DNA of 64,000 bases from a virus, in IMG/VR virus record IMGVR_UViG_3300009011_000002, positions 1-64,000 of that record, one strand, 5' to 3'. The notes under the pieces were generated by a model. That model searched no databases. It had not been told where the DNA came from and worked only from the letters and a program-made list of their open reading frames with translations. The translations under genes were made by a program, and so were the position numbers. Positions 1 to 64,000 of this stretch are shown here, in pieces. Position 1 is the stretch's first letter, and the number at the start of each line of letters is the position of its first letter.

Positions 1-197
1 AAGCGATCGCGAATGCCTTCCAACATGCCGTGGAAGATCTCACGCAGTTGTTGGCCACCCTCATTGATGGGTCCCAGCAAGCCCAGACCAAACATCAAGT
101 TACTCAGGTGGGGATTCTCCTCTTCGGAGATGGGTTGTTTCTTTTCCTGACTCATCGCCAAGGCAGCGATCTTCAGGCGCAGGTAAATACAAGACAT
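1..197 (-). CDS. Unknown protein, 3' end cut by window edge
   Basis: An ATG at 197 opens a frame that runs off the left edge with no stop, giving 65 visible residues. A good ribosome site (AAGGGG) lies 6-10 bases upstream, in the 9-base gap after the preceding gene's stop. The visible part begins with a short hydrophobic stretch, then an acidic segment, then a Gly/Leu-rich segment around FGLGLLG. I do not recognise the family. Its place at the end of the inner-body-like gene run suggests a virion protein; that is inference from context only. Confidence 0.7.
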   Translation of the reverse strand, partial: MSCIYLRLKIAALAMSQEKKQPISEEENPHLSNLMFGLGLLGPINEGGQQLREIFHGMLEGIRDR

Positions 198-206
198 ACC
201 GTCCCC

Positions 207-692
207 TTATTTGACTTTTACCGATACGCTGCCACGGTAGAGGGTGGAGTAAGCCGCATCGATAATCAGTTGATCGTCGAGCAGGGCGAGGTTGACTTCG
301 GAACGTGGCAGGTCAGAAATACCGACCAGGCGTTTCCAGTTACAGAAATGCACGGAGTATTCGTCCGCACCCACTTCGTAGCCAGGCACCACGACACTTT
401 CTTCCGTGTCTGGGTTACGACCCATCACGATATCGGTGTCTACCTCCTGAGAGGCCTCAGGAACGTCGCTGAAGGTGATTCCGGTGATGTCCTGTGGGAT
501 ATCACGGAAAAGCTCTTCCAAGCTCACACGCTCCACGATAAGCGCTTCCTGAGGCACCCCCACAAGGCTGTACTTGAAGGCTTCGTCGCTTAGCGGGGTT
601 ACGGTACCGAAACGAGGACTCATGTCGAGGACATTAGCCTGGCGCATGGCGCTGTAAACAATCGCCGTACGGTTGATGATGTTCAGTCTCAT
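207..692 (-). CDS. Unknown 161-residue protein of the head/inner-body gene cluster
   Basis: This soluble-looking acidic protein has no membrane segment or recognisable catalytic motif. Its ATG overlaps the stop of the upstream gene in an ATGA arrangement, which implies translational coupling. It is followed 9 bases later by the partial gene at the left edge. Function is unknown; co-transcription with inner-body-like genes suggests a virion role. Confidence 0.75.
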   Translation of the reverse strand: MRLNIINRTAIVYSAMRQANVLDMSPRFGTVTPLSDEAFKYSLVGVPQEALIVERVSLEELFRDIPQDITGITFSDVPEASQEVDTDIVMGRNPDTEESVVVPGYEVGADEYSVHFCNWKRLVGISDLPRSEVNLALLDDQLIIDAAYSTLYRGSVSVKVK

Positions 693-1753
693 TTCTTGTC
701 GTCCTTCTTACCGCTGGTGTTGATGGTGGCTGCGATGATGTCCAAGGCCCCTTTGGTCAATTGCATGAACAGCAGGTCCTGAGACTTCACAGTGACCATG
801 TAATCGCTCGTGACACGCTTGAGCTTGTTGATGATGGCTTCCGTTTTACCAGTAGCCTTCTCGAGGTTCAGGCTTTGGGCGAAGGTCAACCCATCTTCCA
901 TGGACTTGATCATGTTCTTTTCCAACCCAACGGTTTTACCCAGCAAGGTCTCGAACTTCTCAGCGGCTTTGTTGGCCTCCTTACGGAGGTTCTCTACCGC
1001 CGACACGTTGGTGGTGAAGTTGGGGTTACCCTGCTTCTTGAGTAGCTTGGGATCATTGACAATGACCACCTTGCCGTTCTCACCCACAATCGCCTTCGAC
1101 GCACCCACAAAGGATTTATCAAACCCTTTGAAGATCCCGTGGACTTTAGTGTTGTGGGACTTGATGTAGTCCTCCAACTTCGAAGTGCCATGGGAGATGA
1201 TCAGCACCGACTTAACGTTGTTGCAGAAGTTCTGCATGGCATCTGCGTGGTCGGTAGCCGCGTCAAGGGCCTTGTTCAGCTGTGTCAGGAAGGTCTTCAT
1301 CCAATCCAGGTTCTTGGGTACTGGCTTTGGATTAGCCCACAGTTGCGCATAGACCAAGGGGTATGGAATGTCCCCACTCTTCACACCGTGAGTCTTGAGG
1401 TCATCCTCAATGTTCTCAGACTTCTTTTCCAGCTGCTTAGCCTTACCAAAGAAGAACGACCAGATCCATTTGAAGAACTTCTTGATCCCTTCAATGAAAC
1501 TGCTGATGGCCGATTTGGTCCATGACACCAAACCTTCGTTACCCGAACGGGTAATTGCTTCCTGCTGGGGACGCATGTGTTCGAACAGGAGTTTGTAATA
1601 ACCCTCGTTGCCCGACACCTTGTTGTACTCATCGGAAAGATCTTCCACTTCCTCATCACTGAGGTCTACGGGAGACTCCGGGTGTTCTACTTGGTACGAC
1701 TCCATGACAGTCGGACTGTTGATAAAGCGGTTAGGCAACGCTTGCGTCGACAT
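689..1753 (-). CDS. Inner-body-like virion protein with two SGNE candidate cleavage sites
   Basis: The 354-residue protein has an acidic N-terminal region with two SGNE tetrapeptides at residues 47-50 and 70-73. These are followed by an amphipathic to hydrophobic helix with the aromatic core KKFFKWIW near residues 90-100, and then a Lys-rich helical C-terminal half. The layout of acidic leader, GNE, aromatic helix and helical body recurs in several nearby genes and recalls the paralogous phiKZ inner-body proteins (gp93-95, gp162, gp163), which are trimmed by the head protease after S/A/G-X-E. That assignment is inference from layout. A ribosome site (AAGAGGA) precedes the ATG, and a promoter-like TGCTATGGG element lies 35-50 bases upstream. 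Confidence 0.75.
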   Translation of the reverse strand: MSTQALPNRFINSPTVMESYQVEHPESPVDLSDEEVEDLSDEYNKVSGNEGYYKLLFEHMRPQQEAITRSGNEGLVSWTKSAISSFIEGIKKFFKWIWSFFFGKAKQLEKKSENIEDDLKTHGVKSGDIPYPLVYAQLWANPKPVPKNLDWMKTFLTQLNKALDAATDHADAMQNFCNNVKSVLIISHGTSKLEDYIKSHNTKVHGIFKGFDKSFVGASKAIVGENGKVVIVNDPKLLKKQGNPNFTTNVSAVENLRKEANKAAEKFETLLGKTVGLEKNMIKSMEDGLTFAQSLNLEKATGKTEAIINKLKRVTSDYMVTVKSQDLLFMQLTKGALDIIAATINTSGKKDDKK

Positions 1754-1783
1754 CCTAAATTCCTCTTAAGGTGAATATTCGCT

Positions 1784-1806
1784 TAGACCCATAGCATCCC
1801 TAAAAA
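1784..1806 (-). promoter_or_regulatory. Promoter-like motif C (AGGGATGCTATGGGTC)
   Basis: On the minus strand this reads AGGGATGCTATGGGTC, nearly the same as the plus-strand sequence upstream of the gene at 57348 (AGGGATGCTATAGACC). It sits between a terminator and the start at 1753, where a promoter is needed. TGCTAT resembles an extended -10 box. It is a candidate promoter for late or structural genes. Confidence 0.5.
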
Positions 1807-1824
1807 TCAAATGGCGGCATAAAG

Positions 1825-1855
1825 GCTATCGCCCGGGTCAGCCCCGGGCGATAGC
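1825..1855 (-). terminator. Strong hairpin terminator
   Basis: A 13-bp perfect GC-rich stem (1825-1837 with 1843-1855) and 5-base loop is followed on the minus strand by CTTTATG. It lies just after the stop of the 417-residue coiled-coil gene and separates it from the gene at 689-1753. Confidence 0.85.
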
Positions 1856-1889
1856 ACTTCTTTTACGCTTTGGTCACGTAACCTACTGA

Positions 1890-3143
1890 TTAGTAGGAGA
1901 TGTGAGCCTGGACGCCGTCCAGAGCGGCACGCAGACCGCCAGCCAGCATCTTGGTGCCGACCTGGGTCAGCGAAGCACCGGCGGCGTAAACAGCACGCAC
2001 CAGGTTGACCTGCTTGTTGACTTCGGAGGCCTTGTCGTCGTCGGCTGCTTTAACAGCGTTCAGGCTACCAACAACACGGTCACGCTCGGCAGCCGAGAAC
2101 TTCTTGGCGATGTTGCTGGCGCGCAGAGCTTGAACGCCGCCGCGGACTTCGGAGATGGCGCTCAGCAGGCCGGACTTGTCCAGCTTGGCCTTGACGCTGC
2201 CCGAGGACAGTTTCTTGGCTTCCGGATCCTTGCCGAAGGTCAGCTTCAGCGAGCGAGCGGCTGCTGCTGCTTCGGTCAGGTCTTTCGGATCGGAATCCTG
2301 GTAGCTGGCGCGGACGCGCAGGCCGGCGTGAACGGCGATCACGACGTTGGTCGAACCGTTTTTCTTGGCTTGCGATTTGCCGATCTTGGTCGCGTCGGAT
2401 TTGATCGACGAAACCACGGAGCCGTAAGCCGACTTGAAGGCGCCCAGGTCGATGCCGCTGACGTTCTTGCCCAGATCGATCAGCTTGGCCATGGCATCCA
2501 TGGTGGCGTCGAAGGCTTTGGCGTTCTTGGCTTCGGCCAGGCCGTTCTTGGCGTAGTCGAAGTAGACGTTCCAGCCACCCAGCTTGATGTCCTTCTTGAT
2601 GGTCGCGCCATCGTCGATGCGCTTCTTCAGCTGGTCAGCACGACGCTGCAGGCCGTCGGCCTGGTTGAACAGCGACACGAAGAAGTTGATGACGGTGTTG
2701 AAGATGTGCTTGATGAACTCGATGGCCTTACGACCATATTCCTTCACCTTGTCCATGAAGCTTTCGACGCCCTGGCGAACCATCAGCTCGGCAGTGGCAG
2801 CGTCGGAGACGGACTCGGCACCGATACGCTCGCCGTCGATGTCGGCACCCAGGCGGTTGGCCAGCTTCACGCCGCGGTTGTACAGCTTGGCGAAGGCAGC
2901 AGGGTTGTAGTTGCCCGAGCCCAGCAGCGATTCCAGACCTTCGACGGTTTCTTCCAGCTCTTCGACGGAATCGTCGAGCTCGGCAACTTCGTCAACCAGG
3001 TTTTCGACCGCCTGGGAGTTTTCTTCGATTTCGGCCGCCAGCTCGGCGACTTCAGCGCGTACCACTTCTTCGACAGCGTCGACCACATCGGCGTTACCGC
3101 CTTCGAGGTTCAGGTCTTCAGCGCCTACGTAGAAATCCAACAT
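1890..3143 (-). CDS. Inner-body-like virion protein, acidic coiled coil, probably abundant
   Basis: The 417-residue protein has a very acidic N-terminal coiled coil (about residues 20-75, Glu/Val/Leu heptads). An IGAE tetrapeptide at 107-110 matches a head-protease-type S/A/G-X-E site. A basic amphipathic helix with the aromatic run NFFVSLF follows near residues 145-160, then an Ala/Lys-rich helical remainder. Codon third positions are strongly biased to G/C, and the gene has its own strong terminator, both consistent with high expression. Its layout matches the neighbouring paralogues. A phiKZ gp93/94/95-type internal head protein is my inference. The ribosome site is AAGGA. Confidence 0.75.
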   Translation of the reverse strand: MLDFYVGAEDLNLEGGNADVVDAVEEVVRAEVAELAAEIEENSQAVENLVDEVAELDDSVEELEETVEGLESLLGSGNYNPAAFAKLYNRGVKLANRLGADIDGERIGAESVSDAATAELMVRQGVESFMDKVKEYGRKAIEFIKHIFNTVINFFVSLFNQADGLQRRADQLKKRIDDGATIKKDIKLGGWNVYFDYAKNGLAEAKNAKAFDATMDAMAKLIDLGKNVSGIDLGAFKSAYGSVVSSIKSDATKIGKSQAKKNGSTNVVIAVHAGLRVRASYQDSDPKDLTEAAAAARSLKLTFGKDPEAKKLSSGSVKAKLDKSGLLSAISEVRGGVQALRASNIAKKFSAAERDRVVGSLNAVKAADDDKASEVNKQVNLVRAVYAAGASLTQVGTKMLAGGLRAALDGVQAHISY

Positions 3144-3190
3144 GATGTGTTCCTTTTCGTTAACGAAAGAAAGAGTGTTTAATTAAACGG

Positions 3191-4213
3191 TTAAGCGAAG
3201 ACTCCCAGCACACCATGAATGTACCGGTCAGTGTAGCTGACCACCCGGGGGGTGAATCCGCTATAAAATGCCAGGGCATTGGGTTCCCCGGCAAGAAGCT
3301 TCTCAGCTTCGCTCATTGCGGTACCGCTCACTTTGTCCAGCTTAGCCAAGTTCGCATCCACAGCCTTGACCATTTCTGCCCAAGACTTGAGGAAACTCAG
3401 GTAACTGTCGTAAGATTGCTTTAACCGCTTGTGCATCGCGTTCACCTTGTTCAAGTTGTTCAGCACAGCGCTGACTTCGGACTTGGACAAAGTGATCGAA
3501 GCTCCTGCCCCTTCGGGCGCGTCTCCGTTCATAAGATATTTAGGAGCACCGTTCTCAGCGGTAACAAACTCCCATACCTTACCGCCTGGCAGCACGTCAG
3601 ACGTATGCTTGTTGCCGCTGGAATGCGACAGGCCAAAGACTGGATACTTCAGGCCATCGAACTCCTCGGTGATCTTCAGGATCTGATCGGCAGTAGAAGC
3701 CGACTTCAACTTGCGAGCCACCAGCAACTGCTTGTCGAGGAAACTGAGCACATCTTTGCTGTGCTTGTCCAGTTGTTCCAACGCCCTGATCAAGGTATTC
3801 ATGTCGCCGCTGAGTTTGTCGAAGTCACCTTCACAGGTGAGCAGTGCTACCTTGGCGGCAGCTACTGTTACTTCTTGCTCTTGCTCGCGACTGATATCCT
3901 GCAACAGTTTCCGGATCAGGGTGTCGTTATCACTGAACGCCCGGACCAGTCCATTGCCAGCAGCACTCAGGCCTTTGGAGAAGAGGGTAATTGCTTGACC
4001 CCCTACCCACTTGCTGACTTGGAACAGTCCGGACCCCAGGTTCGACATGCCGTTCTTCAGACCTTCAACCAGGTCCTCGTTACCGGCCACTTCGATTTGG
4101 ATACGGTTCGGTTGCTTATTCAGCTCCTTACCGATGATCTCCATGGCCCGCAGTTCTTCGATCAGGTCCAGATGGTTCTCGAGACCTTCACGATACATTC
4201 GACGTGTCGACAT
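3191..4213 (-). CDS. Inner-body-like virion protein with AGNE site
   Basis: The ATG at 4213 is chosen over an in-frame TTG 12 bases upstream because GGAG sits 6 bases before it. The 340-residue product begins basic and carries AGNE at 43-46. This is followed by the helix region EGLKNGMSNLGSGLFQ and a Gly/Ala segment, then long helices. It belongs to the same layout family as the 354- and 417-residue neighbours but has a less aromatic central helix. Inner-body or ejected head protein is inferred; no enzyme motif is visible. Confidence 0.7.
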   Translation of the reverse strand: MSTRRMYREGLENHLDLIEELRAMEIIGKELNKQPNRIQIEVAGNEDLVEGLKNGMSNLGSGLFQVSKWVGGQAITLFSKGLSAAGNGLVRAFSDNDTLIRKLLQDISREQEQEVTVAAAKVALLTCEGDFDKLSGDMNTLIRALEQLDKHSKDVLSFLDKQLLVARKLKSASTADQILKITEEFDGLKYPVFGLSHSSGNKHTSDVLPGGKVWEFVTAENGAPKYLMNGDAPEGAGASITLSKSEVSAVLNNLNKVNAMHKRLKQSYDSYLSFLKSWAEMVKAVDANLAKLDKVSGTAMSEAEKLLAGEPNALAFYSGFTPRVVSYTDRYIHGVLGVFA

Positions 4214-4225
4214 ACCACTCTCCAA

Positions 4226-5539
4226 TTAAGGTGCGTTGGCCTTAATCGAATCATGGCACAGTTCGATCAGGCCATTGACGATGAGGACCAAATAGCCGTT
4301 GACCGCTGTACGAACAGACAGCAGTTCCATTTGGTTCTTACGGACAAGGCTGGAGAAAGCCATGAGGGCTTTATCCTTGAGGTCTTCGGACATCGCCGAC
4401 TCATAGATGCCTTTGGAGACATCCTGGTAGTCTGCGTCGACCAGCTTGAACTTCTCAGCCGCATCGAACGCCTTGCGCCATTCCTTGAGGACTTCGCGCA
4501 GGTGCTTGATAACTGCCTTGATTTGGCCGGTGCCGAGGGACTTCACCTCGTTGTTGAATTTCGGGAAGATGATCGAGCTGTCGTTCTCGAAACCGGAATA
4601 CTCCCGCTCGATATGTTTGCCCAGATAATCCATGGCATCGTCTACCGACGCCAACTTGCCACGTTGCGGGTTGTTCAGCCGAACATCCAGGAAGTAAGCA
4701 CCCCCCATCAGTTCAACCGATTGCTTCGCAGTGACTGCACCGTCCGAATGACGCTTGTTCGGGTAGGTACATTCCTTGAAGCGTTCCGCCGACAGAATGC
4801 TTGGCAGGAGCTTGAAACGCTCGATGGCCAGTTCTTCATCAGCTTCCGCAAAACCACCGAAGTACGACAGGGTGGTGTTGAGGGTATTCTTGCTGGTGAA
4901 GTAGTAGCTGGTCGAAATACCGGAAATGGTACGCGACAGCTTACTGAGGTTACCGGTCCAATCCTCGTTCACCTTGTCACCGATCTTGAACAGGTTGAAC
5001 AGGCGGCTACCCAACAGGATGCCTTCCTTCCCTTCAAAGCTCGGGGTGGTGTTGATGGTGTTCTCGAGGATGTCGAGCGCTTTCTCCAAAGAGTCTTGCG
5101 ACTCAGTGAACATCAGGTACGCGTCTTTCGTTGCGATACCGATGCGCTGAGCCACTTCACGGGACTTCTTGTAGAATTCACCCAGGAAGCTCTCGCAGCC
5201 CACCAGACGCGTGAGGATGTAATCCCCTGGCATCAGGGTATGGCCGAGGGCTTCGTAGCCTTCTACAGCGTCCGAGCCTGCTGCTGGAGGGATCTCGATG
5301 TTGGAGCGAACCAATTTCTTGTCGAGTTCCGCCGCCAGCTCAGGGGTAACGTCGTGTGCGGACAGTGGGGTCAGGATCGACTTGACCATGAGGACGCGGT
5401 CTTTGGAGTTGTCCAGTTGATTCTGGAAACGGTCCAAGTCCGCAGCCTCTTTCGCCATGCCGACAATCACTTCCGACTTAACCGCAGAGATGGCAGCCAT
5501 TTCAGCTGCCAGTCCGATGGACTTGTCGACTTCATCCAT
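4226..5539 (-). CDS. Unknown virion-cluster protein, 437 residues
   Basis: This largely helical protein opens with an Ala-rich hydrophobic stretch (about residues 6-30) and has no recognisable catalytic motif or obvious GNE site. A strong AGGAGGGG ribosome site precedes the ATG, which overlaps the upstream gene by 8 bases. Genes on both sides are tightly coupled. Assignment as a structural or internal virion protein rests on context. Confidence 0.7.
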   Translation of the reverse strand: MDEVDKSIGLAAEMAAISAVKSEVIVGMAKEAADLDRFQNQLDNSKDRVLMVKSILTPLSAHDVTPELAAELDKKLVRSNIEIPPAAGSDAVEGYEALGHTLMPGDYILTRLVGCESFLGEFYKKSREVAQRIGIATKDAYLMFTESQDSLEKALDILENTINTTPSFEGKEGILLGSRLFNLFKIGDKVNEDWTGNLSKLSRTISGISTSYYFTSKNTLNTTLSYFGGFAEADEELAIERFKLLPSILSAERFKECTYPNKRHSDGAVTAKQSVELMGGAYFLDVRLNNPQRGKLASVDDAMDYLGKHIEREYSGFENDSSIIFPKFNNEVKSLGTGQIKAVIKHLREVLKEWRKAFDAAEKFKLVDADYQDVSKGIYESAMSEDLKDKALMAFSSLVRKNQMELLSVRTAVNGYLVLIVNGLIELCHDSIKANAP

Positions 5540-6044
5540 AGTAGCTTTCCCCTCCTACCAGCAAGAACAACCGCCCCACAGCCAAAGGACCAATGCCAGC
5601 CATGAGACGATACAGGTCGTAATCGTACACCGCCTCGCCCTGGCGCAAGAACACTTCGTTCCCTGCTACCCGAGCCGACGGAGAATAACTGCCGGCCTTC
5701 ATCCGTGCCACCGAGTGAAGCTTGTTCTCGTGGACACTGATGGAGGTCTGCAACTGAGCATGGCCGATGCGACCATTGAGGTAGTGAAGCACGTCACGAA
5801 CAACGTCCGCAATGTGACCCCGACCCCCCTCGAAGTTCACCGCCAACCAATTCTGGAAGGATTTACCGGTGAGGCGATTGACATCGCGCAACACTTCGAC
5901 GGCAAGGTGGGTTTTCATCACCAAACCAAAGTCCACGTTGCAATCGGTCTTCAGGAGTTTGAGGTTCCGGAAGATACCGACCATCTCGCCTTCGTCCAAG
6001 TCGGCGGCAACGTAACCGTTACTGACGAGTCGGTAGTCAGGCAT
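5532..6044 (-). CDS. Unknown virion-cluster protein, 170 residues
   Basis: This small protein overlaps both neighbours by 8 bases, so it is translated within one polycistronic unit from about 8057 down to 3191. I do not recognise the family. It is mixed alpha/beta in appearance and has no signal peptide or membrane segment. Confidence 0.7.
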   Translation of the reverse strand: MPDYRLVSNGYVAADLDEGEMVGIFRNLKLLKTDCNVDFGLVMKTHLAVEVLRDVNRLTGKSFQNWLAVNFEGGRGHIADVVRDVLHYLNGRIGHAQLQTSISVHENKLHSVARMKAGSYSPSARVAGNEVFLRQGEAVYDYDLYRLMAGIGPLAVGRLFLLVGGESYYG

Positions 6045-6918
6045 AGTCGGCCTCGATTTCCTGGATCTTGTGTTCGTGCTTGATGATGGCTTCCTGGAGC
6101 ACTTCGATCTGGTGGTCGAGGTGTGGGTCCGGGGAACCGTTGCGCTTGTTGATCGCTTGCGAGATCTTCATGGCGAACATCTCGTTCTTGCGACGCATGT
6201 TTTCAATGCGCCACAGCTGGATCTTGGAGTAACCCAGAGCCACCCAGAAGTACGGGTTGATCAGGTGAACACCGAAGCCCTTTTGCAGCAGGTCAACCGA
6301 ACCCTTACCGTCGGTGCCTTCCAGGACGCCGATGGAGCTTTCGCTCAGTTCGATATCCGGGATCTTGGCCAGGTTCTGGATCAGGTTACGTGCACCCTTC
6401 ATCAGGTCCAGCGAGAACGAACGATACATCTGTTCGGTGCCGTTGATAAAGCGGGTGTCGACCTTGTTCAGGTAGCGCTCAGGATCCGTACCGTCGTTGC
6501 TCATGGTGAGCAGCACTTCGAGCAGCGTCTGGGAATAACGCACCCAGAAGTTCATGTACTCGATGAGGTTGAGGATGTTGGTCTGGCGCAGGGTGATCAG
6601 CTTACCGTCCCACAGCTTCTCATTGTAGCCCTTAACCAGCTTGCTGACTTCAGGCTGGAGTGCAACCAGTACCGACAAGCAGAACTGAATGTTTTCCACC
6701 AGCGAGGAGCTGCGGTAGCCCTGGGAGTCGAAGTGCTTCTTGATACCACGGCTAACGATCCAGCGGTCGGACACCCCGGACAGGTCAATGCCGTTGGCCT
6801 TGATCGAGTCGAGGTTGTTCGACAGGTCTTGAGCGGACACCTGCACCTGGAGCAGGGATTGGAGGATGTCCTGCTCTTTGAACGTTTTGACATTTTTGGT
6901 GTAGGCCAAGATGTCCAT
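6037..6918 (-). CDS. Unknown virion-cluster protein with C-terminal coiled coil
   Basis: The 293-residue, predominantly helical protein has a C-terminal 30 residues with heptad spacing (Ile/Leu with Glu/His/Lys), typical of a short coiled coil. The start ATG overlaps the stop of the upstream gene in a TAATG junction. No catalytic motif is seen. A structural role is inferred from the operon. Confidence 0.72.
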   Translation of the reverse strand: MDILAYTKNVKTFKEQDILQSLLQVQVSAQDLSNNLDSIKANGIDLSGVSDRWIVSRGIKKHFDSQGYRSSSLVENIQFCLSVLVALQPEVSKLVKGYNEKLWDGKLITLRQTNILNLIEYMNFWVRYSQTLLEVLLTMSNDGTDPERYLNKVDTRFINGTEQMYRSFSLDLMKGARNLIQNLAKIPDIELSESSIGVLEGTDGKGSVDLLQKGFGVHLINPYFWVALGYSKIQLWRIENMRRKNEMFAMKISQAINKRNGSPDPHLDHQIEVLQEAIIKHEHKIQEIEADYA

Positions 6919-8057
6919 TACATGCCTCCGTTGAGCAGCTTGACGAGGTCAGCCAGGTTGTTGGACCCGTTGTCCTTCTTGGACTTGATCGCGATGTCCT
7001 TACGGGTGTAAGTCTCGACCATGTCCATGCCATGGGTGTAGAAGGTGAAGATACCGCGGTCTTCGTCGCAGACCACGATGGTGTTGGCGTTGGTCGCCGA
7101 GAAGATTTGCTCACGCGACTTGTAGTCACGGAAACGCTTGCCGATGGAGAGCTCCAGTTTGTTCTGAGTGCTCTTATCCATGATGAAGCTGTTGGCCATG
7201 GTATTCATCGAAACGGTACCAGAGCGCAGCGCAGCGAGCTTGTTGCCAGTCTCACGGCGCATGGCTTCCTTGTAGAAGCCCGACATGTCATCGTTACGGA
7301 TCTTGAAGCGATCCTTGATGATGTCACGTCCACCCAGGAATTCAGGCCAGGTGAGTTCCTTGGTGTCCTTGGTCATGAACAGACGGATGAAGAAACCATC
7401 TTCCTGCTTGACCGCGGAGAAGATCCGTTCCATGTCGACCTGTTGGGTCGGGATCGGGATCTGGCGGAAGGTCAGCGGGATGTCCTGCTTGACGCCTTGC
7501 TCGGTGACGATGGTGGCTACCACAGTCTTACCCACGGCGAGTGGGGTGTACTCAGACACCGAGTTCAGCGACTTGCTGTCGACGTTGATGTATTCCTGAC
7601 CCGAAGGATTCTTCGACTTCGGTTCATCGCTACCGTCTTCATTACCAGCACGGCGGTAGTTCGGCAGGTTGTCGTTGAGCGCTTCACAGCCCGACAGCGA
7701 CATCATGCCACCACGGTTCGGCGAGATGGAACCGATGAGGTTTTCCATCTTGACACCGACCGCCACCGAGCTCTGCATCGACAGGTGAGTCAGGGTCGCG
7801 ACGATGTCACGAAGCATGACAACACCCATCACATCCTGCATGTATTCCTGGTGCAGGAGACTGGCTTCCACACCCACCAAAGGCGCGATAATTGCACGGT
7901 TCGCGGACTTGTGGACCGAGCTGGTCGAGACCACATTGTATGAATGTCGAACTTTGCCCGCCACGTCGGCGGCGGCACCTATGTCTTTGCTATCCGGATA
8001 AATCTGCTTCGCGATATCCAGGAAGAAAGACCCCAAGTTTAATACTGCACCAATCAT
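6918..8057 (-). CDS. Virion-associated protein with AGNE site
   Basis: The 379-residue protein has a hydrophobic N-terminal segment (residues 1-17), AGNE at 137-140 and a mixed alpha/beta C-terminal domain. It is the first gene of the minus-strand unit and is divergent from the gene at 8088, with only 30 bases between the two starts. The AGNE site, shared with five other proteins here, suggests processing by the head-maturation protease. Exact function is unknown. Confidence 0.72.
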   Translation of the reverse strand: MIGAVLNLGSFFLDIAKQIYPDSKDIGAAADVAGKVRHSYNVVSTSSVHKSANRAIIAPLVGVEASLLHQEYMQDVMGVVMLRDIVATLTHLSMQSSVAVGVKMENLIGSISPNRGGMMSLSGCEALNDNLPNYRRAGNEDGSDEPKSKNPSGQEYINVDSKSLNSVSEYTPLAVGKTVVATIVTEQGVKQDIPLTFRQIPIPTQQVDMERIFSAVKQEDGFFIRLFMTKDTKELTWPEFLGGRDIIKDRFKIRNDDMSGFYKEAMRRETGNKLAALRSGTVSMNTMANSFIMDKSTQNKLELSIGKRFRDYKSREQIFSATNANTIVVCDEDRGIFTFYTHGMDMVETYTRKDIAIKSKKDNGSNNLADLVKLLNGGM

Positions 8058-8087
8058 AGTCTTTACCTGTTAATGGGAGCCAATGTA
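8058..8087. promoter_or_regulatory. Short divergent intergenic region
   Basis: These 30 bases separate two divergent structural operons and hold the GGGAG ribosome site of the plus gene. The minus strand contains GACTATGATT, similar to the TGCTAT-type elements elsewhere. Any plus-strand promoter would have to lie partly inside the minus gene. The promoter call is weak. Confidence 0.3.
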
Positions 8088-9176
8088 ATGGCTGATGATC
8101 CAAATGCTTTCGATGGATGGTATGTTAGTACCCCGGGTAACCAGGAACCGAACGATCCACTAAGCGCCCAAAACCTTTACGAGTGGATCGAGTACGCCTT
8201 CACTGAGAACGGTGGCCCCGGTTACCAAAGCGCACTCATCAACATGTTGAAAGGCGTCCGGATATTGGGTCCTGGGAACCAGATGGCCCCCATCCCAGAC
8301 GACACCATAGGATTAGTGTTCATGAACCGGCCGTTACTGAACCTTTCCGATGAAAATGTCATCAAGCATCCCCAGCTTTTGACGTACTACAACCCACCCC
8401 GTAATACCTTGCAGCACTACATCAAGGGTCTGCTGGACCCAGTCTGGGGTCGGGGTAACAGCGGTAACAGTGATTTGCTCGACCCCCTGTATCCGTGGAT
8501 TGCACCGATCACCAACTTGGTGAAGGTTTCCACCGGCTTCCCTGATATCGGGTTGAACGTCTCAACGAGTCAGCCGGGTATTCGTAAAGAAGTTTATCAG
8601 TATGTCGACGGCATCCTAAAGGTCAACTACAACTACGACATGCGGATGAGCTTCTACCCGTGTAAGCCCAATATCATTCCTACCATCTTCGACGTGTGGA
8701 ACCACTACATCGAAGGTGTGAAGTTGGGTGATGAAGGCATGGAGCCTTACGCGGAAGCGTTGATCCAGAACTACCGGGACTTCGACTGCCGGGTGTACCA
8801 CATCATCCTCAACAAGAACATGCGTAACATCGAGGGCATTTACTGTAATGGCTATGCGTGGCCAAACAGTTATCCATCGGGTGCGTTCTCCACCATTGAC
8901 CGGACAGGCACTACCCTGCGGGGTCAAGGTCAGGACGACGTGGAAATCAACTTCCCGAGCGTGGCCTTCCGTTACAACAACCTGCAGATCGCGGACCAGT
9001 TCAACCGCACCACGTTGTTCTTCAACCCAAACATGCACCCAAGTGTACGGAACAGCTACTACCGGAAGTTAGCGTTCAGCGAATACTTCGGTGGTGGTTA
9101 CCACGCCTACCCTTGGATCAACCTTAACACGATGGAAATGGAATACTGGAGTAAGCTTGATGGCACTCTCTCATGA
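8088..9176 (+). CDS. Virion structural protein, 362 residues
   Basis: The ATG at 8088 is chosen because GGGAG lies 8 bases upstream; an in-frame ATG 15 bases earlier overlaps that ribosome site. The protein is rich in Tyr, Asn, Pro and Trp, with a beta-rich look typical of tail or baseplate components, and has no signal peptide. It overlaps the next gene by 17 bases, so the two are probably co-expressed. I call it a conserved jumbo-phage virion protein from composition and partnership with the large downstream gene. Confidence 0.65.
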   Translation: MADDPNAFDGWYVSTPGNQEPNDPLSAQNLYEWIEYAFTENGGPGYQSALINMLKGVRILGPGNQMAPIPDDTIGLVFMNRPLLNLSDENVIKHPQLLTYYNPPRNTLQHYIKGLLDPVWGRGNSGNSDLLDPLYPWIAPITNLVKVSTGFPDIGLNVSTSQPGIRKEVYQYVDGILKVNYNYDMRMSFYPCKPNIIPTIFDVWNHYIEGVKLGDEGMEPYAEALIQNYRDFDCRVYHIILNKNMRNIEGIYCNGYAWPNSYPSGAFSTIDRTGTTLRGQGQDDVEINFPSVAFRYNNLQIADQFNRTTLFFNPNMHPSVRNSYYRKLAFSEYFGGGYHAYPWINLNTMEMEYWSKLDGTLS

Positions 9177-12084
9177 TGACATGATCAAACTGGTCAACAA
9201 CCCAGGGCGGGGGGTTCAGACCATTATCAATGAACTGGAGACCGCGTGGTTCGACAAGCGGGTTCAGGTCAACAGTAAAGGCCACCCGTTCGTGTTTGCC
9301 ACGGACGTGATTATCGGTTCGAGCTACGGTGTACTGAACCGTGTGCTGGATGGCATCTCCCGCAACTTCGGTGTGCACGCCCGGAGCATCAGTGAACTCA
9401 GCCCGCACATGGCGGATGATGAAAAGGTGGGGATGTTTGGTAACCCGTCGTCCATGACCTTGGAGTTTGCGATTGAAGAGGATACCCTCCTCGAGATTGC
9501 CAAAGAGGTCACGGTGCAGATGGGCAAGTCCACCTTCACCTACCAGATGATCCTCATTCCGAAAGACACCGAGATTACCTTCAACGGGTACACCTTCTGT
9601 GTCGAGAACGGTGTGGAGATCCGCTGGAGTGACAAGACCGGTTATCAGGTGGTGTACGATGAAACCACCAACAACCCGTTCAACCCCATCGCCAACAACC
9701 TCCTCACCAAGGAACGTCGTCCAGGGCGTGATAAGTGGTACGTGGTGGTAGCGGTCCCTGTACGACAGTTGTCGTGTAAGGCGATCGAGAACATTCCGTC
9801 CAACCAGTCGTCGGGTTGCCGGGACACCGTGGAGTATCAGGACAACCTGTACGCCATCCGTGCCTTCCTCACCGCCAACGGGGTTAAGCGTGAGATCAAG
9901 GTCTCCTACGACCAAGATGTCTTCGCACCACTGCAACCTACACTGGCGATCAACCTGAAGTCGGCGAACTCGTTTGATTACGAGATCCCGGATGTTTACA
10001 TCGAGAACGGTTACGGCATTGGTACCCTGAGTATTTACGTGTGGACTACCAAGGGTGCTCTGGAGAAGAACTTCCAGGACGTTGACCTGAGTACTGTGGA
10101 AATCATGTACCAAGACTACCGTTACGGTGCAGGTACCCTGAACGAGTTCTCAGCGGCGCTGAAGTCGGTGGGTGGCACTGCGTGGAAAGCATCTACGGTC
10201 ACCACGGGTGGTAGTAACGCACTGCCATTCGAGCAGATCAAACGTACCTTCATCCAAGGTCGTCGCCAGCGGGTACTTCCGATCACTGAAAACAACTTGG
10301 CAGGTACGGTGGAAGAACGGTCTTACAACTCCGTGAAGACCATCGACTACATGACCGGTCGTAGTTATGCGGTGACCAAAGAACTGCCGGTGCAGGACAA
10401 CAAGAAGTTCTACGCCCCCATGGCAACCTTTGTGGGCAGTTACCGTGCTTCGGTAGCTGATCTAATCCGTAGCAACGTCGTGCTGGACAACGGTGACCGT
10501 GTTACCATTCCGCACAACGTGTTGTTCGACATCACCGAACCAACCACTGAACTGATCAGCGCCTACACCAAGAACCAGTACCTCGGTCTGGCAAAGGAAG
10601 ACTTGGTGGATCTGGTGCAGAACAAGACCTTGGTCTACACACCGTTCTACTACGTACTGGATATCACCAACACCCAGGTGACCCTGCGCACGTACCACCT
10701 CGACCAACCAGTGATCAACTACCAAACTTTCATCCAAGAGAACACCGCTCTGGGTCTGGAAGTGGGTGTAGGGTCGATTGCGGTCGAACACGAGGAAGAC
10801 GGTTACTTGATTACCCTGACCACTGCATCGGGGCAGTCGTATAAGGAACTGGCTTCGGATACCCTGGGTATCCAGTTGTCGTTCGAAGCGGTGGACACCA
10901 ACAGTCTGGCCAGTGTGGCGGGTACCCTGTACGGTGAGACTCCGGACGGTGAGCGTATCTGGCAGTTCAAGTTGGCGTCGCGGTTTGACGTTGACGTGAA
11001 CCATGTGTTGTACTTCACCAACTTCCACCAGTTCGGTGAGCTGCAACCCCAGACCGGTACTGAGCTCCAACAGAACGTGAAGTTGATCTTCACCTTCAAA
11101 GGCGACAAGGAGTTTACCCAGTCCCCTATCGACGCCAAGATTGATGACACCATCTTCCTGGACGACATGGTGGGAATCATCGAGACCGACTACAACATCT
11201 CGTTCGGTAAGTACATGGGTAACCTGTACAGCCGCATCCGTCCGTTGGTGGGTGAAGCACAGTACCAGCGTTACCCAAGCGATGTACCGGCGACCTATAA
11301 GGAAACCACGTACAAGCGGGACAGCAAAGGTCAGCTGGTGTGGGTCAACGGCAAGATGGTGGTGGAACACACTGCGGGTGAGGTCATGAAGAACTCGGCG
11401 GGTGATACCATCCTGGCGTTCCGTGCCAACGATGTCATGTTGGACGAGCATGGGGATCCGATTGAACTCCTCCCCCGTGACCGTCAGTACCACTGGGACT
11501 TCATCGGCTTCGATGCAACGTACTTCTTCAGCCTTGATGATTACGATCACCAGTTCGCGCAGGACACCAAGGACTTCTTCGTCAACAACATCAACAAAGA
11601 CATGGATTACTTCTCGTCGATGGCGATTAACCAGACGACCCTGGTGTACCAACCGCGTAACAAGCTGGGTTACCAGAAGGTGGTGATCAACAGCAACGCC
11701 CAGACCCTGCTCAAACAGGACCTGAGCTTTGTGGTGACGTTCTACCTGACGCAGTCGGGGTACAAGAACCAGAACCTCAAGGAAACGTTGCAAGCAGCTT
11801 CGCCACGCATCATCAACGGCTGGCTGTACAACGAGACCAGCGTCGCCAACTCCGACTTGACCGCCCTCCTGAAAGACATTGCCAGCGCTGATGTGAAGGC
11901 CGTGAAGGTGGACGCACATTCGGGTAACACCATCATTGACATCATCAGTAACGCAGACTCGCTGTCGGGCTTCAGTGTTCGCAAGCTTCTGCGCCTGAGT
12001 GGTGACGGGCTGTTGTCGGTGCAGGAAGACATCGACGTCACCTTCCTCCCACACGACGTCAACATGGTTGACATGATTGGTTAA
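9160..12084 (+). CDS. Large virion protein, baseplate-wedge-like
   Basis: The start at 9160 has GGAG 8 bases upstream; an in-frame upstream extension lies wholly inside the previous gene. The 974-residue product is a beta-rich Asp/Thr/Asn-rich protein. Its first 200 residues contain the pattern KDTEITFNGYTFCVENGVEI followed by GYQVVYD. I associate this arrangement (short beta strands, 'gytF..', 'vvYD') with baseplate wedge proteins of contractile jumbo phages, from memory and without a search. The rest has no enzymatic motif. It ends at a bidirectional terminator. Confidence 0.6.
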   Translation: MALSHDDMIKLVNNPGRGVQTIINELETAWFDKRVQVNSKGHPFVFATDVIIGSSYGVLNRVLDGISRNFGVHARSISELSPHMADDEKVGMFGNPSSMTLEFAIEEDTLLEIAKEVTVQMGKSTFTYQMILIPKDTEITFNGYTFCVENGVEIRWSDKTGYQVVYDETTNNPFNPIANNLLTKERRPGRDKWYVVVAVPVRQLSCKAIENIPSNQSSGCRDTVEYQDNLYAIRAFLTANGVKREIKVSYDQDVFAPLQPTLAINLKSANSFDYEIPDVYIENGYGIGTLSIYVWTTKGALEKNFQDVDLSTVEIMYQDYRYGAGTLNEFSAALKSVGGTAWKASTVTTGGSNALPFEQIKRTFIQGRRQRVLPITENNLAGTVEERSYNSVKTIDYMTGRSYAVTKELPVQDNKKFYAPMATFVGSYRASVADLIRSNVVLDNGDRVTIPHNVLFDITEPTTELISAYTKNQYLGLAKEDLVDLVQNKTLVYTPFYYVLDITNTQVTLRTYHLDQPVINYQTFIQENTALGLEVGVGSIAVEHEEDGYLITLTTASGQSYKELASDTLGIQLSFEAVDTNSLASVAGTLYGETPDGERIWQFKLASRFDVDVNHVLYFTNFHQFGELQPQTGTELQQNVKLIFTFKGDKEFTQSPIDAKIDDTIFLDDMVGIIETDYNISFGKYMGNLYSRIRPLVGEAQYQRYPSDVPATYKETTYKRDSKGQLVWVNGKMVVEHTAGEVMKNSAGDTILAFRANDVMLDEHGDPIELLPRDRQYHWDFIGFDATYFFSLDDYDHQFAQDTKDFFVNNINKDMDYFSSMAINQTTLVYQPRNKLGYQKVVINSNAQTLLKQDLSFVVTFYLTQSGYKNQNLKETLQAASPRIINGWLYNETSVANSDLTALLKDIASADVKAVKVDAHSGNTIIDIISNADSLSGFSVRKLLRLSGDGLLSVQEDIDVTFLPHDVNMVDMIG

Positions 12085-12100
12085 CCGCCAAGCGGCTATA

Positions 12101-12134
12101 AACCCTACCCACTCCTTACGGGGTGGGTAGGGTT
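12101..12134. terminator. Bidirectional terminator between convergent genes
   Basis: A 12-bp stem (12101-12112 with 12123-12134) lies between the stop of the plus-strand gene at 12084 and the stop of the minus-strand gene at 12149. A/T-rich tracts on both sides allow termination in both directions. Confidence 0.8.
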
Positions 12135-12148
12135 AAGCCTTTATGCCG

Positions 12149-12913
12149 TCAGTTGGTGTTGTCACCAATCGAGATCTCATCCAGCAGACCGTTCAGGTAA
12201 CCACCGAACAGGATCGGTAGGCGCAGCATGGCTTGCGTGCGTTCGTAGTACCAAGAGGCCGAATGGATGCTCCAGTCATAGTCCATCTCGATACGCTCCT
12301 TCTGCTCTTCCAGCCAGTTGGAGTGAGCGCGTACCAGGTCATCTTTGAAATCATCGATGAACAGGTAATCGCCATCTTTCTCGCGGTGGGTCTGGAACTT
12401 CAGGTCAGCCCAGATCTTGACTTGGCTGTCGTCACCTTTCAGGTCATCCAAGATCTCCCAGAAGTTCTCCGTGGTGTACCCGCAGTAACGCAGAACGTTA
12501 CGACGCAGCTCGTTGAGGAGCGCCATGCCTTCTTCGTTACCAGCCGCGCCAGCAGTGAAGTGTTTGAGCAGTGTATCCACAGCTTCATGGATATACCCGA
12601 ACGAGATCTGGGCGTAGTCGGTCAACGCGGTGATTTCACCGTGGATAGCGTCTACCAGGTCACGGGTCATTGTGGTACCCGCAATTACCTGACCGTTCTC
12701 TTTCGGGAAGCCTGCTGTGAGGCGAACACGAATGCGTTTGGCCGCCGAGGTATCACCCCACAGGTCAGTCACAATTCGATTCGCTGTGGAGATATCTACA
12801 CCCTTTTCGAGGGTTTCCTTAACCACCTTAGCGGTCTCGATGGCTTTACGTGCAATGCCATCCGCTTTGCTGTGGGCTTCGAGTACCCCAGCCCATTGTT
12901 CCGCATGACTCAT
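12149..12913 (-). CDS. Virion-cluster protein with AGNE site, 254 residues
   Basis: This helical protein has a central Ala/Gly segment containing AGNE at residues 124-127, the same tetrapeptide as in the inner-body-like proteins. Its start overlaps the upstream 508-residue gene by 4 bases (ATGA). No other motif is recognisable. Structural or internal head protein by context. Confidence 0.7.
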   Translation of the reverse strand: MSHAEQWAGVLEAHSKADGIARKAIETAKVVKETLEKGVDISTANRIVTDLWGDTSAAKRIRVRLTAGFPKENGQVIAGTTMTRDLVDAIHGEITALTDYAQISFGYIHEAVDTLLKHFTAGAAGNEEGMALLNELRRNVLRYCGYTTENFWEILDDLKGDDSQVKIWADLKFQTHREKDGDYLFIDDFKDDLVRAHSNWLEEQKERIEMDYDWSIHSASWYYERTQAMLRLPILFGGYLNGLLDEISIGDNTN

Positions 12914-14436
12914 AGCAGGGACCCCCAGCCAGTTTGCTTGGTGAAGTTGTTGATGGCCGTCTTCACACCACCAATGTCTTCCTTGATGATGAAGTTAACG
13001 TTTGCCGATGCTTTCTCCGCCAACGTCTTCGCATCAGCGTCTCGGATGAAGACGCAGTTGGTCGGAACGTTGTACGCATCAGCAGCCGGGTTATGACCCT
13101 TGGCACGCGCATCACCCACAGCCTTAACGATACCTTCAATATCGTTGACGACCATGCTGTAGAAATACGAGTGCGCACGGTGGTGCCATTCCACCAAGCT
13201 GGTGATTTGCTTCTCGACGACCATCAGTGCCTGGGAGATGTTGAAGCAGAACTGCGTGAAGTTGCGCAGTGCTACCGACGTCTCTTGGTACATGGCGAGG
13301 ATCTTCGGGAACTGGAAGTAATTGGCAATCGCTTCCACCTTCTGCATGTCAGAGGCATCGATGGTACCACCCAGCGCCTTCCAATTGATCTTCGAGAGGT
13401 CGATCTCGTTGTGGTTGATCTCTTGGTAACGGGCGTTGAGGTAGTTGATCTCGTGCATGACTTGCGAGACGTTCACCGGGGTGAGTTTCAGTTCGGAAGT
13501 CTTTACAGTTTCCTGCAGTTTCTTCCGGACTTCACTGAACCCGTTGGTGAGTTCCTCGTCGGAGAACTTCACGTTGTAGAGGGCCTCGTACAGCTTACCC
13601 ACCACTTGCGAGATTCCGCCCACATCCAGCGAGACCTTGACATCGTCGCAGGCCTTGGCCAAGCGGTTAAGCTCGGTGGAGCTGCTGGTGCTCGTTGGGT
13701 TGTTGGTGGCGCTCCGCACACGGGTCCGGTTGAACTCGTCCTGGATGGCCTTCTTGAAGACCTTGCTGGTGGTAGTGGCTTTATCACCGGCCTGCTTGAT
13801 CTTCGCCATGGCTTGCTGGAGCAACGGAATCGATGCGCTCAAGCCTTTGATGGAAGCCTCATCGTCTGCGAACTTGGACTTCATCATCAACAGCTGGAAC
13901 TTACGGTCTTGGCCTGGCTTCAACTCGCCGACGAAATGCTCGACGTTGTAGTAGTCAGTAGGGAGCCCGAGGCCACGGCACATCTCCTCGAACTCTTTCT
14001 TCATCGCGTCCAGGTTGTCATCGATCTCTTTGGTGATCCGCTTGCTCTTGCGGAAACCGAAGATGGTGGCGACAGTGTCTACCACCCAGTCGATGGCCAT
14101 CTTGATGTACTTGATGATGGTCTCAATGAACTTCCTGAAACCTTCGTACACCGTGGAGAAGAAACCTTCCGCTCCCAGGCGCGCATTCCGCTCCGACGGG
14201 AACGGGTCGTAGTTGGACACCCCCTGGAGACCCAACAGCGCCGCAGTGCGCTTGGAGAGTTTACCCAGGGAGAGTTCTTCACTACCCATGACCATCACGG
14301 TGGCTTCAGCCTGACCGGTGTCACGGTAGTACTCGGTGAGGTCTACCTTCTGCTTGTTGTTACCCGGCTGGTAGCCGTCAACGTTGTCGGAGTTGCCAAG
14401 CTGAATGTAGTCGTCCAACAGATCGACGTCACTCAT
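12910..14436 (-). CDS. Inner-body-like virion protein, 508 residues
   Basis: The N-terminal 85 residues are acidic and Asn/Gly-rich. LGAE at 87-90 is followed directly by the aromatic amphipathic helix GFFSTVYEGFRKFIETI, a second hydrophobic helix (about 105-125) and a Lys/Glu-rich helical body. This is the same layout as the genes at 689, 1890 and 18216, and matches the idea of a paralogous inner-body family with protease-removed leaders. It overlaps its neighbours by 4 and 8 bases. Confidence 0.75.
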   Translation of the reverse strand: MSDVDLLDDYIQLGNSDNVDGYQPGNNKQKVDLTEYYRDTGQAEATVMVMGSEELSLGKLSKRTAALLGLQGVSNYDPFPSERNARLGAEGFFSTVYEGFRKFIETIIKYIKMAIDWVVDTVATIFGFRKSKRITKEIDDNLDAMKKEFEEMCRGLGLPTDYYNVEHFVGELKPGQDRKFQLLMMKSKFADDEASIKGLSASIPLLQQAMAKIKQAGDKATTTSKVFKKAIQDEFNRTRVRSATNNPTSTSSSTELNRLAKACDDVKVSLDVGGISQVVGKLYEALYNVKFSDEELTNGFSEVRKKLQETVKTSELKLTPVNVSQVMHEINYLNARYQEINHNEIDLSKINWKALGGTIDASDMQKVEAIANYFQFPKILAMYQETSVALRNFTQFCFNISQALMVVEKQITSLVEWHHRAHSYFYSMVVNDIEGIVKAVGDARAKGHNPAADAYNVPTNCVFIRDADAKTLAEKASANVNFIIKEDIGGVKTAINNFTKQTGWGSLL

Positions 14437-14845
14437 AGCAACCCTCGAATTCTTTCTTCAGGAAGAAGACCAGTTCGTTGAAGGACGGATCGCTGGTGAA
14501 ATCGATCTCATCACCATTGGTGGTCTTGACCAGGGTGGTGAACTGTTTCGCGCACGGCAGGCTACCGGTATCACGCAACGAGCCCACCAAGACGTTCATG
14601 CGGGTCTTGGCCAACTGGATGATGTACGCAGCGTTGAGGGGCGCTACCTTGTTCCACTTGTCCAGCTGGATGTACGCTTTGTCTTGAACAGCGGCGGTGA
14701 AGTGGGACTCACCGGTACGGGTCGCCTGGGTCAGCAGGCAACGCACGAACGCTTCCTGGATGACGTGGGAGTGTGCAACAGGGCACATCACGCCAGCACT
14801 CTCCAGTGCGTCTTTCACTTTGACCATATGAACGAGATGGGACAT
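14429..14845 (-). CDS. Unknown small protein, 138 residues
   Basis: This small mixed-composition protein has three Cys and many His but no metal-site spacing I recognise. AAGGAG precedes the ATG by 5 bases. It is translationally coupled to the 508-residue gene downstream by an 8-base overlap. Function is unknown. Confidence 0.7.
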   Translation of the reverse strand: MSHLVHMVKVKDALESAGVMCPVAHSHVIQEAFVRCLLTQATRTGESHFTAAVQDKAYIQLDKWNKVAPLNAAYIIQLAKTRMNVLVGSLRDTGSLPCAKQFTTLVKTTNGDEIDFTSDPSFNELVFFLKKEFEGCYE

Positions 14846-14854
14846 GACAGCTCC

Positions 14855-16222
14855 TTAAACGAGTTTGAGTTGGGTGGGGAGGAGGTTGAGTTCGTGGTTG
14901 GCAAGGACGTTGGTGTAATGCTCAACTTCCTGCAACTTGAAATCGCTCCCCGAGAACATCCACCCGAACATACGGTGGATTACAGTCGATTCATACCATG
15001 GCTTGAGCTTCTTGGTCAGGACGATCAATTGCTCGACCTCCTTGACGATCTCTGCCTTGGCTGCGTTGTCGAGACGTTTGTCTTCACGCAGCTTGGAGAT
15101 CAGCTGGCGAGCAGCGTCTTCCAGGCGACGGTGGTCGGCGTTGTACACGCCGGAGTAGCCTTTGCTGAAGTAGTCGAAGATGAAGAAGAACCCGAAGATC
15201 AGGAACCCACCTGCGGCCAGTACAGAGCCTGGTACCCCCACCGCGATCGCAGAGATCAAACTTGGCAAGGTGAACAGACCCACCAGGACAGTCAACAGGA
15301 CAGCTGTGAACAGGGAGCTCAGTACCGTCACGATGCAGCCGTGGTCGACCAGGATCGAGATAGCAGCAATGATACCCTTGTCGCAACCCATGCGGATGGC
15401 GTACATGTCGGCTACCACTTCCGACGTCATCCGTTCTACACCCACCGACAGCGCACGCTTGGTGTTGCGTTGAGCTACCAGCTTGTTGAAGTAGAGGATG
15501 AGGGTTTTCGGGTCTTCGTCTTTGGCCAGTTCCTGGAGTTCGGAGATCTTGCCTTTGCCCAGGTCCAGGATCGACGCCACGTCTTGCATGACCACCACAC
15601 GGTCTTCAGCACGCTTGGCTTCGGTGTAGTGACGGATAGCTGCTTTGGCCAGCAGGTTGTCCGACGCCGTAGTGAGGAGCATCATGCAGCCGGAGAACAC
15701 ATGCCCCAGCTCGTGTGCAATGGCCCCCGCCAAGACCCCTTGGAGTGGGACCCCGAACTTAGCGATTTTATCGCTAGGGAAAGTCTGATGGAGGTTGACG
15801 TTGATCGCCAACTTCACGGGGACTGTGCAGAAGGCCCCCGACACCTTACCGGTGCGGTAGTCGATACCTGCACGGAAGACTTTGTTGGTGTTCTGGGTAA
15901 ACCAGCGGTACAGGGTGGATTGGGTGGTCTTCAACAGTTCATCCACACCAGTGTTGTTCAGCACATGGTTAGGGGAGAAGAAACCGGTGTCAACGGACAG
16001 GTTGCCGCTGTCTGTGTATTCCACCGTGATGTTGGAGAACCCAGTGTAGTCTTTGATGATCTCCAACAGACCTTTGGTAGCTTGGCGACTCAACACACCC
16101 AAACCGTTGATGTTCTCTTCGAGATAGTCGGAGAGTTTGCGGTAAAAATCGGTAGTCTGGAATTCGATGAACTCCATACCCCCCACGTTATCCCCGCGGG
16201 TTAAAAAATCCATCGAAATCAT
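14855..16222 (-). CDS. Membrane-anchored zinc metalloprotease-like protein (HELGH)
   Basis: The 455-residue protein carries the zincin signature HELGH at 170-174, where both His and the Glu match metal-binding and catalytic positions. SEVVAD at 267-272 has the spacing of a downstream Glu/Asp ligand, as in M48-type gluzincins. Two hydrophobic spans at about 297-316 and 320-350 predict a membrane hairpin after the catalytic core. The ATG at 16222 has GGAG 10 bases upstream and is the promoter-proximal gene of a minus-strand unit of head-type genes. A role in processing virion or membrane proteins is inference. The S/A/G-X-E head protease of phiKZ (gp175) is, as I recall, a serine protease, so this would be a different enzyme. 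Confidence 0.75.
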   Translation of the reverse strand: MISMDFLTRGDNVGGMEFIEFQTTDFYRKLSDYLEENINGLGVLSRQATKGLLEIIKDYTGFSNITVEYTDSGNLSVDTGFFSPNHVLNNTGVDELLKTTQSTLYRWFTQNTNKVFRAGIDYRTGKVSGAFCTVPVKLAINVNLHQTFPSDKIAKFGVPLQGVLAGAIAHELGHVFSGCMMLLTTASDNLLAKAAIRHYTEAKRAEDRVVVMQDVASILDLGKGKISELQELAKDEDPKTLILYFNKLVAQRNTKRALSVGVERMTSEVVADMYAIRMGCDKGIIAAISILVDHGCIVTVLSSLFTAVLLTVLVGLFTLPSLISAIAVGVPGSVLAAGGFLIFGFFFIFDYFSKGYSGVYNADHRRLEDAARQLISKLREDKRLDNAAKAEIVKEVEQLIVLTKKLKPWYESTVIHRMFGWMFSGSDFKLQEVEHYTNVLANHELNLLPTQLKLV

Positions 16223-16302
16223 CTACTGAATTCTCCTTAAAGAAACAACTGAGACGCTATTAATATAGCGCTAGAAAGCGGGCATAAAATGCAGGGATCC
16301 CA
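16223..16302. promoter_or_regulatory. Divergent promoter region between metalloprotease and DNA polymerase genes
   Basis: These 80 AT-rich bases lie between divergent starts. They contain the interrupted inverted repeat GCTAT-TAAT-ATAGC (16257-16270) and GCAT-AAA-ATGC (about 16283-16293). CATAAAAT on the plus strand could serve as a -10 element for the polymerase gene. No exact copy of the other promoter motifs is present. Confidence 0.4.
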
Positions 16303-18159
16303 ATGGAACATACTTCACCAATCATTGCTAAAGTTTGTAAGCATGCGGCCTACAGTGTCCATAGGCATGACCGTGGTCGGGACCTGACCTGTGCGAAGAT
16401 CACCAACATCCACGAAGACGGTTCTCGCAGCAATTCCTTCATTTCGATGGAGAACTACAAACAGCCTTACTGGATCGTAAAAGAACAACACCGTACCTTC
16501 AAGCAACACAAAGATTACATCGAAGAACGTCTGGTGCGCGAGTACAAAGGACCTCGGTGTAAGATTCCGTTTGAAGTCAAGAAGCAGCTGTTTGGTATGG
16601 CTGACTACAAGGCTTCGATTCATGACGTCAAGAAGTTCCCCCATGTATTCGGTCTGGACCAGACTCCACCGGTGCACTTGAAACGTGCGTACTTCCAGCG
16701 TTACGAAGAGTACCAACAGAAAGAACAGTACTCCATGGCCGCCTACGACGTAGAAGGCGACATGTTCAAACCGGGTGTGCCGATTATGATGGCTTCGGTA
16801 ACACTCAAAGACAAAGCCTTCTTCGCTGCTGTACGTAGTTGGTACGGCGAGAAGGATGATGCAACTATCCTTCGTAAACTGAAGGAAGCCGAAAACGAAC
16901 ACTTGGCTTCACACTTAATCCGTCGGGGTTGTAAGGTTGAATACTTACTGGTTGATACCCCGGGTCAAGTAGCGGCCGCTTGCGTTGCGAAGTTCCACGA
17001 ATGGGAACCGGATTGGGTTTCGTCGTGGAATGCGGTTTACGACATGCAGGCCAACGAGCGGGCATTGGAAGAAGACGGGTATAACCTCGCTGACGTGTAC
17101 AGTGATCCGTCGATTCCGAAAGACTTCCGTCATTACCGTTTGGATGTGGGGCGTACTCACAAGGTTAAAGAGAACGGTGATCGGACCCCGCTGGAATGGC
17201 AAGACCGTTTCCCATCGATTCGCACCATGGCAAAATGGCAATGGGCGGATGCAGGTTCGGTGTATGCCATTAAACGGTTCCCGTTCGGTAAGCTCGAAAG
17301 CTACGCGTTACAAGCGATTGCAGACCGCGAGAAGGTACCGGGCAAGCTGTACACCAAAGAGGGCGCTGAGCACGACGTAGGCTCCCCACAGTGGCACCGT
17401 TACATGCAGAAGAACCACAAGTACATCTACTCGATGTACAACATCTGCGACAACTTCGTCATTGAGGAAATCAACGAGGCAACTCTTGACTTCACACTGT
17501 CGTTGCCAATGCTGTTGCGTTACTCGGAGTACTTCAACTTCGTATCGCAACCAAGCTTGATCTCGGACACCCTGAGCTTCATTGCACGGGACCAAGGTTA
17601 TGTTTGGGGCAGCACGCCGTCGCAGCGTGATAAGTACTTCACTGACCGTCTCCCAACCTTGGGTGATTGGATTGCCCTGCTCGATACTGAGAAGAACGCA
17701 CCGAAAGGGCGCCTACTGTTTAGCGGTCTGTACGACGTTATCAGTCAGGGTCGATCGTCTACCTCTGACCTTGACGTTGAGGGGGCGTATCCAACCGGAA
17801 CCCTTGCACTCAACGTGGGGGCGAAGACGACGCAGATGGAGGTCTTTGCAATCCAAGGGGCAGACTCCATGAAGTTCCGCGAGATTGCTGTCAACTATGC
17901 CAGCAGTCCTCAAGCGAACGCGATTGGTCTCAGCCACGACCTGTTCCGTTTCCCACTCGTTTCTCAGATGCAATCCGTGTTCGAGAAAGCACTGGTCGAG
18001 AAGGGCAAAGAAGAACTGGTCAAGCAACTGCAAGAGAATGCACCGAAGCCAGTACAACGTTCGTACCCAGCACCGGTCATTCAGTTCAAACCGAAGTTCC
18101 AAGAACGTCCTATCGTTGCACCTGCTGTAGAAGAAGTCGAAATGAAGCAAGCTGCATAA
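16303..18159 (+). CDS. Family B DNA polymerase, N-terminal half (exonuclease + motif A)
   Basis: The 618-residue protein carries the 3'-5' exonuclease motifs in order: Exo I YDVEGD (D149, E151), Exo II WNAVYD (N243, D247) and Exo III YNICD (Y379, D383). Polymerase motif A follows as DVEGAYP at 491-497, the DxxSLYP equivalent with catalytic D491. Motifs B and C are absent, and about 120 residues after motif A end in a Pro/Gln-rich tail. The missing half is encoded at 49555-51645 on the other strand. The two products must assemble to give a complete palm, as in other split family B polymerases. The gene stands alone between two terminators/promoters on the plus strand. Assignment is by motif recognition. 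Confidence 0.85.
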   Translation: MEHTSPIIAKVCKHAAYSVHRHDRGRDLTCAKITNIHEDGSRSNSFISMENYKQPYWIVKEQHRTFKQHKDYIEERLVREYKGPRCKIPFEVKKQLFGMADYKASIHDVKKFPHVFGLDQTPPVHLKRAYFQRYEEYQQKEQYSMAAYDVEGDMFKPGVPIMMASVTLKDKAFFAAVRSWYGEKDDATILRKLKEAENEHLASHLIRRGCKVEYLLVDTPGQVAAACVAKFHEWEPDWVSSWNAVYDMQANERALEEDGYNLADVYSDPSIPKDFRHYRLDVGRTHKVKENGDRTPLEWQDRFPSIRTMAKWQWADAGSVYAIKRFPFGKLESYALQAIADREKVPGKLYTKEGAEHDVGSPQWHRYMQKNHKYIYSMYNICDNFVIEEINEATLDFTLSLPMLLRYSEYFNFVSQPSLISDTLSFIARDQGYVWGSTPSQRDKYFTDRLPTLGDWIALLDTEKNAPKGRLLFSGLYDVISQGRSSTSDLDVEGAYPTGTLALNVGAKTTQMEVFAIQGADSMKFREIAVNYASSPQANAIGLSHDLFRFPLVSQMQSVFEKALVEKGKEELVKQLQENAPKPVQRSYPAPVIQFKPKFQERPIVAPAVEEVEMKQAA

Positions 18160-18168
18160 GCAGCTATA

Positions 18169-18206
18169 ACCCCTACCCCTTCCCTTTGCGGGGAAGGGGT
18201 AGGGGT
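18169..18206. terminator. Bidirectional terminator
   Basis: A 16-bp perfect stem (18169-18184 with 18191-18206) lies between the convergent stops at 18159 and 18216. Confidence 0.85.
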
Positions 18207-18215
18207 ATTCACGCC

Positions 18216-19292
18216 TTACAGACCAAACACACCAACCAGGTCTTTGTGCGCCGCGGTTACGCGGGTGAAGTTGGCGTGAATCAGCTTGGAGATCTGAGTC
18301 GCGCCGACCATCACAGTACGCATGGCCGCGATTTCGGACTGGAGGCTCTTCTTGTCGCTCGCGTCCTTGGCCTTTTTCATCTTGGCTTCGGTAGCGGTGA
18401 TCAACGACTGGATTTTGCCTTTCTTGGCGTTGAAGGTGGACGCCAACGCTTTCAGCGCGTCGATGTTCTTCTTCGCAGCTTCACCGAAAGCAACGGCCGC
18501 TTGCGGGGTGTTGATGCTGGTAGCACCTTCCAACGACTTGAGGAAGTTGGCTTCACCCATGGAGAACTTGGCAACTTCGGAACTCATCTCAACCAGCAGG
18601 TGAGCCGCCGCATGGTCTTTGTCCGCCAGTTTGGCAGCAGCAGCACCTTGCTTGGCGTCGCCTTTGGCCGAACCGAAGGAGCCGCTGAGGAATGCTTTCT
18701 TGGCCTTGACCGCCGCCCCGACGGTGCCTTCCAGCTTCTTCTTCGCAGCGCCCGACATGGAACCCATCTTCTTCAGGGCATCCTTGATCGCCTTCTTCTT
18801 CTCGGCAGGGGTCTTGGCTGCCTTCAGCGCCTCGGCCTCTTTGCCATCAACCTGGCCAGCCAGCTTGGTAGCTTGGGCGTTGGCCTGTTCGTCGGTCTGA
18901 GTACCGGCTTCCGCCTTCTTCAGCTCTTCGTTCTTTTCGTCGATGGCTTCTTTGGCCTCGTCGCCTTCTTTCGCGGCGTCGCGGTTGAAGAAGAAGTTCC
19001 AGATCGAGGTGAAGGTTTTCTTGATGTAGTCCCACACGGCCTTGAAGCCGTTGCCGATGGCCGAGAACACACCTTCTTCGTTACCCGCACGCATGCCGTA
19101 CTTGATGCCGTTGGCGTCGAGTACAGCCACCGCGTAATGCTGGGCCTGGGTCAGGTTGTTGAAGCGGGGCAGGCTTTCAGTGCCCTCGACAGCCGCGGTA
19201 TGCTCCAAGGCGTCGAACATGATTTCCATGTGCGGGGCATCCGGGACAGTGTAACCATCCGGGGATACTTCGTAGTCTTCTGCGTATTCCAT
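18216..19292 (-). CDS. Inner-body-like virion protein, Ala/Lys-rich, with AGNE site
   Basis: The 358-residue protein has an acidic leader ending in RAGNE (68-72). The aromatic helix with the cores GFKAVWDYIKK and SIWNFFFN follows at about 80-103, then a long Ala/Lys/Glu helical body. It closely parallels the 354-residue protein at 689-1753 and is the clearest paralogue of it in the window. High Ala/Lys content and its own terminator suggest an abundant protein. Inner-body identity is inferred from this layout. Confidence 0.75.
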   Translation of the reverse strand: MEYAEDYEVSPDGYTVPDAPHMEIMFDALEHTAAVEGTESLPRFNNLTQAQHYAVAVLDANGIKYGMRAGNEEGVFSAIGNGFKAVWDYIKKTFTSIWNFFFNRDAAKEGDEAKEAIDEKNEELKKAEAGTQTDEQANAQATKLAGQVDGKEAEALKAAKTPAEKKKAIKDALKKMGSMSGAAKKKLEGTVGAAVKAKKAFLSGSFGSAKGDAKQGAAAAKLADKDHAAAHLLVEMSSEVAKFSMGEANFLKSLEGATSINTPQAAVAFGEAAKKNIDALKALASTFNAKKGKIQSLITATEAKMKKAKDASDKKSLQSEIAAMRTVMVGATQISKLIHANFTRVTAAHKDLVGVFGL

Positions 19293-19313
19293 GATCGTTC
19301 CTTGTGACCCGAC

Positions 19314-19961
19314 TTAAATGTCGGAGAGGTAGTTGATGTAGCTGTCGATGTTGGCCTTGGCCGCGGAGTTGAAGTCTTCGACCAGGGTGGTCACGTCCAT
19401 CATCTTCTTCAGACGCGAACGACGGTTCCAGAACTTCGCGATCTGGGTGAGGATCGAGATGTACTTTTGGTAGTTCTGGATGTACACCGCCGGGTAGATC
19501 TTTTCCAGCCCCGGGATGAAGCGGAACGCCTGGTTGTCGGCGAACACCGGCAGGTTGTTGCGGATGTGCTCGAGCAGGGTGTCGGTCACGAGCTGGTACT
19601 GAGGATAGTCCAGCTGGAAGGTGTTGCCGATGGTCTCGATGAACGTGACCTGTTCCTGAACTTCCTGGTCCTTGTCACGGAACGCCGTGTGGCCGGTCAG
19701 GAACTTCATGTGGCGCTCGATACGGCTGATCATGATCGCAGTGACCACAGTACCGCCTTTGGTGGTGCTGCTGGTAAGCTCTTCGGCACCGACGACCAGT
19801 TGTTCTTCAGCTTCTTCAGCGAAGGTGGGTTCGGTAACGGTAGCAGCAACAGCTTGTGCAACGGGGGTCTTGGTAGCAGCCACAGGAGCAGCAGCTTCGG
19901 TCGACTTGGTCAGGTCTTCTACAACAGGACCTTCACCAGCAGCTTGTTCGGGAGTACTCAT
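19314..19961 (-). CDS. Unknown virion-cluster protein with low-complexity N-terminus
   Basis: The start at 19961 is preferred over an upstream in-frame ATG because that extension would run back through the terminator hairpin at 20016-20055. AAGGG precedes 19961. The first 70 residues are Ala/Glu/Thr/Pro-rich and probably disordered; the rest is helical. The product is 215 residues and lies 21 bases before the paralogous inner-body-like gene. Confidence 0.7.
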   Translation of the reverse strand: MSTPEQAAGEGPVVEDLTKSTEAAAPVAATKTPVAQAVAATVTEPTFAEEAEEQLVVGAEELTSSTTKGGTVVTAIMISRIERHMKFLTGHTAFRDKDQEVQEQVTFIETIGNTFQLDYPQYQLVTDTLLEHIRNNLPVFADNQAFRFIPGLEKIYPAVYIQNYQKYISILTQIAKFWNRRSRLKKMMDVTTLVEDFNSAAKANIDSYINYLSDI

Positions 19962-20015
19962 CGGAAGGGCCCTTTCGATTGAGATATTAGAAATAGGTGT
20001 ATCCGTTAAACAGCA

Positions 20016-20055
20016 TAAAATACCCCCGGCAGCCGAAGCCACCGGGGGTATTTTA
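20016..20055 (-). terminator. Hairpin terminator
   Basis: A 14-bp perfect stem (20016-20029 with 20042-20055), A-rich on one arm and T-rich on the other, lies directly after the stop of the 153-residue gene. Confidence 0.85.
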
Positions 20056-20056
20056 A

Positions 20057-20518
20057 CTAGAGCTTGACGTCCTTCAGGGTGTCTTTCAGACCCAGTGCTT
20101 TGATGATCTCGTCTTGGGCTTTCTGTATCGGGTCTTTATCCGTGGTAGGCTTCTCTGGGTTGTCCAGTTTGTAGCGAGTGCTCTCGCCTTCCACCAGACC
20201 GTCCAGTAAAGCATCTACCATGGCAACAGGCCACGTCATGTACTGTTCCAAGGTCATGACTTCTTTGATCTTGTTGAACCCGAACGTCTTCCCACTCGAC
20301 TCCCACGACCACGGGTGATAGAACTTGTGTTCACCCGGGGTGTAGGCAACCGAGGCATGGGGGCTTCGCTTTTGTCCGCTGTAGCCCATGTTGATTTGAT
20401 ACAACATGAGCTCGTTGAATACCAGCGACTCTGGCAAAACCCCTTCTAACGATTGACCCAAGAGGCGGCTGTTGATGGTGTGATAGAGATCACTGGTCCA
20501 CAACCGCCCCTTAACCAT
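20057..20518 (-). CDS. Unknown 153-residue protein
   Basis: This small soluble protein has several Trp and Tyr residues and no recognised motif. It starts 5 bases after the stop of the 572-residue gene and ends at a terminator, so it is the last gene of the unit that begins near 23049. A virion or assembly role is possible from context only. Confidence 0.7.
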   Translation of the reverse strand: MVKGRLWTSDLYHTINSRLLGQSLEGVLPESLVFNELMLYQINMGYSGQKRSPHASVAYTPGEHKFYHPWSWESSGKTFGFNKIKEVMTLEQYMTWPVAMVDALLDGLVEGESTRYKLDNPEKPTTDKDPIQKAQDEIIKALGLKDTLKDVKL

Positions 20519-20523
20519 CGGCG

Positions 20524-22242
20524 TTAGTCGGAGAGGGCTCCTTGGAGTGCCTTCTGAGATACGACCGCCAGGTTCACAATCATCAATTGGGTGTGGATAA
20601 AAAAACTCATGATCGGATCGATCGGAGTGTAGCCCAATGGACGGTCGAGGAACTGTTCAGGGTCCTGGTGGTCAGCGCTGTTGCCACCGCACTTCGGACA
20701 CACGTAGTTCGCCACACCGGTGAAGGTACGGGACATGTACGGCGTCTTGTTCAGGATGAACTTGGTCAGGTTGGCGTTCATCGAGTCATGGTCGAGGACC
20801 ACGTCATAGATGCCCTTGTAGTAGTCCGCCAGGTCTTCCTCTTCCTCGCGAACATAGACGATATCTTCCTCGTCAGTGTTCGGTGGAGCCAGGTCAACAA
20901 ACTTCGACACCCAGTGGATGTACTCGGTCGCACCGATGTCGGCGTACGCCAAGCTGATTTGGGTGTCGTATTCGTCCGGGCTGGTGACCTTGGAACGAAT
21001 AGCACCCAGGCGCGGGTTCACCTGACTGATGAAGTAGTCGAAGCACTGGAAGGCCTGCGACAGGGTTGGGGCAGCGATTTCGAAGTACATGTTCTTCTCA
21101 TCGTTCCATACCCGGTCATCTTCCAGATTGAACTTCGACGCCAGGCTCAGCGCACGGGTTTCTTCCAGCGTCAGCTTGATCAGCTTGTTCTGGAGGTTAC
21201 CCAGGATGGCCAGCTCTTCGTCAGTGGTAACACCCGGGCGGTTCTGCGACAGCAGGGTCGGGTCCACCAACGAGAAGTTGTCCCAGTCGCACTGAGTGTT
21301 CAGGCAACGCAGGTTCATGTTGGTGCCACGATGGCTGGTGGCTTCGATCAGCGCCGTACAGATACGGTCGAAGTCGGTGATGGTGATGACTTCAGCCAAC
21401 TGGTTATAGTCGACAATGTCAGACACCGACGAACTGTTGATGTACTGCACCAGGAAGTCCCAGATGACCTTCATGGCAGCAACACGCGCCAGCACGGCGT
21501 TGTTGTTGTTGATGGAACGCACGTAACCAGTAACGGTACGGCGGATGTCGTTGACCAGGTTGCCCAGCAGGGTACGGTTTGGACGGGTGAAGTTCAGCTG
21601 CACGAACGAGTTGCGCAGCAACAGGTCGAACTGGAGGGTTTTACCTGCAGCCTTCGCCGAAGAACGACGCATGCCTTCCGACGTCTTGAAACCGCTACGC
21701 TTACGCGAAGGGGTTTGGGCGACGATGTCGGCGGTTACGAATTCACCACCACGGTTGTGGATGTTGGTGATACCCTTCTCGGTCATGACCTTGGAGCGCA
21801 CGCGCAGTTCGTCTTGCACTTCGCTCATGAAGACGTACAGTTCTTTGGCGTAGTTCGCCACGTCTTCTGCAGTCTTGCCAGGGAAGGTAGTGGTAACGTA
21901 TTCGTTCCACTTGTCTTTGGCCTGGGCCATGGCGGTGTCGGTCATTTGATCGGCTTCGAACAGTTCCACCACCGCACGGTAGCCCAGCCATTCCTTGATG
22001 ACCGCTTGCGCCGCCATCACATCTTTCTTGGAGTTGCCCAGGAAGATGCTGATGAAACCTTGTTCCTTCTCTTCCTCGGTCAGCTCACGAATGATCGGGC
22101 TGCGGGGAGGAAGGTAGTCCTTCAGCGGGGTGGTTTCCGCCGTTTGCTTGTCCTTGAAACCAGCACGGGTTTCAGGCTTTGCAGGAGCCTGTTCGGCAGG
22201 TTGTCCCTGTTCGGAACCCTGGTCCATTTCATGTTCGCTCAT
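20524..22242 (-). CDS. Large unknown protein, possible zinc-binding Cys pairs, 572 residues
   Basis: The N-terminal 45 residues are Gln/Glu/Pro/Ala-rich and look disordered. The rest is folded. It has a Cys pair CLNTQC near residues 310-320 and CPKCGG at 515-520; together these could form a split zinc ribbon. No ATPase or nuclease motif is seen. The genes on both sides are separated by only 5 and 15 bases. A structural (head or neck) role is possible but I do not recognise the family. Confidence 0.7.
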   Translation of the reverse strand: MSEHEMDQGSEQGQPAEQAPAKPETRAGFKDKQTAETTPLKDYLPPRSPIIRELTEEEKEQGFISIFLGNSKKDVMAAQAVIKEWLGYRAVVELFEADQMTDTAMAQAKDKWNEYVTTTFPGKTAEDVANYAKELYVFMSEVQDELRVRSKVMTEKGITNIHNRGGEFVTADIVAQTPSRKRSGFKTSEGMRRSSAKAAGKTLQFDLLLRNSFVQLNFTRPNRTLLGNLVNDIRRTVTGYVRSINNNNAVLARVAAMKVIWDFLVQYINSSSVSDIVDYNQLAEVITITDFDRICTALIEATSHRGTNMNLRCLNTQCDWDNFSLVDPTLLSQNRPGVTTDEELAILGNLQNKLIKLTLEETRALSLASKFNLEDDRVWNDEKNMYFEIAAPTLSQAFQCFDYFISQVNPRLGAIRSKVTSPDEYDTQISLAYADIGATEYIHWVSKFVDLAPPNTDEEDIVYVREEEEDLADYYKGIYDVVLDHDSMNANLTKFILNKTPYMSRTFTGVANYVCPKCGGNSADHQDPEQFLDRPLGYTPIDPIMSFFIHTQLMIVNLAVVSQKALQGALSD

Positions 22243-22257
22243 TGCTTAGCGCCCTTA

Positions 22258-23049
22258 TTAGCAGGTAACTGGGTCGTGGATGTTTTTGGCCAGTTCGATG
22301 GCGACGTCAGCATCAACGTCATCTTCTTCTACCAACTCACCGCCCAGAGGCGCGGTCATGTCGGCGTGGACGGTCTGGCCGGTACGGTACTGGTCAGCCA
22401 CACGGTTCATACGGATTTCGTGCAGGCCGTAGCTGAACTGCACCATGGTCACGTCTTCCGGGGTGTGCTCTTTCACGAACGCGTCCACCAGCGGTTTGAT
22501 GCCGTTCATGGTGCCGCCGTAGATGCTCGGGATCTGCAGCTGCATCACTTCGGCCATCAGGTCGATGTAGTGCGTGAAGATCTCCATGTAGTCGTCTGGC
22601 TTCTTGCCGACTTCGATGAAGTCGTACATCGCATTGATGTCTTCGGTGATGCCGACGACAGCGCGGTCGTAACCGGCGAACTCGAGCAGCTGTTCAGTGG
22701 TCAGGGTGATCTTCTTCTCGGTGTGGAGACGATCAGCCACTTCGATCAGACCGTGGAAGTGGGCGAACACCGGGATGGTCTCGGTGATCATCTTCAGGAT
22801 GCCGACGTTGGTGAACTTACGACCGGACTTCTTGCCGCCTTTGCGTTGCGTGGCCAGGTCTTGGGCTACCGCCAAGATACCTTTGGTGGCGATCTCCAGC
22901 GACAGCTGCTGATCAGCTTGTGCACGGGCCTTACGCTGTGCAGCAAACTTAGTCTGTTCCGCCTGATGTTCTTTCGACTTACGGGCAGCGTCACGGGCTT
23001 TGGCTTTAGCCTGTTTGCGCTGTACTGCTTTCTGATTCTTACCGGACAT
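22258..23049 (-). CDS. Unknown protein with basic Ala/Lys/Arg/Gln N-terminal helix
   Basis: The 263-residue protein has a first 48 residues that are almost entirely Lys, Arg, Ala and Gln (a long charged helix, possibly nucleic-acid binding), and a C-terminal region that turns acidic (EEDDVDADV). The ATG has AAGGGA upstream. It is divergent from the gene at 23089 with a 39-base gap. Function is unknown. Confidence 0.7.
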   Translation of the reverse strand: MSGKNQKAVQRKQAKAKARDAARKSKEHQAEQTKFAAQRKARAQADQQLSLEIATKGILAVAQDLATQRKGGKKSGRKFTNVGILKMITETIPVFAHFHGLIEVADRLHTEKKITLTTEQLLEFAGYDRAVVGITEDINAMYDFIEVGKKPDDYMEIFTHYIDLMAEVMQLQIPSIYGGTMNGIKPLVDAFVKEHTPEDVTMVQFSYGLHEIRMNRVADQYRTGQTVHADMTAPLGGELVEEDDVDADVAIELAKNIHDPVTC

Positions 23050-23088
23050 ATGCTATGATTCCCTTAACAGGTAGACGGGTAAGTCCCA
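23050..23088. promoter_or_regulatory. Compact divergent promoter region
   Basis: The 39 bases between divergent starts contain TGCTATGAT on the plus strand, a close match to an extended -10 box (TGnTATAAT). It also resembles the TGCTAT core seen upstream of 1753 and 57348. It is a plausible promoter for the plus-strand pair 23089-25339. Confidence 0.45.
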
Positions 23089-24039
23089 ATGATTATCGAG
23101 ACTGATGAAGTTGTATTGATGGGAGAAAACGAAGATCTTGCAGCCAGCTTGGTTGGTGGGATCTGGCTTTCTTTCCGAGAATCCATTCCTGAGCCACAAG
23201 CTAGAATATTGATCGAGGGGTTTAATTTAATCATCCTCAGCGATCCGTCACAGGGCGATATGGACGAACTCGCTGATGATGATCGTCTTGCAGGTCGAGT
23301 AGATTCTCTGCTCCCTGGGATGCTCACCCAAATTCTGGTTGATGACGCCACGACCACCCCAATGAAGAAAATGGCGGTGTTCGAGCTCATAACTAACAAT
23401 ATAATCGAAACCCTCACCCGGATGGGTTTCACGCTCGACGACGACATCGTTAACCACGAGTACCTCCCCGAGCTGAATAAGATCCTGTCGTTCTTCTACG
23501 ACATGCAGCAATACGAAGACGTAGTCGGTATTGCGCACTTGTTGGAATCACAGGACATCCCTCAGGTAAACCGTTTCCTCTTGGCCATGTCCAAGTACCT
23601 TGGCGATAAGTTCCCGCTGGACAACTACGAGCTCATCCTGCTCGATGTGAGCGAGGTTACACTCAAGGCTATACGTGATGGCCTGGAGCTCCCAGACGAC
23701 TCTGAGGGGATCCCTGAGGCGGTCATACAGCGTATCCGTGCCAACGCTGAACTTATCGAGGGCACCAAAGGTTACGAGCACGTCATCATGAACGGTGGCG
23801 TGGGCGGTTCGGTTGACAGCTACATGGAGTTCTTCAAGAGCGACCTGGCTGAAGTCTTCCAACGTAACGACCCGGTGGCGTACGCCAAAGAGCTCGCAGC
23901 GATCTACCTGATCAGCGACCTCAACACACCGGTGATCAAGAAGGCGGTGTTGGAGTTCATCTACACCGTGGTTACCGACCATGCGGCCCTCTACAGTGTG
24001 GAGGCGTTTATGAACAGACTGGTACTCGACAATGACTAA
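23089..24039 (+). CDS. Conserved-looking unknown protein upstream of an RNA polymerase subunit
   Basis: The 316-residue acidic, helical protein has no recognised catalytic motif. It overlaps the beta' C-terminal subunit gene by 8 bases, so the two are translationally coupled. In phiKZ the equivalent position would be gp79, next to virion RNA polymerase subunit gp80; that correspondence is by synteny only. Confidence 0.65.
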   Translation: MIIETDEVVLMGENEDLAASLVGGIWLSFRESIPEPQARILIEGFNLIILSDPSQGDMDELADDDRLAGRVDSLLPGMLTQILVDDATTTPMKKMAVFELITNNIIETLTRMGFTLDDDIVNHEYLPELNKILSFFYDMQQYEDVVGIAHLLESQDIPQVNRFLLAMSKYLGDKFPLDNYELILLDVSEVTLKAIRDGLELPDDSEGIPEAVIQRIRANAELIEGTKGYEHVIMNGGVGGSVDSYMEFFKSDLAEVFQRNDPVAYAKELAAIYLISDLNTPVIKKAVLEFIYTVVTDHAALYSVEAFMNRLVLDND

Positions 24040-25339
24040 ACTTGAATACCTGAAACACTTCTTTAACGAGAAGGGTTACGGGTCCAAAGCAGCCATTCAG
24101 TCTATCATCTCGATTCAGATGGAAGACGAAGATTCCTCGGGGGCTTTTAAGAAGATCCCGTGGGCGATATTCGTGGAGGGGGGTAAGTACAACGTCCTAA
24201 TTGAAGGTGAACAACACACCGTCGATGGGGACGTGAAACTGCCGTTCTGCTACATGGACGACAAGTTCGACTTCCCATCTGACTTCCACGCGTGTCTAAA
24301 GGACAAAGCCATTACCTCGACCTTCGGGTTGATGCTGGCTAACGTGATCCTGTTGTGGGAACCCTTCAAGGAGAAGGTTGATTACGTCAACAAGTTCTTC
24401 AGCAAGGGTTTGATCCAGGGTACCCTTGACCGGTTGATGGTGGATGATCCAAAGGAAGGTGAAAGCGTTCCTGAAGGTAAGGCCTCGGTAAAGGATTGTT
24501 TGTTGTTCTCGAGCAACAGCCAGTTCCTGCACGGTCTGGGGACCTTCTCCATTAAACCGGGTGGTATCGACGCCATTACCGTCAGCCCTACGGTGCTTGC
24601 TTTGCGTGACAAGCTGTTTGCGCAACTCAAGGCTGAAGGCAAGATGAACGACTCGGTAGCCTTTACTGCGGCGGTGGAACAGGTGGTAGAACTGGACCGC
24701 CAAGAACAGATGAAGGGTCCGAGCAAGAACTTCTACATCGCCGACAAGTACATCAGCACAGCCCGTAAGCGTATGTTCATTGCCTTCGGTATTGAACAGA
24801 ACCCTACAGGCGACGGCTGGGTGGCGTTGCCGAACTCCCTGAACGAAGGTATTGATCCTGAACAGATCGTTACCTACGTCAACACCGCAGTGGGTGGTGC
24901 GTATAGCCGTTCCATGGCTACGGGTGAGGGCGGTTCGCAGGTGAAGGAGGTACTGCGTCTGATTGGTCGTTCGCGTGTGGAAGGCGAAGACTGCAAGTCG
25001 CCGGTGGGCGAAACCATCATCTTGAATGCGAAGATCGCCAAGAACTGGATCGGTAGCTTCTACATCGGTGCCAAAGGCGAACGCATCGAGATCACCAAAG
25101 AGAACTTTGTTAGCCTGATTGGTCTGCCGCTTAACATGCGTGTACCACAGCACTGCATCGTCAAGAACGGTAACTACTGCCGTACGTGCTTGGGCCTGGG
25201 TCTGGGGGCTTATGAGAACCGGTTGAGTGCCGAGGTAGTTCGTCTCCCTACCGAAGCAATGCTGACACGTATGAAGGCTCACCACCAAGCTGGTGCGTCA
25301 ACTCGTCGTCTGGACCTCAAGGTAGCTATCCGGCGATAA
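24032..25339 (+). CDS. RNA polymerase beta' C-terminal subunit (virion RNAP, gp80-like)
   Basis: This 435-residue protein has reduced versions of beta' C-terminal landmarks. GEGGSQVKEVLRLIGR matches the bridge-helix-proximal 'ARSGARGS..QIRQLAGMRG' region, CRTCLG matches the CxKCYG element, and LTRMKAHHQAG matches the 'LTMRTFHxGG' trigger-region element. A second, larger beta' C-terminal gene exists at 29122-31143. PhiKZ-like phages have two RNA polymerases (virion and non-virion). This gene is away from the non-virion block and matches the phiKZ gp80 position after the helicase end, so I assign it to the injected virion enzyme. That choice is inference. Confidence 0.75.
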   Translation: MTKLEYLKHFFNEKGYGSKAAIQSIISIQMEDEDSSGAFKKIPWAIFVEGGKYNVLIEGEQHTVDGDVKLPFCYMDDKFDFPSDFHACLKDKAITSTFGLMLANVILLWEPFKEKVDYVNKFFSKGLIQGTLDRLMVDDPKEGESVPEGKASVKDCLLFSSNSQFLHGLGTFSIKPGGIDAITVSPTVLALRDKLFAQLKAEGKMNDSVAFTAAVEQVVELDRQEQMKGPSKNFYIADKYISTARKRMFIAFGIEQNPTGDGWVALPNSLNEGIDPEQIVTYVNTAVGGAYSRSMATGEGGSQVKEVLRLIGRSRVEGEDCKSPVGETIILNAKIAKNWIGSFYIGAKGERIEITKENFVSLIGLPLNMRVPQHCIVKNGNYCRTCLGLGLGAYENRLSAEVVRLPTEAMLTRMKAHHQAGASTRRLDLKVAIRR

Positions 25340-25361
25340 GGCAAAAAAAGAAAACCTCTAA

Positions 25362-25390
25362 CCTCTACCTCCCTTTTAGGGAGGTAGAGG
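25362..25390. terminator. Bidirectional terminator
   Basis: A 12-bp perfect stem (25362-25373 with 25379-25390) lies between the convergent stops at 25339 and 25403. An A-rich tract on the left gives a U-tract for minus-strand transcripts. Confidence 0.85.
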
Positions 25391-25402
25391 CCAAAGGCTC
25401 TA

Positions 25403-25912
25403 TTACGTCAGCAAGTCCAGCATACCGTCAGTCGGGATCATGGTTTCACGACCCGGTTGAGCAGTGAAGAACACCCGATCGGGGTAATGCTTGGCTGTGA
25501 ACACCATGTGTCGGGCGTATTGTGGTTGAGAAAGTGCATCCCGAATCACCGTCAAGTCCAGCAGCGAGTTTGCATACTGGATACATGCCATGGCCTCGTG
25601 GAGCTTGTTGCAGAGCACTTCGTGCTGCTCAGAGTTGAACTCATAGAGTTCCCCATCTTGCAGAACACCTTTCTCTTTGTCATGATCAGCCAAGATGTCC
25701 AAGAGATAGGTCACGGAGTTATCGAAGTAGCTGTCGGGATCGTCGCAGAGGTGAGAGGAATCGTCCATTACCCGCAAAGGTATGAGCTCTGGATTACTCA
25801 CCACATTGTAGATCGCCTCCAGCATTACGAAGGCCAGGAAGTTCTCGTCGATGTCGGAATACAGCTCTTCCTTCAAATCGGGATGAAGGAGAACCATAAA
25901 CGCGTCCATCAT
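25403..25912 (-). CDS. Unknown 169-residue protein
   Basis: This acidic, helical protein is the last gene of the helicase-downstream unit and overlaps its upstream neighbour by one base. It has no recognised motif. It shares the operon with two other small unknown proteins. Confidence 0.7.
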   Translation of the reverse strand: MMDAFMVLLHPDLKEELYSDIDENFLAFVMLEAIYNVVSNPELIPLRVMDDSSHLCDDPDSYFDNSVTYLLDILADHDKEKGVLQDGELYEFNSEQHEVLCNKLHEAMACIQYANSLLDLTVIRDALSQPQYARHMVFTAKHYPDRVFFTAQPGRETMIPTDGMLDLLT

Positions 25913-26298
25913 CAGCCCACCTCTACCTCAATGAGGATTCGGACACCACCCAGGCTGATGCTGTTGATCGAGAACGAACGACCACAGTACGGCTTCAGCA
26001 GGGCGATGGCGTCGGCGTAGCCCGGGGTGGTTTCCTCGAACTTCTTGAACGCCGCTTTGACTTCCTTCGCTTCCGAGTCGATGTACTTCTTGACTTCTTC
26101 AGCCGTCTGCAGCGCCGGCGGCACTTCGAGGTATTGCTGGATCATCGGCCCGACGTCGTCGAGGAAAGGTTCGTTGGTCATGATCGAACGAACACGACCC
26201 ACCACCAGCTGTTGCATGATGGTGTAGTGGCGGCAATTCTCGATCCCCGGGGTGGGGATGGTGTGAGAATTGATAACTGGGGTGGTTTGCGTGGTCAT
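25912..26298 (-). CDS. Unknown 128-residue protein
   Basis: The Thr-rich N-terminus is followed by a helical central part and a short beta C-terminus ending in alternating Val/Glu. The ATG overlaps the upstream stop by 4 bases. I do not recognise the family. Confidence 0.7.
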   Translation of the reverse strand: MTTQTTPVINSHTIPTPGIENCRHYTIMQQLVVGRVRSIMTNEPFLDDVGPMIQQYLEVPPALQTAEEVKKYIDSEAKEVKAAFKKFEETTPGYADAIALLKPYCGRSFSINSISLGGVRILIEVEVG

Positions 26299-26741
26299 TG
26301 GATAGCTCCTGCGAAGCCGATAATGATGTGTTGTGAGGTTACGGAGATGACTCGGAGTTCATCAATGATGAGCACCTCCCCGTAATAGTTGTTGATTTCG
26401 TCGCGGTTCCGATCCAGCACTAACTGGAGGAACATCGCAACCTCGTGGCCGAAACGCACCAAGTGCCCTTCTGGATCCTTGATGAATTCCCGCCGTTCTT
26501 GAGGACTGTAGAAGTTCAGATGCGCAAAGGTAGCGTCCTCGTCTTCCTCTGCGTCGTACGCCTTCTCACGAAGGAGGTAGTAATAGTAACCGTCGTCGAT
26601 CGGAGTGTCCGTATCACCGAAGTCCAACAGGAAATCGGTCAGGGCATCAAGTGTAACTTCCTTGACCATCTCCGTGGCATTGATTAGCCCCGGACACTTC
26701 AGGATCAACGTCTTGTGGGCGTGTTCTTTATCTCGTGCCAT
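26295..26741 (-). CDS. Unknown 148-residue protein
   Basis: ATG 26741 is chosen over an in-frame TTG 15 bases upstream. The middle is strongly acidic (Asp/Glu around the Tyr triplet YYY), followed by a helical and then beta C-terminus. It follows the helicase gene after a hairpin, so it may depend on read-through or its own promoter. Function is unknown. Confidence 0.65.
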   Translation of the reverse strand: MARDKEHAHKTLILKCPGLINATEMVKEVTLDALTDFLLDFGDTDTPIDDGYYYYLLREKAYDAEEDEDATFAHLNFYSPQERREFIKDPEGHLVRFGHEVAMFLQLVLDRNRDEINNYYGEVLIIDELRVISVTSQHIIIGFAGAIQ

Positions 26742-26759
26742 GGTCGATCTCGTCAAAAG

Positions 26760-26789
26760 CCTTTCGCCGACTATGCGGCCAGCGAAAGG
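26760..26789 (-). terminator. Hairpin overlapping the helicase 3' end
   Basis: The stem CCTTTCGC/GCGAAAGG (26760-26767 with 26782-26789) overlaps the last helicase codons. On the minus strand it is followed by CTTTTG, so it is a moderate terminator candidate. Confidence 0.6.
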
Positions 26790-29068
26790 TTAGCGTCAAT
26801 GTTCTTCCACGAGTTCTGCTTAGGCGCGAATGCAATCTTGCGCTTCTTCTGGCAGTCGACGTGTTTATCAATATCAACACAAACAGGGAAACCAAACCGA
26901 GGCTTGATTCGGCCACCGAACTTCCCGCGTAGATCCCGCAAGCGTCCGATCATCTGTTTGTTCCTTTGAATGGAGAACACAGTGTGGAAACAAATGGTTG
27001 TGACCAGTCCCGGAATGTCCTTACCAGTCCCGCAACTCCCCGGAGTAGTGATGACAATTTCGTGTTGCAGGTACTTCTGGGGTTCCTTCTTATCCAGTGT
27101 ACCGAGGAACGTGTCAAAGTCCCACCCGGGGTAACGTAACAGGAACTTCTCCTTCATCACCTGGCACATCTTGATCAGGGAGAAGAAGAACAGACACTTC
27201 GTACCATCCTCACGTATGTCGAGGTAGAGATCTTTGAACATCTTGTCCGCGATCTCAAAGTAGAAGTCAGTCAATACCGGGGAATTCAGGATCGACTGTT
27301 CCACCGCCATGTCGTTGTAACTGCCAAACTGCTGCGTCTTGATGCGGAACTTCCGCAGGTCAATCTGGTACAGGTACGCAAAGATGTCGATGTAGTTTTC
27401 CGGGTCCGGTTCTTTCAGGCGCATGTGCACAGGCAACATGGTCTGATACATCCGGTTCATGAACGGGTCGTCGGCCGTTAACGTTGCAGACAACAGGAGG
27501 AACTTCTCCAAGTTGCCGTACATCATTGACAGCGAGACTTCGTGGAACGACTCATGGCCCTCGTCAAGGATTCGGTACCCAGGCTTGATTTGCTTGAATA
27601 TCGTGTCGAGGCACGGCGCATCCGGATCCGTACGGTTATCCCGTAGGTAACGCGCAATCCGTGTGGTTGGCAAGATGATGATCTTCGGACTGATTCGTCC
27701 AGACTCGATCGCTTCCCCAAGCAAGGGGAGTGACTGTTCCCAGACGACCACGTCACCGGGTTCAGTGTCAATCATCTTGTCAAGGTCGTTAATCCACGTC
27801 GTGATATACCGCGGCTGGATCGTAATGATCGTCCGCATACCCAACATCACCATCGTGAACAACGACATGTAGGTGTTGTGGGTTACCACGTAGTCCTGGA
27901 TAACGTACAGCCGACTCTCGTGAGCCACCGAGATACACAACGTCTTCGCTGGCACGCACTGCTCGATCTTGGCTACCATCAGCTTCAGATCGGGGAACTT
28001 CATCCCTACCAGCTCATTGACCTTCTCGTCGAGCGTAAACAATGACGCCGGATCTTTGTAGCGGATCGTGACGTAGTGGTTGTGTTTCTTGCCTTTGTAG
28101 CGTGCAATACCGCCGAGACTCCATACGAGTTGCTGCACAGTTCGTGCGGTTTTTTCGTAGGGGGTAAACAACACAATCGACCCATCTCGCTTCGGCTGAG
28201 CATTTCGATCAAGAAGCCCTTGGAGGAGAGCAAGCCGTTGAGCAGTAGAACCTTCAAGATACTTCTCCGTGAGGATACGATCCGTGTAACCGATCATGTA
28301 CGGATCAATGATGTCCATGCGATCGGCGTTCTGTTCACTCGTGACCAACGGGAGATAGAAGTCTTGCTTGTCCATCTCGTCGAAGATCTGCTGGGAATTG
28401 AGGATCTCTCCTTTACCCCGCACATCACGGTAAACTTCCCACAGGTGCTCAGGGCAAGTCACCGCCGTTCTGCCGTCTTCAAACGTTACCTTAAGGGTAG
28501 GAGTCACCCCTTGAGGATAAACGCCTGTAACGGCTGTGTAGGAGCCATCAATGGTGAGGACCTGATCCCCTACCTCGATGTCCTTCATTTCTTTCCAGCC
28601 ACCCGGTACTCTGACCGGTGTGGTTTCCAGCAGGGCCTTACCTTGACCCGTTGCTGCGTTGTTGACCTTGATCGGGCGTGGGTCCAACTGGTAGTTGATC
28701 CACTCCTTCTGGTCTTCTCGTGGGGTTTTATATTCCTCTTTGAGTTTGAACGTGACCCGCTCACCGCGGATCACTGGTTCGTCCTCAAGCTTGACGCGTG
28801 CTTCTTTGTACCCACAATGGACCGCAAAGGCGATCAGTTCATTGATTAAACTGGCCGGGATCCGGTACTCCGTCTTGTCGTGGTTAGACCGCGCAAAGAC
28901 GTGAGTGACTTTCCAGACTTGTTTGTTGCTGCCCGGAACAGGAACTTTGCCAAACTTGTACAGGTGTCGTTTGCAGAACGGGATAATCACCCGGTCCTTG
29001 AACTCTCCGTAATAGCCGAAGATGCGCAGGTAGTTATGCGCACGACTTATGGTTGCCACATGCCGCAT
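26771..29068 (-). CDS. SF2 helicase (phiKZ gp75-like) interrupted by an intein
   Basis: ATG 29068 has GAGG 8 bases upstream; a longer in-frame extension would start inside the terminator hairpin. The 765-residue precursor contains a Q-motif-like REDQ (117-120) and Walker A ATGQGK, split after K144. An intein covers residues 145-398, and Walker A continues with T399. Motif II is DEGH (502-505) and motif III SAT (527-529). C-terminal motifs include GTGKDIPG and QMIGRLRD (motif VI). The spliced protein would be 511 residues. It directly follows the beta' C-terminal gene, as gp75 follows gp74 in phiKZ, and may work in early transcription or replication. Without splicing the ATP site is destroyed, so activity must depend on the intein. 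Confidence 0.88.
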   Translation of the reverse strand: MRHVATISRAHNYLRIFGYYGEFKDRVIIPFCKRHLYKFGKVPVPGSNKQVWKVTHVFARSNHDKTEYRIPASLINELIAFAVHCGYKEARVKLEDEPVIRGERVTFKLKEEYKTPREDQKEWINYQLDPRPIKVNNAATGQGKALLETTPVRVPGGWKEMKDIEVGDQVLTIDGSYTAVTGVYPQGVTPTLKVTFEDGRTAVTCPEHLWEVYRDVRGKGEILNSQQIFDEMDKQDFYLPLVTSEQNADRMDIIDPYMIGYTDRILTEKYLEGSTAQRLALLQGLLDRNAQPKRDGSIVLFTPYEKTARTVQQLVWSLGGIARYKGKKHNHYVTIRYKDPASLFTLDEKVNELVGMKFPDLKLMVAKIEQCVPAKTLCISVAHESRLYVIQDYVVTHNTYMSLFTMVMLGMRTIITIQPRYITTWINDLDKMIDTEPGDVVVWEQSLPLLGEAIESGRISPKIIILPTTRIARYLRDNRTDPDAPCLDTIFKQIKPGYRILDEGHESFHEVSLSMMYGNLEKFLLLSATLTADDPFMNRMYQTMLPVHMRLKEPDPENYIDIFAYLYQIDLRKFRIKTQQFGSYNDMAVEQSILNSPVLTDFYFEIADKMFKDLYLDIREDGTKCLFFFSLIKMCQVMKEKFLLRYPGWDFDTFLGTLDKKEPQKYLQHEIVITTPGSCGTGKDIPGLVTTICFHTVFSIQRNKQMIGRLRDLRGKFGGRIKPRFGFPVCVDIDKHVDCQKKRKIAFAPKQNSWKNIDANLSLAA
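27875..28636 (-). other. Class 3-type intein in helicase Walker A
   Basis: This covers residues 145-398 (254 aa) of the helicase precursor. It starts with Ala, not Cys or Ser (ALLETTPV). Block B is CPEHLW with H208 and W210, block F has C378 in AKTLCISV, and the end is VVTHN (T396, H397, N398) before extein T399. Trp, Cys and Thr at these places form the WCT signature of class 3 inteins, in which the block F Cys replaces the N-terminal nucleophile. LAGLIDADG remnants remain (DPYMIG near 256; LQGLLDRNA near 282), but the catalytic acid of the second is Asn, so endonuclease activity is probably lost. Confidence 0.88.
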
Positions 29069-29081
29069 AGACCAGCCTCTA

Positions 29082-29109
29082 CTGTTAGGGGAATGGAGCC
29101 CCCTAACAG
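29082..29109 (-). terminator. Hairpin between beta' subunit and helicase genes
   Basis: A 10-bp perfect stem (29082-29091 with 29100-29109) lies just after the stop of the RNA polymerase subunit gene and before the helicase ribosome site. There is no long U-tract, so it may be a partial terminator or processing site. Confidence 0.6.
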
Positions 29110-29121
29110 GAGGCTCCACGT

Positions 29122-31143
29122 TTAACTTACACCGTGCTGGAAGAAACACTCCAACGGAGAAGCTTGTCGATCTTTCACCAAGAACGTCTTCACATTGTTC
29201 AGTACGTTCTGTTGCTTTTCGAAGATCATCAAACCGCCACCGCCGCGATGCTCAATGCAGCTGATGAAACTGGAGAAGTATTTCTCCCCAGGGCCATTCG
29301 CCAGAGCAAAGGACAGGTTGTTTGGATCCCGCGTCAAGGCACAGGCCAGGATGGTTTCAATGTGGATCGCGTTGATGCCTTTGGTCTCAGCGTTGATCAG
29401 GGTCCAGAACTCACCCATCACTTCACCGAACACCTTAGGCGTGACCACTTGCTTCCTCCAAGCGTTGTTACGCTTGTTGAAGGTGAGGAAGTTCTCCACC
29501 CGGGACCGGTGCGCATCCAAGTCCTCACGGGTATACGGGAGTACAAACATCGGCTCGAGGTGGTTCCACTTCGAGAGGTCAACCGAGATGAAACGACGGT
29601 CGTCCACGTTCCAGCCGTTCTCCAAGATATACCGGAGGAAGCCCATAGAAAAGCGAGCGTGGCGAGAAGATACTGACGTAATGGCAGGGTGCTGTTGGGT
29701 AGTGGTACCACCCATCATCACATCTTCCACGTCATATTTGAACGTCACTTCCGTGAAGTACGGTAGCTTGTCCAACGACACTTCGTCCAACACGTCCAAG
29801 CTACGCAGGTCAGCCAGATCTTTGGTGATCACCGACCGCATAACCAGACGGGTTCCTTCCTTCACGAGCTCCGGGGACATGAAGATTTCATCACCATTAC
29901 TGGTAATGATATCCCGATCACGCTGGTGCGGTACAAACTTCTTCGCACTGGCGTTACGGATGAAGTGCTTGGTGGACAGCATCTTCTGACCCAGCGGGTT
30001 ACAAATGGTCGTACCCGAGTACATACCCACGTTTGCGTCACGACGCATCAGGGTGTTGTACGGGATATGCGCCTTCATGGCCCCGTAACATTTCCCACAA
30101 GGCTGACCCGACTTACCATTACGACAGAACGAGATACTGCGAATCTCGACTGTATCACCGGCTTTGATCTTCTTAACCGTTTTGTGGTCAATCAGTTCAG
30201 TGGTACCATCTTCCACCAGCCGGTACTTGCCCATCAGCGCGGACGCCATCTCCGTCGACGTCACACGGATAGGCACCAGGTCGTTGCTACCACAGTCAGT
30301 CATGTGATCAATGGAGTGGATCACTGCACCGAAGATGTGAATCTTCCGGTGGAACCATTCCGAGTCCTTCAGACCTTTACCGTTGGAAATCAACGACTTA
30401 CCCGAACCACGGGAGTCACCCAGCACGTCAGCCAGGTTAACAATACCTTCCGCGTAGTTGGACATCACTGCGTTAGGCAGGATGGTGTTGTTGAGATCGA
30501 ACACCGAACCACGGATAACCGCTTTCTGGTACGCTTGGTTGATACTCACACCACCCGTACGTGCCATCAGCGCCATGGTGTTGGTATTCAGAGAAGGAGC
30601 TTCCTTGAGGTAAGCCCCGAAGAGTTCCTCCCCTTCGTCGATGGTGACCTCTTTCTCGTTCACCTGTCGCCGGATCTCAACGATCCCCGGATCCTCCCGG
30701 AGTTCCGCTACCGACTCTGCCGTGGCCGAGATGACTGAAGTCTCCGACATCACCACGATCAGGTTGTTGAGCTTGGTCTGCCAGTTGTACACCATGACCT
30801 TGATGTAATCGTTCTCCACCGGGTCATGGATGTGCGGCATTACCTCGCCCAAGATATAGTTGACCGGGATCGCCAACGTCTTGTCGTTATACACGACATC
30901 CTTACCGGTTCCGTCTTTGTTAGACGGGATCAGCTCCTTAACGGAATACGGCACTTCGTTGTACCGTGGATGCCGGTGGATGTGTAGCCCTTGCCACGTC
31001 AGCATGAGCGCAAACGTGTCCGTCCGTCTGGTTTCGCCGAAGTCGTCCGTGACATCGGCAGCCATACGGAAACCACGCCAGCGCAACATCTGGGCTTCAG
31101 ACAGGTTTGCGAATTCTCGCAAGTTGATTTGCATCACGCCCAT
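29122..31143 (-). CDS. RNA polymerase beta' C-terminal subunit (non-virion RNAP, gp74-like)
   Basis: The ATG at 31143 overlaps the preceding stop (TAATG) and has GGAG 8 bases upstream, which decides it over an upstream in-frame ATG. The 673-residue protein has the beta' landmarks in order: MARTGGVSINQAYQ (bridge-helix N-flank), the Cys cluster CRNGKSGQPCGKCYG, and a following ICNPLGQKMLSTKHF resembling the trigger-loop lead-in. It sits between the beta C-terminal gene and the helicase, as phiKZ gp74 does between gp71-73 and gp75. The enzyme transcribes middle/late phage genes inside the phage nucleus (family knowledge). Confidence 0.85.
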   Translation of the reverse strand: MGVMQINLREFANLSEAQMLRWRGFRMAADVTDDFGETRRTDTFALMLTWQGLHIHRHPRYNEVPYSVKELIPSNKDGTGKDVVYNDKTLAIPVNYILGEVMPHIHDPVENDYIKVMVYNWQTKLNNLIVVMSETSVISATAESVAELREDPGIVEIRRQVNEKEVTIDEGEELFGAYLKEAPSLNTNTMALMARTGGVSINQAYQKAVIRGSVFDLNNTILPNAVMSNYAEGIVNLADVLGDSRGSGKSLISNGKGLKDSEWFHRKIHIFGAVIHSIDHMTDCGSNDLVPIRVTSTEMASALMGKYRLVEDGTTELIDHKTVKKIKAGDTVEIRSISFCRNGKSGQPCGKCYGAMKAHIPYNTLMRRDANVGMYSGTTICNPLGQKMLSTKHFIRNASAKKFVPHQRDRDIITSNGDEIFMSPELVKEGTRLVMRSVITKDLADLRSLDVLDEVSLDKLPYFTEVTFKYDVEDVMMGGTTTQQHPAITSVSSRHARFSMGFLRYILENGWNVDDRRFISVDLSKWNHLEPMFVLPYTREDLDAHRSRVENFLTFNKRNNAWRKQVVTPKVFGEVMGEFWTLINAETKGINAIHIETILACALTRDPNNLSFALANGPGEKYFSSFISCIEHRGGGGLMIFEKQQNVLNNVKTFLVKDRQASPLECFFQHGVS

Positions 31144-33491
31144 TACACTGGCTCCTTCAGATTGCATTTATAACCATCCGCTTGATAGTCCATCGACCAA
31201 GCCGGGTTGATACCTGGAGCAAGTTGAGCCGGTTCGTCCAGTCGCTCACGTTTAATCAACGCGTCTTCTGGTTCCGGTACAACAGGTGCCTTAGGTGGTT
31301 CGAACTTGACTGGTTCCTGTTCTGGCATGCGGAAGCCCAGGTCCTGTATCCCGTAATCACCCGGAACACCTTCAGTCCGGTCAGACGGTCGTTCATGCCG
31401 CAACGTGAAGCCGGAGTCCGACAACATACTCGCCGACATCTGCACCGCACGGTTGTACCCGTACTCGTTCTCCTTAACGATCTGGTTGATGTTAAACGGA
31501 TCATCAGCCCGGATAATACGTTGTGGCATCAGCACACGGAGGACTGGCGAATACGCCATGGCCAATTGCTTAACCACTTCCTTCGCACCCACCTGGCTCA
31601 CACGGAGACGACCTTCGGTCTCACCCATGTTGCGGTTCCAGGAATCCCGGATAAAGCTGTTGTACTTGTTGGTCTCGTTCAGTTTGGCTGGCATGCCGAA
31701 CGGGTTAGCGACCGGCAAGGACTGAGCACTCATGTCCGTACCGAACTTGTCCAACAGCATGAAGTGCTGGTTGGTGATCAACACAGGGTTAACCGACCGC
31801 ACTTGTTCACCGAGGGAGCTGGTGAAGGTAATGCACTCCGGCTTGTACGCATAGACCTTACGCAAGGCATTGATAATCGCCACACCGTACAGCTTGGTGT
31901 CCGACCGTACCTGCACACTGATCTGGTTCTTGGCGGTGTAATCCACCAACTCCCGAATGTCCTCGGGATTCACCAGGGTCTGTTTAACCAACTCCGCGTA
32001 TTCCGGGAAGCCAGTCTCGAAGAACTTCATCAGCTTGGCGTATGCCGTGTCATAATCGCCCTGCTTGTGAGCGGCGATCACTTCCTTGTGGACGTTAACG
32101 TTGATGAAGTTGATCGACTGTTCCATCAGCATGGAGTAAATCTGTCGACGGAAGGCTGGTGTGTTGTTCACCATGATGTCGGCAACCGTACCGTCATCAT
32201 ACCGCGGTGCTTCGTGTTGCGGAATAACCCGCACGATTACACCTTTGTCACCGTTCATACCCGACATCTTGAACTTGGTACGACCCGGGACAATCTCACG
32301 CATGGTGATCGTGATGTTCCAGTCTTTCAACTTGTTCCGCTTGATGCTGCGGCTCAAGGTGTTGTGCTTGCCGGTGTACAGGTCTTTGGTGTAGTTGCCG
32401 TACGCGAAGTTAACGAAGTTCGTCAATGCTTCGGTCATGGCGATGTCTTGCCCACGGTTGGCAGCAATACGACCTTTGTACCAGCGCAGCACATTGTTCC
32501 ACATCTCGTTCTGTTTCTTCTCGTACCGGTCCAGTACAGCGTTGTGGGCCTGGTCGATGTATTCCGTCGAACGGTTGTTGGAACGGTTCTTCATACGGTC
32601 GCTGAGCACTTCCACGCTCATGACCTGCGAGTTAACCGGTGCCTTGAACAAGATGTCGTGGTCGTGGTCCGGTACTTGCAGCGCCTTCTTGGTCAGGGCT
32701 ACCAAGGCATGCTCGGTAATCCGACGGCGGAAGCCCATGACGATACCGTCTGGGCGTACCATCTCGCCCGGCTCTGGGAATGGACGAGTACCGTTACCGT
32801 ACAGCATCAACGGAATCAGGTCATCTTCGTTCCAGCCGTGTTTGCGTTCGTGCTTGAACATGCAGCGCAGTTTCTCGTGTGCGCACACGTCGGTAATCCA
32901 AATACCGTCCTCTTCCGTCCCGTGGAAGGATGCCGGAGCGACTTTAAGGTCCATCCCGAACATCCACTCACCCGATTTACTGATGCGTGGACTCTGAGCA
33001 AAGATGTAACCTTTCGGGAACGTCGCACCTTTCTCCAGCTTACGCCAGACTTCCTTGTTGTACACGTACTCGAAGCCGACGTACGTATTCTGGGTGTTGT
33101 ACCGCGGTAGCTCCAGAATGTCGTACATGTTCTTTTCGTCATTCTTAAAGATGACGAACACCGGATTCCATTTGTCAGTACGTTCGTCGTTGTTTGCTAC
33201 GAGCGTCTCGACGTAGAACAGTTCCTCCACGATCATGTTGGAGGGTGCATCGATGCGGCGAGCGGTTTCAGCGTATTGATACTCAAAACCTGTAGTCAGC
33301 TTACGCTCACTCGCACCGGATGTCACCACAGCTTTAGGGATCATGTTACCGACCATGTAAATACGAGTCGGCGACGATACCCAAGGGAATGCCACTAGGT
33401 TAGCACACACCCCGACGATGGCAGGATGCAGCTGGTTCTCTTGAACCGGGAACTTCAGATCAAACTGAAATTCGTCAGACTTCTTGCCCAC
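31143..33491 (-). CDS. RNA polymerase beta C-terminal subunit (non-virion RNAP, gp71-73-like)
   Basis: The start is GTG with GGGAG 10 bases upstream. The 782-residue protein carries the conserved beta signature KMSGMNGDKGVIVRV at about 408-422, the counterpart of bacterial 'KLAGRHGNKGVIS', then a Pro-containing 'iP..eaPr..dGt..Dimvn' element that lines the active centre. Two Lys residues of catalytic importance in beta correspond to K408 and K416. It is the first gene of the betaC-beta'C-helicase unit and has a motif A promoter upstream. Confidence 0.87.
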   Translation of the reverse strand: MGKKSDEFQFDLKFPVQENQLHPAIVGVCANLVAFPWVSSPTRIYMVGNMIPKAVVTSGASERKLTTGFEYQYAETARRIDAPSNMIVEELFYVETLVANNDERTDKWNPVFVIFKNDEKNMYDILELPRYNTQNTYVGFEYVYNKEVWRKLEKGATFPKGYIFAQSPRISKSGEWMFGMDLKVAPASFHGTEEDGIWITDVCAHEKLRCMFKHERKHGWNEDDLIPLMLYGNGTRPFPEPGEMVRPDGIVMGFRRRITEHALVALTKKALQVPDHDHDILFKAPVNSQVMSVEVLSDRMKNRSNNRSTEYIDQAHNAVLDRYEKKQNEMWNNVLRWYKGRIAANRGQDIAMTEALTNFVNFAYGNYTKDLYTGKHNTLSRSIKRNKLKDWNITITMREIVPGRTKFKMSGMNGDKGVIVRVIPQHEAPRYDDGTVADIMVNNTPAFRRQIYSMLMEQSINFINVNVHKEVIAAHKQGDYDTAYAKLMKFFETGFPEYAELVKQTLVNPEDIRELVDYTAKNQISVQVRSDTKLYGVAIINALRKVYAYKPECITFTSSLGEQVRSVNPVLITNQHFMLLDKFGTDMSAQSLPVANPFGMPAKLNETNKYNSFIRDSWNRNMGETEGRLRVSQVGAKEVVKQLAMAYSPVLRVLMPQRIIRADDPFNINQIVKENEYGYNRAVQMSASMLSDSGFTLRHERPSDRTEGVPGDYGIQDLGFRMPEQEPVKFEPPKAPVVPEPEDALIKRERLDEPAQLAPGINPAWSMDYQADGYKCNLKEPV

Positions 33492-33605
33492 GGTGTTTTA
33501 CTCCCTTACCAGGATCTGATATCAGATCTCAAATTCTAAGTTTCACACTGATGATATAGGTTTAAAAACAGTTAACCCAGTTCCCACTACTCACCAGAGG
33601 TCGCC
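33492..33605. promoter_or_regulatory. Divergent promoter region of the beta C-terminal gene and a small plus-strand gene
   Basis: These 114 AT-rich bases hold a motif A element on the minus strand and the ribosome site AGAGG of the small plus-strand gene. No separate plus-strand motif is evident. Confidence 0.6.
33549..33570 (-). promoter_or_regulatory. Motif A promoter for the betaC-beta'C-helicase unit
   Basis: The minus strand reads TTTTTAAACCTATATCATCA, matching the repeated consensus ATTTNNAACCTAYATCAYT. It lies about 58 bases upstream of the GTG start. The CTATATCAT core resembles the phiKZ early promoter TATATTAC. Confidence 0.7.
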
Positions 33606-33932
33606 ATGCCTATTTCTGATGCTTATAGCACCGAAAAGGACGTTTTCTATACCGACCGATATAAAACGTTGGTCAGGTCCCAAAAAGAAACATTGCTAAA
33701 AACAGCTCAACAGATCCCCATCTTGGACCGTGCACAGCTACACGCGTACCGTACGGATGTGTACCGTGTGCTGCGGAGTCTGAAAGTCCCTCCCCACTTG
33801 TACTGGACGACGGCCTTTATCAATGGGCTGGAGAACCCAGACGCAGACGTTAGCGGGCTGAAGTTTATCTACAGCGTGCAGGAAAACGTCTTGGAGAAAA
33901 TGATCTCGCGTAGCAATACGCAGCGTGGCTAA
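33606..33932 (+). CDS. Small unknown plus-strand protein, 108 residues
   Basis: The gene starts 114 bases from the divergent RNA polymerase gene, with AGAGG 6 bases upstream of its ATG. The product is basic and helical and has no recognised motif. It is an isolated plus-strand gene inside a 22-kb minus-strand block and ends at a bidirectional hairpin. Function is unknown. Confidence 0.65.
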   Translation: MPISDAYSTEKDVFYTDRYKTLVRSQKETLLKTAQQIPILDRAQLHAYRTDVYRVLRSLKVPPHLYWTTAFINGLENPDADVSGLKFIYSVQENVLEKMISRSNTQRG

Positions 33933-33956
33933 ATAAAAAATTGAAGGTTAGGAATA

Positions 33957-33980
33957 GCAGGTGGGGGAGACCCCACCTGC
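33957..33980. terminator. Bidirectional terminator
   Basis: A 10-bp perfect stem with a GAGA loop (33957-33966 with 33971-33980) lies between the convergent stops at 33932 and 33998. Confidence 0.8.
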
Positions 33981-33997
33981 TTATCCGTTATGGCTGC

Positions 33998-35485
33998 TTA
34001 GAAAGTAGCCGCGTTGGCATCGCTACCGCCGTACTGTACTGCGTTACCGCCACCGGAAGTGACCGGCGCCGACATTTGGTACATCCCCATCATGTTCGGT
34101 TGCATGCCCATCATCGGCATCATACCTGGCATACCCATCATGCCCGGCATGCCCATCATGTTGGGTTGCACCCCCATCATGTTCGGCATCATGTTCGGGA
34201 GCATCTGCTGTTGCTGCATGCCCTGGATTTCGGAGCGCTGCAGTTTGTTACCCTGACGGGTGCACAGGTAGATGACCGGAACGCCGTGCATGGTGACCGC
34301 ATGGTGGATCACACGGTTACCGGCCATGTCGATTTCGGACCGCACATAACGGTCGCCCATTTCCATAACCGGTGGCGTGGTGTCGAAGCCCATGTTGGAC
34401 TGCTGAACCGGAATCAGCTGTTGCTGTTGCTGCTGCATCTGGTTCGGCTGCTGGAGGATCGTCACATTCTGCTGCGGTTGCTGCTGGGTGTTCGACGACG
34501 ACACCGACATGAGACCCGACAGGTCAGACTGGCTGCCCGACGTGTTGGTGTTCTCGTCGTAGGTGTTGTGGCTGTTGTAGTCCAGCACTGGTACCTGACG
34601 GTAGATATCCGGCAGCTCTTCCATGTGCTCTGCCCAATCAACGTCGATCGGGTAGACGCCGGCCTTGTCGAAGTCGGCACGGAAGATGTTCTGGATGCGG
34701 TTCAGTTGCTCCGCGATGTCGGTGTAGCAACCCAGGTACGACACCAGGCGAGCAGCCACCGGATGAACCGATTCGAACTCGTAATCGTTCGGGTTGAGCA
34801 CCGCCGGAATGATCGACTGGAACAGGTGAGCCGCCACCTTCAATGCCGCACGCGACACGCTGAAGTTGTTGATCTCGACCAGCTGGTTGTCGGACTGACC
34901 TTCGGAACGCACCAGGCGCTTGATGACCTCGTCGTAGAACGGGAAGGTAGGACGAGTCTTGTAGTAGACCTTCTCACCCGACCGCTGGCTACGGCCACCG
35001 CCCTTGGTCACCTTGAGGTGCATGAAGCGGTTGTCCAGGCCGTTGTCGTCGATCTCGACCTTCATCTGCTTGAACAGTTCGCTCAGTTCGTCACGCACAG
35101 AACGCTTGATCTTCTTGAGCGGTTCCAGCAGGTCCAGGGTTTCCTGCTTCCAGGCTTTCTTCTCGGGACCACCGGCCACGCCGATCAACACGATCGGGTA
35201 CTTGCGGAACACGTCGAGGATCTTCATGCTGGTCATCTTGCGGATGATCTTGAAGACCTCGGTTTCCTTCGAGGTGATGTTCTCGCAGGCCGGGTGGAAG
35301 AAGACCTTGGCAACACAGTTACCTTCCAGGACTTCCGACGTCGGCAGGTACATGTCCTGCTCGTCGATGCGAATGTCGATCTCGGCGTTGCTACCGGAGA
35401 CCGTGAAGACGATGCGGCCGTCGTCCTTGACCAAGGCTCCCCACGAAAGGAGCATGGCTTTATACAGCTTGTTGAGTTCGTTCAT
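33998..35485 (-). CDS. Unknown early-block protein with Gln-rich and Met/Gly/Pro-rich low-complexity tail (gp70 position)
   Basis: The 495-residue protein has a folded N-terminal region of about 310 residues. A Ser/Asn/Thr linker follows, then a Gln-rich stretch near 345-375 with a run of seven Gln, and a short ordered island. The tail repeats NMMGM/MPGMM units near 440-475. It lies between the gp69-like and beta C-terminal genes, the position of phiKZ gp70. The prion-like composition suggests condensation or multivalent binding, which is inference. I do not recognise a catalytic domain. Confidence 0.75.
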   Translation of the reverse strand: MNELNKLYKAMLLSWGALVKDDGRIVFTVSGSNAEIDIRIDEQDMYLPTSEVLEGNCVAKVFFHPACENITSKETEVFKIIRKMTSMKILDVFRKYPIVLIGVAGGPEKKAWKQETLDLLEPLKKIKRSVRDELSELFKQMKVEIDDNGLDNRFMHLKVTKGGGRSQRSGEKVYYKTRPTFPFYDEVIKRLVRSEGQSDNQLVEINNFSVSRAALKVAAHLFQSIIPAVLNPNDYEFESVHPVAARLVSYLGCYTDIAEQLNRIQNIFRADFDKAGVYPIDVDWAEHMEELPDIYRQVPVLDYNSHNTYDENTNTSGSQSDLSGLMSVSSSNTQQQPQQNVTILQQPNQMQQQQQQLIPVQQSNMGFDTTPPVMEMGDRYVRSEIDMAGNRVIHHAVTMHGVPVIYLCTRQGNKLQRSEIQGMQQQQMLPNMMPNMMGVQPNMMGMPGMMGMPGMMPMMGMQPNMMGMYQMSAPVTSGGGNAVQYGGSDANAATF

Positions 35486-35494
35486 GGGGAAACC

Positions 35495-36934
35495 TTATGC
35501 AAAGTGATCGCGAATGTTGGTCATCAGGTTCTTGGCCTCGGCGAGACCGTTGTCCGATGCGGTGATGTTGGTGCTGGTACGGTTGATACAGTACGTAGCA
35601 TTGACGAAGCGCTGCCCGTTGTTCTGGTCGCCGTTGAAGAAGATCTCCACCGACGTCTCACCAAACACCGAGCACGTCACCATCACGTTCATGATGTGGC
35701 TGCTGTGGACATAGCCGGTGGAGTACTTGGCGAAGAAGTGGGCTTTCAGCAACTGCTTGAACTGCTCTACACGGTTGATGGCGTAGTCGTCGTTGCTCAG
35801 TACCGAACCGAACTCACCGTTGATGATCTCCACACCGTCGTCCGAACCTTGCAGACCGTGGAAGTCGTGTGGGTTGTTGGTAGCCGAGAACACCAGGTGA
35901 GTCAGACCCACTTGGATCAGCAGGTGTACGGTGAGGAAGGCCAGTTCGCACGCGATGATCTCGTGGTTGGTAATCCGACCATAGTCCATAGAGTCCATCA
36001 GGTTGTTGACTTGCGTGAACGTAGTAGGGTTCAGCAGGTCGAGGTTCAGCACTTGCGGCAGGTTGGTAAAGACCGACGCAATCTCTTGCACCGACCAACC
36101 TTGGAAGCCGTTCATCATGTTGCTGGTGCCGAGGTTGAACATCATGGCCTGGAAGAATTCGTTGTCAGTCAACGAAGCTTCCTGAATGCCAACACCACCC
36201 ATGCTTTCCGAGAAGGCATTCTCCATACCGATCTTCTGCGCGGTAATGCCGGTGTTGGTGGCCAGCTTAAGCAGTTCCTTCGCATGGTGCGTAGGATTGA
36301 GGTTCTGCGTCTTGGACGAGACAACCGTCTTCGCCAAGTTGGTACCCAGGGTGCCGTCGTACTGAGCACCGATGCCGTCTTCTTCACAGGCCATGAAGCC
36401 GAGTGCTTCGTTGGCCACGTCCATCGGGCGAATAGCCTTGAGCTTCTTCTGGCCGAATGGGTCACCCAGCAGGAACTGTTGCGACGACGTGATGCTGGTG
36501 CTGGCCAGTGGGAACCCGTGGTTGTCTTGTACGTTTTTGGTTTCCGACGACCATGCCCGCACTGGTACGAACAGGGTTTCTGGTGGAATACCTTCCATCG
36601 AGGCACCTGAGCCACCGGTCAGGTAACCGAGCACCACCAGTTCCACGGAGCTCAGCGAGTTGCGGGTAACCTGGAAGCGGAGCATACCGATACCGCGACG
36701 GATGTTGAAACCGTCTTCGATATTGACCATACCGCCAGGCTGTGCGCTCAGGCCACCGGACTGTTCAGCGACGGCTTGCAGCGTGGTACCCTTGATACCT
36801 CCCTGGAACTGTTCCATCTTCAGCGTGTCCATCATCATGCTGTTTGGATTCATGACGTTATGACGATGGTAGTGGTCGTGGTTCGCGTTGCCCATACCGA
36901 ACAGTGCTTGAGTCAGGATTACTTCTTTTTCCAT
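35495..36934 (-). CDS. Conserved early-block protein at the phiKZ gp69 (PicA/Imp1) position
   Basis: The 479-residue protein has a His/Asn/Met-rich N-terminus and then a folded mixed domain with no enzymatic motif I can name. It lies between the gp68-like RNA polymerase component and the gp70-position gene. In phiKZ that slot holds gp69, reported as the protein-importer component of the phage nucleus shell (PicA/Imp1). Assignment here is by gene order only and needs a structure comparison. GAGG precedes the ATG by 9 bases. Confidence 0.6.
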   Translation of the reverse strand: MEKEVILTQALFGMGNANHDHYHRHNVMNPNSMMMDTLKMEQFQGGIKGTTLQAVAEQSGGLSAQPGGMVNIEDGFNIRRGIGMLRFQVTRNSLSSVELVVLGYLTGGSGASMEGIPPETLFVPVRAWSSETKNVQDNHGFPLASTSITSSQQFLLGDPFGQKKLKAIRPMDVANEALGFMACEEDGIGAQYDGTLGTNLAKTVVSSKTQNLNPTHHAKELLKLATNTGITAQKIGMENAFSESMGGVGIQEASLTDNEFFQAMMFNLGTSNMMNGFQGWSVQEIASVFTNLPQVLNLDLLNPTTFTQVNNLMDSMDYGRITNHEIIACELAFLTVHLLIQVGLTHLVFSATNNPHDFHGLQGSDDGVEIINGEFGSVLSNDDYAINRVEQFKQLLKAHFFAKYSTGYVHSSHIMNVMVTCSVFGETSVEIFFNGDQNNGQRFVNATYCINRTSTNITASDNGLAEAKNLMTNIRDHFA

Positions 36935-36960
36935 TTTGCTGCGCCTCTACTTAATTCAGA

Positions 36961-38541
36961 TTAACCGTTTACGTGACGAACCAACGACATGAATTCTTTC
37001 TTGATTTCCACATCAATGTCGATTGAGAACATCGAACCTTCTTTGACCCGGCCGTAGATTTCCTCGTTGTCCAACACCCCGTATTCCAAGTTGGACATCC
37101 ACTGGCCGTTGCCAAACAACTCCAGGAACTGTTCTGCCGAGACCAACGCTTCATTGAAAGAGCGCCCGTCATTGTTCCTGGATTGGACTTCACAGATCGA
37201 AGCTAAGTAATCCTTCTCTTCGGTGTTCAGTTTCAGTCCATCTCCCAGCGCTCGCTGTCCGTTCGGGTCGTGGATTGCCCCCAGCAAGGATGGAAGGTAT
37301 TTGTAGCCCATCTCGCTCAACCACACCTGCGCAATGGCAATCGCTGCCATGAGCTGAGGGTAGTAGGCCGCATCATAAATGAACGGCGAAGCGACGATGG
37401 TTTCTTCGGTCAGTTGACCTGCGTACGTCAGTTGCAGGATCTTCCGAATGTGGTCGGTCAACTCGAAGTCCCAGTTAGGTGGGAGATTGTCGTAGACCTT
37501 CTCGATCAGCTTGTGACGTTTGATCCCCAGTGCCAAGGCCTGGTAGTAGAAACGGTCACCGCCACGGGGTGCATCATTCTCGTCGAACAGACCGAAACTG
37601 AAGAACTCCGCTTGTACCGTTTCGTTGGAGGACTTCACCTCTTCGCTGATCTGGTACTTGTCGAGGATCGAGCGTTTGTCGTCATCGTCATCCGACGGAC
37701 GATCTTTGTCGCGGAAGGTAGAACTGCCCGCTTCGTGCAACTTGACAGCTGCGTTGATCGCGGTGGCGATGTTCTTGCCTTCTTCCGTTTCTGGAATAAC
37801 TGCACAGCACAGACGGCCGAACACGGCGTTGTACAGAACCCGATCGACGAAGTTCTCTACGCTGGTCACGCTGTCAACTTGCGAAGGAATGCCCCGCTTG
37901 TTGAACGCGAACTTCACGTAGGTCGACAGTTTCAACCAGCCCTGCATGGCTGACAGCACCGGGTTGTCTTTGATCAGGCGACCGCACACCAGTTCTGCAC
38001 TCGGAATACCCATGTGCGGTTCGAACCGTGCAATCAACCCGAAGACGATCGGGTAGATGGTCCGTACCGAGAACGCGTACTTCACCATGCCGATGTAATC
38101 TTGGTCCATGATGGTCGTTTGTTCTGGATAGTCGCCTTTACTCGCGGCTTTGCTCAGGTCCTTAGGGATCCTGAGGTATTTGTCCGAGTATTGAATGAAG
38201 TCACAGTATTTATACACGTTGATGAAATCAATGATCTCATCGCAGATGGGTTTCAGCCGCTCCAGTTCGGCGTCGTATTCCACGACCTTGCCGCTGTCCA
38301 CGATCTTGTGCGCTTTCTCGTAGAGGGCAAACAGCTTTTCTTGCTGCTCGTGGTTCATGGTGCTCTGGACGTAATCGTTCTGGCAATCGAAGAGATTACT
38401 CTCTGGTTCGTTGCGGTCCTTGATCACCTTCTCGAGCTTGATGGTGGCTTTACCGTTGAACTTAAGCACATGGCTGTTCATGGTAATAACAATAGCTTCC
38501 AAGGATTTCTTGGAGCTACGACGTGTGTCAATTGAGAACAT
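36961..38541 (-). CDS. Non-virion RNA polymerase accessory subunit candidate (gp68-like)
   Basis: ATG 38541 is chosen because GGAG lies 10 bases upstream; an earlier ATG at 38571 lacks a ribosome site and overlaps the promoter motif. The 526-residue helical protein has an acidic DDDDDK linker near residues 255-260. No RNA polymerase core signature is visible. Its size and place before the gp69/gp70/betaC/beta'C series match phiKZ gp68, the fifth subunit of the non-virion enzyme. A motif A promoter lies 33 bases upstream of the start. Confidence 0.65.
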   Translation of the reverse strand: MFSIDTRRSSKKSLEAIVITMNSHVLKFNGKATIKLEKVIKDRNEPESNLFDCQNDYVQSTMNHEQQEKLFALYEKAHKIVDSGKVVEYDAELERLKPICDEIIDFINVYKYCDFIQYSDKYLRIPKDLSKAASKGDYPEQTTIMDQDYIGMVKYAFSVRTIYPIVFGLIARFEPHMGIPSAELVCGRLIKDNPVLSAMQGWLKLSTYVKFAFNKRGIPSQVDSVTSVENFVDRVLYNAVFGRLCCAVIPETEEGKNIATAINAAVKLHEAGSSTFRDKDRPSDDDDDKRSILDKYQISEEVKSSNETVQAEFFSFGLFDENDAPRGGDRFYYQALALGIKRHKLIEKVYDNLPPNWDFELTDHIRKILQLTYAGQLTEETIVASPFIYDAAYYPQLMAAIAIAQVWLSEMGYKYLPSLLGAIHDPNGQRALGDGLKLNTEEKDYLASICEVQSRNNDGRSFNEALVSAEQFLELFGNGQWMSNLEYGVLDNEEIYGRVKEGSMFSIDIDVEIKKEFMSLVRHVNG

Positions 38542-38573
38542 GAAAAGAACACTCCAATTGCGTATGCTCAACC

Positions 38574-38596
38574 AAATAATGTAGGTTTCAAATATT
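38574..38596 (-). promoter_or_regulatory. Motif A promoter for the gp68-like unit
   Basis: The minus strand reads AATATTTGAAACCTACATTA, then TTT, closely matching the copy upstream of PhuZ. It lies 33 bases before the chosen ATG and just after a terminator. Confidence 0.72.
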
Positions 38597-38635
38597 GTTA
38601 CCTGAGCATGAATCGGCTATCGGCCATAGATAAAG

Positions 38636-38664
38636 TAGGGTAAGGGGCAGTGCCCCTTACCCTA
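38636..38664 (-). terminator. Hairpin terminator of the SSB-like gene
   Basis: A 13-bp perfect stem (38636-38648 with 38652-38664) lies 16 bases after the stop of the SSB-like gene. Confidence 0.85.
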
Positions 38665-38679
38665 TTCAGGAGACGAGGA

Positions 38680-39402
38680 TCAGAAGTCGTCGTCGAAGCC
38701 GCCGCTGTCGCCGGAGTCGAAGTCGTTGGACTGGCCACCGCCACCGCCACCGTTGTTACGGTTGTTGTAGCCACCGCCGCCACCGCCTTGTGGTTCACGC
38801 GGTTTCGGTGCTTCCCAGCCGTTCTCTTCCATCTGGTTCAGGATACGCTCGTGGAACTTGATGTACGCACGTACCGAGAAGCGGGACAGGATCGAGTGGT
38901 CTTCGACTGCGTTGCCGTCGGCGCCGCGGGTCATGATCACCATGTCGCGCGGACCGCTGAACACGAATACAGCTTTGTAGTCACCCTTGGTCCAGCCGAG
39001 GGTAATGAAACCGTTGGCTTCACGACGGATGGTCAGCTTGACTTGGACGATCGGGCTGTCCGACATTTTGCCGCCGCCTGGCTGATAAACGAACTGCTTC
39101 TTGCGGGGAACCACTTGACGCTCTACGAACTCCTTCGAGTTGGCTGCTTCCAGCAATGCCTCGAACAGCACGCCACGGTCGTGCCAGTCCATGTCGACTT
39201 CTTTGTGGGTGTTCTTGCCACCTTCCTTGAACACGCCATCGTTGACCTTGAGGACAATGGCGCCGTTGTTCTTCTGCTCCCACATCAGCTGGGCCGGGTA
39301 CTTGCCGCCTGCGAGAGGTTCAGCAGTAGCCGGCAGGGGCTGACGGTAGTCGTTCAGGATGTGTTTCTTGCGGGGGGTGATCGGAGCGCGATTGCCGTTC
39401 AT
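38680..39402 (-). CDS. Single-stranded DNA-binding-like protein
   Basis: ATG 39402 has AAGGA 9 bases upstream; an ATG three codons earlier directly abuts that site. The 240-residue protein has a folded beta-rich core (about 30-185), a Gly/Asn linker (about 196-220) and an acidic tip ending GGFDDDF. This arrangement of binding core, flexible glycine linker and acidic aromatic C-terminal peptide is typical of bacterial and phage SSBs, whose tip recruits replication proteins. The core sequence itself is not one I recognise as an OB fold, so the call rests on architecture and on its place in the early replication/transcription block. Confidence 0.65.
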   Translation of the reverse strand: MNGNRAPITPRKKHILNDYRQPLPATAEPLAGGKYPAQLMWEQKNNGAIVLKVNDGVFKEGGKNTHKEVDMDWHDRGVLFEALLEAANSKEFVERQVVPRKKQFVYQPGGGKMSDSPIVQVKLTIRREANGFITLGWTKGDYKAVFVFSGPRDMVIMTRGADGNAVEDHSILSRFSVRAYIKFHERILNQMEENGWEAPKPREPQGGGGGGYNNRNNGGGGGGQSNDFDSGDSGGFDDDF

Positions 39403-39470
39403 TCGAGACATTCCTTGAAAAGTTTTATTCTGCCAATAGTAATAGGCACGTGAGTAAGAATACAGTTGGC

Positions 39471-39698
39471 TTATTTAGCCACATAATCCGGCATCGGCTT
39501 CTCGTCGAAGTGCGCCTCGATGGCAGCCTCCAACCAGTCGCGGTGACCTTGCTCGCCATGGGCGAGCTTAGCAAACAGCTCGGGGATCAATTCAACGAGT
39601 CTGATAACTTTATCAAAATCCTTGTAGTGGTACGTCGTGGATTCCATATCAGCTGCAAGTTCTCGCATACGCTGATTAAAAGGCTTAAGTTCAGACAT
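39471..39698 (-). CDS. Small unknown protein, 75 residues
   Basis: This short helical protein, rich in Glu, Leu and His, lies between the SSB-like gene and the 262-residue gene with 10- to 70-base gaps. There is no known motif. It could be a small early regulator; nothing in the sequence proves it. Confidence 0.6.
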   Translation of the reverse strand: MSELKPFNQRMRELAADMESTTYHYKDFDKVIRLVELIPELFAKLAHGEQGHRDWLEAAIEAHFDEKPMPDYVAK

Positions 39699-39708
39699 GG
39701 TGGTTTCC

Positions 39709-40497
39709 TTACATCATCATGAGGAGCCCAGATCGATCCACACCCAAAGGTAAATTGTTAATCGAACCCCTTACTCTACCGACCGTAGAGGCTGACGTCC
39801 AGTGGTTCTCTTCAGCGATCTTCTTCACCAAACTCTTGATCTTCTCAGAGGACGACCGGAAGTTGGTGGACTTATCACCAAAGATCTGAAGGGTTAAACG
39901 GTTGAAGGGGATGTAATACAGCTCGTCCCCTCCGGTCAATTTGGTGTACCATTGGGTAAAGGGTTTGAGCACACCGGTGTACGACTCCAGCAAATGAAGC
40001 CGGGTGTAACCGGGGCACTCGGCCAGGTCAACCACATGGTTGGTCATGACCACACCTTTACCTTTAAAGTCGGGCATACCCACATTGGTCTTTTCAATCA
40101 GCTTGTCGTATTTGACAACCAGATTGTCAGCAACCTTGTCAGCCACAGCCTTCCATGCCTTTTGTTTGGCAGTCCTGGCTTCCCATAAAGTAGCGTGTGG
40201 GTATTTACCCTTGAGGCCTTTGTAGGTGGGGTAATACACCACCAGCTTCAACGGTTTGCCCCGGCGGGCTTCTTCAATCCACTTCGCCAAGGCAATCATG
40301 TCGGCTTCTACATCTTTCGTGAGTTGGTCTGCATCACCCTTCTCACGGTCTTCTGATTGGTAGGCGTCGCGTGCGTTACGGATCAATGTCCGCAGGTTAA
40401 ACAACACAACGTCTGCACTACGCACCCCCTGACCTCCACCGCCCTCGAGGGCCAGGGAGGTACCGGGGGACATTCCCAAGGTACCTACGGTGCGCAT
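39709..40497 (-). CDS. Unknown 262-residue basic protein
   Basis: The N-terminus has a Gly run (LEGGGGQG near 17-24) followed by a helical, Lys-rich body and a C-terminal Ser/Arg region. A strong GGAGG site precedes the ATG, which overlaps the SbcD-like gene by 13 bases. The high Lys content and coupling to a nuclease suggest nucleic-acid handling, as inference. Confidence 0.68.
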   Translation of the reverse strand: MRTVGTLGMSPGTSLALEGGGGQGVRSADVVLFNLRTLIRNARDAYQSEDREKGDADQLTKDVEADMIALAKWIEEARRGKPLKLVVYYPTYKGLKGKYPHATLWEARTAKQKAWKAVADKVADNLVVKYDKLIEKTNVGMPDFKGKGVVMTNHVVDLAECPGYTRLHLLESYTGVLKPFTQWYTKLTGGDELYYIPFNRLTLQIFGDKSTNFRSSSEKIKSLVKKIAEENHWTSASTVGRVRGSINNLPLGVDRSGLLMMM

Positions 40498-41615
40498 AAG
40501 AATTCCTCCAACACAGCGTATGCTTCTTCCATTGGAATACCGAGTGCTTTAAACTCTTCTTCCACTTCGGGGGTTAAAGAAGCCGCAAGGTTCTCACGGT
40601 TCAAGGTAACCCCTTCATATTCTTGTTGCTCGTAGATCTCGTCTTCGAGCAGGTGATCTTTGTTGGCTTCGTTATCAGTCATGAAGCCAATCATGGGGAA
40701 CTCCTTCGAGAGGACGTCCACCACAGGGTTTACAACTGTCGAAGTACCACCGCGTATTTTCAGCTGGCTGAACGGTGGCATCTTCTTGCTTCTAATGAAC
40801 TCCACGATCTTCGTCGCGAGAGCTCCTGGCTCGACGTCTGGCGTCGTTTCCATGGTGAGGTAGGGTAAGGCATTCTTGTTCTCGTAAAACTCCACCTCGC
40901 ACTTCTCAGAGGCCTTATCGAGCGTTACTACCAACCCACCCTTCGGATGTTCTTCACCGTGGGCTACACGGTCAAACGAACCGGAGGTGTGCAACTTACC
41001 TTTCTGAACCGGGGTGTGTATATGCCCCGCCAAGATGACATGCCGGGTAATCGTTTCCCACCGTTCCAGCAAATGGCCTTTGTGGCGTGCAGCAGAATGC
41101 AACTGGAAATCGAAACCACCATGGAGGGCGATGATATCCACCTGATCCATGTTGTTGTCTTTCAGCACCTTGAGTGCCAATTCCCAAATGGCATCCGTCG
41201 TCATGGTTCCCATGTTGTCCGGAACATACATGATTGACAGATTGTCCAACTTTTCGTACACATGGATGCACAGGGTATCCACGTAACGTACATCCATCCC
41301 CTTAGGTGCCACGCTGAGGAAGTGTTTCGGTTGCCCCCGGTCGTGAGAGGAAGTTCCCTCCAACCAAACAGCAATCATGTCCGGATTAGCCTCGTGGGCT
41401 TGGTCCAGGAACTCACTCCCCCAACGGAGTACACGCTGGGCGTCTGTGTTGGGGAAATCAACTTGGTCTTCCATGAAGTCCCCACCAAACAGGACCATGT
41501 CCGTTTTGGCAAGGTCATGATCAGTCACCAGGAACTTCGTCAGGTTACCCAAGATGTGTGGCGTGGGTGTCCGTTTGTGTAGCGTGTGCTGATCACTTGT
41601 CCAAAGAATCCGCAT
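40485..41615 (-). CDS. SbcD/Mre11-like metallophosphoesterase nuclease
   Basis: The 376-residue protein has the calcineurin-type phosphoesterase motifs in order: DxH (D8, H10), GGD (44-46), GTSSHD at 87-92 (replacing GNHD), H165 in LHGG, and GHIH (197-200). These residues bind two metal ions and cut DNA ends in SbcD, Mre11 and T4 gp47. The GNHD Asn is replaced by Ser, which is unusual. No SbcC/Rad50-like ATPase is encoded next to it. The C-terminal 100 residues are acidic and divergent. GGGGAG lies 5 bases before the ATG. Confidence 0.82.
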   Translation of the reverse strand: MRILWTSDQHTLHKRTPTPHILGNLTKFLVTDHDLAKTDMVLFGGDFMEDQVDFPNTDAQRVLRWGSEFLDQAHEANPDMIAVWLEGTSSHDRGQPKHFLSVAPKGMDVRYVDTLCIHVYEKLDNLSIMYVPDNMGTMTTDAIWELALKVLKDNNMDQVDIIALHGGFDFQLHSAARHKGHLLERWETITRHVILAGHIHTPVQKGKLHTSGSFDRVAHGEEHPKGGLVVTLDKASEKCEVEFYENKNALPYLTMETTPDVEPGALATKIVEFIRSKKMPPFSQLKIRGGTSTVVNPVVDVLSKEFPMIGFMTDNEANKDHLLEDEIYEQQEYEGVTLNRENLAASLTPEVEEEFKALGIPMEEAYAVLEEFLCAP

Positions 41616-41635
41616 TTATCTCCCCTTACAGTCCT

Positions 41636-42433
41636 TTAGCAATCCAGCGGATTATCCGGTGCTTCTTCCCGTGCGGCTTCGCCTTCTTTTGCAACGGCCG
41701 CAGGGGTGTCGTCGGTCAGGCCTTCAATCGAGAACTTGCCGCGCATCACTTCAGTGACGAAGGCTCGTTCTTCTTTGGTGATCTTCTCGCCCTTGTGGTG
41801 CTTGTACATGATCGGGCGGAGTCTGTCGTTGACGTCGGCCATTTTGATCGGGTCTTTTGGACCACGAACGACGTCCTTGATATAATAGATCTTCTGTTCA
41901 ACTTCAGGGATCACGCCGTGTTTCTCGAAGTACTCCGGCAAAATCATGTCGGTGTAGGTGATGCGCTTGGTGTCTGCCAGGCGCTCATTGATCTTCGAGG
42001 CGATCTGCATGTTCAGGTTCGGGTCGTTGCCGAACTGGGTGTCTGCAGACTTGTGGTGCATGTGCCAGCTGGCCGCACGCAGCAGACGGAAGTCGTCGTT
42101 GGTGAGGTTGTGAGAGATCAGCGGTTGGACCAGCAGCACCGGCTCGTGGTCGTCATTACAGACCAAAACAGCACGGGTGCCGTTGTTGGTCAGCGCGCAC
42201 CACTGTTCGACGTTGAAGTAGTTCACGCCGTGGTAGTTGCCGAGGGCGAATTGCATCAGCCACTTGGTGACGAACTCTTTCTCGTAGAAGACGTGACCGA
42301 TGTTGAAGGGGATCTCATCATCGCCCATCATCAGTTTGCCGTTGATTTCGTGGACCTTGATCTCGTTCAGGAAGCGGAAGTCTTCCATGATCATGTCTTT
42401 ACGGAGTTCACGCGACATGTGTTGTCCAGCCAT
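41636..42433 (-). CDS. Unknown 265-residue protein
   Basis: This mixed alpha/beta protein has an acidic Ala/Glu-rich tail and no recognised active site. The ATG overlaps the upstream stop (TAATG), so translation is coupled to the 134-residue gene. It is a member of the chimallin-to-gp68 interval of small early genes. Confidence 0.68.
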   Translation of the reverse strand: MAGQHMSRELRKDMIMEDFRFLNEIKVHEINGKLMMGDDEIPFNIGHVFYEKEFVTKWLMQFALGNYHGVNYFNVEQWCALTNNGTRAVLVCNDDHEPVLLVQPLISHNLTNDDFRLLRAASWHMHHKSADTQFGNDPNLNMQIASKINERLADTKRITYTDMILPEYFEKHGVIPEVEQKIYYIKDVVRGPKDPIKMADVNDRLRPIMYKHHKGEKITKEERAFVTEVMRGKFSIEGLTDDTPAAVAKEGEAAREEAPDNPLDC

Positions 42434-42837
42434 TATCCTAACCTCTTCTTGTCAAGTACACGGAACAGTTCGCCCGTTACGATTACAGTTTCAGCCAGAT
42501 CGTACCGCACCCCGTCAGACACCGCCTTGGCCGTAAGGATCAGGTGGTATTGAGACTTGCTGTTGTCTTGGTAGGCAATGTCTACTTCGACTTCAGACGT
42601 CGGGAACAGTTCTTTGATGTAGCTGTCGAATGCTTCTTTGGTGCGTTCAACCATCGTCTCTGGCGTTGTACCATACGTCGCCCAGAGATAATAAAAACTA
42701 GGGACATTCCCAAAGACCTTGCCTTGGTTAGCCCGGCTGGTAAACCAGTACATGAAATGCAGCGCCAACGCTTGCTGGGGAGACTTTACTTCCCACCCGT
42801 TAGCAGCTGACATGGTGCTCACACAAAACGTCGCCAT
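42433..42837 (-). CDS. Unknown 134-residue protein
   Basis: ATG 42837 is chosen over one at 42903 because AAGG lies upstream and a promoter-like element (42862-42879) would otherwise be inside the gene. The product is aromatic-rich and mixed alpha/beta. Function is unknown. Confidence 0.62.
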   Translation of the reverse strand: MATFCVSTMSAANGWEVKSPQQALALHFMYWFTSRANQGKVFGNVPSFYYLWATYGTTPETMVERTKEAFDSYIKELFPTSEVEVDIAYQDNSKSQYHLILTAKAVSDGVRYDLAETVIVTGELFRVLDKKRLG

Positions 42838-42861
42838 ACCCTTTAATCCTTCGTGGTTAAC

Positions 42862-42879
42862 TCCTATAGAAATCAAAAG
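42862..42879 (-). promoter_or_regulatory. Motif B promoter-like element
   Basis: The minus strand reads CTTTTGATTTCTATAGGA. An almost identical sequence (CTTTTAATATCTATAGGA) lies upstream of the gene at 54071-54367. Both sit 25-30 bases before a start codon and after a gene end, as promoters would. Confidence 0.55.
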
Positions 42880-42917
42880 GCGCCAAACAACGTAAGATGG
42901 CAAAAAAATAAAGGAAC

Positions 42918-42938
42918 CTAGGGGGCCGTAGCCCCCTA
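42918..42938 (-). terminator. Hairpin terminator
   Basis: An 8-bp GC-rich stem around a CGTA loop lies after the stop of the 210-residue gene. On the minus strand it is followed by a T-rich stretch (TTCCTTTATTTTTTTG), so rho-independent termination is likely. Confidence 0.8.
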
Positions 42939-42961
42939 AGTCTAAAATGCATCAGAGGCTG

Positions 42962-43594
42962 TTACTCAGCCTCGTCTGCACCTCCCCATTTCGCATTCTC
43001 CGCACTACTGATGTCAAACATCGATTTAGCGCGGTGGTAGTCGATCGCCGTAAAGGTTTTCTGGAGGTTGGAAATATCCCGCCACTCCAGCCGACCACCG
43101 ATGCTTTCTTGGTAATGCGTGTGCAGAAGACGACGTTGGTCTTCCTCACCGTCAAAACGCAGAACCCCGTCATGAGCTCTACGCCAGAAGATATTCTCTT
43201 CTGCTATCCCCGTACAACGTTGGTGGAAATCGCCACCATAACCCGACGCACGACCATCCAGGTAATCTTGTTGCATGCCTGGGTGAGCCATGATGAAGTC
43301 CCGCATATACCCTTGCGAGTTTTGTAGACCGTGTACTGTGCCGAGGTACCCGATCTCAAAGCGCGGAACGTACTCGCCGTCTTGCTGGTTGAGCAACCGC
43401 TTACCCAATTCCCAGGCACGGGAGTTGAGAAACGTATTGAAACTCTCCATGGCTTTATCGGCTTGTTGGGCTAACCAACCACCGGCCGACCGAAACATAG
43501 CCGCACCTTGGTTGACATACTCGGCATGGTTCTGCATCTGGGAATCAGTATAAGCTCCCGAAATTGCATAGCCGAATGCGTTTGCGCTGTTCAT
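42962..43594 (-). CDS. Unknown 210-residue protein
   Basis: This is a Gly/Gln/Asn-rich protein with many aromatic residues, no signal peptide and no recognised motif. It follows the beta' N-terminal gene after 10 bases and ends at a terminator, so it is probably co-transcribed with chimallin or beta'N. Confidence 0.68.
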   Translation of the reverse strand: MNSANAFGYAISGAYTDSQMQNHAEYVNQGAAMFRSAGGWLAQQADKAMESFNTFLNSRAWELGKRLLNQQDGEYVPRFEIGYLGTVHGLQNSQGYMRDFIMAHPGMQQDYLDGRASGYGGDFHQRCTGIAEENIFWRRAHDGVLRFDGEEDQRRLLHTHYQESIGGRLEWRDISNLQKTFTAIDYHRAKSMFDISSAENAKWGGADEAE

Positions 43595-43604
43595 TGCACC
43601 TGCC

Positions 43605-45233
43605 TTACTCGATTAGCTCGGTTTGAGCCATGAGCGTGTTGAGGTTCATAAGGTTAGTGGCAGCCTGCCCGGCATAGTCACCCACCCTGAACGGAATGTT
43701 TTTGTCCAGCGTCTGGTGATGACCGAAGCCGCCGTACGCTCGAGCTTTGGACTCGTTATCGAAGACGAGCACGATGTATTCGTTATCGCCGTCGAAGTCA
43801 GCGTTCTGCTGCTTACATGCCAGAATCGGAATCTTGATACTTTCGTCTTCAAGGTCCCGGTTCACCTTCAGGAAGAAGCAACGCAAGGACAAGAATTCAA
43901 TCGATGGGTTTCGACCCGACTGAATCAAGCACTTACGGTTCTCTTCCATGTCACGGAAGAACTCGTCGATCAATGGATCGATGTGGTAAGCGGCTTTGTT
44001 GATCCGCGTACGCGCCTGGTAAGGCGTATGGCCACGACGATACAGGAACGACGTGATGTGGATCTCGAGCATTGCCAAGCACATCTTCCACGGTACCAAC
44101 AACTGGTCCGTATCGATAATACCGGTTTGCGACGTGATCACCGAACGACCGGTAAACGGCAGTGCACCAGAGCACACGTGTTTCCGGTTGATCGCAGGTT
44201 TGTTGAAGAGGGCCTTGGGATTGTTTACCTTACGGTATTGATCCGCCAGCGCCACCAAGTTCTTGCCTACAATCTCGACGTTCTTCTTCCGCTCTGCGTC
44301 GGACAGTTTCACCACACTGTTGGACTTCAGTGTGTCTGCGATGGCGATATACAGCTTCGCCGTAGCGGGTTGATGCGCGTAAGAATAGATCTCCTTGCCG
44401 GACTTTTCCAGCACCATGTTGTAACGGTCTGGCACCTTGATGTAATTACAGAACGCCAAGTGCCGGTTACGCAGGTAGAGCTCGTAATACTGCATCCCAT
44501 CTTGGTTGGGCTTGTTGAAGTACCGCCGACCATTACCCACCAAGATCCACTGCATGATACTGTCGCAATGCTCGTGGAAGGAGTTGAGGTCGATTTCTTC
44601 GATCCCCAGTTCTTCCAGCATCGTGGCAATGATCACACGGGTTGGGTTGGTCTGTTTCTTGACGACCTTCCGATAGACCGGGTCAATGAAGTACCGCGGA
44701 ATACAGACCTTCGGACTGCCGATCGACACGTTGTTGAAGAAGTTCGAGAAGAAACCAATGTTGACGAAAGCTCGAACACCCTCAGGGACCCGCAACCACA
44801 GGTTCGTGTCTTCCCCTTTATCGAGGAACAACTCAGCCTTGTTCCCACACATGGGACAGACCTTGTTACTCCCGATCAAGTAGTTACCCCGCATCTTGGG
44901 GTTACCGCAACCACAACTCGCCACGGTGTCGAACGAATTGCCTTGGAACTCCATCCGGGTAAGGCGGATCAGTTCTTCCCGATCCTCTTCCAGGTTGAAG
45001 TCAAAGTTGTTCAGGTAGACTGGAGTATGGCGACTGGTATCGTGTTGGTAGTCGTAGTCCTCGTAATCCATGTACAACGGACGCGAGTACTTGGGATCAT
45101 CTTCCAACGAACCGCCGAACGCTTTGGCGTACTGTCGAAAATAAGGAAGGGGATCCAGATTCTCAGCACTCAGCTTGCCGGTTAGCGCTTTAATGGCTAA
45201 TTCGTTTGAAGGAGTCAGGTCAGGTAAGTACAT
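43605..45233 (-). CDS. RNA polymerase beta' N-terminal subunit (non-virion RNAP, gp55-like)
   Basis: ATG 45233 has GGAG 6 bases upstream and is preferred over an in-frame TTG. The 542-residue protein has the catalytic loop NADFDGD at 477-483 (Asp 479, 481 and 483 bind the catalytic Mg). It also has a zinc-finger-like set C107, C109, C126 and C129 (CGC then CPMC) and ends about 58 residues after the active site. The chain therefore breaks just downstream of the catalytic centre; the rest of beta' is supplied by the gene at 29122-31143. It lies next to the chimallin candidate, as gp55 is next to gp54 in phiKZ. Confidence 0.9.
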   Translation of the reverse strand: MYLPDLTPSNELAIKALTGKLSAENLDPLPYFRQYAKAFGGSLEDDPKYSRPLYMDYEDYDYQHDTSRHTPVYLNNFDFNLEEDREELIRLTRMEFQGNSFDTVASCGCGNPKMRGNYLIGSNKVCPMCGNKAELFLDKGEDTNLWLRVPEGVRAFVNIGFFSNFFNNVSIGSPKVCIPRYFIDPVYRKVVKKQTNPTRVIIATMLEELGIEEIDLNSFHEHCDSIMQWILVGNGRRYFNKPNQDGMQYYELYLRNRHLAFCNYIKVPDRYNMVLEKSGKEIYSYAHQPATAKLYIAIADTLKSNSVVKLSDAERKKNVEIVGKNLVALADQYRKVNNPKALFNKPAINRKHVCSGALPFTGRSVITSQTGIIDTDQLLVPWKMCLAMLEIHITSFLYRRGHTPYQARTRINKAAYHIDPLIDEFFRDMEENRKCLIQSGRNPSIEFLSLRCFFLKVNRDLEDESIKIPILACKQQNADFDGDNEYIVLVFDNESKARAYGGFGHHQTLDKNIPFRVGDYAGQAATNLMNLNTLMAQTELIE

Positions 45234-45264
45234 ACCAAACTCCAAAAGTGAAAAAAGAAATAAA

Positions 45265-45290
45265 GAGCAGGGAGGCGAACCTCCCCACTC
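45265..45290 (-). terminator. Terminator of the chimallin candidate
   Basis: The stem 45265-45275 with 45280-45290 has a 2x2 internal mismatch and a CGAA tetraloop. On the minus strand it is followed by CTTTATTTCTTTTTT, a strong U-tract. Confidence 0.85.
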
Positions 45291-45318
45291 TTTTAGTCAA
45301 ACTACCGCAGGCCGAACC

Positions 45319-47358
45319 TTACAGGAACGGAACGCCCATGTTGTAGCCCATGCCCAGGTTGGCGCCGGTTGGGTTGTTGGAGCCGGCGGCTGCCATGGTG
45401 GCCAGACCGACACCTGGAGCGAACACCAAGCCAGTGGTACGGAACGAACCGATGTTGTTCGCGACGTTCAGCTGACCGATGCCGTCCATTGCTTCACCCA
45501 GGGCAGCCATGAAGCCAGGAGCCCAGATGTGCGGCTGAGCGAAACCGTTGATGTGGACGGCGCCGTCGAAGATCGACGAGTGCAGTTCCACGCGCAGTTT
45601 CTGGCAACGCTGCTTGAAATCTTCCTGAGGGTTGGAACCGTAGATGGTGCTCAGGTAGCTTTCGATGGCAGGCAGGCCGTTCTTGCCCTTGATGTTCGAG
45701 ATCATCATCTCGTCCAGTTCTTGGGTGTTCAGCTTCTTGCCAGCAGCTTCGGCCAGGCCGTTGACCGCGATCATACCGGTAGGCATGAGCACTGGGTCTT
45801 TCGGGGTCCAGCCGTTCTTGCCCGGCTCGGCGTTGCGAGCGATGATGGCCGACATCTTGTTGTTGGTCATGGCGTCGATGATGGCAACGACGGTCTTGAC
45901 CTGCGCAGCGTTGTCCTTCTTCGCCAGCAGCAGCAGGAAGTTGTGGATGGACGCGTGCGGACCGGATTGCAGCAGGTTGACCTGGAAGGTCGCGTGCGGC
46001 GAAACGTTCTGACGGATCCACTGGTTGACCAGATCGGTGTCGCTGATCTTCTTGTCGTCCAGCACGATGCGCTGAGCTTGCAGGCCGCCAGGCACCTGGG
46101 TGAGCAGGTGTTGCAGACGGATTTCCATGGCGGACAGGTTGCCACGCGAACCGACGCTGTGCTTACGCAGGGCTTCCGACCACACGAAGTTGGCGTTGGT
46201 TGCCATCAGCAGGTACAGGGCGTAGAAGTACGGGTACAGGCCGCCGTTGTAGCCCAGCATTTCACCAGCTTGCACGGCGTCCATGGTGATCACTGGACGC
46301 AGCGGGCGGTAGCCGTTGGCGTAGACCGCTTGACCCATACCGGCACCCAGGAACGCTTGCAGCTGTGCGATCTTTTCCGGGGACTGGTGGGACATGTAGA
46401 AGCGGCTGTACTCTTCCCAGCTCACGCCGTTCAGGCTGACGGTCGCTTGCACGCGAGCGATCTCTTTCGAGTTGCCCTGGTAAGCGTTGTTGCCCGACTG
46501 GTTGTTGTTGATGGTGGAAGCGATCACTTCCATGTTCGCGGCGGTCAGGGTCTTGCCCTTGGTGACGCGACCGGAGATCGCGGTAACACGAGCTTCGGCG
46601 CAACCGTCTTTGCCGTAAGGCTGCTGCGGGTTCTGGAACGGGTTCGGGGTTTTCATGTTCGCCGCAGCGGCGATTTCCTGGACCGACTTGACCAGCAGTG
46701 CTTCGTCCCATTCCGACGCCAGGAAGTTGGCGACGTTACGCGGCCATTCCTTGGTGTCGCCCGCTTCCGGGTGGTGCAGCATGTCCATGTCCTGGACGAG
46801 CATGTTGATGACGGCCACGTTCTTGATGCCCTGGGTTTCCGCTTCGCGCTGGTAGTGCGATTTCAGGGCTTCGTAGAACTGCTGGTTGGTGTACTGCACC
46901 GGCGACAGTGGAATCGAAACCTGGGACTGACCGAAGCCGCCTGGGTTGTTGATGGTGATGCGCTCGGAGCTGATGTTCAGTTCACCGGTGGAGAACAGCG
47001 TGGCCATCACGTACAGGGTGTCGCCGATCTTGCAGCTGAAGCCCAGGCCCGGCAGCGTCGCGGAGATCGAGCTGGTCAGGGTTTTCAGATCCGGGATGGT
47101 TTTGCGCTGCAGTTCGTTGGTGGTGGAAGTTTTCAGGCGCTCGTAGATCTCGGTGAGTTCCTTGAGTACGTCGCCGACGATGTTCAGGTTGCGGCTGTCC
47201 GAGGTCATCGATGCCAGGGAGAACAAACCCGCCAGACCGCTTTGGACGGTACCAGCAGTGAAAGCCGCGTTGGAGGCAGGAGCTTCACCGCCAGCTTGGG
47301 CGTTCGCTTTGTTGGTGTCTTCGCCCCAGGAAGGGTTGTAATCGCTGTTCAGGCTCAT
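45319..47358 (-). CDS. chmA: Candidate chimallin, phage nucleus shell protein (gp54-like)
   Basis: The 679-residue protein is soluble and Asn/Gln/Ala/Gly-rich, with a disordered Ala/Gly N-terminus (about 1-35) and a Gly/Asn/Met tail ending GMGYNMGVPFL. Codon use is strongly biased, the gene has two motif A elements upstream and its own strong terminator, all consistent with a very abundant early protein. It is directly upstream of the gp55-like RNA polymerase gene, the position of chimallin (gp54) in phiKZ, and its length is close to known chimallins. Chimallin forms the proteinaceous shell that encloses phage DNA and excludes restriction and CRISPR nucleases. I did not recognise the sequence itself; synteny, size and expression signals support the call. 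Confidence 0.75.
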   Translation of the reverse strand: MSLNSDYNPSWGEDTNKANAQAGGEAPASNAAFTAGTVQSGLAGLFSLASMTSDSRNLNIVGDVLKELTEIYERLKTSTTNELQRKTIPDLKTLTSSISATLPGLGFSCKIGDTLYVMATLFSTGELNISSERITINNPGGFGQSQVSIPLSPVQYTNQQFYEALKSHYQREAETQGIKNVAVINMLVQDMDMLHHPEAGDTKEWPRNVANFLASEWDEALLVKSVQEIAAAANMKTPNPFQNPQQPYGKDGCAEARVTAISGRVTKGKTLTAANMEVIASTINNNQSGNNAYQGNSKEIARVQATVSLNGVSWEEYSRFYMSHQSPEKIAQLQAFLGAGMGQAVYANGYRPLRPVITMDAVQAGEMLGYNGGLYPYFYALYLLMATNANFVWSEALRKHSVGSRGNLSAMEIRLQHLLTQVPGGLQAQRIVLDDKKISDTDLVNQWIRQNVSPHATFQVNLLQSGPHASIHNFLLLLAKKDNAAQVKTVVAIIDAMTNNKMSAIIARNAEPGKNGWTPKDPVLMPTGMIAVNGLAEAAGKKLNTQELDEMMISNIKGKNGLPAIESYLSTIYGSNPQEDFKQRCQKLRVELHSSIFDGAVHINGFAQPHIWAPGFMAALGEAMDGIGQLNVANNIGSFRTTGLVFAPGVGLATMAAAGSNNPTGANLGMGYNMGVPFL

Positions 47359-47444
47359 GAGTAGTTTCCTTGTTACTGAGATAGGTTTGCTTAAGCAGAA
47401 CCGCTTTTTACCAATTGTTAAACATCAGTAGTAGCGATCAGACA

Positions 47445-47466
47445 AGTGATATAGGTTCCAAATTTT
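47445..47466 (-). promoter_or_regulatory. Motif A promoter of the chimallin candidate
   Basis: The minus strand reads AAATTTGGAACCTATATCAC then TT, about 87 bases upstream of the ATG. It matches the consensus shared with four other early-type genes. Confidence 0.72.
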
Positions 47467-47483
47467 CTTACCCACCCCCGTAA

Positions 47484-47501
47484 AGGATGATATAGGCAAG
47501 G
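47484..47501 (-). promoter_or_regulatory. Second, weaker motif A copy upstream of chimallin
   Basis: The minus strand reads CCTTGCCTATATCATCCT. The CCTATATCAT core is identical to the strong sites but the ATTT-AA upstream part is missing. Its offset of about 37 bases from the first copy suggests tandem promoters. Confidence 0.5.
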
Positions 47502-47605
47502 GTTAGAACCCCATCACAAATTTCTAAATTGCGCACTGGTCTCACCCGGGAAACTTCCCAGGCTCATCAGTGTGTATAAGATAGTAATGTATTGGAAAAT
47601 TACTT

Positions 47606-48706
47606 ATGCTCACACTCACCTTACCAGATGACGACCAGACGCATTATCCCCGAAGTAACTTCATCGGGATGGACAATCTGCTGCGAATCACCGAACTCAA
47701 CAGAAGGGATTTCCGTGAGGTGGTAACTCGAGACATCTTTGTCCTCGAGGATGAACACGTCTTGGTAGGTCTGTTGCGCATGATGACCATTGACCCCGAA
47801 TGGCCTTTGGAACAAGTTGTCGCGCAAGCACGCTTCCGTGCTAATTCATTGTGTTCGCTGTTTAAGATTACTTGCATCAACCGCGTAGGTGATCCCATCG
47901 AGAATGGTTTCTACCGAAACGGAACCGTAGAACAGTGGACCCTGATCGACAACAACAAGCGTTACGTGGAAGGTGTCGTTGATCTGGATACAATGAGACC
48001 CGTAGTTCCTTTATACAGCACAGTCACGAAACGCGGCTATAAGCACAGTATACTCCAGCCTGTGTTAAAACAAAAGGGTCCTGACTTCGCCATCATGGGG
48101 ATCGACCCGGTAGAGCTCGCAGTAGGCTGGTGGCGCTACATGCAATACACCACCGGTAAGAACGAAGGGATCTCGGCGTATCTCTGCCAGCACCCGCTGT
48201 TCGTGGCTCAGCTGATGCACAACCAACTCAGCCTCATCAACATCATGTACGAGTTCCTGACCAAGGAGAAATCCTTCGACCAAATTGTGGAGACGGACGT
48301 AGTATCGTTTACCACCATGAACGAAGAGAAACTCCTCAAGGAATACCTGACCCATATTCTCAACGATATGACAGGTCCTCGGCTGAAGAGTTTCAATCAC
48401 CTCATCAGTAAGTTCGGCAGTGTCTACCGGCGGTCACAGTTCAATTACTACACCGGTGGCCGCATGCAGTTGTTCAACCAGACCCGTTGGAGCTGGGAGC
48501 CTGCTGCGTTGAAACTGTTGGCGGTGTACCTCTCTGTGGCTAACCGGATGGGCTACCGTGCGTCGGATGTCAATAACGACATCACGCGTGCAGCAAACTC
48601 CATGCGGAAAAACTACGGCCGGATTGCGGATTCCTTCTCGAGGAAACATATTCTCGAATTGTTGGCGGAAGTCGAAATCTTGAACAAAGAGAACATGAAA
48701 TACTAA
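47606..48706 (+). CDS. Unknown protein divergent from chimallin, 366 residues
   Basis: This helical, basic protein is rich in Arg, Asn and Tyr and has no catalytic motif I recognise. The ribosome site is weak (TGGAAAA). It is the only plus-strand gene between 33932 and 57348 and has its own hairpin terminator downstream. Sharing the upstream region with chimallin suggests early expression; function is unknown. Confidence 0.68.
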   Translation: MLTLTLPDDDQTHYPRSNFIGMDNLLRITELNRRDFREVVTRDIFVLEDEHVLVGLLRMMTIDPEWPLEQVVAQARFRANSLCSLFKITCINRVGDPIENGFYRNGTVEQWTLIDNNKRYVEGVVDLDTMRPVVPLYSTVTKRGYKHSILQPVLKQKGPDFAIMGIDPVELAVGWWRYMQYTTGKNEGISAYLCQHPLFVAQLMHNQLSLINIMYEFLTKEKSFDQIVETDVVSFTTMNEEKLLKEYLTHILNDMTGPRLKSFNHLISKFGSVYRRSQFNYYTGGRMQLFNQTRWSWEPAALKLLAVYLSVANRMGYRASDVNNDITRAANSMRKNYGRIADSFSRKHILELLAEVEILNKENMKY

Positions 48707-48717
48707 AAACCATCTTG

Positions 48718-48761
48718 TAGGAGAACACTTCATCGGAAAAACCGGTGAGAATTTCTCCTAC
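48718..48761 (+). terminator. Hairpin after the plus-strand gene
   Basis: The outer stem GTAGGAGAA/TTCTCCTAC (48718-48726 with 48753-48761) encloses a small CGG/CCG hairpin and is followed by CTGTTTGATTTTTAAATT on the plus strand. It is a likely terminator. Confidence 0.65.
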
Positions 48762-48797
48762 CTGTTTGATTTTTAAATTGAATCAAAAATAAATAAG

Positions 48798-48835
48798 AGT
48801 ACTACTCTGGGAGCAGCTGCTCCCAGAGTAGTACT
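48798..48835. terminator. 38-bp perfect palindrome, bidirectional terminator
   Basis: Positions 48798-48816 are the exact reverse complement of 48817-48835. The palindrome lies between convergent genes with A/T-rich flanks, where transcription from both sides must end. Confidence 0.75.
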
Positions 48836-48847
48836 TATGGCTGCCAC

Positions 48848-49168
48848 TTACAAGATTGGGATCTGTTCTTTCGGGAGCCCCGCCAAGAAATGCCAGACCC
48901 CATTCACCGGATCAATGTCGACTTCGTCCAGAAGCACGTCCGGTTCTTCCTCGGTGCAAATGCTCTCCAGCATCTTCGTAGGACCCGAGGTAAACCGAAG
49001 ACGTCGGCCGAGCATGTCAGTTACCAACAGCGTACTGCCGGGTTGCAGCGGGCACTCGATGCCAGGCATCATGAGACGCATCTGGAGTGGGAAGTTGGAA
49101 GGGTCACTCCAATCTGGTGGGACCCAATCGTTCACGCAATAACCGAACTCACCTTTCTTGATTCTCAT
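48848..49168 (-). CDS. Unknown 106-residue protein
   Basis: This small beta-rich protein has several Pro and Trp residues. It is coupled to the upstream 125-residue gene by an ATGA overlap and ends at the palindromic terminator. No family is recognised. Confidence 0.65.
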   Translation of the reverse strand: MRIKKGEFGYCVNDWVPPDWSDPSNFPLQMRLMMPGIECPLQPGSTLLVTDMLGRRLRFTSGPTKMLESICTEEEPDVLLDEVDIDPVNGVWHFLAGLPKEQIPIL

Positions 49169-49542
49169 GATTTCGCCTCGCGTGCGTGTTGGTACATTTC
49201 GATCAGAAGGTCCAAATACCCTGGGGAGATTTCGATGCTGAATTCACGACCCTCGCCGATCAATTTGGTAAGAAGTTTAATGCCCTCGTAGGAGGGCGCG
49301 TAGTATCGTTGGGGATGATCACAGTAAATCCAACTAACGCAGATTCCTTTCTGGATATAGATTACATCCAGGTCAACTGAGGCCGCCAGTTCAACTTCAC
49401 CACCCCTGAAGAGGAACGAGGGATCGTGTACATCCACGAACGCACCGTCCCCAGGAAAGACCATGCCTGATTTCTTGTCACGAAACCAAACAAGGTCTTT
49501 GCGAGTCACATCCAACTCGCTTTCAAACAAGCTCGTACTCAT
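49165..49542 (-). CDS. Unknown 125-residue protein
   Basis: This acidic beta-rich protein has GGGAG 6 bases before its ATG, which lies 12 bases after the DNA polymerase C-terminal gene's stop. It is co-transcribed with that gene and the following 106-residue gene. Confidence 0.65.
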   Translation of the reverse strand: MSTSLFESELDVTRKDLVWFRDKKSGMVFPGDGAFVDVHDPSFLFRGGEVELAASVDLDVIYIQKGICVSWIYCDHPQRYYAPSYEGIKLLTKLIGEGREFSIEISPGYLDLLIEMYQHAREAKS

Positions 49543-49554
49543 TAAACACTCCCG

Positions 49555-51645
49555 TTAGTGTTCGTCAGAGACCAACCGTGTGGTCTTACCGTTCAAGATG
49601 TACAACCCCAGTGCTTCAAGGATTGCATAGATCGACTTCAAGTTCTGCGAGATGATCAACCGGGTGTCCACTACCGGCAGGATCTCTTTGGGAATACCAC
49701 CCATGCCAGAGATCATGTCAACTGGGATATACACCGACGTCAGGTTGTTACGTGACTCCAGTGCCTTTTCCAGTTTCTCGCCAAAGATGGTTCCCTTCAT
49801 CGAATCGAAGTAGTTCCGCATCTTCGTCTTGTTGCTCATCGACAGGTTAACCTTGTAGGCCTTGTACGGCAACGTAGGTGCATCGCCATAACGACCTGCA
49901 AAGACTTCCTCCCAGATCTCGTGGTAGAAGAAGATCGACGACGCTGGGTTGCTGTAAGCACTCTCTTCCTTGATGGTGTTCTTGGTCAACCAGCTGTAAC
50001 CACCACTTTCGATCTCTTCGATCAACGAACGCTCAATGTCAGCAATCTCAGCCAACAACTCAGCAGGGTCAATCTGTTTACGATCATAGATCGCATCCAG
50101 TACACTCCGCATAAGCTTGCCAGTAAACTCCCGTACTTTGAGTGCGATCTTGACACCCCGTAAGTGAACACCTTTCAGTTCTAACTTCGGTACGTCGTAC
50201 AGGATACCCTCCAGCATCAACTGCAATGCGAAGTAGTGCTTCGACATCGAAGTCGTTACGTACGAGCTGAAGAGGTACTCGTTCTTCATGTTCGGGCGAT
50301 ACAGGTACTTCTTCGCCACGTTCATGTTGGAGCTGAGGCGCGCGTGCTGGTCGACTGCAATCGAACGAATGAAGTACGTCAGTACGCCGTTGAAACTCAA
50401 CGCCATGTCAAGGTCATTCTGGTCGACGAAATCATCAATGATCATGTCAACCGAATAGATCATCGAGTCCGTGTCAGAGGTCAGTACGTTCTCACGCACC
50501 AGCTCTTTCACATCGAACATACCCGACGGCGGAATGTCTGCCTTGAGGAATGCCCTGATGAAATCGTCCCACTTCACTTCCAGACCAATGTGGTACGCGT
50601 TCAGCGCAGCAATCTGATCCTTGGTGGCCTTCTTACCCATCTTGGTGACACAGAGGATCTCGTAGTCACTGTTGGCAGGCTTACAGCTGTTGTTCTCGTT
50701 GAGGTCCGTTGGGAGCTCAGGGATGTGGCACCACTCGCTGAAGAACTGCTTCATCAGCTCGGGGTTCGTGACGTACAGACCACGAATGTCCATCGAGCAC
50801 AGAACAATGGTCAGTTCCAGCGGCGACAGAATGCTGAAGAAGTTTTCGATTGCATTCAGCTTGGTAGGGTCGTTCCAGTAATACGACGCACAACGACGCA
50901 CCATGTCCATACACTGGTCAATGGTGGCGTAGTTCATCTTGTATTTCTTGATGACCTTCGCAATCTCGCCACGACGTGCATGTGCCAGGGTACTGATAAA
51001 CAGATCCATGGCTTTGTCGTAACTGAGTAATAATCGGTTACCCGTAATCAGACGTTCGTTCAGCATGTTAGCTGTCGACGTCAACGACCGGCAGAAGCTG
51101 GTCAGCGAGGTGTGGCCCGACTTGTTGTACAACGGAGTACCCGAAGACGACATACCACCCGACTGGGCGTTGTTGAAGATCTTCAAGGCGTTCTGGATTT
51201 CGTTGAACGCCTGTGCTGCTTCTTTGTCGCTAACGGCGATCGCTTGCTTCATCTTCCCTTTGTAGAGACGACGGAAGTCAATGAACTGCTCAGTACCCTT
51301 AGCGTTAACCGATTGCTCATCGTTGGTGTTGGTATACGCAACCAACGAAGGCGACAGGTGGTAGTTCTTTTCTTCTACTTCACCGAAGAACTCACGTGCG
51401 GTCATTACCGTTGGAACACGGTCGCCGACTTTGTTCTTCTTAAAGACTTTGAACTTGGCTTCCTTAAAGCCATTCTCATTGGGGATGAAAACTTCACGAC
51501 ACAGTTCAAGGATATGTTCGTAATCGTGGCCGTACATCACCGACAGGTAAGCAGCTGCCAGTTTGTGATATCCCTTGACGATATCGCGATCAGGTGTATA
51601 GGCTACCTCCTGGAAAGGAGATAAGTGTTGTGCCATCGCAGTCAT
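49555..51645 (-). CDS. Family B DNA polymerase, C-terminal half (motifs B and C)
   Basis: The 696-residue protein has a motif B-like NALKIFNNAQSG (152-163; K155 and N158 match the KLxxNSxYG Lys and Asn). It is followed by the family's Ser-rich MSSSGTPLYN region. Motif C is DTDS (391-394) in VLTSDTDSMIY, the catalytic YGDTDS equivalent. It has no exonuclease motifs and no motif A; these are in the gene at 16303-18159. The thumb would be the C-terminal 250 residues. A functional replicative polymerase therefore requires both products. The start has GAGAG 9 bases upstream; two small genes follow in the same unit. Confidence 0.85.
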   Translation of the reverse strand: MTAMAQHLSPFQEVAYTPDRDIVKGYHKLAAAYLSVMYGHDYEHILELCREVFIPNENGFKEAKFKVFKKNKVGDRVPTVMTAREFFGEVEEKNYHLSPSLVAYTNTNDEQSVNAKGTEQFIDFRRLYKGKMKQAIAVSDKEAAQAFNEIQNALKIFNNAQSGGMSSSGTPLYNKSGHTSLTSFCRSLTSTANMLNERLITGNRLLLSYDKAMDLFISTLAHARRGEIAKVIKKYKMNYATIDQCMDMVRRCASYYWNDPTKLNAIENFFSILSPLELTIVLCSMDIRGLYVTNPELMKQFFSEWCHIPELPTDLNENNSCKPANSDYEILCVTKMGKKATKDQIAALNAYHIGLEVKWDDFIRAFLKADIPPSGMFDVKELVRENVLTSDTDSMIYSVDMIIDDFVDQNDLDMALSFNGVLTYFIRSIAVDQHARLSSNMNVAKKYLYRPNMKNEYLFSSYVTTSMSKHYFALQLMLEGILYDVPKLELKGVHLRGVKIALKVREFTGKLMRSVLDAIYDRKQIDPAELLAEIADIERSLIEEIESGGYSWLTKNTIKEESAYSNPASSIFFYHEIWEEVFAGRYGDAPTLPYKAYKVNLSMSNKTKMRNYFDSMKGTIFGEKLEKALESRNNLTSVYIPVDMISGMGGIPKEILPVVDTRLIISQNLKSIYAILEALGLYILNGKTTRLVSDEH

Positions 51646-51713
51646 GCTAGACTTCTCTCAATCCGTTGGGTACATAATAAAAAGATTACCAACCAAAAAA
51701 TAAAAAGTAGATT

Positions 51714-51745
51714 ACCGTGCTCCCCTAATTAATAGGGAACACGGT
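51714..51745 (-). terminator. Hairpin terminator of the small-gene cluster
   Basis: An imperfect stem (ACCGTG...CACGGT type with one mismatch and a bulge) is followed on the minus strand by ACTTTTTATTTTTTGG, a strong U-tract, between 51758 and the polymerase start. Confidence 0.85.
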
Positions 51746-51757
51746 ATTCGGTTACAT

Positions 51758-52183
51758 TCAAGACGCTTTGTCTTGGACGTTGAGGTTGATGCTCGCCCCG
51801 ATGCTGGTGAAGAAAGCCAGCGTAGGACCACGCCATTCTTCCCGCCAGTTCTCGATGGTGATGTCAGCCCGACGTCCTTCGATGATCTTGAAGGTAGTGT
51901 CTTGAATCCACGGTACGCCGATCACTTCCAGCTGACCGTTGACCGCGTCTTTGAGGATCAGGTAGTCGTAAGCGTTTGGATCGTCAATGCCGTTGACCTT
52001 GTTCTTGAAGAACGGGAACAAGTTCTTGTGCTTGACGTTCAGCTCGGGGTCAATACGAACGGCCGTGCTGTAACCCACGGTATTCGAATCGACCTTCGAG
52101 TTGATGCGCTCGCCACCGATGAGATCGTTCCGTACCAGTTGGAAACGAACGATATCACCTTTCTTCGGTAAAGTGATTGCCAT
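51758..52183 (-). CDS. Unknown 141-residue beta-rich protein
   Basis: This basic, beta-rich protein begins with Lys/Gly/Asp turns (PKKGDIVRF) and could be a small oligomeric virion protein. It is the last gene of a seven-gene overlapping cluster that starts near 54367. No catalytic motif is seen. Confidence 0.68.
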   Translation of the reverse strand: MAITLPKKGDIVRFQLVRNDLIGGERINSKVDSNTVGYSTAVRIDPELNVKHKNLFPFFKNKVNGIDDPNAYDYLILKDAVNGQLEVIGVPWIQDTTFKIIEGRRADITIENWREEWRGPTLAFFTSIGASINLNVQDKAS

Positions 52184-52192
52184 GATCTCTCC

Positions 52193-52531
52193 CTAAATGT
52201 TGAACCGCAATTCGATAATCACCAGGGGGAGCAAATACGCCTGCCCATCCCGCACTACCCTGATCCCCGGACCGCTGGTCACGGTAATGTCATGGACGAT
52301 GCCAACGCGATAATCAAACATGAGGATTTCCGACAACGTGCCGTCTTCTACCACATTGTCTTGTGGATCGTCGATACCGCCCCGCAACATCGCCTCTGCC
52401 TGATCTGCCAGTGCGTTCCTGGCAACTTCAAACGACAGCCCTAGGGGAGAATCGTAGTTGTGAACGTGGAGCAGATGATCGAGCACGCTTTCGTAATCGA
52501 TCGTCAGGTACAGGTATTTTTGTTCCCTCAT
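52193..52531 (-). CDS. Unknown 112-residue protein
   Basis: ATG 52531 is chosen because it follows the upstream gene's stop by 5 bases; a longer frame would overlap that gene by about 45 bases without a ribosome site. The product is beta-rich with an acidic middle. Function is unknown. Confidence 0.6.
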   Translation of the reverse strand: MREQKYLYLTIDYESVLDHLLHVHNYDSPLGLSFEVARNALADQAEAMLRGGIDDPQDNVVEDGTLSEILMFDYRVGIVHDITVTSGPGIRVVRDGQAYLLPLVIIELRFNI

Positions 52532-52536
52532 GGGCG

Positions 52537-52848
52537 TTACTCTACATACTGGAATACAAATGTGAGAGAGGCCGAAGTACACCGCGCGTTAACAAGCGTA
52601 ACGCTCCCATAAGAGGCTACTGCCGTTTGCAACAGCTGCATGGTGTTGAGAAAGTCACGCTGCAGTTGTTGTTGGCATTCTTCAATCGGGTGAGTAAAGC
52701 CAGCCGCCGGTGGAACGTTGATCACGCCTTTGATTTGGCATGCTTGAAGCAGGTTGTTGTACACCCCCATCATCTCACCCACATCCGTCAATGGAGGGCA
52801 AGAGACTACGTGAGTGAATGTGCGTACTTGCGGTTCAGTCATCTTCAA
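52537..52848 (-). CDS. Unknown 103-residue protein
   Basis: This small mixed protein is coupled to its upstream neighbour by a 14-base overlap and directly followed by the next gene. No motif is recognised. Confidence 0.65.
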   Translation of the reverse strand: MKMTEPQVRTFTHVVSCPPLTDVGEMMGVYNNLLQACQIKGVINVPPAAGFTHPIEECQQQLQRDFLNTMQLLQTAVASYGSVTLVNARCTSASLTFVFQYVE

Positions 52849-53158
52849 TCTCCACTACAACTGCATAGGCGAGGACATTCCAGCGGTACAATGAACCCGC
52901 CAGTTGCAATTGCCGAATCTGGGTTGCCATCTCCATCAGCTGTGGCATGGCTTCGTTAATCAGTACCTGCGCCGACAAATCGTTCAGGTCAAGTTCTGAT
53001 CGAATGAATTCTGCAGTCACGTCGTAATTGTGATCGTTGTGAGCCCAATACCCGATCATCGATGAAATGACGAACGTGGTCTCTTGGATATTGAACCCAC
53101 ACTTTTCAAAGATCACTGGAAGCGTCCCCATGGGGAGTGTTACTCGCTTCATAGCCAC
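52835..53158 (-). CDS. Unknown 107-residue protein
   Basis: This small helical protein with an acidic C-terminus overlaps both neighbours (14 and 10 bases). It resembles its cluster mates in size and layout, so these genes may be paralogues or partners in one small complex; similarity is not obvious by eye. Confidence 0.65.
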   Translation of the reverse strand: MAMKRVTLPMGTLPVIFEKCGFNIQETTFVISSMIGYWAHNDHNYDVTAEFIRSELDLNDLSAQVLINEAMPQLMEMATQIRQLQLAGSLYRWNVLAYAVVVEIEDD

Positions 53159-53625
53159 TCCCCTCTGATGAATTCTTCCGGAGTGTCGACAAACTCGTCG
53201 ACAGGTAATGATGCAAGGTCCCGTGGGTCAATGCCAATGAGCAAGTGCGCATTGGGTAAGATCCGAAAAGCAAACCCGTGTTCCAACTCGGTCTTGCTGG
53301 TTAACTGGCAAACAAGGGTATCAATTTTCGCTACAGCATCCTGAATGATATCTAGTAGGTCACTGTACGGAATGTAGTACTTTGCCAATTGCCCAGTCGT
53401 GTAACGACCGTCCATCAAAACGCCTTTCTTACCGGCCCACGTCACCACACTCTGCTCGAGCAGGTCGTAAGCCACTTCCCCATGGCGATGGAAGTTAGAG
53501 CTTGAAATTGCCGCCCCACCCTCTACCCGTAGGGTCGTTAACAGTTCTTGCATATCGATCTGAAAGAACCGGAGTTCGTCGCTTAGGTGGTTGTTGGCTA
53601 AGACTAATAGCGTCAAGGAGTTCAT
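53149..53625 (-). CDS. Unknown 158-residue protein, start overlaps upstream gene by 131 bases
   Basis: ATG 53625 opens a frame whose first 43 codons overlap the end of the previous gene in another frame. Later ATGs lack better ribosome sites, and the region after the overlap reads as an ordinary folded protein. The start is therefore uncertain: the gene could begin at 53553. The C-terminus is acidic and ends EEFIRGEWL. Function is unknown. Confidence 0.55.
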   Translation of the reverse strand: MNSLTLLVLANNHLSDELRFFQIDMQELLTTLRVEGGAAISSSNFHRHGEVAYDLLEQSVVTWAGKKGVLMDGRYTTGQLAKYYIPYSDLLDIIQDAVAKIDTLVCQLTSKTELEHGFAFRILPNAHLLIGIDPRDLASLPVDEFVDTPEEFIRGEWL

Positions 53626-54058
53626 TGATTTCGTCCGATCCGGGGTTATCACTGACAACCTCTGCAATAGGCTGCCTGGCGCGCGGTGTCTTCCTTCTGT
53701 CCCCGTTAATACGGAAGGTGGCATCTAGGTCCATTTCAATCGTAATCCGATGGAAATGAGGCCCCAAGCGCTTACTGGTCATTTTGATCTGCAACCGCTC
53801 GTCCCACCCGTGTTTCTTTTGTTCCTTCTGAATATGCTGGATGTATTCCACCATGGTCAGGTCTGGTGTTACCAGTTGGTAACTGTCCTCCATGATATCA
53901 TTCAGCGTCCCTAGTATTGAATCGCGCTTCCGTGGATCATTAACGACATCTACCGCAGCTTCGACCATTCGAACGACAATCTCTTCCCGCACAGATTTAT
54001 CGATCTTCTCTCCCGTAACCAACATCGAAGCCAAATCGTTAACGTTAAATGCAATCAC
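53495..54058 (-). CDS. Unknown 187-residue protein
   Basis: The N-terminal helical region is followed by a central beta part and a Pro/Arg/Gly-rich C-terminus that overlaps the next gene. No recognised motif is seen; it belongs to the overlapping small-gene cluster. Confidence 0.65.
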   Translation of the reverse strand: MIAFNVNDLASMLVTGEKIDKSVREEIVVRMVEAAVDVVNDPRKRDSILGTLNDIMEDSYQLVTPDLTMVEYIQHIQKEQKKHGWDERLQIKMTSKRLGPHFHRITIEMDLDATFRINGDRRKTPRARQPIAEVVSDNPGSDEINELLDAISLSQQPPKRRTPVLSDRYARTVNDPTGRGWGGNFKL

Positions 54059-54070
54059 GTTCCATCTCCC

Positions 54071-54367
54071 CTAGTAATCAAACGTCACGATAAACTTACC
54101 ACGGATTCCCCCCAGTGAACGCAAGCTCACAGTTGCCTCCCGGGGAATGCCAATAGCCTGTTCAGCGATCTGCTCTCTAAAGGAGTTAAGGTCGTCGCCG
54201 TACATGCGATGGTAAGTCGTGCCGTAGGTGATATTGCTGAATCCCTCATCCGTCAGGACGGATATCAAGTCAATGACATCCAAGCCTCTTGCGAGACGTT
54301 TTCCTTGGCCACCAATAGGTAGGGATAGGGCGTAGTCGTCTAAACTCACAGTGAAGCTCTTTGCCAC
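54071..54367 (-). CDS. Unknown 98-residue protein, first gene of small-gene cluster
   Basis: This small basic beta-rich protein is preceded by a motif B promoter-like element 28 bases upstream. It starts the compact cluster down to 51758. Function is unknown. Confidence 0.65.
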   Translation of the reverse strand: MAKSFTVSLDDYALSLPIGGQGKRLARGLDVIDLISVLTDEGFSNITYGTTYHRMYGDDLNSFREQIAEQAIGIPREATVSLRSLGGIRGKFIVTFDY

Positions 54368-54394
54368 CTTCTAGACCCCTTTGTGTCAGCTATG

Positions 54395-54412
54395 TCCTAT
54401 AGATATTAAAAG
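54395..54412 (-). promoter_or_regulatory. Motif B promoter-like element
   Basis: The minus strand reads CTTTTAATATCTATAGGA, sharing 16 of 18 bases with the element upstream of 42837. It is placed about 28 bases before the ATG at 54367. Confidence 0.55.
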
Positions 54413-54505
54413 TCCGTTGAAAAGAACTGTGAAATATCAAAAAACAACATAGACCCCTAGAGCACCGAGGATCTCTCCCCGGCACCCTAAGGTTCTACTA
54501 CTTCG

Positions 54506-55522
54506 TTACACGAAGCTCAGGCCGTTGCCGTCCAGCTTGGCGCCGCCGCTGAGGTCCTTCTGTGGAACGTAGGTTTTCTTGGTTTCCGCTTTCAGCGCGT
54601 CCAGTTGTTCCATCTGCGCTTCCAGCTCTTTGACCGCTTCGCCGTGGTCGAGCAGCATGTGCAGCTCTTTCACGTTGCCGGGGCGGTTGTTCTGGTCAGC
54701 AAACACACCGGTGGTGCGCACTGCCACGCCCTTGAAGCGAGGGATCACGTCGTCGCTGCTGGTGAACAGCGAAGCCACCGCGATTGGCAGACGACCTTCG
54801 AAACCGTCGCCTTCTTCGAAGATGCGCTGGTCCAGGAAGCTGATGCGGCTGAGCGCTGGCGGGATCTGCTGGTAGCGGGAGTACTCGAGGAAGTTCTTGA
54901 TGTCCTGGTAGTCCATCTCGCCGTTGGACTCCGTCAGGAACAGGCTCAGCATGTCGCAACGATCAGCGACGCGCTTGTTGGTTTCGCCGCGCTTCTCGTT
55001 CTCGGTGTTCCAGAACTCGAGGTACGGGATCGGCATGTTCAGCAGTTCAGGTCGCACTTGGTTCGAGAACCAGGTCAAGGTGTTCACGCCGTTGGCGAAT
55101 TCAACCTGGGAGGTTTGGTCACCGATGAACACACCCACCGCTGGCAGGCCTTTGTTCTTCAGGTAGCGGAAGGTCAGCAGTGCCAGCAGCGAACCAGTAC
55201 CGCCGGTCAGGTTGCAGACCACGATGTTGAACACGCCGGGTTTGTGCTTGGCCAGGGCCGAGTCGACGAACGGCTGCGCAGCTTCGTAGTTGGTGCTTTG
55301 GATCTTGCCCGAGCCTTTGGCGGCTTGGTTCGGATCATCCGGCAGGGAGATGCGCTCGATCGGGAAATCCGATACCGGGATGTTGGCTTCCGAAGCATCG
55401 AGGCCGACGAAGGTGGCCTTCTTGTTGCCGAAGGCTTTGGCGGTTTGCTTGATGAGGTCGCCGATGTTGATGCCAGTACCGCCGCAGAGGTAGTAGGTCA
55501 GTTCCGATTTTGGTGCGGACAT
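54506..55522 (-). CDS. phuZ: PhuZ-like divergent tubulin/FtsZ GTPase
   Basis: The 338-residue protein shows the tubulin-superfamily GTP-binding loops. These are CGGTGIN at 13-19 (loop T1 type), the signature TGGTGS at 106-111 (loop T4, canonical GGGTGS), and the T7-type synergy segment GEMDYQD (201-207; D204 and D207 as GTPase-activating acids). In phiKZ-like phages PhuZ forms a dynamic spindle that centres the phage nucleus and carries capsids to it. The C-terminus (after about 290) is Lys/Gln/Gly-rich and lacks the strongly acidic tail of the best-known PhuZ, so polymer contacts may differ. ATG 55522 is chosen over an in-frame TTG. A motif A promoter lies 56 bases upstream. Confidence 0.87.
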   Translation of the reverse strand: MSAPKSELTYYLCGGTGINIGDLIKQTAKAFGNKKATFVGLDASEANIPVSDFPIERISLPDDPNQAAKGSGKIQSTNYEAAQPFVDSALAKHKPGVFNIVVCNLTGGTGSLLALLTFRYLKNKGLPAVGVFIGDQTSQVEFANGVNTLTWFSNQVRPELLNMPIPYLEFWNTENEKRGETNKRVADRCDMLSLFLTESNGEMDYQDIKNFLEYSRYQQIPPALSRISFLDQRIFEEGDGFEGRLPIAVASLFTSSDDVIPRFKGVAVRTTGVFADQNNRPGNVKELHMLLDHGEAVKELEAQMEQLDALKAETKKTYVPQKDLSGGAKLDGNGLSFV

Positions 55523-55577
55523 TGTGAAGTCTCTCTTCAAGTTACCGTTGGAAAAAGATCATTGTGATCTCTACCGA

Positions 55578-55599
55578 AATGATGTAGGTCTGAAATATT
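55578..55599 (-). promoter_or_regulatory. Motif A promoter of PhuZ
   Basis: The minus strand reads AATATTTCAGACCTACATCA then TT, sharing most positions with the gp68-like gene's element. Confidence 0.72.
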
Positions 55600-55650
55600 C
55601 TTTCCCGTTGCCAAACCTACATTTGCTGCAATTCGTACAGGCCTAAAAAT

Positions 55651-55691
55651 AACCTCCCACCGCCCCAGCGGGGAACTGCCTAGCGGCAGGA
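55651..55691 (-). terminator. Branched GC-rich hairpin, possible terminator
   Basis: The outer CCTCC/GGAGG pairs enclose a CCCCGC-type inner hairpin. On the minus strand it is followed by TTATTTTTAGG. It lies 50 bases upstream of the PhuZ motif A and would isolate PhuZ from upstream transcription. Confidence 0.55.
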
Positions 55692-55822
55692 GGGTTCCCA
55701 TCTAAGAGAACGAAGAGCCTGATAAAGGATACCCGTCTTGCTGGAGAACCTAACCAAAAGCCAACCAGCCGTACACGAGTATAAGATATGGTCAGCCAAG
55801 TAACAAAAAAATAAAGTTAGTA

Positions 55823-55869
55823 CCTCACCAACTCCTGGCCCGAGACGGGGTTGGCCAGGAGAGGTGAGG
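55823..55869 (-). terminator. Terminator of the Ntn-hydrolase gene region
   Basis: The long stem CCTCACC..CTCCTGGCC with GGCCAGGAG.GGTGAGG (2-base asymmetry) is followed on the minus strand by TACTAACTTTATTTTTTTG. It is the first strong U-tract hairpin after the gene at 56116. Confidence 0.75.
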
Positions 55870-55875
55870 GGGCAG

Positions 55876-55941
55876 GGCACAGCAATGGCACAGCAACAGC
55901 AAGGGAGGCACAGCAATGGAACTATCACACGGGGCACAGCA
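55876..55941. repeat. Four direct repeats of GGCACAGCA
   Basis: Exact copies of the 9-mer GGCACAGCA begin at 55876, 55887, 55907 and 55933 in non-coding DNA. Such short clustered direct repeats resemble iterons or operator arrays. Confidence 0.7.
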
Positions 55942-56115
55942 GGGTGGAACGGATTCAGTGGGGTTTTTCTGTAGCCTGCCGATGAACGCAGACCTAACCG
56001 GCTTTACGGGACACTCGCCGGTTATTGCGGTAGGTTTATCACCCCCAACCTTGCCACGAACCTTCAGCCACTATCTCAGAGCAAACTTCATGAGTTCACA
56101 TAGGATAACAACAAC

Positions 56116-56748
56116 TCAGTGGATCGTTGCAGGCGCTTCTGCCACTTCAGGGGTATGAGGGGTAGGGGCAACTTCTGCGTCGGTCCGTTGAGCCGGTGGA
56201 GCTGACGGTTGTACGGTTTCCAGTGCCGGTGGGCGCTTGCTCAGCACTGCCGGAACCGGAGGAACTTCAAAGATCTGCAGGTTACCGCCGCAACCTACGT
56301 CGAGCTTGCACGCTGACTTGACACCCAGGCGCGCACCTTTGCCAATGGCCATGACACCCAGGGCAAAGTCAGTACCCGAACCAATCGCCACCGGTGGCAG
56401 CATCGGCAGGAGCTCATGGCGGTCCCGGTTGCGTTCTTTGGTCTTCACGACCTTCCACGTCCAGAGCTCGCCCTTCTCGTTGATCACCAGCGCGTGGAAC
56501 GCGATGTTGTCCTGATCTTCGAAACGGGTCTTGTGGGAGATACCCTCCTGGAGTTTCTCTTTGACGTAGTCAATTGCCAAGGCATCCCCAGCCAAGCCGA
56601 AGGCGATTACCTTGACGCCGTTGATTTCCCAGTACTGGTCATCCTCCGGGGTGTAAATCTTCCGGAAGGGGCTCAGGCATACGGTGTCACCCAAAGTCAT
56701 TTGGGAATCGCTGACAAGTTCTTTGCCGTCGAATGCGATGATGGTCAT
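56116..56748 (-). CDS. Proteasome-beta/HslV-like Ntn hydrolase domain protein
   Basis: The 210-residue protein starts MTIIAFDG, so removal of Met would expose Thr2, the expected N-terminal nucleophile. It continues with SDSQ, a conserved-type lysine in the FRKI segment (K30), AFGLAGDA, and GSGTDFALGVMAIG followed by KLDVGCGG. This order is typical of the HslV/proteasome beta fold. The last 45 residues are a Pro/Ala/Val disordered tail. Related genes occur in other phages, and their target proteins are generally unknown. The gene is monocistronic with a motif A promoter 74 bases upstream, suggesting early expression. Confidence 0.8.
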   Translation of the reverse strand: MTIIAFDGKELVSDSQMTLGDTVCLSPFRKIYTPEDDQYWEINGVKVIAFGLAGDALAIDYVKEKLQEGISHKTRFEDQDNIAFHALVINEKGELWTWKVVKTKERNRDRHELLPMLPPVAIGSGTDFALGVMAIGKGARLGVKSACKLDVGCGGNLQIFEVPPVPAVLSKRPPALETVQPSAPPAQRTDAEVAPTPHTPEVAEAPATIH

Positions 56749-56821
56749 GTGTATACAATACTCCGTGACTTGGTGTTTCGGTTTGGTTAGGTTCGTGTAA
56801 TATTCTTTTTGAGTTACAAAT

Positions 56822-56843
56822 CAGTGATGTAGGTTTGAAATCC
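56822..56843 (-). promoter_or_regulatory. Motif A promoter of the Ntn hydrolase
   Basis: The minus strand reads GGATTTCAAACCTACATCAC then TG, a very close match to the consensus. Confidence 0.72.
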
Positions 56844-57279
56844 TCCCGTCCCCTTCTGTTTACCTCGCGTGCGCGTTTAAGTTAATATATCTTTTTAGAT
56901 ATTTAAGTAAATTAAGATAAATCTTAAAAGCAAATTAGGATACTACTACTACGTAGTAGGTTCTTTAGCGCACGGAGCGCGTCCGCGCACGTGCACGCGG
57001 AATAGAGAAGGGAAAGGATTTTTCTGACTGAGTAAATTGGGAAATAAGAATTTTTAACACTCTGAATTTTCCGAAGGAATTGTCTAACGACAAATCTTCA
57101 AAACCCCCGCCAGGAAAAATCTTCTATCCCCGCCCCGCCGAGGAAATCGATTATAACACCCCGACCAGCGTCGTAGACAACGAACAAACCATAAACCCAC
57201 CCAACCCTACCGGGTTGAGCAGATCGTTGATTTAACGCGATTCTAGAACGTTTTAGATTTTGGGATAAAAACCGTCAAA

Positions 57280-57295
57280 AGGGATGCTATAGACC
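57280..57295 (+). promoter_or_regulatory. Motif C promoter of the plus-strand unit
   Basis: The plus strand reads AGGGATGCTATAGACC, matching 13 of 16 positions of the element upstream of 1753. It lies about 55 bases before the ATG at 57348. Confidence 0.55.
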
Positions 57296-57347
57296 AACTT
57301 AGTAGAACGGGGATAATGGTGTTCCTGTAGCAGAATAGGGGTTGAAC

Positions 57348-58196
57348 ATGAACTGTGTTGATTACGCCATCAACCGGATTCTGAACGGTTCAGATATCGA
57401 CCAGTACCTTCTGGAACTGGCGTTCAAGAATCCAAACGCAAACTACGCGGGTAACTGGTTTAACCTGGTCAACCAGACCACCGTTGAGCAGGGCATCCGC
57501 GAGAAAGTCATCCACCGCCTGGTACTCCCGGCCTGTAACGTGAGTGGTGGTAAAACCGAGTTCCTGGACTTGTCTGGAGCCACCACCACTGACCTCGGTA
57601 ACGGGTGTATGGAGGTCAACGTACCAGACGTCTCCACCGGAGGTCGGAAGATCATCTCGGTGACGGAAGTGTATCTGGGTGCCATGACTTCGGCCGTCGG
57701 TCAGCTGGGTATGGCGGTCAGTGAGAACACCATGTGTGGGAGCGGTGCTGGTAACGACATGCTCCAGGGTTTGATCGATGGGTTGTCCCCTCAGCGGAAC
57801 TTCCCGTTGACGTTTACCAACTTGCACATGAAGGGTAACAACTGCTTCGTGATCTTTGGTATCCCGAACGGGAACATTTCCCTGTCGGCCAAAGCGGTCA
57901 TGGAGTACGACTCCGGCATGAGCAGCATTTCGCCACGTCACTACGAATACTTTGCCAAACTGGTAGAGCACGCAGTGAAGGCGTATATCTACCGGACTTG
58001 CAAACGCCCAACCAACGAAGCCATCATGCGTTCCGGTGTGAGCCTGAGTGACATCAAGGACGACATTGCGGAATACCGTGATGCGTGGACCAATTACGAG
58101 GAATACCTCAACGACACCTGGCGCCGTTGCATGGCGTGGAGTGACCGTCAGTTGGTGGTGGATACTGTCAACGCGGCTGTTCCTCGTCGCATGTAA
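57348..58196 (+). CDS. Unknown protein, probably virion-related, 282 residues
   Basis: ATG 57348 has AGGGG 6 bases upstream; an in-frame TTG two codons earlier is less likely. The protein is mixed alpha/beta with a Gly/Ser-rich segment (MCGSGAGND) in the middle and a helical, Trp/Tyr-containing C-terminus. It is the first gene of a three-gene unit ending at a bidirectional terminator next to the terminase. A virion or packaging role is inferred from the shared promoter motif and neighbours. Confidence 0.68.
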   Translation: MNCVDYAINRILNGSDIDQYLLELAFKNPNANYAGNWFNLVNQTTVEQGIREKVIHRLVLPACNVSGGKTEFLDLSGATTTDLGNGCMEVNVPDVSTGGRKIISVTEVYLGAMTSAVGQLGMAVSENTMCGSGAGNDMLQGLIDGLSPQRNFPLTFTNLHMKGNNCFVIFGIPNGNISLSAKAVMEYDSGMSSISPRHYEYFAKLVEHAVKAYIYRTCKRPTNEAIMRSGVSLSDIKDDIAEYRDAWTNYEEYLNDTWRRCMAWSDRQLVVDTVNAAVPRRM

Positions 58197-58207
58197 CCGG
58201 AGTTCCC

Positions 58208-59578
58208 ATGACAGCCTTTTTCGATCCATTTGAATCAGAGTTCTCGTTGTTTGAAGGCTTGGAAGATCACGGTCCCGGTTGCATCAAGGGTATGCGTGAG
58301 CTTTTCGAAGCCATGGGTGGTATGGAAGCCCTGTTGACGGATGTCAACTTCGAAAGCAACGGTGCGATCCTCCAAGTCTGTGAACGGTTTGGTACCTACC
58401 TGGAGATTACTCCAAAGTGGGCCTTGACCTTGCAGAAGTACGTGTATGCGTTCATCACACGTAAGACCGGTCTGGTCGATTACATGGAGTTCTTCGGTAG
58501 CCCTTACCTCGGACTCCACAAGATCACCTTCACCACCGCTGACCGTAACCAGTGGTTCACGGACATCTTCGACGTGGACGAGGAGGAACTCAAAGAGAAC
58601 CTCCACAACTGCAAAGCGATCAACAAGGATTGGTCGGTGGTCGGCGATGTGTTCAACTTGACGGTTCCGTACCTGCTGTACCGGATCCACAAGTCAACAC
58701 TGGATGCCAAAACCAAGCACCAGGCCATGGTCGACGTGGTGAGCATGTATCACTACAAGTGCTTGACCTCGATCATCCACAACGACTACCCGTTCCAGGC
58801 GCGCCGTGAAGTGGCGATTGAGACCTACAACCGACTGAGTCTGAAGTATGACATCCGCCGGTACGGTTCGTGGAAGAAGCTGATCCAAGCACGGGCTGAG
58901 TACATCCTCGATCCCAAGACGGGGATTCACTACGAAGCCTTCACCAAAATGCAAGACGACAAGAAGATCGTCTACATGGTCGGTGACATCCAGAACCGGT
59001 TGCGTCGTGCGATCAACGACATCAACAAAGTGTTCCACGATGTGAAGAACAAGACGAACATCGTGAAGCTGGACAACGCGAAGGTGAACCTCGGGGACGA
59101 ATTGAGTCTGAAGTCCGTCTCCAAGGAAATCACCCAGTACGCCATGTACCTCGAACGTATCCTGACCGAGCAAACCTCGTTCTACAAAGACGAGTTGGTC
59201 GGGTACGCCAACGAAGCCCTGGAAGGCTCTCCTCGAGATAAACTGGCATTCGTGGTGCAGCGCTTCCCGGCGTTGTACAACAACCCGAAGAAGCCCAAGT
59301 ACAAGGAATTCGCAGATGCGGTCTTGACCCACCTGTTCGAATACCTGCACGCCAACAGCATCCAAAAGACTAACGTCTACGATGTGTTGAACAAGATGCG
59401 GGGTGCGTATGGGGCTCCTCGTAGCAAGAACGACACCGTCAAGGTTATCCGTACTGTGGGGGATGAGTTGGTCAAAGAACTGACCGGCATTAAAACTCCA
59501 CAGAAGGTCCAATTGATTAGGACAGCGCTGAGTTTGTATTTCGTGCTACGGATCCTGTCCAAGGACTATTACGAATAA
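58208..59578 (+). CDS. Unknown protein, probably virion-related, 456 residues
   Basis: CGGAG precedes the ATG. The product has an acidic N-terminal 30 residues and a long, mostly helical Lys/Asp-rich body with no ATPase or nuclease motif. It lies 11 bases after its upstream neighbour. Function is unknown. Confidence 0.68.
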   Translation: MTAFFDPFESEFSLFEGLEDHGPGCIKGMRELFEAMGGMEALLTDVNFESNGAILQVCERFGTYLEITPKWALTLQKYVYAFITRKTGLVDYMEFFGSPYLGLHKITFTTADRNQWFTDIFDVDEEELKENLHNCKAINKDWSVVGDVFNLTVPYLLYRIHKSTLDAKTKHQAMVDVVSMYHYKCLTSIIHNDYPFQARREVAIETYNRLSLKYDIRRYGSWKKLIQARAEYILDPKTGIHYEAFTKMQDDKKIVYMVGDIQNRLRRAINDINKVFHDVKNKTNIVKLDNAKVNLGDELSLKSVSKEITQYAMYLERILTEQTSFYKDELVGYANEALEGSPRDKLAFVVQRFPALYNNPKKPKYKEFADAVLTHLFEYLHANSIQKTNVYDVLNKMRGAYGAPRSKNDTVKVIRTVGDELVKELTGIKTPQKVQLIRTALSLYFVLRILSKDYYE

Positions 59579-59623
59579 CTTGGCTTTACCAACTTCCCAA
59601 CGCTTTACACAAGGATGCAACAC

Positions 59624-59905
59624 ATGAGCCTCGCCACTCTGAAATTCGCCAACCTCACCCAGAATGCCAACGTTGTCATGGGTCACACCCAATTCGATAT
59701 CAAGGGCCAAGTTGAAAACGTCATCGCCATCTCTCCGGTCGGCGAAAGCGAGTTCACTGACCCCAAGGCCACTCGTTTTTACCTGAGCCCCATGATCGCT
59801 CAGACCGCGTTCGACGACCTGAGTAAGGGCGGTGATGTACTTACCGCGTTCGCTGGCCGTAGCTACGATGAAATGCAGGCTCATCTGCTGAAGAACCAGA
59901 AGTAA
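59624..59905 (+). CDS. Small unknown protein, 93 residues
   Basis: ATG 59624 has AAGGA at a good distance; an in-frame upstream ATG at 59615 overlaps that site. The protein is small and mixed, with biased codons, and is followed by a strong terminator. It may be a small abundant virion or DNA-associated protein. Confidence 0.65.
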   Translation: MSLATLKFANLTQNANVVMGHTQFDIKGQVENVIAISPVGESEFTDPKATRFYLSPMIAQTAFDDLSKGGDVLTAFAGRSYDEMQAHLLKNQK

Positions 59906-59920
59906 CCAGCCGTAGCGTTT

Positions 59921-59953
59921 ACTACCCTCTGCCCTTGCGGGGCAGAGGGTAGT
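59921..59953. terminator. Bidirectional terminator
   Basis: A 13-bp perfect stem (59921-59933 with 59941-59953) lies between the convergent stops at 59905 and 59960. Confidence 0.85.
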
Positions 59954-59959
59954 ATTCAC

Positions 59960-62900
59960 TTATGCCGCTCTTCGGTTTTGCAACATCCGCTTGGAACGCT
60001 CGACCTTGGCGTCTGCCAACAGCTGGTCGATGGTCAACAGCTTGTACGTTTCTGGTGGGAGCAGTTTGCTGAGTTTGTAAACCTCGGCTTCCAACCGTAG
60101 CGCCAAGATGTTGTCCCGGGTATTGAGCAACTCTTCGGTGAGTTCGTTGATCCGTTTCTTCAGGTTGTCGACAAACGCCTGAATACTTGGATCGATCTTC
60201 GGTTCTTCCTTGGTCCGACCCATGGTCAGCAGGTTACGCACATCCGACAGCGCAATACCCGTTGGGATACCGTACATCGGTTTGTTTGCCCCCAGCTTGA
60301 TGAACCAGTAAGTCAACAGCCACGCAATAACCAAGTCGTCGTGTTGCTTCGAATCGTGGTCGATGCGGTCGCCTTTAGTCCGCAGGTTGATCAACTCGTC
60401 CGCCAGCTTGTCGTAGGCAATACCGTAACCAGTTACCCCGACCGCTTCTTGCAAGAGGCCGTACAGCACAGCCCGGCTCTTCGACGTCGTGTTGAACCCG
60501 AAGTGTTGCTTGAACTTGAGGTAGAAGTTCTTGTTGCGGTAAGCAAACTTGGTGTTGTTCACTTCCGCATACTCCTTTTCATGGTTCACCGGATCTTGGT
60601 AGATCTGGTTATAAATCCGCGTAAACGGATCCATCCCTTTCATGGGGAGCATGATCAAGAGGTTGTCGATCATGTGGTGAGCATAGTTACGCTCGATGAT
60701 GAGCATGCTGTTTTGCAGCACTTCCAACATGTCCACGATGATCTTCGTTACGTCGTCCAGGAACGCCAATGGATAACGTCCTACCCCAACCACCTTACCG
60801 GTCCGTATACTGCGGATAATCAACGTACAGGCGTCCTTGTTGATTGCCGATGAGGTGTCCACCCCGATGAGGAAGAAGTCGTTATGCTCTTTCTTGCTCA
60901 TCTCCATCAGTTGCTCTTGGGTCACAAAGAAGTCCATGAAGAGCCCACTGTCCCGGTACTCCTTACTCCAGATCTTGTCCCGCTTGATGTTGTTGATGGC
61001 CTCCCGGGTTACGTCGTCGAACACCCGGTTCTCACCGTCCTCCACCCACATGAGCAGCAAGTCGATTTTCGCCTTACTGATACTCAGGTTCAGCAAGTCG
61101 ATGGTTTCTTTCACCCACTCCCTGTCCTTACCGAGCTGCAGGTAGTTATACACCATCGAAACCGCAGGTGCGGTAGTCTTCTTAGGCGAAGCCCTGAGCA
61201 GGCGTTCCTTGAGATGACTTTCGCTGTAGGAGTCGAAGAACTTCTCCCGCCATTCGGTAGCGTCCATCAACTTCTTGAACATGAACTCCCCACTTGGGTG
61301 GAGGGTAGTGTTCGGCGTGGTGATGTGGGCAATACCGTACGGCTTACCTTGCTTACGGGCGTTCTCCATCGCGGTCAGTGCAGAAGGTGCACAACCGTTA
61401 ATGATCTCTTCGATGAAGTTGATGTAACCGCTTTCGTCGTAGATCGTGGTTTCTACCGTGAGACCACGACCCAAGTCACCAGCAGCATCCCGACCCATTT
61501 GCGGCACAGAGATGGTGAGGGTGTTAACGTTCTCATCACCAAAGGCCTTGTAGTTCAGGTAGTTACCGGAGTCCTTGTCTCGCCACGTTGGGTTCACCAA
61601 GTAGTCCGGCATACAGGTCCGGATCTTCTTAACCGCGTCAATGAACTGAGCCCGGTTATCCGACTTCAACGTGATGAGGTGAGACTTGTACCCCCGGCCG
61701 TTGATGTAGGTCAACCAGAAGTTGATAACCTGAACCGACACGGTGTTGTGCGTGACAATGAAGTCATCCGTGATGTACAGCTGTTCTTGGTCATCAACCT
61801 CAATGCACGTCGCGTTGTCGTCGAAGGCATAGTCGATGCGGTTAACGTACAGCTTGTTGGTGAGAGGGATCATCACCGCCTTGCTGTAGAACTTGAACGG
61901 TTGAACGTTGTGTTCCTGGATCGGCAGGGTGATCTTCAGTTCACAACGGTTCTGCTGAGCGGTGCCACCCAGGCTGTTCACCAGGTACTTCACATGACGC
62001 CCTACGGTGACGCTAGGGGCACGATAAACGATTCCCTTCGTCGCACTACCACCTTGGTCCAAAAGACCGTGTAACAGCGCGATGCGGTCTTCCAGAGCAC
62101 CGTCGAGGTACTCATGTGGCAAACCGTGTTTAACGTCGAAGTTAATCTCCGCACCGTTCAGACGGCGAATGATCCGTTGGTCACCTTCACCGATCAGCTC
62201 GTAACCTTCCGGTAGGTGTTCCCGGACGTAGGTGTCTTGAGCAACGCCGTGGCTGGTGTAGTACAACCGACCTTTCGATTGCCAGGCGGTGTACATCAGA
62301 CCCATGATGTACGGATGGATCTTCAGCTTCTTCTTGGGCCCGTCAATGGGTGCTACCAACGGGACTTCGAAACGACGTCTCCCACCCTTCTTGTCCAGTT
62401 CCAACGCCAAACGAGCGGTACTGAAGTCACCGGTGATCCCGTCCTTGTTGTCGAACAAGGTCCACAAGTGTTCAGCCCCCACTTGGGTAATACGGCCGTC
62501 ACTCATGGTGACGTTGTACAGACGCATGACACCTTGTGGATGGATGCCCATCACACGGCTGGTCTTACCATGACGGTTCCAGATCTCGTCGCCAGTACGG
62601 AGTTCGGAGATCTTCTTCCAGCTAACGTTACCGTCTTCACCCACCACAGCCACTTCGTTCTGATCCCACTGCATCTTGCCTTGCTGACGCGGCATGATCA
62701 TGTACGTGGTGATGTGGTTCAGGTAAGTCCAGATGAAACTGATGTTACCCCGGTTGGCCATGAAGTTCAGTTCAGGCTTCAACCGACACACCTCTCGCAG
62801 GAAGTACCAAAAGTTAGCTCGGCATTCTTCTGCAATCCAGGTGCGTTGTTCGTTGGTCAAATCCTCAGCGTAAGGATCCACCCCTTTCAACATAGGGTTG

Positions 62901-63220
62901 TTCAGCTGGAGGAGGAAGTAGTAGTTCTTGATTCCTTGCTTCCGGAAGACTTCGGCTGTCCGGAGGAAACTGGCGTTCTTGGTAGAAAGGTCAGCCGCTG
63001 CTTTGTAGCGAGCAAAGTCTTTCAGGAAACGGACGGTCTTGATACTGCTCAGACTGTCTTCGTTGAAGTGTGCCATGATGAGTTCATCACGGGTACGCTT
63101 GGTGTGATCGATCCGCAACCTGCGATCATCGATCAGCTCGGTTGGAAGATTCTGACAGCCCAGGTAGTCCACCAGGTCCGTCGCGAACTTCAGTACGGGA
63201 TTGTCAGATTCTGAAGTCAT
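59960..63220 (-). CDS. Terminase large subunit interrupted by an intein
   Basis: ATG 63220 has GGAG 6 bases upstream and is preferred over an in-frame TTG. In the 1086-residue precursor the ATPase Walker A RQQGK ends at K182. The intein occupies 183-492, and T493 completes the P-loop. Walker B is TIYDES with D595 and E596. The RNase H-like nuclease shows D788 (GVDTSS), E843 (IIERNY) and a C-terminal Asp/His cluster (DRIDHDSKQHDD). The spliced protein would be 776 residues, in the range for phiKZ-like terminases. It cuts concatemeric DNA and drives it into the prohead. The gene is transcribed towards a shared terminator. Confidence 0.9.
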   Translation of the reverse strand: MTSESDNPVLKFATDLVDYLGCQNLPTELIDDRRLRIDHTKRTRDELIMAHFNEDSLSSIKTVRFLKDFARYKAAADLSTKNASFLRTAEVFRKQGIKNYYFLLQLNNPMLKGVDPYAEDLTNEQRTWIAEECRANFWYFLREVCRLKPELNFMANRGNISFIWTYLNHITTYMIMPRQQGKMQWDQNEVAVVGEDGNVSWKKISELRTGDEIWNRHGKTSRVMGIHPQGVMRLYNVTMSDGRITQVGAEHLWTLFDNKDGITGDFSTARLALELDKKGGRRRFEVPLVAPIDGPKKKLKIHPYIMGLMYTAWQSKGRLYYTSHGVAQDTYVREHLPEGYELIGEGDQRIIRRLNGAEINFDVKHGLPHEYLDGALEDRIALLHGLLDQGGSATKGIVYRAPSVTVGRHVKYLVNSLGGTAQQNRCELKITLPIQEHNVQPFKFYSKAVMIPLTNKLYVNRIDYAFDDNATCIEVDDQEQLYITDDFIVTHNTVSVQVINFWLTYINGRGYKSHLITLKSDNRAQFIDAVKKIRTCMPDYLVNPTWRDKDSGNYLNYKAFGDENVNTLTISVPQMGRDAAGDLGRGLTVETTIYDESGYINFIEEIINGCAPSALTAMENARKQGKPYGIAHITTPNTTLHPSGEFMFKKLMDATEWREKFFDSYSESHLKERLLRASPKKTTAPAVSMVYNYLQLGKDREWVKETIDLLNLSISKAKIDLLLMWVEDGENRVFDDVTREAINNIKRDKIWSKEYRDSGLFMDFFVTQEQLMEMSKKEHNDFFLIGVDTSSAINKDACTLIIRSIRTGKVVGVGRYPLAFLDDVTKIIVDMLEVLQNSMLIIERNYAHHMIDNLLIMLPMKGMDPFTRIYNQIYQDPVNHEKEYAEVNNTKFAYRNKNFYLKFKQHFGFNTTSKSRAVLYGLLQEAVGVTGYGIAYDKLADELINLRTKGDRIDHDSKQHDDLVIAWLLTYWFIKLGANKPMYGIPTGIALSDVRNLLTMGRTKEEPKIDPSIQAFVDNLKKRINELTEELLNTRDNILALRLEAEVYKLSKLLPPETYKLLTIDQLLADAKVERSKRMLQNRRAA
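61745..62674 (-). other. Class 3-type intein in terminase Walker A
   Basis: This covers residues 183-492 (310 aa) of the precursor. The first residue is Met, not Cys, Ser or Ala. Block B is GAEHLW with H251 and W253, block F has C472 in NATCIEV, and the end is FIVTHN (T490, H491, N492) before extein T493. The Trp/Cys/Thr set matches class 3 inteins. PHPQG-type and EHLW segments resemble the helicase intein. LAGLIDADG remnants (HPYIMG near 302; LHGLLDQGG near 383) lack the catalytic acids, so homing activity is probably lost. Confidence 0.87.
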
Positions 63221-63253
63221 GCGTAACTCCGACAAAAGCGGAATGATGAAAAG

Positions 63254-63280
63254 GTAGCCTAGGCCACTGGCCTAGGCTAC
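63254..63280 (-). terminator. Hairpin terminator
   Basis: A near-perfect 13-bp stem (63254-63266 with 63268-63280) is followed on the minus strand by CTTTTCATC. It lies after the stop of the 74-residue gene and before the terminase. Confidence 0.8.
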
Positions 63281-63291
63281 CCAAGGGGGTG

Positions 63292-63516
63292 TTACTCGCT
63301 CGCTTCGTCAGCGTCACTGATATCAGTGATCTCGGCACAGTCCTTACGGCGCTCGTAAGTCAAGACGCCGAGGTCGTCGTAGATGTGAACGTCGCGGTGC
63401 TCACCGTTCTGGAGTACAAACTCCTCGCGGGTTTCCTGCGTTGCTACGTTGTACATACGCACGACAACTTCTTTGTCATCGCTGCAATGCGCTTGAACTT
63501 TTACGGCTGAGGTCAT
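63292..63516 (-). CDS. Small acidic unknown protein, 74 residues
   Basis: This very acidic small protein ends DADEASE. It is flanked by terminators on both sides, so it has its own transcript. A ribosome site (GGAG) lies before the ATG. Function is unknown. Confidence 0.62.
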   Translation of the reverse strand: MTSAVKVQAHCSDDKEVVVRMYNVATQETREEFVLQNGEHRDVHIYDDLGVLTYERRKDCAEITDISDADEASE

Positions 63517-63543
63517 ACGCTTCTCCTACGTTAAAGACAGAGC

Positions 63544-63568
63544 AGCCGGGTCGTAACCCGGGCTGCCC
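63544..63568 (-). terminator. Hairpin terminator
   Basis: GCAGCC-GGGT pairs with ACCCGGGCTGC (one bulge) around a CGTA loop, just after the stop of the edge gene. Confidence 0.7.
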
Positions 63569-63580
63569 CCACTGTAGAAT

Positions 63581-64000
63581 TTAAACCTCTACAGTGACAC
63601 CTGTGGTAGCCAGCTGAAGTTCAGTGCCATTGGCCGCTTTATTTACCCAGTTGATATACCACGTTTTACCTTTCTGCAACTCGATGTTGATCGGGTTGTT
63701 CTTGTTCCAGTCGGCGATCGCAAAGCGCCAGCGACGACCATCTTCGTGCATAAAGTCGAAGTGGGTCGGGTTTGGAGCTTTGTCTTCGTCGTAGGTGTCG
63801 TAGCTCGGGTTGACCTTCCAGAACAGCGCATCCAGCCACGCTGCTTGGTTGGCCATGCCGTTGGTGAGGTTGAAGGTAGACGACGTACCATTGTTGACAG
63901 CCTTGACGGTGAGTGCGTCGTAGGCAGCCTTGGCAGCATCGAAACCAACCGTCCAGCGGGTACCTGGGCCGTTGACATCTTTGTTCAGGATGATCTCCGT
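63581..64000 (-). CDS. Partial virion-like protein, 5' end beyond the window
   Basis: The frame is open from the right edge with no stop, so an internal Met at 63856 is unlikely to be the start. The visible 139 residues are Asn/Thr/Gly/Trp-rich, with a beta-sandwich look and ending TTGVTVEV. This composition is typical of tail-fibre or other external virion proteins; that is inference. Confidence 0.65.
   Translation of the reverse strand, partial: TEIILNKDVNGPGTRWTVGFDAAKAAYDALTVKAVNNGTSSTFNLTNGMANQAAWLDALFWKVNPSYDTYDEDKAPNPTHFDFMHEDGRRWRFAIADWNKNNPINIELQKGKTWYINWVNKAANGTELQLATTGVTVEV

Follow-up and report, generated by a model that had tools for sequence, protein, structure and literature searches.

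A helicase gene whose P-loop is split in two poses two questions: what lies between the halves, and why it has stayed there. We address them for a gene in the first 64,000 nucleotides (the window, that is, the whole stretch of DNA analysed) of the 226,773-bp phage record IMGVR_UViG_3300009011_000002. Very probably a class 3 intein separates the halves, the 765-aa precursor splicing to a 511-aa helicase and a free 254-aa intein whose homing part is dead.

The host helicase

The precursor is read from the minus strand, with its ATG at 29068 (Table 1). It matches the phrog_16 DNA helicase (6e-42), and its C-extein matches phiKZ gp75 (BLAST E 1e-26), a 537-aa protein with an unbroken P-loop (GKGK/TLTSL; here and below a slash marks the insertion site or its equivalent). 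An RNA polymerase subunit gene adjoins the helicase gene, the same arrangement as in phiKZ (PHIKZ074, RNAP beta subunit), and homology and neighbour together identify the host protein as a phiKZ gp75-like helicase. Megablast of the region against phage records returned no match. Once the insert is taken out, the helicase is complete and conserved, with a computed length of 511 aa: the site is unbroken in GXNNA8, phiKZ gp75 and others, and the C-extein motifs DEGH (502), SAT (527) and QMIGRLR (705) are intact.

Table 1. Positions of the helicase gene, its intein and the other inteins discussed (window coordinates unless another record is named)
Feature	Coordinates	Strand	Basis
Precursor gene, phiKZ gp75-like SF2 helicase with intein	26771..29068 (stop 26771-26773)	-	765 codons plus stop; phrog_16 and gp75 homology
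N-extein, residues 1-144; last residues TGQGK, Walker A through its Lys	28637..29068	-	GXNNA8 empty-site homologue continues GFGK/TYMAIH
K144	28637-28639	-	
Class 3 intein, A145-N398, 254 aa, interrupting the P-loop after K144 and before T399	27875..28636	-	alignment, profile search, predicted fold
A145	28634-28636	-	
H208, block B His	28445..28447	-	alignment
W210, block B:12 (W of the WCT triplet)	28439..28441	-	invariant, 53 aligned inteins
LAGLIDADG block E relic (RLALLQGLLDRNA; intact relatives DTDG)	28199..28237	-	alignment, motif search
C378, block F:4, predicted first nucleophile	27935..27937	-	invariant, 53 aligned inteins
T396-H397-N398, block G end (T396, G:5, T of WCT; N398, Asn that cyclises)	27875..27883	-	invariant, 53 aligned inteins
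T399	27872-27874	-	
C-extein, residues 399-765, first residue the Walker A Thr	26774..27874	-	helicase motifs retained
Terminase large subunit (TerL) gene with class 3 intein at PRQQGK/T	59960..63235	-	
TerL class 3 intein, 310 aa, starts with Met, LAGLIDADG motifs lost	61745..62674	-	
hel2 class 3 intein, P-loop of SNF2-type helicase, outside the window	record 116229-117026 (G000:C1; L002 1525-2322)	+	
Freestanding hel2 intein of G014	L209 3549-4364		
Freestanding hel2 intein of L215	L215 3474-4304		

A class 3 intein between the P-loop lysine and threonine

Class 3 inteins are defined by the WCT triplet (PMC5050341, PMC7664689, PMC7891396). The original prediction was of such an intein splitting the P-loop of a gp75-like helicase, starting with Ala, ending in THN and carrying W210, C378 and T396 at blocks B, F and G. 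Alignment with 52 relatives bears out each of these residues, and the predicted boundaries are exact to the base. Position 1 is Ala145 and not Cys or Ser, the triplet is in place, and the C-terminal H397-N398 is followed by T399 at +1. The triplet, H208, H397-N398 and the +1 Thr are invariant or nearly so in relatives, and across the full alignment of 53 inteins (the window's and the 52 relatives) the block B His and the W, C, T, H and N do not vary. Three residues before H208 stands C205, giving CxxH in place of TxxH or DxxH.

Pfam and NCBIfam made no significant intein call on the precursor (Hom_end_hint E 0.18). A profile search of PDB sequences placed the WCT-engineered gp41-1 intein first (1.6e-19); wild-type gp41-1 ranked next, together with the class 3 DnaB inteins of mycobacteria, these last at about 1e-13. 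The window intein is also predicted to adopt the HINT fold: its AlphaFold model (pLDDT 94.6) is matched by Foldseek to PI-SceI and to the class 3 MchDnaB1 and MsmDnaB inteins, with TM scores normalised by target of 0.78-0.85, resembling PI-SceI over the HINT and endonuclease-like parts and the DnaB inteins over the HINT part.

We infer both the splicing chemistry and that splicing is efficient; no splicing experiment on the window protein or on close relatives was found. In the precursor the ATP site would be broken between Lys144 and Thr399. C378 would attack the K144-A145 bond, the N-extein would then transfer to T399, and N398 would cyclise, releasing the intein and a helicase with an intact GQGKT loop.

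Occupied and empty sites in related phages

Homologous inserts at exactly the same position in EL and many other jumbo phages argue that the insert is not due to chance. The site is occupied in EL, HHBS8, FishSpeaker, ZK_P1, VP4B, AerS_266, AhC3_1, D6, Proteus 10, LucasX, Rebecca and EC001, and empty, with an unbroken P-loop of G-x-G-K followed by T or S, in GXNNA8, RisingSun, pTD1, Miami and phiKZ gp75. The clearest pair is formed by the Pseudomonas phages EL and GXNNA8, whose helicases share 97.7% DNA identity; EL has an in-frame 744-bp insert at the exact site and GXNNA8 has none. We refer to this gp75-like helicase site as hel1. Its intein is present in the window phage and in the IMG/VR relatives G001-G008, G010, G012, G013, G015 and G019, and absent from G009, G011, G014 and G021-G023 as well as GXNNA8. 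The closest helicase found, that of G014 (69% in the C-extein), is intein-free.

Scanning IMG/VR with the whole helicase as single query gave no match, but an alignment-based scan did find relatives, 312 related stretches in all; among the 80 kept, nearly all lie at GK/T-type sites. With 312 stretches from one scan and 1701 class 3 inteins counted in nr in 2020 (PMC7891396), the earlier description of this class as rare was wrong.

Several single loci deserve mention. The helicases of pTD1 (L016, empty, GDGK/S) and VP4B (L009, occupied, GDGK/T) are very similar, and a change of the +1 residue may have accompanied gain or loss of the intein. The helicase intein of Escherichia phage EC001 (L020 1579-2616) has Cys at position 1 plus WCT, a mixed class 1/class 3 signature. 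In Serratia phage 2050HW (L019 1351-3913) and in PA1C (L162 1500-4654) the helicase is annotated as two ORFs with the break inside the intein, for which a frameshift, a sequencing error and a natural split class 3 intein are alternatives; in BUCT660, a relative of 2050HW, the intein-bearing gene is unbroken. Phage records often label intein-bearing helicases "terminase", "DarB-like antirestriction" or "DOD-type homing endonuclease", for which shared intein sequence is apparently to blame.

Loss of homing and the history of the intein

A LAGLIDADG homing intein carries two motifs with catalytic acids, and both (GxxLGDG, DTDG) are present in the inteins of FishSpeaker, ZK_P1 and BUCT660. In the window intein block C (GxxLGDG) falls within a deleted stretch and the block E DTDG has become DRNA; judged by this motif loss, the intein is homing-dead. 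Both motifs are gone from all hel1, hel2 and TerL inteins examined in the EL-like clade. A regular-expression match in L177 (GEPQGDG) is not a LAGLIDADG motif. In close pairs the dN/dS of hel1 inteins is 0.034-0.16, similar to that of the extein; the inteins evolve under purifying selection, as expected if splicing is required.

The extein and intein trees conflict. The nearest occupied extein relative of the window, L065 (record G008), carries an intein of another lineage that groups with EL's, and forcing the window and L065 inteins together is rejected (p-AU 3.5e-4). Sister phages hold different intein lineages at hel1, and a single hel1 intein inherited vertically in all phages is rejected (hel1 inteins as one clade, p-AU 1e-45). 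In FishSpeaker, and again in BUCT660, the tree pairs the hel1 intein with the hel2 intein as sisters, which implies jumps between P-loop genes. The window hel1 intein may derive from the hel2 intein of the same clade; the tree places it so (100/98), but the alternative of grouping all EL-like hel1 inteins is rejected by no more than a narrow margin (p 0.0375).

The full record, from an EL-like jumbo phage, holds three class 3 inteins, in hel1, TerL and hel2, all between the P-loop GK and Thr. The same three are found in EL and in the near-complete IMG/VR relatives with hel1 inteins. EL has a further class 3 intein of 366 aa in its gp39 RNA polymerase subunit (L006 1778-4888), at NAAGK/S and not in a P-loop ATPase; it is the only one to keep both LAGLIDADG motifs among the EL-like-clade inteins examined, and it has no match in the GXNNA8 record.

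Inteins that stand alone

In five records the hel2 intein stands by itself (the FREESTANDING inteins: L212, L213, L215, L217 and L229, the last being G014). About 9-20 residues precede the intein and 0-3 follow it, and a terminator-type inverted repeat lies 3' of the stop. L212 and L213 open with MDSK...GL before the intein and close with GEC; L215 and L217 open with MVNIFASGK and close with SFS; the L229 intein ends VTR-stop. All five share the gene that lies upstream in divergent orientation. No hel2 exteins lie near these inteins, whereas most other EL-like loci of the same scan have full ones, and none were found in the whole records even at E 10 (219 kb for G014; partial records, with contigs of 60-164 kb in G017-G020, for the others). 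It appears that three related phage lineages have lost the hel2 helicase on both sides of its intein by deletion, and that the intein stays on as a complete small gene. In the TerL-extein tree (without G020) the phages concerned fall in three places. A single loss event, with these phages in one clade, is rejected on this phage tree (p-AU 2e-6), though not by the intein tree alone (p 0.061).

The freestanding genes retain A1, W, the His of block B, C and T. For the L215 protein a HINT fold is predicted (pLDDT 85.8), with Foldseek matches to class 3 inteins. Codon differences are 16 synonymous and 0 nonsynonymous between L068 and L069, and 7 and 2 between L215 and L217; with a neutral nonsynonymous share of 0.65-0.75, the probability of such a total, 23 against 2, is 4e-9 to 2e-12. 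A genome-contig scan with the hel2-type intein found no relative, and a literature search for domesticated or extein-less inteins found no such case among the papers it covered. Inteins outlasting their host gene are an unexpected context for this family.

Why the intein persists

Since the endonuclease is dead, with one LAGLIDADG motif deleted and the other mutated, the window intein would no longer spread on its own. It would remain in place since it has to splice and exact deletion seldom happens. Beyond that, the homing-dead class 3 inteins of the EL-like clade may do something useful themselves, those at hel2 having become ordinary phage genes after losing both homing and host protein; we consider the chances of this to be even. 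For the freestanding inteins one might guess at a trans-acting HINT or DNA-binding role.

About half of our confidence also goes to a purely parasitic element in its last stage of decay, of no benefit and heading for loss. The patchy presence of the intein and the loss of both motifs at all hel1, hel2 and TerL sites are what such an element would leave. Low intein dN/dS speaks against it, although the need to splice predicts that by itself; the related hel2 inteins that outlast their helicase are not predicted by it.

The original prediction also saw in splicing a possible switch for helicase activity. A fuller form of this reading would keep the helicase, along with the two further P-loop ATPases, inactive until splicing can proceed, for instance through redox chemistry on C378 and nearby C205. 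The P-loop would exist only after splicing, all window-type hel1 inteins retain the Cys of CxxH, such inteins sit in three ATPases of a single phage, and H2O2 inhibits the M. smegmatis DnaB class 3 P-loop intein via its catalytic Cys (PMC6195587). Yet the site is empty in the near relatives listed above, from GXNNA8 to G023, and sister phages hold different lineages there. Near relatives manage with no intein at the site, so splicing is not a needed control, and we regard a conditional switch as unlikely; an effect on the helicase under some conditions may still arise as a by-product, as the example of M. smegmatis DnaBi1 would suggest (PMC6195587). An insert that is dead and does not splice, of the pseudogene kind known from the Arthrobacter Arth_1007 intein (PMC3196547), has nothing specific in its favour. 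It is very improbable given that no catalytic residue is missing, the reading frame runs unbroken across both exteins, the helicase motifs are intact, and purifying selection acts on the relatives.

Comparison with known systems

The window intein, in our preferred reading a splicing but homing-dead class 3 intein, is a new case of an already known class. It is a clean one, with natural occupied and empty alleles, and is useful for work on splicing within a jumbo-phage helicase. The wider set, with three homing-dead inteins per phage, one intein lineage replaced by another at a single site, moves from one P-loop gene to another and inteins outliving their host gene, makes testable the long-standing question of why inteins without a working endonuclease persist.

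The closest parallel is the intein of EL gp40 (YP_418073, annotated only as helicase), with the same helicase, GK/T site and class 3 residues and the same loss of endonuclease motifs; it is 248 aa long, 38% identical to the window's and of a different lineage in the tree. M. smegmatis DnaB intein 1 and M. chimaera DnaB1 (solved structures 6bs8, 6rix and 6riy) share the class and HINT fold, and the former is likewise a P-loop insertion with no endonuclease (PMC6195587). Those inteins are about 140 aa long with a short linker and sit in DnaB, whereas the window intein keeps an endonuclease relic of about 100 aa and has an SF2 helicase as host. The mycobacteriophage TerL1-a intein, likened here by its description, also lies between the invariant P-loop Lys and Thr, a "classic" site (PMC5050341), but in a mycobacteriophage terminase. 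The orphan class 3 intein Arth_1007 of Arthrobacter FB24 (PMC3196547) has almost no extein, as do the freestanding hel2 inteins; it is an inactive pseudogene, whereas the phage genes keep their key residues and show purifying selection.
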